DNA of 17,997 bases from a bacterium (GTDB lineage Bacteria; CG2-30-53-67; CG2-30-70-394), in the NCBI GenBank assembly GCA_024278555.1, contig JAJRSX010000180.1, positions 1-17,997 on the forward strand, written 5' to 3'. The notes under the pieces are model-generated. The model had not been told where the DNA came from and searched no databases. It was given only the letters and a program-made list of their open reading frames with translations. Each line of letters opens with the position of its first letter. Within the stretch, counting starts at the first letter, position 1. This document shows, in pieces, positions 1 through 17,997 of the stretch. Made by a program: the position numbers and the translations under genes.

Positions 1-2
1 CC

Positions 3-554
3 TTCGAGCGGCTCACCTACCGGGATGCCTGTCGCCGCCACGCCCACCTCGACCCGGCCGACTTCCCCGAGGGGGAGACCGCCCGCCTGCGCGGGGCGGT
101 GGCGGCGCAGGGGCTCCACACGGCGGCCGATGACGACCGCGACACCCTCTTCGAGCGGCTCTGGATCGACCGGGTCGAGCCCCGCCTCGGGGTGGGGCGC
201 CCCTGCTTTCTCACCGACTTCCCGGCGAGCCAGGCGGCCCTGGCCGAGGTGCGACCGGATCCCGGGTGGCCGGTGGCCCGCCGCTTCGAGCTCTATGTGG
301 GGGGGGTCGAGCTGGCCAACGCCTTTTTCGAGCTCACCGACCCGGAGGAGCAGCGGCGCCGCTTTTGCGCCTGGCAGGCGGCGCGGGCGGCCCTCGGGCG
401 CGAGGTCTATCCCGTCGACGACGCCTTCCTCGCCGCCCTGGAGGCGGGGCTGCCCGCCTGCGCCGGCATCGCCCTCGGGGTCGATCGCCTGGTGATGCTC
501 GTCACCGGCGCCGCCGACGTCGCCACGGTCACCGCCTTCGGGAGCGGCGGGTGA
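3..554 (+). CDS. epmA: EF-P--(R)-beta-lysine ligase EpmA (PoxA/GenX), 3' part
   Basis: The window opens inside this gene; codons run in frame from base 3, giving 183 residues of the C-terminal half. EpmA is a class II lysyl-tRNA-synthetase paralogue that attaches (R)-beta-lysine to a conserved lysine of elongation factor P in the cytoplasm, which helps ribosomes through polyproline stretches. Visible family features are the WIDRVEPRLG segment, the class II motif region GGVELANAFFELTDPEEQ with the adjacent RRRF, and the motif 3 signature GIALGVDRLVML close to the C terminus. The reading frame ends exactly where EpmA proteins end, with no extra domain. The stop TGA (552-554) lies inside the GTGA that starts the next gene, so the two are translationally coupled. 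Lysyl-tRNA synthetase is the only close alternative, but the short spacing and the compact C terminus fit EpmA better. The 5' part lies outside the window. Confidence 0.92.
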   Translation, partial: FERLTYRDACRRHAHLDPADFPEGETARLRGAVAAQGLHTAADDDRDTLFERLWIDRVEPRLGVGRPCFLTDFPASQAALAEVRPDPGWPVARRFELYVGGVELANAFFELTDPEEQRRRFCAWQAARAALGREVYPVDDAFLAALEAGLPACAGIALGVDRLVMLVTGAADVATVTAFGSGG

Positions 555-1312
555 GTACGCCCCCCGCCCCCCCGGTCGCCCTGATCACCGGCGCCTCCTC
601 GGGCATCGGCGCCGCCCTGGCGCGGGAGCTGGCCGGGCGCGGCTACCGGCTGGTCCTGGTGGCCCGGCGCATCGAGCGGCTCACCGCCCTGGCCACAGAG
701 GTCGGCGGCGAGGCGGCGGCGTTGCCCCTCGCCTGCGACGTGCGCGATCGCGCCGCGGTGGAGCGGGTGGCCGCGGTGGCCCTCGATCGGTGGGGGCGCC
801 TCGACCTGCTGGTCCTGAACGCCGGGGTCGGCGGCCCCACGCCGTTTCCCGACTTCGACATGGAGACCGCCACCCGGGTGGTCGAGACCAACCTGATGGG
901 GGCGCTGCAGTGGTTGGCGCCGTGCCTTCCCCCCCTGACCGCGGCGGGGGGCACGGTGGTGGCGATCTCGTCGCTCGCCGGCCGCTTCGGCTCGCCGAAA
1001 AGCCCGGTTTACTCGGCGAGCAAGGCGGCCCTTTCCACCCTCTTCGAGGGGATGCGGGTGGCCTGCCGGGAGCTGCCGATCACCGTGTTGACGGTGGAGC
1101 CGGGGTGGGTGGTGACCGAGATGACCGCCAAGATGGGGCGGCTGCCCTTTGCGGTGAGCGCCGAGGCGGCGGCCGGGCGGATCGCCGAGGCGGTGGCGCA
1201 CCGGCGCACCCGCCTCGCCTTCCCGCGCCCGGCCGGCTGGCTCATCGCGGTGGTCGGCCGCCTGCCGGCGGCCTGGCGCGAGCGTCTGTTGCGCCTGCGC
1301 GACCGGCGGTGA
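551..1312 (+). CDS. Short-chain dehydrogenase/reductase (SDR family)
   Basis: A 253-residue classical SDR, an NAD(P)-dependent oxidoreductase with a Rossmann fold. The cofactor motif TGASSGIG is at residues 13-20, the NAG motif at 90-92, a catalytic serine near 141 and the active-site pair YSASK (Tyr154, Lys158). The length is the usual one for the family. The start is taken as GTG at 551 because it overlaps the epmA stop (GTGA) and places the glycine-rich loop at the normal distance from the N terminus; an upstream in-frame start would run through epmA. An arginine after the second beta strand (VLVARR) suggests NADP(H) preference, which is inference. The C-terminal part (about 215-253) is Arg- and hydrophobic-rich (WLIAVVGRLPAAWRERLL), as in SDRs that dock on membranes or act on lipids. 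The substrate cannot be read from the sequence. Confidence 0.9.
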   Translation: MSTPPAPPVALITGASSGIGAALARELAGRGYRLVLVARRIERLTALATEVGGEAAALPLACDVRDRAAVERVAAVALDRWGRLDLLVLNAGVGGPTPFPDFDMETATRVVETNLMGALQWLAPCLPPLTAAGGTVVAISSLAGRFGSPKSPVYSASKAALSTLFEGMRVACRELPITVLTVEPGWVVTEMTAKMGRLPFAVSAEAAAGRIAEAVAHRRTRLAFPRPAGWLIAVVGRLPAAWRERLLRLRDRR

Positions 1313-1319
1313 ACCGCCT

Positions 1320-1341
1320 CTGCCGGCGCCGCGGTCGGCAG
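1320..1341 (+). terminator. Possible stem-loop terminator after the SDR gene
   Basis: CTGCCG (1320-1325) pairs perfectly with CGGCAG (1336-1341) across a 10-base loop, just after the SDR stop codon. There is no T-run behind it, so intrinsic termination is uncertain. The gap before the next gene (1313-1529) and the promoter inside it still imply a transcription boundary here. Confidence 0.3.
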
Positions 1342-1457
1342 CGGTCGGGACAGAGTGGCCCAGCCGGGCGGCACGGCAACGGGCAATAGTGTCCCAGGTG
1401 AGCGGCGATCCAGCCAGTAACCTCTTGCCGCGATGGATTTTCGAACCGTTCCCGAGG

Positions 1458-1475
1458 TGGCAGGTCTCTTGCATT
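1458..1475 (+). promoter_or_regulatory. Sigma-54 (RpoN) promoter for the cytochrome/NrfD operon
   Basis: The sequence TGGCAGGTCTCTTGCATT matches the RpoN consensus TGGCAC-N5-TTGCW in 10 of 11 positions. The invariant GG (1459-1460) and GC (1471-1472) are separated by exactly 10 bases. Transcription would begin near 1484, about 45 bases upstream of the first cytochrome start codon. An NtrC-type activator is encoded at 11625-13019. Upstream, GGGACA (1347-1352) and TGTCCC (1390-1395) form a widely spaced inverted repeat at a distance where activators often bind; that is only a weak hint. Presence of the motif is seen; its use is inferred. Confidence 0.72.
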
Positions 1476-1529
1476 GCCGGTGTGACCCTTTCAGGGCCGC
1501 CGGCTTTCTCGCTGGAGGAGGATGGATCG

Positions 1530-2330
1530 ATGTCACCACGGAAGCGCTTCTCGAATCTGTCGTTGTGGATCGCACTCTTCGGTTTGATCGCCGTGTTCTC
1601 CATGGCGCCGCCCGCCGTTGCCGCAGATCAGTGTGTCTCCTGTCACAGTGATGCCGCCTGGGCGGTGAAGAACAAGAAGCTCTTTGATTACTACCAGCAG
1701 TGGCAGGGGTCGGTGCACGGCCTCAACGGGGTCACCTGTGTCGACTGCCACGGCGGTGATTCGCGGGCGACGGACAAGACGGCGGCCCACGGCGGTGCCC
1801 TGGCCGAGAGCAACCCGAAGAGCGCCATCTACTACGGCAACATCCCGAAGCTGTGCGGCGGCTGCCACGAAGATGTCTACCGCGCCTTCGCGCGCAGCAA
1901 GCACGCGGCGCGGGTCAAGGAGCTGGACGGCGGCCCCACCTGCGTCACCTGCCACGGGTCGCTGAACACCGAGATCCTCTCGCCCTTGAAGATTGCCTCG
2001 GTGTGTGAGCGGTGCCACAACGACGTCACCGGCAACCGGCCGAACATCCCGGCGCGGGCGCAGGCGGTACGCCGCGACGATCAGATGAGCGCCGCCTTCC
2101 TGCGCTGGGCCGGGGCGTACTACGAGGCGGTCGGGCAGCCAGAGGAGGTCGCGCCGCTCCAGAAGCAGCTCGCCGACCTGCGGGTGGCGTGGCACACCTT
2201 CGACCTCGACCGGGTGCAGGGGAGCTACGAGGCGATCGTCAAGGGGCTGCGCGAGCGGCAGAAGGCGATCCAGCGCGCGAAGCTGGAGGAGAAGAAGCGC
2301 GCCGCCCGGTCCAAGGCAAAGAAGAGGTAG
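1530..2330 (+). CDS. Periplasmic pentahaem c-type cytochrome
   Basis: A 266-residue exported electron-transfer protein. A Sec signal peptide (positively charged start, hydrophobic core about residues 10-26, then AVAA) precedes five CXXCH haem c attachment sites at about residues 35, 70, 109, 138 and 159 (CVSCH, CVDCH, CGGCH, CVTCH, CERCH). Extra histidines such as SVHG and SKHAAR can supply distal ligands. From about residue 175 there are no haem sites; this tail is helical and ends in a very Lys/Arg-rich stretch, which could contact membrane lipids or partners. The ATG at 1530 is chosen over the upstream GTG frame start because GGAGGAGG (1514-1521) sits 8 bases before it and it yields a proper signal peptide. 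It is the first gene of the operon behind the sigma-54 promoter and presumably the soluble cytochrome arm of the NrfD complex encoded downstream. The exact named family is not recognised. Confidence 0.88.
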   Translation: MSPRKRFSNLSLWIALFGLIAVFSMAPPAVAADQCVSCHSDAAWAVKNKKLFDYYQQWQGSVHGLNGVTCVDCHGGDSRATDKTAAHGGALAESNPKSAIYYGNIPKLCGGCHEDVYRAFARSKHAARVKELDGGPTCVTCHGSLNTEILSPLKIASVCERCHNDVTGNRPNIPARAQAVRRDDQMSAAFLRWAGAYYEAVGQPEEVAPLQKQLADLRVAWHTFDLDRVQGSYEAIVKGLRERQKAIQRAKLEEKKRAARSKAKKR

Positions 2331-2355
2331 CTACCGGAGGGGCGGACGATGATTA

Positions 2356-2367
2356 ACCACAGAGACA
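2356..2367 (+). repeat. 12-base match to the 17.8 kb inverted-repeat element
   Basis: ACCACAGAGACA here is identical to 17782-17793, the arm of an inverted repeat near the window's end. It is followed at once by AAGGAG, which serves as ribosome binding site for the ATG at 2382. It may be a remnant of a small repeat element inserted between the two cytochrome genes. Twelve bases can match by chance, so this is tentative. Confidence 0.25.
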
Positions 2368-2381
2368 AGGAGCGACCTTTC

Positions 2382-2786
2382 ATGGCGAAGCTCATTCGAT
2401 CGGTGGCCGGGATCGCCACGGCAACAGGCCTAGCCGTGTTGGTCGCCGCGCCACCGGCCACCGCCACCGTCAAGATGGCGGAGGCCACGAACCAGGGGTG
2501 CAATTTTTGCCACCCCAAGGACATCCGCATCGCCGGACCTGCCGGTCTCTACTACCAAGAGAACGGCACCCTCGACGGCTACGAGGGGATTGAGGTGGCG
2601 GAGAGGCTCACCGCCGACGACTGCCTCGGCTGTCACGATGAGGACTGGGAGACCAACCCGCAAAGACGCAAGCTGGAGGACCCGCACGCGGACAAGGCGG
2701 AGCTCAAGCACGGCGACGGTGCCTTCTGGTGCCTGCGCTGCCACTCGGCGGACCACCGCAACAAGCTGAAGCTGATGACCGGTTAG
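2382..2786 (+). CDS. Membrane-anchored pentahaem cytochrome c, N-terminal part up to an in-frame TAG
   Basis: The N-terminal 134 residues of a multihaem cytochrome: signal peptide (about residues 1-29, core GLAVLVAAPPATA) and three CXXCH sites at residues 40, 81 and 117 (CNFCH, CLGCH, CLRCH). The frame then meets TAG at 2784-2786. Coding continues in the same frame to 3086 with two more haem motifs and a membrane helix, so this is one gene interrupted by a single nonsense codon. Start: AAGGAG (2368-2373) lies 8 bases before ATG 2382. An alternative ATG at 2349 with GGAGG (2336-2340) adds 11 residues. The family's likely role is to hand electrons between the quinone-linked NrfD/ferredoxin module and periplasmic cytochromes. 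As written, the product would have three haems and no anchor. A genuine mutation, a sequencing error or readthrough are all possible. Confidence 0.8.
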   Translation: MAKLIRSVAGIATATGLAVLVAAPPATATVKMAEATNQGCNFCHPKDIRIAGPAGLYYQENGTLDGYEGIEVAERLTADDCLGCHDEDWETNPQRRKLEDPHADKAELKHGDGAFWCLRCHSADHRNKLKLMTG

Positions 2787-3086
2787 GAGATCGATTGGAA
2801 GGATGCGCCGCGTCTGTGCGGCCAGTGCCACGGCCCCATCTACCGCGACTGGAAGGCGCACATCCACGGCCGCTGGGTCGGCGAGATCGCCAACGCCACC
2901 CCGGCGCGCATCTGCCCCGATTGTCACAACCCGCATGACCCGAAGTTCAAGCAGCTCCCCCCGGAGCCGGCACCGCAACACCCTGCGGCCGCACCCGCGG
3001 CGGGGGACCTCTCCTTCGTGTTCATCGGGGGGGCGATCTTTGCCCTGTTGCTCACCATTTATGCCGCTACCGGTAGGAGGGACTGA
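2787..3086 (+). pseudogene. Continuation of the pentahaem cytochrome after the in-frame TAG
   Basis: Directly after the TAG the same frame reads EIDWKDAPRLCGQCH and on to a TGA at 3084-3086. It contains two more haem sites (CGQCH, CPDCH), a Pro/Ala-rich linker and a hydrophobic segment (FVFIGGAIFALLLTIYA) ending in RRD, a typical C-terminal single-pass anchor. The TGA overlaps the ATG of the ferredoxin gene (TGATG), the expected coupling inside this operon. The stretch shows no frameshift or second stop, so it has not decayed. The codon at the interruption could have been CAG (Gln), or one of several others one base from TAG. Without suppression this part is not translated, because I see no good internal start with a ribosome site. 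Confidence 0.72.
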
Positions 3087-4072
3087 TGGCCACGCCCGAC
3101 CGCACCCCGGCGCGTCCGACCCCCGAGCCGCGCCCTCTCACCCTCAAACCGGCGCCTCCATCCTCGAAGCGTCCGGTGTCGCGTCGCGACTTCCTGCGCC
3201 GTGCCGGCCAGGGGACCGCCGCCCTCGCGGTGACCACCCTCGTGCCCAAAGACTTCCTGGGCCGGCCGAAGATCTTCTCCAAGGAGGACTTCTCCCTGAA
3301 GCACTTCGTGGAGATGACCGCGGAGGAGAAGGCGAAGCGGGTCCATGAGCTCGAAGAGATCTACCGCAAGCGGTTCAACGACGACCGGATCTCGATCTCC
3401 ACCACCCCGGCGAAGGAGGGGGTCCTGTGGGGCTACGCCCTGAACATCGGCAAGTGCGTCGGTTGCCGCCGCTGCGTGAAGGCGTGCGTCGGTGAGAACA
3501 ACCAGTCGCGCGACCCGGAGATCGAGTGGATCCGCGTCCTTGAGATGGAAAAGGGGACGATGGAGCTCGACGAGAGCAACTGCTACTACGACCACGAGCG
3601 GGTGCCGGAGGAAGACCACTACTACATGCCGGTCCAGTGCCAGCAGTGTGAGAACCCTCCGTGCGTCAAGGTGTGCCCCACCACCGCCACCTGGCAGGAG
3701 AAGGACGGCATCGTGGTGGTCGACTACAACTGGTGCATCGGCTGTCGCTTCTGCCTCGCCGCCTGCCCCTACTTCGCCCGCCGCTTCAACTGGGGAGAGC
3801 CGACCTGGAACGGTGCCGTCAACCCCAACATGCACTACCTGGGGAACCGGCCGCGCTTCAAGGGGGTGATGGAGAAGTGCACCTTCTGCATCCAGCGCTC
3901 CCGCGAGGGCCAGTACACCGCCTGTGTTGAGGCGTGTCCGGTGGGGGCACGGAAGTTCGGCAACCTGCTCGACGAGAAGAGCGAGATTCGCCAGCTCATC
4001 GCCACTAAACGGGTCTTCCGTCTGAAGGAAGAGGCGGGGACCCATCCCAAGTTTTTCTACTTCATCGATTAG
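3086..4072 (+). CDS. Tat-exported 4x[4Fe-4S] ferredoxin subunit (DsrO/HmcB/NrfC-like)
   Basis: A 328-residue iron-sulphur subunit of an NrfD-type quinone complex. A twin-arginine signal SRRDFL (residues 32-37) followed by a modest hydrophobic stretch shows export as a folded protein. Its n-region of about 30 residues is unusually long and proline-rich. Four cysteine groups are visible in the order usual for this family: CVGCRRCVKAC, CQQCENPPCVKVCP, CIGCRFCLAACP and CTFCIQRS...CVEACP, enough for four [4Fe-4S] clusters. The ATG at 3086 overlaps the preceding stop (TGATG) and has GGAGG 5-6 bases upstream; a GTG just before the RR motif has no ribosome site. Known relatives pass electrons between the NrfD quinone site and cytochromes. 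The gene sits directly before the NrfD partner, as expected. Which named complex it belongs to cannot be settled here. Confidence 0.93.
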   Translation: MATPDRTPARPTPEPRPLTLKPAPPSSKRPVSRRDFLRRAGQGTAALAVTTLVPKDFLGRPKIFSKEDFSLKHFVEMTAEEKAKRVHELEEIYRKRFNDDRISISTTPAKEGVLWGYALNIGKCVGCRRCVKACVGENNQSRDPEIEWIRVLEMEKGTMELDESNCYYDHERVPEEDHYYMPVQCQQCENPPCVKVCPTTATWQEKDGIVVVDYNWCIGCRFCLAACPYFARRFNWGEPTWNGAVNPNMHYLGNRPRFKGVMEKCTFCIQRSREGQYTACVEACPVGARKFGNLLDEKSEIRQLIATKRVFRLKEEAGTHPKFFYFID

Positions 4073-4087
4073 CAGCCCGGAGCGACC

Positions 4088-5311
4088 ATGAAGTTTCTCC
4101 AGTTCGTCGGCGCCTCCGTCCGGATCGCCCTCACCGGCTCGAAGCGGTACTACGCCTGGCTCCTTGCCTGTCTCACGGTGACCCTGGTGGGGTTCTACTA
4201 CTACCTGTACCAACTCGAGCACGGCCTGATCGTCACCGGTATGCGCGATCAGGTGAGCTGGGGCTCCTACATCGCCAACTTCACCTTCTTCGTCGGGGTG
4301 GCGGCGGCGGCGGTGATGATCGTCATCCCTGCCTACCTCTACCACGTCACCGACTTCAAGCCGGTGACCCTCCTCGGCGAGATGCTCGCCGCCTCCGCCC
4401 TGATCATGTGCATCTGCTTCGTGATGATCGATATGGGGCGGCCGGATCGCGTCTGGCACCTCCTGCCGGTGATCGGTAAACCGAACTTTCCGGTGTCGTT
4501 GTTGTGTTGGGATGTGATCGTCCTGAGCGGCTATCTCATTATCAATCTCTTCATCCCCGGCTACATGCTCTACTCCGTCTACCACCACAAGGAGGCGAGC
4601 AAAAAGATTCTCTTGCCGTTTACCTACCTGTCGGTGCCGTGGGCGGTCTCCATCCACACGGTGACCGCCTTTCTCTACTGCGGTTTGGTGTCGCGGCCGG
4701 TGTGGAACACGGCGCTGATGGCGCCCCGCTTTCTCGCCACCGCCTTTGCCGCGGGGCCGGCGCTGATCATCATCATCATCCAGATCGTGCGGCGGTATAC
4801 GCCGTACGGCAGTCCCGGTGAGAAGTTTGAGATCCCCAATGAGACGATCTACAAGATCGCCAACATCGTCGTCGTTGCGCTCCTCATCTCCCTCTTCTTT
4901 ACCTTCTCCGAGGTCTTTACCATCTTCTACAGTGCCGGGGCCCACAAGGCGTCGATGGCCTACCTCTACTTCGGCTTCGACGGCCACCCCTCCCTTCTCA
5001 CCCCGTACATCTGGGCCTCCCTGGTGATGAACGTGGTGGCGGCGGTCATTCTCCTTATCCCGGCGACGCGGAAGAACCTCATCACCCTCAACATGGCCTG
5101 CATCCTGCTGTTCATCGGGATCTGGATCGAGAAGGGGATGGGGACGGTCCTGCCCGCCTTCATCCCCTCTCCCCTCGGCGAGATCTGGGAGTACTGGCCG
5201 TCCAACCCGGAGGCCCTGATCACCCTCGGGGTCTGGGGGCTCGGTGCCCTGGTCTTCACCATGCTGGCGAAGATCGCCATCCAGATCGAGACCGGCGACG
5301 TGGGCCGGTAG
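4088..5311 (+). CDS. NrfD/PsrC-family integral membrane quinone oxidoreductase subunit (DsrP/HmcC-like)
   Basis: A 407-residue polytopic membrane protein with about ten hydrophobic segments spread over the whole length, beginning around residue 20 (YAWLLACLTVTLVGFYYYLY). NrfD-family proteins bind quinone or quinol in the cytoplasmic membrane and exchange electrons with a periplasmic ferredoxin subunit, here the gene 15 bases upstream. Short conserved features include GSYIANFTFFVGVAAAAV in the second membrane segment, MIDMGRPDRVWHL after the third, and the C-terminal PSPLGEIWEYWPS loop. The length and the presence of a C-terminal helix pair fit the DsrP/HmcC branch (roughly 380-420 residues) better than short NrfD (about 320). 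The ribosome site GGAG lies 5 bases before ATG 4088. Direction of electron flow, quinol oxidation or quinone reduction, cannot be told; the multihaem partners favour quinol oxidation. Confidence 0.92.
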   Translation: MKFLQFVGASVRIALTGSKRYYAWLLACLTVTLVGFYYYLYQLEHGLIVTGMRDQVSWGSYIANFTFFVGVAAAAVMIVIPAYLYHVTDFKPVTLLGEMLAASALIMCICFVMIDMGRPDRVWHLLPVIGKPNFPVSLLCWDVIVLSGYLIINLFIPGYMLYSVYHHKEASKKILLPFTYLSVPWAVSIHTVTAFLYCGLVSRPVWNTALMAPRFLATAFAAGPALIIIIIQIVRRYTPYGSPGEKFEIPNETIYKIANIVVVALLISLFFTFSEVFTIFYSAGAHKASMAYLYFGFDGHPSLLTPYIWASLVMNVVAAVILLIPATRKNLITLNMACILLFIGIWIEKGMGTVLPAFIPSPLGEIWEYWPSNPEALITLGVWGLGALVFTMLAKIAIQIETGDVGR

Positions 5312-5321
5312 AGGGTTGGCC

Positions 5322-5798
5322 ATGGGATGTAGCTGCGACGGCGGCGGGTGCGCCTCCCGCCTCTCCGATGCCATGGATGGGGAGGAGGCGCGCGCGGCGC
5401 TCCTCTCCCACGCCCGTAAGACGGGCTACCTGGTCCACGAACGGTACGGCCCGGTGATCGACCTGCAGGCCGTTGAACAGATGGTCGAGGACCCCGATGT
5501 GGTGCGCTTTCCGGTTGCCTTGGCCTTCGACGCCACCCCCCTCGAAGGGGAGGAGCTCGCCTACCCCCTGCCGGTGGAGGGCGATCCCCTCAACGGCTAC
5601 ACCATGTACATCCACCCCGCCCTCGAAGGCGAACCCGATCGGGTGGTGGCAGTGGTGCTCTACGCCCTCGTAGTGGTGAACTACGGGGAGGTCGCCGATG
5701 GCGCGGTGGCGGAGGCCTTCGGCGCCGCCTGCCTTGGCCTCGACGAAGAGCGTTATTACAACAATATTTGTTCAATTGCCGACGCGGTTAGGCGCTGA
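5322..5798 (+). CDS. Small acidic protein with an N-terminal CxC...C motif, function unknown
   Basis: A 158-residue protein that I do not recognise. It begins MGCSCDGGGC, with cysteines at 3, 5 and 10 inside a glycine-rich stretch, a plausible metal or iron-sulphur ligand set, followed by a compact soluble mixed alpha/beta sequence rich in Asp and Glu. There is no signal peptide or membrane segment, so it should be cytoplasmic. The start is set at ATG 5322, 10 bases after the NrfD stop; GAGGG (5311-5315) is a usable ribosome site, and the frame upstream overlaps the NrfD gene. Codon use resembles the neighbours and the gene closes the operon. Inference from position: an assembly, maturation or cytoplasmic control factor for the cytochrome/NrfD complex. 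The last bases before the stop are AT-richer than the surroundings (5755-5780). Confidence 0.72.
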   Translation: MGCSCDGGGCASRLSDAMDGEEARAALLSHARKTGYLVHERYGPVIDLQAVEQMVEDPDVVRFPVALAFDATPLEGEELAYPLPVEGDPLNGYTMYIHPALEGEPDRVVAVVLYALVVVNYGEVADGAVAEAFGAACLGLDEERYYNNICSIADAVRR

Positions 5799-5826
5799 TT
5801 CGCGACCCATCTCTGTGAGGCTGCCC

Positions 5827-5856
5827 TTGTCTTCGGCTACCCGATTCCGGTAAAAC
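5827..5856 (+). promoter_or_regulatory. Weak sigma-70-like promoter candidate before the c554 gene
   Basis: TTGTCT (5827-5832) and TAAAAC (5851-5856) are 18 bases apart, each matching 4 of 6 consensus positions. The gap 5799-5959 must hold some promoter if the c554 gene is transcribed separately; no sigma-54 site with GG-N10-GC was found there. A short hairpin, GGCGT-TTC-ACGCC (5918-5930), lies between this site and the start codon. Confidence 0.2.
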
Positions 5857-5959
5857 TCCGCCGCTTTCCACCAAGCCTGTGCACCGGCAACAGGTCGGGG
5901 AGAGCGGCTGCCACACCCGGCGTTTCACGCCACAACCCCACCCTGAGAGGAGATCCACC

Positions 5960-6454
5960 ATGAAGAAGCTCATCTGGCTCGCGGCCACCCTGGCGATGCT
6001 CGTCGCCTTCACCCCCGGCCATGCGGACGCCGCTAAGTACGTCGGCTCGAAGAAGTGCAAGATGTGCCACAAGAAGGCATACAAGGCGTGGCAGGGGTCC
6101 AAGCACGCCCACGCATTCGAGGTGATGGAGAAGGAGGGCGCCGCCTCCAAGCCCGAGTGCGTCAAGTGCCACACCACCGGTTACTCCGGCTCCGGCGAGG
6201 TGAGCAACAAGCAGAAGAACGTCCAGTGCGAGCGGTGCCACGGCGCCGGCTCCGGCTACTTCAAGGTGATGATGAAGAAGAAGAGCTACACCACCGAGAA
6301 GGCCAAGGCGGCGGGCCTGATCATGCCGGGCAAGGACGGCAAGTTCTGCACCGACAACTGCCACAACTCCGAGAGCCCCAACTACAAAGAGTTCAACTTC
6401 GACGAGCGCTGGGGCCAGATCAAGCACACCCTCGACAAGCCGCGCGCCCACTGA
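5960..6454 (+). CDS. Cytochrome c554-like tetrahaem protein
   Basis: A 164-residue periplasmic cytochrome. A signal peptide (KKLIWLAATLAMLVAF, cleavage after HADA) is followed by YVGSKKCKMCHKKAYKAWQGSKH, the characteristic opening of the cytochrome c554 family. Haem sites are CKMCH (33-37), CVKCH (67-71), CERCH (90-94) and a fourth, expanded CX3CH site, CTDNCH (130-135). The segment SESPNYKEFNFDERWGQIKH is the usual family C terminus. Relatives are soluble periplasmic electron carriers, for example accepting electrons from hydroxylamine oxidoreductase or moving them towards terminal reductases; the partner here is unknown. The ATG at 5960 follows GAGAGGAG (5945-5952). It lies between the NrfD operon and the large multihaem cytochrome and may shuttle between them (inference). 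Lysine is frequent, so the protein should be basic. Confidence 0.9.
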   Translation: MKKLIWLAATLAMLVAFTPGHADAAKYVGSKKCKMCHKKAYKAWQGSKHAHAFEVMEKEGAASKPECVKCHTTGYSGSGEVSNKQKNVQCERCHGAGSGYFKVMMKKKSYTTEKAKAAGLIMPGKDGKFCTDNCHNSESPNYKEFNFDERWGQIKHTLDKPRAH

Positions 6455-6480
6455 TCGGCGCTGCCACCTGAAAAGGTATC

Positions 6481-6509
6481 GGGGGGACGGTGGTCACCAC
6501 CGTCCCCCC
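6481..6509 (+). terminator. Perfect 13-bp GC hairpin after the c554 gene
   Basis: GGGGGGACGGTGG (6481-6493) pairs base for base with CCACCGTCCCCCC (6497-6509) around the triloop TCA. It starts 27 bases after the c554 stop. The expected T-run is missing, so it may be a transcription attenuator or an mRNA 3'-end stabiliser rather than a classical terminator. Confidence 0.55.
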
Positions 6510-6521
6510 ATGCGTCACCCC

Positions 6522-6543
6522 GTAGGCCGGTGACCCGGCCTGC
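6522..6543 (+). repeat. Second stem-loop before the large cytochrome gene
   Basis: AGGCCGG (6524-6530) pairs with CCGGCCT (6535-6541) around TGAC, extended outward by one wobble and one GC pair. Its 3' edge is 9 bases from the start codon at 6552, where a ribosome site would be expected but none is visible, so folding of this stem could affect translation of the cytochrome. Confidence 0.4.
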
Positions 6544-6551
6544 ACCCCGTT

Positions 6552-7955
6552 ATGGCCTCTCTCCTCGCCTTCGCCGTTGTCCGTTGCAGCCGCATTGGTG
6601 GCTCGGCGTGGTGGGTGGCGGCGGTGGCCGTGTCTCTCCTCGCCAGCGTCTCGGTGGCGCACGCCAAGGCGCCGACGAAGATCGGTGAGGAGTGCGTCAC
6701 CGAGAAGTGCCACGCCTCCTACGGCAAGATGGAGCACGTCCACGGCCCTGTGGACGGCGGCGAGTGCGAGCCGTGCCACGTTCAGAAGTCGGAGGGGAGG
6801 CACGCCTTCGAGCCGGTCCCCGAGGGAGACGATCCGGTCTGCTACGAGTGTCACGACCGCAAGGACGAGGGCGAGGTGGTCCACGGGCCGGTGCTGGAGG
6901 GGAGCTGCACCGACTGCCACGACCCCCACGCCTCCGACTACGAGTACCAGCTCGTCGCCGACGGCTCGGAGCTCTGCTTCAACTGCCACGAGGACGACAA
7001 GACCAACCAGAAGCATGTCCACGGTCCGGTGGCGGTGGGCGAGTGCATCGCCTGCCACGATCCGCACGCCTCGAACAATGAGGTGCGGCTGAAGAAGCCG
7101 GGCAGTGCCATGTGCCTCGAATGTCACGAGGACATGAAGGAGCGGATGGAGAGCGCCCCCCACGTCCACCCACCGGTGAAGGAGAAGTGCTGGAACTGCC
7201 ACTCCCCCCACGGCACCCCCTACGAGTTCCAACTCCTCGACGAGGTCCCGAAGCTCTGCTTCCGCTGCCACAAGGACAAGGCCAAGCACATTGAGGCTGC
7301 AAAGACGCAGCACGGCGCAGTGACCACCGGCAAGAAATGCCTCAACTGCCACGATCCGCACACGGCGGAGTTCCCCAAGCAGCTCCTCAAGGCGCCCATG
7401 GACCTCTGCCTGTCGTGCCACAACAAGCAGATCGAGACGCCCACCAAGCCGATTCGCGACATGAAGCAGTGGCTCGCGGACCACAACGACCACCACGGCC
7501 CGATCCGCGAGAAGGACTGCTCCGCCTGCCACAACCCGCACGGCTCGGACAACCTGCGGATCCTGAAGCGTGCCTTCCCGCCGGCCTTCTACGCCCCGTT
7601 CGATGCGAAGAACTATGCCCTCTGCTTCGGCTGCCACTCTCCCAAGCTGGCCAAGGACGCCAGGACCACCACCCTCACCGGCTTTCGCAACGGCAACAAG
7701 AACCTCCACTACGTCCACGTCCACCGGAAGAAGGGGCGCACCTGTCGCGCCTGCCACCAGGTCCACGCCAGCAACCACCCGAAGCACATCCGCGACTCGG
7801 TCCCCTTTGGGTCGTGGGCGCTGCCGATCAACTACTCGAAGTCCGACAACGGCGGCAAGTGCGCCCCCGGCTGTCACGTGCCGCGCGAGTACCAGCGTGA
7901 GCCGGTGAACAAGAAGAAGACGGGTGCGGACGCCAAGACCGGTTCCACCCAATAG
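6552..7955 (+). CDS. Large multihaem cytochrome c (13 CXXCH plus two expanded motifs), doubled-CXXCH type
   Basis: A 467-residue exported cytochrome. After a signal peptide (core WWVAAVAVSLLASVSVAHA, cleavage near residue 38) there are 13 canonical CXXCH sites. Two expanded sites frame them: CX4CH (CVTEKCH, residues 48-54) at the N terminus and CX3CH (CAPGCH, from residue 437) near the C terminus, for up to 15 haems. The first two thirds are built from repeated units of the form HVHGPV-x-x-G-x-C-x-x-CHDPHAS followed by LCFxCH, the paired arrangement typical of doubled-CXXCH and cytochrome c3-like proteins that form long haem wires. No porin or outer-membrane partner is encoded nearby. Start: ATG 6552 is the only in-frame start giving a complete signal peptide, although no ribosome site precedes it. 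Likely role: periplasmic electron conduit or storage protein downstream of the NrfD complex (inference). Confidence 0.9.
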   Translation: MASLLAFAVVRCSRIGGSAWWVAAVAVSLLASVSVAHAKAPTKIGEECVTEKCHASYGKMEHVHGPVDGGECEPCHVQKSEGRHAFEPVPEGDDPVCYECHDRKDEGEVVHGPVLEGSCTDCHDPHASDYEYQLVADGSELCFNCHEDDKTNQKHVHGPVAVGECIACHDPHASNNEVRLKKPGSAMCLECHEDMKERMESAPHVHPPVKEKCWNCHSPHGTPYEFQLLDEVPKLCFRCHKDKAKHIEAAKTQHGAVTTGKKCLNCHDPHTAEFPKQLLKAPMDLCLSCHNKQIETPTKPIRDMKQWLADHNDHHGPIREKDCSACHNPHGSDNLRILKRAFPPAFYAPFDAKNYALCFGCHSPKLAKDARTTTLTGFRNGNKNLHYVHVHRKKGRTCRACHQVHASNHPKHIRDSVPFGSWALPINYSKSDNGGKCAPGCHVPREYQREPVNKKKTGADAKTGSTQ

Positions 7956-8001
7956 CCCCCCGCTCTCCGGGAGGCCACCATGAGGTCGAGAGAACAACAA
8001 T

Positions 8002-8955
8002 ATGGTGCACGGCAATCTCCGTTTTTGCGTGGCCGTCGCCGCGCTTCTCCTCCTCGTCGCGACGCCGGCGACAGCGCGGTTCCGGCTTCACCGCGGTGAC
8101 GTAGCCCCCGCGATCCCGGTGGCCGACACCGACGGGCAGCCGGTGACCACCGGTGGTGCCACGACCTCGGTTCTCCTCTTCGTCCGCGGCGGCCAGGCCC
8201 GTTCGGACCACCTCCTCACCGCGGTGGCCGCCCTGAAAGAGACGCGTCGCGGCACGCGCACGGTGGTCGTGGCCTCCCCACGTGGCCCGGTGCCGGCCCT
8301 CCCCGCGGAGCTCTCCGCGGTGGTCGCCCACGATGCGCAGGGGGCGACCTTCAAGGCGTACGGGGTGGTCATGACCCCGACCACGGTGGTGGTCGACGGT
8401 GCAGGCAAGGTGGTGGCGGTGATCGCCGGGGTGGGGCAGGACTTCGGTGGCCGCCTCGGCGCGGCCCTGGACGCCGCGGCCGGTCGCCCCTACAACGAGG
8501 TGCTGCTCACCGGCGGCGAGAGCCCGGCGGCGGCGCAGGCGCGAGGAGAGCTGGAGCGGGCGCGGCTGCTGGCCGCCGACGGCAAGAGCGAGGAGGCCCT
8601 GGCGGCGGCGAAGGCGGCGGCCGCAGCCGCGCCCGGGGAGATCGCGGCACGGCTGCTGGTGGGGGAGCTCCTGCTCGCCACCGGTGCCAGCGGCGAGGCG
8701 CGTGCCGACTTCGAGCAGATCCTCAAGGACCACCCGCGCCAGCCCCAGGCGGAGATCGGCCTTGGCCGGGCGCTGCTCGCCACCGGCGAGGAGAAGCGGG
8801 CGGTGGAGCTCCTGAAAAAGGCGACCCGCACCAACCCCAACCCGGTGCGTGCCCACTACGCCCTGGGACGTTACTACGAGGGCCAGTCGCGCTGGGATGA
8901 GGCGGTGGCCGAATACCGTGCAGCGGTAGCAAAGCTCAAGGAGGGGCGGCGATGA
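8002..8955 (+). CDS. Exported redoxin-fold + TPR protein lacking CXXC (first of a pair)
   Basis: A 317-residue protein with a Sec signal peptide (VAVAALLLLVATPATA), a redoxin/TlpA-like domain (about residues 28-160) and a C-terminal TPR region (about 175-310, ending in ALGRYYEGQSRWDEAVAEYRAA). At the site where thioredoxins carry CXXC the sequence reads LLFVRGGQARSDHLL, with no cysteine; the cis-proline loop is preserved in VMTPTTVVVDGAG. It should therefore bind thiols or peptides rather than catalyse disulphide exchange. The start ATG 8002 has only a weak purine stretch upstream. An ATG at 7980 has a better ribosome site (GGGAGG, 7968-7973) but opens a 39-codon ORF in another frame. The stop overlaps the next ATG (ATGA). 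The position after the multihaem cytochrome suggests apocytochrome handling, as CcmG plus CcmH/NrfG do (inference). Confidence 0.8.
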   Translation: MVHGNLRFCVAVAALLLLVATPATARFRLHRGDVAPAIPVADTDGQPVTTGGATTSVLLFVRGGQARSDHLLTAVAALKETRRGTRTVVVASPRGPVPALPAELSAVVAHDAQGATFKAYGVVMTPTTVVVDGAGKVVAVIAGVGQDFGGRLGAALDAAAGRPYNEVLLTGGESPAAAQARGELERARLLAADGKSEEALAAAKAAAAAAPGEIAARLLVGELLLATGASGEARADFEQILKDHPRQPQAEIGLGRALLATGEEKRAVELLKKATRTNPNPVRAHYALGRYYEGQSRWDEAVAEYRAAVAKLKEGRR

Positions 8956-10049
8956 GGCGGTTGCGGCGCTGGCTCGTGTGGTCGTTGGTCGTGCTCCTTG
9001 CCAGCCCCGGCCTGGCCAACGGCTTCTCCCGGCTCATGGCCGGCATGGAGCTGCCCGCGGTGGACGGCGAGTCGATCGACGGTGGCTCCGTCCACCTGAG
9101 CGACCACACCGGCAAGCGGGCGACGGTGGTCGTCTTTTGGGCGACCTGGAGCGACAACTCTCTCCCCGCCCTGCGTCGCCTCGCCGCCTACAAGGAGGCG
9201 ATCGCCTCGGGTGATCTCGGGGTGGTGAGCGTCAATGTCGAGGCCCAGGCGCCCACCGATGTGGAGCGCGCGAAGGTGGCGCAGGTGGCGGCGGCGGAGC
9301 ACCTCCCCTTTCCGGTGATCCTCGATCGCGGTCTCGATCGCTTCCACCGCTTCGGCGTCGTGGCGGTGCCCTCGACGATCTTGCTCGGCGGCGACGGGCG
9401 GGTGGCGGAGCTCCTCATCGGCTACCCCCTGGTGGGGCGGGACGGCTTCTTCCGCCACCTGGACGAGCTCCTCGGCAAGGTGCCGAAGGCGGCGCGGCCG
9501 GCGGCCAAGGTGCTCCCCAAGGCGGCGGTGCGCCTCACCCACCTGGCGGAGCGCCTCCTGGTCCGCGACCGCCACGCGGTCGCCTTGGAGAAGCTCGCGG
9601 AGGCGGAGCGGATCGCTCCCGACTTCCTCCCTGCCTATCGCCTGGCGGCACGGATCCACCTCGCCGCGGGGGATGCGAAGGCGGCGGCGGCCGCGGCGAA
9701 CCGCTGCCTGGCGACCGCCTCGGAGGATGCCGAGTGTCTGTTGCTGGCGGCCCGGGCACAGGTCGCCGAGGGGGATGGTGCGGGGGCGCGGGCGCGCCTC
9801 GCCGGTTGTGTCGAACAACACCCGGACTACGCTGCTTGTCTCGCCCTCCTCGGCAGCCTGGAGGTGAAGGGGGGGGAGGCGACCGGCCTCGACCGCCTTA
9901 CCCGCGCCGTGGCCCTCAACCCCCTCGACCCGGATATTCAGGAGCTCCTCGGGGAGGGACGGGTGGCCGCGGGAGACCCCAAGGGCGGCGCCGGGGCGCT
10001 GCGGCGGGCGGTGGAGCTCCGCATGGCGAGCCGGTTGGGCGGCCCTTGA
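8952..10049 (+). CDS. Exported TlpA/thioredoxin-fold + TPR protein with SXXS in place of CXXC (second of a pair)
   Basis: A 365-residue protein with a signal peptide (RRLRRWLVWSLVVLLASPGLA), a clear TlpA/ResA-type domain to about residue 175, and TPR repeats to the end. The active-site segment reads VVVFWATWSDNSLPALRRL: the usual WATWCxxC has serine at both cysteine positions. The cis-proline loop VVAVPSTILLGGDGRV is intact. The only cysteines lie in the TPR half (for example NRCLAT, DAECLL, AGCVEQHPDYAACL), and some are spaced as in paired helices. It overlaps the first redoxin-TPR gene by 4 bases and has a strong ribosome site, GGAGGGG. Loss of both cysteines in both paralogues suggests a structural or chaperone role, for instance presenting apocytochromes for haem attachment (inference). 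It could equally be a scaffold unrelated to haem. Confidence 0.82.
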   Translation: MRRLRRWLVWSLVVLLASPGLANGFSRLMAGMELPAVDGESIDGGSVHLSDHTGKRATVVVFWATWSDNSLPALRRLAAYKEAIASGDLGVVSVNVEAQAPTDVERAKVAQVAAAEHLPFPVILDRGLDRFHRFGVVAVPSTILLGGDGRVAELLIGYPLVGRDGFFRHLDELLGKVPKAARPAAKVLPKAAVRLTHLAERLLVRDRHAVALEKLAEAERIAPDFLPAYRLAARIHLAAGDAKAAAAAANRCLATASEDAECLLLAARAQVAEGDGAGARARLAGCVEQHPDYAACLALLGSLEVKGGEATGLDRLTRAVALNPLDPDIQELLGEGRVAAGDPKGGAGALRRAVELRMASRLGGP

Positions 10050-10107
10050 GCATGGTCTACACTGCACCACCGTCGAGGGGAGAATCACCCCTGCGGGCCG
10101 TGCGCCG

Positions 10108-11624
10108 ATGACCTTTTTTCGCTCCCTGAAGTCCCAGGTAACCAGTGCCCTGACCGTGGTCCTGGTGGTGGTGATCGGCCTCGGTGCGTGGGAGGTGAGC
10201 CGTTACCAGCGGCAGGCCCTGGAGCGCCTCTCCGACCAGCAGGCCCACCTGATGGCCGACGTGGTCCAGTCGGGCCTCTACTCTCTGATGCTCTTGCACC
10301 GTGGGGGGGAGATCGAGGAGTACGTCCGCCAGTATGCCGCCCAGGAGCAGATCCTCAGCCTCCAGATCGTCCGCATGGACGGCACGGTGGCGGTCTCCAG
10401 CCGGCCCGAGGAGGAGGGACAATCGGTGGTCGGCTGGTCGCCGGATGCCCTCGCCGCTGGGAATGCGGCCGAGGCGGTGCCGACGGTGATCCAAGGGGAG
10501 CAGGGACAGACAATCCGCCGGCTGATCCCGCGCGCCCCCGAGTGCGGCCAGTGCCACCACGACGAGGGGCCGTATCGCGGGGCCATCGCCCTCACCCTCT
10601 CGGAGAGGCGATTCCACGCCTGCATGACGCGGCTCGGCAACCGGATGGCGGCGGCGGGGATCACCGCCGCGGTGGTCTCCTCGCTCCTCCTCTTTGGCCT
10701 CCTCACCTGGCGGGTGAACCGGCCCCTGGAGCGGATGGTGCGTACCGTCCAGCGGGTCAGTGCCGAGGGGGACCTCGACGCCCGGGTGGAGTTGGAGCGG
10801 GCCGACGAGTTCGGCGCCCTGGCCGCCGGGTTCAACCAGATGATGGCCCGCCTCAAGCAGATGCAGACGGAGCTGGAGGCGCACCACCATCGGGAGATGG
10901 AGCAGTCGGGCCACCTGGTGGCGGTCGGGGAGATGGTCGGGGTGATCTCCCACGAGCTGCGCAACCCCCTGGCGGGGATCCGCTCGGCCATCCAGGTCTT
11001 GGTTGCGCAGGCCGAGGAGGATGGCAACCGTGAGGTCCTCAAACACCTCGATACCGCCACCCAGCGGCTCGATTCCATGCTCGGCTCCACCCTCGACCTG
11101 TTGCGCCCGAACCGGATGGTGGTGGAGTTCACCGACCTCAACGAGGCGTTGGAGCAGGCCCTCTTCTTCATCCAGCGCGATCGCCGCCGCGGGGTGGAGC
11201 TGAAGATGGAGCTCGGCCCCAACCTGCCGCTGATCCACATCGACCGTGAGCAGATCCAGCAGGTCTTCCTCAACCTGGCCCTCAATGCCCTGCAGGCGAT
11301 GGGTACGGAGGGGACCCTGACGATCACCACCTCGGAGGTCGGCGGCACCCACGACCGTGCCCTGGCGGTGCGCTTCGTCGACACCGGGCCGGGGATCCCG
11401 CCGGAGCGACGCGCGCAGATCTTCGAGCCCCTCTTCACCACCCGGCCCGACGGCACCGGCCTCGGCCTCTCCACCTCGAAGCGCATCGTCGAGCGCCACG
11501 GCGGCACCCTCACGGTGGAGAGTGAGGTCGGGGTGGGCTCCACCTTCACCGTCATCCTGCCCCTGGGGATGGAGCCGGATGAGGAGACCACCACTCGCAT
11601 TGAGCGGCCCCCGAAGGAGGATTT

Positions 11625-11628
<4 letters not shown>
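10108..11628 (+). CDS. Membrane histidine kinase with a haem-c motif (CXXCH) in its sensor domain
   Basis: A 506-residue sensor kinase. Order: transmembrane helix (about 11-29), periplasmic sensor region (30-178), second helix (about 180-200), HAMP linker ([10 protein letters not shown] to about 250), phosphoacceptor domain with [10 protein letters not shown] (His282), and a complete ATPase domain with the N box [13 protein letters not shown]1 DTGPGIP, F box FEPLFTT and G2 GTGLGLS. The sensor contains PECGQCHH (Cys146, Cys149, His150), a perfect site for covalent haem c in the compartment where haem is attached, so it probably senses redox state, oxygen or NO through haem. The product should phosphorylate the NtrC-type regulator whose GTG start overlaps its stop (GTGA). 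No clear ribosome site precedes ATG 10108; a small hairpin, AGGGG/CCCCT (10076-10092), lies just upstream. Haem attachment itself is inferred. Confidence 0.93.
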
Positions 11629-12419
<791 letters not shown>

Positions 12420-13019
12420 AATCGCACCATCCGCCGGGTCGGCGGGGTCGACGACATCGCCGTGGACCTGCGGGTGATCGCCGCCACCAACCGCGACCTC
12501 TCCCAGCGGGTCGACGAGGGCGAGTTCCGCGCCGACCTCTACTACCGTCTCAATGTCCTCCCCATCCACCTCCCCCCCCTGCGCGAGCGCCAGGGAGATG
12601 CGGAGCTTTTGGTCCGCTACTTCCTCGACCACCTCAACCGGGAGATGGGTAAGCAGGTACGGACCATCGGCGACGACGCCCTCGCCTGCCTCGCTGCCTA
12701 TGCTTGGCCGGGCAACGTGCGCGAGCTGAGAAACGTGATTGAGCGGGCCCACATCCTCGCCGACGGCGAGCGGATTGAGGTGAGCGACCTGCCGGCGGAG
12801 GTGCGTGGCGCGGCGGGCGGCGGCGCGGCGCCGGCAGCCGGCGCGGCCGCCCCCTTCGACCTCCCCGAGCAGGGGATCGACCTCGAGAAGATCGAGCGAC
12901 GGTTGCTGAGCGAAGCCCTCGACCGTACCCATGGCAACCAGACCCAGGCCGCCGCGCTCCTCGGCCTCGGCCGAGACGCCCTGCGCTACCGGATGAAGAA
13001 GTTCGGCATGATGGAGTAG
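12420..13019 (+). pseudogene. NtrC-type regulator, C-terminal part after the in-frame TAA
   Basis: Same frame as the upstream part and intact: the rest of the AAA+ domain (NRTIRRVGG, IAATNRDL, YYRLNVLPIHLPPLRER with the arginine finger region, WPGNVRELRNVIERA), a Gly/Ala/Pro linker (about 12810-12850), and a Fis-type helix-turn-helix (THGNQTQAAALLGLGRDALRYRMKKFG). Every expected segment is there, with no second stop or frameshift. The join needs one residue, for which Gln (CAA) fits by a single C-to-T change. A GTG at 12462 could only start a short, ATPase-dead fragment with the DNA-binding domain, which might act as a competitor at the operator (speculative). Stop codon is TAG at 13017-13019. 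Confidence 0.8.
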
Positions 13020-13021
13020 GA

Positions 13022-13088
13022 GGGGTTGTGCCCCCGCCGCGCCGTGGGCGCGGCAGGTCCGTCGGGCCTGAATCGGGGGGACAACCCC
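13022..13088 (+). repeat. Multibranched palindromic element (three-way junction)
   Basis: Starting 3 bases after the regulator's stop, GGGGTTGT (13022-13029) pairs with ACAACCCC (13081-13088). After one G-G mismatch, CCCCC (13031-13035) pairs with GGGGG (13075-13079). Inside are two adjacent hairpins: GCCGCGCC-GTG-GGCGCGGC (13036-13054) and AGGTCC-GTC-GGGCCT (13055-13069, one wobble). The fold may end transcription or be a REP-like unit; similar multi-hairpin units are at 16058 and 17393. The rest of the 13020-13337 gap holds the operator-like palindrome and the sigma-54-like site listed separately. Confidence 0.6.
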
Positions 13089-13180
13089 CGCCTGCCAAGA
13101 GATCGCCCCCTCCCCATCGCCGCACGGGAGGCGCCTCCCGACCGCGCCGATTGGCGCACCACCGCGCGATTTGACCCACC

Positions 13181-13204
13181 TGGCATCATGCACATTTTGT
13201 GCCA
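13181..13204 (+). promoter_or_regulatory. Operator-like palindrome upstream of the PAS sensor gene
   Basis: TGGCA (13181-13185) and TGCCA (13200-13204) form an inverted repeat, with an inner perfect hairpin GCACA-TTT-TGTGC (13190-13202). It lies about 50-75 bases upstream of the sigma-54-like site at 13255, a reasonable distance for an activator, and just upstream of a TATAAA (13221-13226). No second copy was found before the sigma-54 promoter at 1458. Confidence 0.3.
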
Positions 13205-13254
13205 ACGGCGCGTAACCCAGTATAAACACGAGGATTGGTGCCGAGGTTCCGAGT

Positions 13255-13270
13255 AGGCATGGGAATTGCG
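13255..13270 (+). promoter_or_regulatory. Sigma-54-like promoter for the PAS sensor/receiver pair
   Basis: AGGCATGGGAATTGCG keeps the core of the RpoN consensus: GGCA and TTGC with the GG (13256-13257) and GC (13268-13269) exactly 10 bases apart. It departs at the first T, the C of CAC and the last W. Start of transcription would be near 13281, about 57 bases before the gene's ATG. An alternative TATAAA at 13221 with a poor -35 is also present. Confidence 0.45.
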
Positions 13271-13337
13271 ATATAGCAGAGTAGCGAGGTGAATAACGAC
13301 GGCTCGGGGACGCCGAGCACGGGTGGGAGACGACAGG

Positions 13338-14762
13338 ATGTCCCAAGCCAATACAACATCCCGCCCCTTCCCACTCTTCCGCTATTTTTCCATCACCACC
13401 CTGGTGGTGATGGTGGTCGGCGCAGTGGGGGTGGCCCTGGTGGTCGGGCGGATGGCGAGCCACGAGGTGGTGGCGCGCAGCCAGGCCCACGTGGCGCGGG
13501 TCGCCCAAGACCTCACCTATGAGCTCGCCCACGCCCTCCTCTTTGACGCCCGCGGCCGCGGTGAGGGGGGGGCGGCCGCCCTCGCCGACAGCCAGGCCGT
13601 TTCCCGGGTGGTCGCCCCCCACCTCGCCTTCGCCTCCCTGGTGAGCGTCCGCATCTACACCCCCGAGGGGCTCGAGATCTACGCCAGCGACGGTGGGGGG
13701 CCGGCGGATCCGACCGCCCTTGCCACCGCGGTCGCCGGCCGCCCCGCCTCGCGGGCGGTCTCCCTCTCGCAGGGGGAGGGCGGCGCCCCTCGCCACGGCC
13801 TCACCACCTACCTCCCCCTCTACGAGATCCCTGCCGGTAGCCGCCGGCTACCGGCGGGCGGCCCCCTCCTCGGGGTCTTTGCCATCACCCAGGATGTCAC
13901 CGACCTCACCGTCGGTCTCGCCCGTACCCGCGACGCCATCTGGCTCCTGGCCGCCGGCTCCATGGCCGCCCTCTACCTCTTCCTCCTCGGTATCGTCCGC
14001 CGTGCCGACCGCCACCTCGCCGCCGACCGCGAGGAGATCGAGAAGAGCCACCAGGCGCTGGTGGAGAAGCGTGACCGCCTCGACACCATCCTCGCCCACC
14101 TCCAGGAGGGGGTCGCCCTCCACGATGGCGATCGGCGGGTGGTCTTCATGAACCGGCCCCTGGTGGAGCGGTTCGGCGACCGGCGTGGCGAGCCGTGCTA
14201 CGAGGCCCTCTTCGGCATGGAGCGCCCCTGCTGCGGCGATTTCGACGGCGAGCGCGCCTGCAGCCAGAGCTGGTTCAGCCTCATGACCCCGAAGGGGGAG
14301 TACTACGAGCTCTTTACCACCCCGATCCGCCGTCCCGACGGTGCCGTCTGGACCCTGGAGCTGGTGCGCGACATCGGCGCGCAGGTCACCCTCGAACGGG
14401 AACGCGCGGCGCGCGGCGAGGAGGTGGCGCGCGAGCGCCAGGCGGCGGTGGCGCAGCTCCTCGTGGGGCTCAACCACGAGCTCAACAACAGCCTCATGGG
14501 GATCCTCACCACCCTCCATGTGATCGAGCTGGACGGGGTGACGGCGTCGGCGCGCGGCGAGGCGATCACCCGGGTGCGCGGCGAGCTGGAGCGGATGCGA
14601 GTCCTCGTCACCCACCTGCCACGGATCACCGAGGTGGGGGCGATCGACTACGTGGGCGGCGTCTCCATGGTCGACCCGTGGCTCGTCCCCAAGGTGCACC
14701 GTGGTACGGACGCCACACCCTCCGAATCGACCCCGAGTGGACACGGGCCGGGGGAACGATAG
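13338..14762 (+). CDS. Membrane PAS sensor with histidine phosphoacceptor region but no ATPase domain
   Basis: A 474-residue signalling protein. Transmembrane helices at about 17-38 (FSITTLVVMVVGAVGVALVV) and 198-220 (WLLAAGSMAALYLFLLGIV) enclose an extracytoplasmic sensor domain. A coiled linker and a PAS domain follow (LDTILAHLQEGVALHDGDRRVVFMN). The PAS domain holds a cysteine cluster, CYEALFGMERPCCGDFDG plus ERACSQ. A dimerisation/phosphoacceptor helix with NHELNNSLMGI (His about 380) comes next. The chain then ends within about 95 residues: no N, G1, F or G2 boxes are present, and only a few bases separate it from the next gene, so the catalytic domain is absent rather than frameshifted. 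It may be phosphorylated by another kinase, or serve as phosphatase or scaffold. Start ATG 13338 follows GGGAGA (13325-13330); a GTG at 13323 is possible. Confidence 0.85.
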   Translation: MSQANTTSRPFPLFRYFSITTLVVMVVGAVGVALVVGRMASHEVVARSQAHVARVAQDLTYELAHALLFDARGRGEGGAAALADSQAVSRVVAPHLAFASLVSVRIYTPEGLEIYASDGGGPADPTALATAVAGRPASRAVSLSQGEGGAPRHGLTTYLPLYEIPAGSRRLPAGGPLLGVFAITQDVTDLTVGLARTRDAIWLLAAGSMAALYLFLLGIVRRADRHLAADREEIEKSHQALVEKRDRLDTILAHLQEGVALHDGDRRVVFMNRPLVERFGDRRGEPCYEALFGMERPCCGDFDGERACSQSWFSLMTPKGEYYELFTTPIRRPDGAVWTLELVRDIGAQVTLERERAARGEEVARERQAAVAQLLVGLNHELNNSLMGILTTLHVIELDGVTASARGEAITRVRGELERMRVLVTHLPRITEVGAIDYVGGVSMVDPWLVPKVHRGTDATPSESTPSGHGPGER

Positions 14763-14800
14763 GCTTGACCGAGGCACCCACATCCAACCTGAACCCACCC

Positions 14801-15208
14801 ATGCGTGAACCCACCGCCCTCATCCTCGTCATCGACGACGAGGAGCTCATCCGCTGGTCCCTGGAGCAGGTCCTCACCAGCGACGGCTACCGGGTGGCGG
14901 TGGCGGCGGACGGCGGCGAGGCCCTGGCATGCATGGCCGAGGCGGTGCCGGACTTCTGCCTCCTCGACCTCAAGCTGCCGGACTGCGACGGCCTCCAACT
15001 CCTCCCCAAGCTCCACGCCCTCGCCCCCGACCTGCCGGTGGTGGTGATGACCGCCTACGGCTCCGCCGAGATCGAGCGTGAGGCGCGGCGCCTCGGAGCG
15101 GTCGACTTCCTGCGCAAGCCGGTCGACCCGGGCGACCTCTGTCTGCGCCTGAAGGAGGCGCTCGGCAAGACCACCGACCGCGGCTGCCGGGCAGAGCCGA
15201 ACGGCTAG
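14801..15208 (+). CDS. Receiver-only response regulator
   Basis: A 135-residue single-domain response regulator. Acidic pocket DD at 12-13, phosphoacceptor Asp56 (LLDLKLP), Thr84 (VVMTAYG) and Lys106 (RKPVDP) are all in place, so it should be phosphorylatable. Its opening VIDDEELIRWSLEQVL closely resembles the receiver of the NtrC-type regulator at 11625 ([16 protein letters not shown]), suggesting a shared origin, but no output domain follows. It probably works through protein contacts or as a phosphate sink or relay with the ATPase-less sensor upstream (inference). Start choice: ATG 14801 has no ribosome site. An in-frame TTG at 14765, two bases after the sensor's stop and preceded by GGGGGAA (14750-14756), would add 12 residues and may be the true start. 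Confidence 0.87.
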   Translation: MREPTALILVIDDEELIRWSLEQVLTSDGYRVAVAADGGEALACMAEAVPDFCLLDLKLPDCDGLQLLPKLHALAPDLPVVVMTAYGSAEIEREARRLGAVDFLRKPVDPGDLCLRLKEALGKTTDRGCRAEPNG

Positions 15209-15284
15209 CTCGACCACGGGGGAGATGGGGGAGGTGGGGGCAAACCGACCGGTGCCCTTGCCAGCGGTCGGCGGCGAGGGAGCA

Positions 15285-15304
15285 AAGAATTGACGCCAAT
15301 TCTT
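15285..15304 (+). terminator. Perfect 8-bp stem-loop after the receiver gene
   Basis: AAGAATTG (15285-15292) pairs with CAATTCTT (15297-15304) around the loop ACGC. It is AT-rich compared with its surroundings and lacks a following T-run. It could be a weak terminator or a dimeric protein-binding site in the gap between the signalling genes and the HAD phosphatase. Confidence 0.35.
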
Positions 15305-15328
15305 CAGCCCCCAACGTTTCCCCGTGTC

Positions 15329-15347
15329 CCCCGTGTTGAAACAGGGG
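15329..15347 (+). repeat. Stem-loop CCCC-g-TGTT/AACA-GGGG before the HAD phosphatase
   Basis: CCCC (15329-15332) and TGTT (15334-15337) pair with AACA (15340-15343) and GGGG (15344-15347), with one bulged G. The left side also contains two CCCGTGT units (15321-15327 and 15330-15336), reminiscent of the CTCCGTGTCCTCCGTGT arm at 17905-17921. Confidence 0.3.
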
Positions 15348-15390
15348 CTCCCGAGGATTGGTGGCGGGTGATCCGCTACCCTCTCCCGCC

Positions 15391-16062
15391 ATGGTTCCCT
15401 ACCCCTGGCCCGAGCTCCTCATCTTCGACCTCGACGGCACCCTCATCGACTCGAAGGAGGACATCGCCGCCGCCCTCAACCAGACCCTCGCGGAGCGGGG
15501 GCTCCCCGCCCTGGCCCACGAGGAGATCTACGCCCACGTGGGCAACGGGGTCTATGACCTCATCGAGGGGGCGGTGGCGGCGGCCGGCGGCGACGACGTG
15601 GAGGCGGCGCTGGCCCACTTCATGGCCACCTACGACGCGCGGCTCCTGGAGCGTACCCACCTCTATGAAGGGGCCGCCGAGGTGGTGGCCCACTTCGCGG
15701 GGGTGGCGATGGCGCTGATCACCAACAAGTCGATGCGCTTCACCCGGCCGATCGTCGACGGCCTCGGGGTGGCCGGCTGGTTCGACCCGATCCTCGCCCG
15801 CGACACCCTGCCTACGTGCAAGCCCCACCCGGGGCCGCTACTCCACTGCATCGACGCCCACGGCGTGGACCCGACGCGGACCTGGATGGTGGGCGACGGC
15901 GCCACCGACATCCTTGCGGGCCACGCCGCCGGCGTCCGCACCGTCGGCTGCCTCTACGGCTTCCGCACCGAGCAAGAGGTGGTTGGGGCTCAACCCGACT
16001 GCCTCATCCGCGACCTGCGCGACCTTCCAGGGCTGTTCGCCGACCGGCCGGATGGAGGGTAG
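15391..16062 (+). CDS. gph: HAD-family phosphatase, phosphoglycolate phosphatase-like
   Basis: A 223-residue cytoplasmic haloacid-dehalogenase phosphatase. Motif I is IFDLDGTLIDSKEDI (nucleophile Asp13, acid/base Asp15), motif II ALITNKS, then a lysine in CKPHPGP, and motif III MVGDGATDI, with an alpha-helical cap between motifs I and II. The pattern DLDGTLIDS plus ITNK and KPHP is that of Gph, which hydrolyses 2-phosphoglycolate formed during DNA repair or by Rubisco; pyrophosphatase PpaX and related HADs are alternatives. The start is ATG 15391, which places motif I at the normal distance. No ribosome site precedes it, and TACCCT (15377-15382) ends 8 bases before it, so a leaderless transcript is possible. 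Its stop is inside the palindromic element that follows. Confidence 0.82.
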   Translation: MVPYPWPELLIFDLDGTLIDSKEDIAAALNQTLAERGLPALAHEEIYAHVGNGVYDLIEGAVAAAGGDDVEAALAHFMATYDARLLERTHLYEGAAEVVAHFAGVAMALITNKSMRFTRPIVDGLGVAGWFDPILARDTLPTCKPHPGPLLHCIDAHGVDPTRTWMVGDGATDILAGHAAGVRTVGCLYGFRTEQEVVGAQPDCLIRDLRDLPGLFADRPDGG

Positions 16063-16135
16063 GAGCGAGCTCCCGCTCGCGATCCGGGGCCTCTGGCCCC
16101 GGCCGGCCCTTCGGGCCGTGCAACCCCCTCCTACC
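16058..16135 (+). repeat. Multibranched REP-like element with three perfect hairpins
   Basis: GGTAGGAG (16058-16065) pairs with CTCCTACC (16128-16135), enclosing GCGAGC-TCCC-GCTCGC (16065-16080), CCGGGGCC-TCT-GGCCCCGG (16084-16102) and CGGCCC-TTC-GGGCCG (16104-16118). The left end overlaps the HAD gene's stop codon. The first half resembles the GTAGGAGCGAGC type REP sequences known from gamma-proteobacteria. It probably terminates or protects the transcript, or is a mobilised palindromic unit. Confidence 0.68.
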
Positions 16136-16177
16136 GAGGGCCGCGGGTTGGAGCGGTGGCTCCTATCTGGTAAACCC

Positions 16178-16226
16178 GGAAATATGGAGTTACAACTTCC
16201 ATTTTTCTGTATAAAGTGGAAATATG
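16178..16226 (+). promoter_or_regulatory. AT-rich leader with 9-base direct repeats and TATAAA
   Basis: GGAAATATG occurs at 16178-16186 and, exactly 40 bases on, at 16218-16226, where it contains the start codon of the ATPase gene. Between them is an imperfect palindrome (ATGGAGTT...AACTTCCAT, about 16184-16202) and TATAAA (16210-16215), whose position would start transcription at or next to the ATG, giving a leaderless message. This 50-base patch is far richer in A and T than anything near it. Confidence 0.42.
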
Positions 16227-17372
16227 TACTCCAGAATCGAGCACTACGTCGAGGGCAAGAGCTTCTTCCTCTTCGGGCCGCGGGGGACGGGGAAGTCCAC
16301 CTGGGTACGGAGCACCTTCCCCGAAGCGATCTATGTCGACCTGCTGGAGGCGGAGAAGTTCACCCGCCTCACCGCCGATCCCCAGCGCCTCACCGATCTC
16401 ATTCCCCCCGGGTATAGCGGCTGGGTGATCATCGACGAGATCCAGAAGGTGCCGCCCCTCCTGGACGAGGTCCACCGCCTCATCGAGAACCGTGGGCTGC
16501 ACTTCGTCCTCACCGGCTCCAGTGCCCGGAAGCTCCGGCGCAAGGGGGTGAACCTCCTCGCGGGTCGTGCCCTGACGCGAGAGATGCACCCCCTGACCGC
16601 CACGGAGCTGGGGGACGATTTTTCCCTGGAGCGATCCTGGCGCCATGGTCATCTGCCGGCGGTCTTTTCCGAGCCCGACCCGGACGCCTTTCTGCGCAGC
16701 TACGTCCAGACCTATATGCGCGAGGAGGTGATGCAGGAGGGGCTGACCCGCAACGTCGGGGCCTTCGCGAGGTTCCTGGAGGCGGCGGCCCTCTCCCAGG
16801 GCACGACTCTGAACATCTCGGAGGTCGCCCGGGAGTGCGCGGTGGGGCGCAAGGTGGTGGAAGGCTACTTCCAGATTCTGGAAGACATCCTGCTGGCGGT
16901 GCGGCTGCCGATCTTCTGTCGCAGGGCCAAGCGGCGGGTGGTCGCCCACCCGAAGTTCTATCTCTTCGACGTGGGGGTCTATCGCGCCCTGCGGCCACGC
17001 GGCCCCCTCGATCTCTCCGAGGAGGTGAAAGGCGTGGCCCTGGAGACCCTGGTCTTTCAGGAGCTGCGCGCGGTCAACGGTGCCCTCGACCTCGCCTACG
17101 ACCTCAGCTACTGGCGAACCCCGACCGGCCAGGAGGTCGACTTTGTCCTCTACGGCGAACGGGGCTTGATCGCCATCGAGGTGAAACGGTCGTCGCGGCC
17201 GCGCATGCAGGACCTCCGAGGTATGAAGGCATTTCTCCATGACTACCCCGCGGCCCGCCCCTTCATCCTCTACCGGGGTCGGGAACGACTCTTTACGAAC
17301 GGGATTACCTGGCTGCCGGTCGACCAGGCCCTGCGCGACCTCCCTGCCCTGCTGTCAGAGGAGGGCCCATGA
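16224..17372 (+). CDS. AAA_14/DUF4143 ATPase
   Basis: A 382-residue cytoplasmic P-loop ATPase of the AAA_14 + DUF4143 type. Walker A is GPRGTGKST (18-26), Walker B VIIDEIQKVP, sensor-like LTGSSARKLRR, then a winged-helix-like middle region (ISEVARECAVGRKVVEGYFQIL). The C-terminal DUF4143 part ends in the nuclease-like pattern GQEVDFVL...IAIEVKRS (E-x-D...E-x-K). Such proteins are widespread, often as isolated accessory genes with patchy distribution; their function is not settled, with suggestions including toxin-antitoxin-like or defence roles. The gene stands alone, between REP-like elements and after an AT-rich leader, consistent with lateral acquisition, though the body of the gene matches local GC content. 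No ribosome site is visible before ATG 16224. Confidence 0.9.
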   Translation: MYSRIEHYVEGKSFFLFGPRGTGKSTWVRSTFPEAIYVDLLEAEKFTRLTADPQRLTDLIPPGYSGWVIIDEIQKVPPLLDEVHRLIENRGLHFVLTGSSARKLRRKGVNLLAGRALTREMHPLTATELGDDFSLERSWRHGHLPAVFSEPDPDAFLRSYVQTYMREEVMQEGLTRNVGAFARFLEAAALSQGTTLNISEVARECAVGRKVVEGYFQILEDILLAVRLPIFCRRAKRRVVAHPKFYLFDVGVYRALRPRGPLDLSEEVKGVALETLVFQELRAVNGALDLAYDLSYWRTPTGQEVDFVLYGERGLIAIEVKRSSRPRMQDLRGMKAFLHDYPAARPFILYRGRERLFTNGITWLPVDQALRDLPALLSEEGP

Positions 17373-17392
17373 AGCAGCCCCCCACGCGCGCC

Positions 17393-17456
17393 CGGCAAAA
17401 ACTGGGCGCCGGCCGGCCCTTGGGGCCGGGTTCGGGGGCGTGGCCCCCTCCTGCCG
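17393..17456 (+). repeat. Multi-hairpin element related to the one at 16058
   Basis: CCGGCCC-TTG-GGGCCGG (17413-17429) and GGGGGC-GTG-GCCCCC (17434-17448) are perfect triloop hairpins. CGGCA (17393-17397) and TGCCG (17452-17456) could close the unit. It shares CCGGCCGGCCCTT (17409-17421, compare 16101-16111 plus flank) and CCCCCTCCT with the element at 16058 and, like it, follows a gene closely. Confidence 0.5.
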
Positions 17457-17610
17457 TGGGGCGGGGGTGGGCTGAACAGCTCAACGCCAGGGCGCAAAGG
17501 GGGGGGGAGCTGGGGGGGGGAGTGTCGACCGTGGTGGCCGTGAGGACGTGTCGAGTGGGATTTCAACGCAGAGAGGATCAGCGGAAACAAGAGGGGTTAC
17601 CAGCCCGTAG

Positions 17611-17628
17611 GGTCGGCTTCAGCCGACC
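17611..17628 (+). repeat. Perfect palindrome GGTCGGC-TTCA-GCCGACC (REP-like)
   Basis: A 7-bp perfect stem (17611-17617 with 17622-17628) around TTCA; the loop ends can pair further. It is preceded by GTAG, giving GTAGGGTCGGCTTCAGCCGACC in two pieces, a form often met as a dispersed palindromic unit in proteobacterial genomes. Only one copy is seen in the window. Confidence 0.45.
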
Positions 17629-17781
17629 GACGCCGTCATCTCAAGGAATGCCGATCGCCCTTGGCTCATGACCGGCGACGGGCAATCGGAAGGAGGGCGA
17701 GATACCGGGGGGAGGAGATACCGCCAACAGGGTCGAGGGGCTCACCAGGTGATCACGGTGCGAGCCTGGAAGGCGATGTCC

Positions 17782-17926
17782 ACCACAGAGACACAGAGAA
17801 CTGCATCAGAGAACAACACGATCTTGCGCCGTCCTCTTGCACGGCAACCCGGTGGCGATCCATTGCGGGGCCCAAGAGGAGGAAAACACCTCTCCTTTGC
17901 AGTTCTCCGTGTCCTCCGTGTCTTCC
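17782..17926. repeat. Inverted-repeat element of about 145 bp (MITE-like)
   Basis: The left arm (17782-17805, ending in ACACAGAGAACTGCA) and the right arm (17898-17926, beginning TGCAGTTCTCCGTGT) are reverse complements over about 23 positions, with a few substitutions and one indel. They enclose about 92 bases with no gene. The CACAGAGACACAGAGA / TCTCCGTGTCCTCCGTGT theme is a common dispersed repeat arm in bacterial genomes. It may be a non-autonomous element or a long RNA hairpin. Confidence 0.5.
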
Positions 17927-17977
17927 ATGAGGAGGCCGCTCCCTGTCAACACCGTGGAGGCCGGGTGGCGGGATACC

Positions 17978-17997
17978 GGAGGGGGAGACGAGATGCG
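17978..17997 (+). other. Possible start of a gene cut by the window edge
   Basis: GGAGGGGGAG (17978-17987) stands a few bases before ATG (17993-17995), an ideal ribosome-site spacing, with only the first base pair of the next codon visible. Nothing about the product can be said, and the match may be chance in G-rich DNA. Confidence 0.25.

Follow-up and report, generated by a model that had tools for sequence, protein, structure and literature searches.

Gene content of the locus

The window, by which we mean the whole 17,997-nt stretch of DNA analysed here, holds at positions 1533–5311 of its forward strand an operon that reads as a version of the DsrJOP layout enriched in haem. Its first gene (1533–2330) encodes a multihaem cytochrome matching the cytochrome c7/c3 families of Pfam; it is followed by a frame for a pentahaem c-type cytochrome (2382–3086), a gene for a DsrO-like 4Fe-4S protein (3086–4072; Pfam Fer4, NCBIfam DsrO) and one for a DsrP-like membrane protein of the NrfD family (4088–5311; Pfam NrfD, NCBIfam DsrP). 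The DsrP-like protein scores 408.5 bits against its model (NF045798, cut-off 350) and can be counted as a member of that family; the DsrO-like protein reaches 195.9 bits against NF045797, below the cut-off of 200, and falls outside it. All three neighbours of the pentahaem frame end in TAG. The combination of haem c, 4Fe-4S and NrfD-type membrane subunits in one operon is that of the DsrMKJOP, QrcABCD and NrfABCD systems of the NrfD family, but here the haem subunit is a pentahaem protein with a C-terminal anchor and lies beside a second multihaem protein. At the edge of the window, the contig start truncates a gene for EpmA/GenX, the EF-P lysyl ligase, leaving its C-terminal part at 51–539.

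The pentahaem frame runs from an ATG at 2382 to a TGA at 3084–3086, which overlaps the start of the DsrO-like gene as TGATG, and is interrupted at codon 135 by a TAG (2784–2786). Translated through this codon, it gives a protein with a signal-like N-terminal stretch, five CxxCH motifs and a hydrophobic C-terminal stretch (3009–3071), which translation and alignment suggest is a membrane anchor. Three of the motifs precede the TAG, namely CNFCH at residue 40 (2499–2513), CLGCH at residue 81 (2622–2636) and CLRCH at residue 117 (2730–2744), and two follow it, CGQCH at residue 146 (2817–2831) and CPDCH at residue 178 (2913–2927), all in one frame. The original prediction had described this arrangement and had seen no other damage in the gene; we confirm both points, the frame being otherwise intact and its identity to the closest relative being equal on the two sides of the stop. 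None of the curated Pfam and NCBIfam profiles apart from generic multihaem domains was matched above its own cut-off. The first in-frame start-type codon 3’ of the TAG is a GTG at 3018, beyond the last CxxCH, so that no haem protein of its own could be produced from the second half.

The stop column in relatives

We compared the frame with that of a genome of the same genus, Nitrospirae bacterium CG2_30_70_394 (G001; the genome of the window is G000), and with homologues from six genomes of the same class. The G001 orthologue (L032/L003) is open throughout and 79% identical (79.1% over the 134 residues before the stop and 79.8% over the 99 after it), and it has GAG, for glutamate, at the TAG column; it also has the hydrophobic C-terminal stretch. 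The six class-level homologues have four haems and no C-terminal anchor in the alignment, and they too are open, with lysine, arginine or glutamine at the column. The suggestion that the TAG arose from a CAG glutamine codon is thus at odds with the same-genus orthologue, and a homologue ending naturally at this point, which would have argued for two proteins, occurs in none of the seven relatives. With both sides conserved and all seven relatives open, the change must be very recent, and the frame was selected as one protein until then.

It had also been proposed that the TAG is read through in a programmed manner, yielding a soluble triheme form and an anchored pentahaem form. The domain layout would permit this, with three haems before the stop and two haems plus the anchor after it. 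However, the stop is kept at the column in none of the seven relatives, and the split would fall between haems 3 and 4, within the most conserved haem stretch, which forms a single chain in all seven. Stops of this kind, which share no context, interrupt some twelve unrelated G000 genes, and no tRNA that would decode them was found (see below for both), so the two-form proposal is not supported and we regard programmed readthrough as very improbable.

In-frame stops may stem from sequencing error, pseudogenes or annotation artefacts, or may be functional premature stops, and in one survey they were accepted only if common to orthologues of at least two species, which excludes sequencing error (PMC7918605). 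The TAG at 2784–2786 resembles the cases collected there in being a single in-frame stop in an otherwise functional-looking gene, but, being common to no relative, it fails this two-species rule.

Similar stops elsewhere in the genome

A TAG in lysS, met during a search for PylS, prompted a census of stops flanked on either side by coding sequence. The census covered 1.24 Mb of the 3.06 Mb of G000 (40%), sampled as stretches that were mostly contigs taken by number, with some picked for tRNA genes or for the lysS locus; it relied on codon score and inspection by eye, and its count is approximate. We found about 12 isolated in-frame TAG or TAA codons in unrelated, otherwise intact genes, while 0.49 Mb sampled from G001 yielded none. 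The pentahaem TAG, described at first as a single stop, is therefore not unique: the window itself holds a second, a TAA at 12417–12419 in a forward-strand frame for an NtrC-type response regulator (11625–13019; 88% identical to its orthologue, which has GAG), and some ten more lie in the other stretches. The TAG in lysS (L040, 1510–1512, on contig C56 at about base 19009–19011) replaces a codon that is glutamate in all relatives compared, and G000 has only one full-length copy of this gene, identified by a match to an NCBIfam equivalog. Further TAGs interrupt genes for a beta-propeller protein (L078), a CbbQ/NorQ-type ATPase (L091), an aminotransferase (L097), a NadB/fumarate-reductase-like flavoprotein (L103), a DsrE-type protein (L135), a multihaem protein (L253), a PhoB-type regulator (L255) and MotB (L265), and a TAA interrupts an RND-type permease gene (L197); apart from lysS, the family names in this census come from reading the sequence rather than from profile search. 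Candidates such as those at window position 4070 and in L079, L084, L086, L141, L148, L195, L204, L260 and L263 were discarded by eye, being either the natural end of a gene followed by another start or stops in a wrong frame.

By type, the census contains ten TAG, two TAA and, apart from one likely selenocysteine codon, no TGA, which fits the ratio of about 69:15:16 (TAG:TAA:TGA) expected of single-base changes from the codon usage of G000. The exceptional TGA lies on the minus strand of L251 (609–611), in a gene for a SAM-dependent methyltransferase that is ArsM/UbiE-like by eye. G000 has selB, a homologue in genome G005 also has one TGA within the match, and the position is one where cysteine seems usual; this methyltransferase is likely a selenoprotein. 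On the minus strand of L091 (about 17855–19011) we also observed a frameshift relative to the G001 orthologue (between frames -3 and -2), for which an erroneous indel in this assembly may be responsible.

The census bears on the proposal that a very young mutation has disabled the pentahaem gene, or that a variant of a sub-population has entered the consensus; in either case only a soluble triheme fragment, or no product at all, would remain. That the gene carries one stop and no other decay, with its relatives open, agrees with such a mutation, and the recency of the change stands. But a dozen genes share the pattern, one of them indispensable, and a single mutation would leave the other genes unaccounted for, although a mixed population could account for them. 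Because some 12 unrelated genes, including the sole lysS, carry the same kind of stop, a reading specific to this gene is not supported, nor is the part of the proposal that saw a disablement particular to the cytochrome. We consider a real loss of function here, or such a population variant, rather improbable.

Decoding machinery and terminator use

In-frame stops in critical genes are a classical sign of stop-codon reassignment, and G000 shares this sign with the known cases in bacteria and phages. If this lineage decoded some of its UAG and UAA codons, genome-wide, as glutamate or glutamine, with UAG still terminating most genes, single in-frame UAR codons would be tolerated in any gene. 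This would account for such codons in about 12 intact genes, the sole lysS among them, including several UAGs in conserved or essential genes, and for the presence of both TAG and TAA alongside the absence of TGA other than the likely selenocysteine codon. The decoding apparatus, on the other hand, looks ordinary. No CUA-anticodon tRNA was found among the 48 tRNAs of G000 with a covariance model or ARAGORN (a UUA anticodon was covered by the covariance model only), and a pattern search for CUA loops matched only ordinary tRNA-Leu and tRNA-Gly. The tRNA-Gln(CUG) and tRNA-Glu(CUC) appear ordinary and differ little from their G001 counterparts, and RF1 is intact (533.9 bits, over its cut-off).

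Terminator use points the same way. TAG makes up 198 of 478 terminal stops in G000 (41%), against 42% in G001, and ends 8 of the 14 window genes checked. G000 shows no enrichment of back-up stops downstream of TAG, so that we see neither avoidance of UAG nor a safeguard behind it. Were UAG strongly suppressed, much of the proteome would be extended.

Pyrrolysine, for which TAG is the codon, can be given next to no credence. The best match to PylS in G000 scored 29 bits against a cut-off of 178, the matches being related class II synthetases, and the N-terminal domain of PylC had no match (pylB and pylD were outside the search). With no CUA tRNA either, with TAA codons among the sites and with a stop column that varies among relatives, we rejected this reading, as far as an incomplete assembly allows.

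All bacterial reassignments known at the time of a screen of bacteria and phages concern UGA, as that study states (PMC8629427). In those known cases UGA is accompanied by a matching tRNA, whereas in G000 the codons would be UAR, reassigned rarely and with no such tRNA, in a genome where UAG ends 41% of genes.

Residues at the sites and substitution spectrum

Nine of the sites have a same-genus orthologue, and the residue there is glutamate at seven, glutamine at one and aspartate at one, all nine thus being Glu, Gln or Asp columns. Under uniform substitution, given the codon usage, glutamate is expected at 34% of TAR sites, and at least seven of nine has a probability of 0.01 (0.05 with both window sites omitted), which favours decoding as a particular amino acid. 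Under a spectrum weighted towards G>T/C>A, glutamate is expected at 60–66% of TAR sites and the same probability becomes 0.24–0.36. G>T-biased error also predicts glutamate, and the bias is therefore compatible both with such error and with reassignment to one amino acid. Glutamine for UAR would in turn favour CAG>TAG sites, but glutamine is found at only one of the nine.

G:C>T:A is the type of change that converts GAG to TAG, and we looked at it between G000 and G001 with calibration on transitions, the comparison being unpolarised and lacking an outgroup. The excess in G000 has an odds ratio of 3.2 (p = 2e-5) among radical replacements and of 1.2 (p = 0.03) among synonymous changes. The excess is far smaller at third positions than at replacement positions, so most of it must reflect amino-acid composition, and we dropped the nonsynonymous G>T/C>A asymmetry as a plain signature of error; the residual is what error would explain. 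Over the 34–39 thousand codons aligned between the two genomes, replacements lean strongly towards G:C>T:A, for example with Ala>Glu at 125 against 43 and Ala>Asp at 58 against 15. With hardly any asymmetry at synonymous sites, this appears to be a proteome-wide acidic shift in G000, or a shift away from acidic residues in G001.

Taken with the ordinary decoding apparatus and terminator use, these data lead us to consider ambiguous UAR decoding unlikely, though worth keeping in mind. The fuller proposal, that a free-living bacterial lineage near CG2_30_70_394 is at an early stage of UAR reassignment, reading UAG and UAA as glutamate (or glutamine) at a few dozen sites and as stops elsewhere without a dedicated suppressor tRNA, seems doubtful to us. 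If the stops are real, G000 would be one of few bacteria that keep RF1 intact yet decode UAR ambiguously.

A consensus error as the probable source of the stops

The explanation that we find probable, judging from the sequence, is that the TAG is a G>T-biased single-base error in a draft metagenome consensus, and that the gene in the cell encodes an ordinary pentahaem subunit. We favour sequence error because the stops are scattered, an indispensable gene is hit, their types are those of single-base changes, no decoder is found and no stop is conserved. A living cell cannot do without lysS, and hits spread across unrelated genes, their types in the proportions given by single-base changes, are the pattern that error would leave. 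The glutamate bias agrees with a G>T/C>A-weighted spectrum, and an excess of that type appears in the comparison with G001. On this explanation, a G to T change at position 2784 would have turned GAG (the glutamate codon that the sister species has) into TAG in the draft consensus, in an assembly whose substitution errors would lean towards G:C>T:A. The gene in the cell would encode one membrane-anchored pentahaem cytochrome, presumably co-translated through the TGATG overlap with the DsrO-like iron-sulphur protein and the DsrP-like membrane protein, and may link the quinone pool to periplasmic cytochromes by electron transfer. Both the wrong base call and the electron-transfer role are what we infer.

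Several observations speak against error. At 211 contigs, the assembly has a completeness rating of 100%, and we estimate that roughly one substitution per 2–3 kb would be needed, a high rate for a consensus built from short reads. Most of the G:C>T:A asymmetry, moreover, must be compositional rather than error. The 23S rRNA carries 21 own-genome changes against 39 in G001, with no excess, in a comparison that has no power at the rate needed; at conserved columns of four affected proteins, missense changes beyond the stops number 7 against 14, again with no excess and no power. The Glu/Gln pattern, finally, is one that genome-wide leaky UAR reading would give as well. If the stops are errors, the 12 seen in 40% of the genome would extrapolate to perhaps some thirty false stops in this metagenome-assembled genome, and it would be wrong to conclude from them that genes, lysS included, are missing or split.
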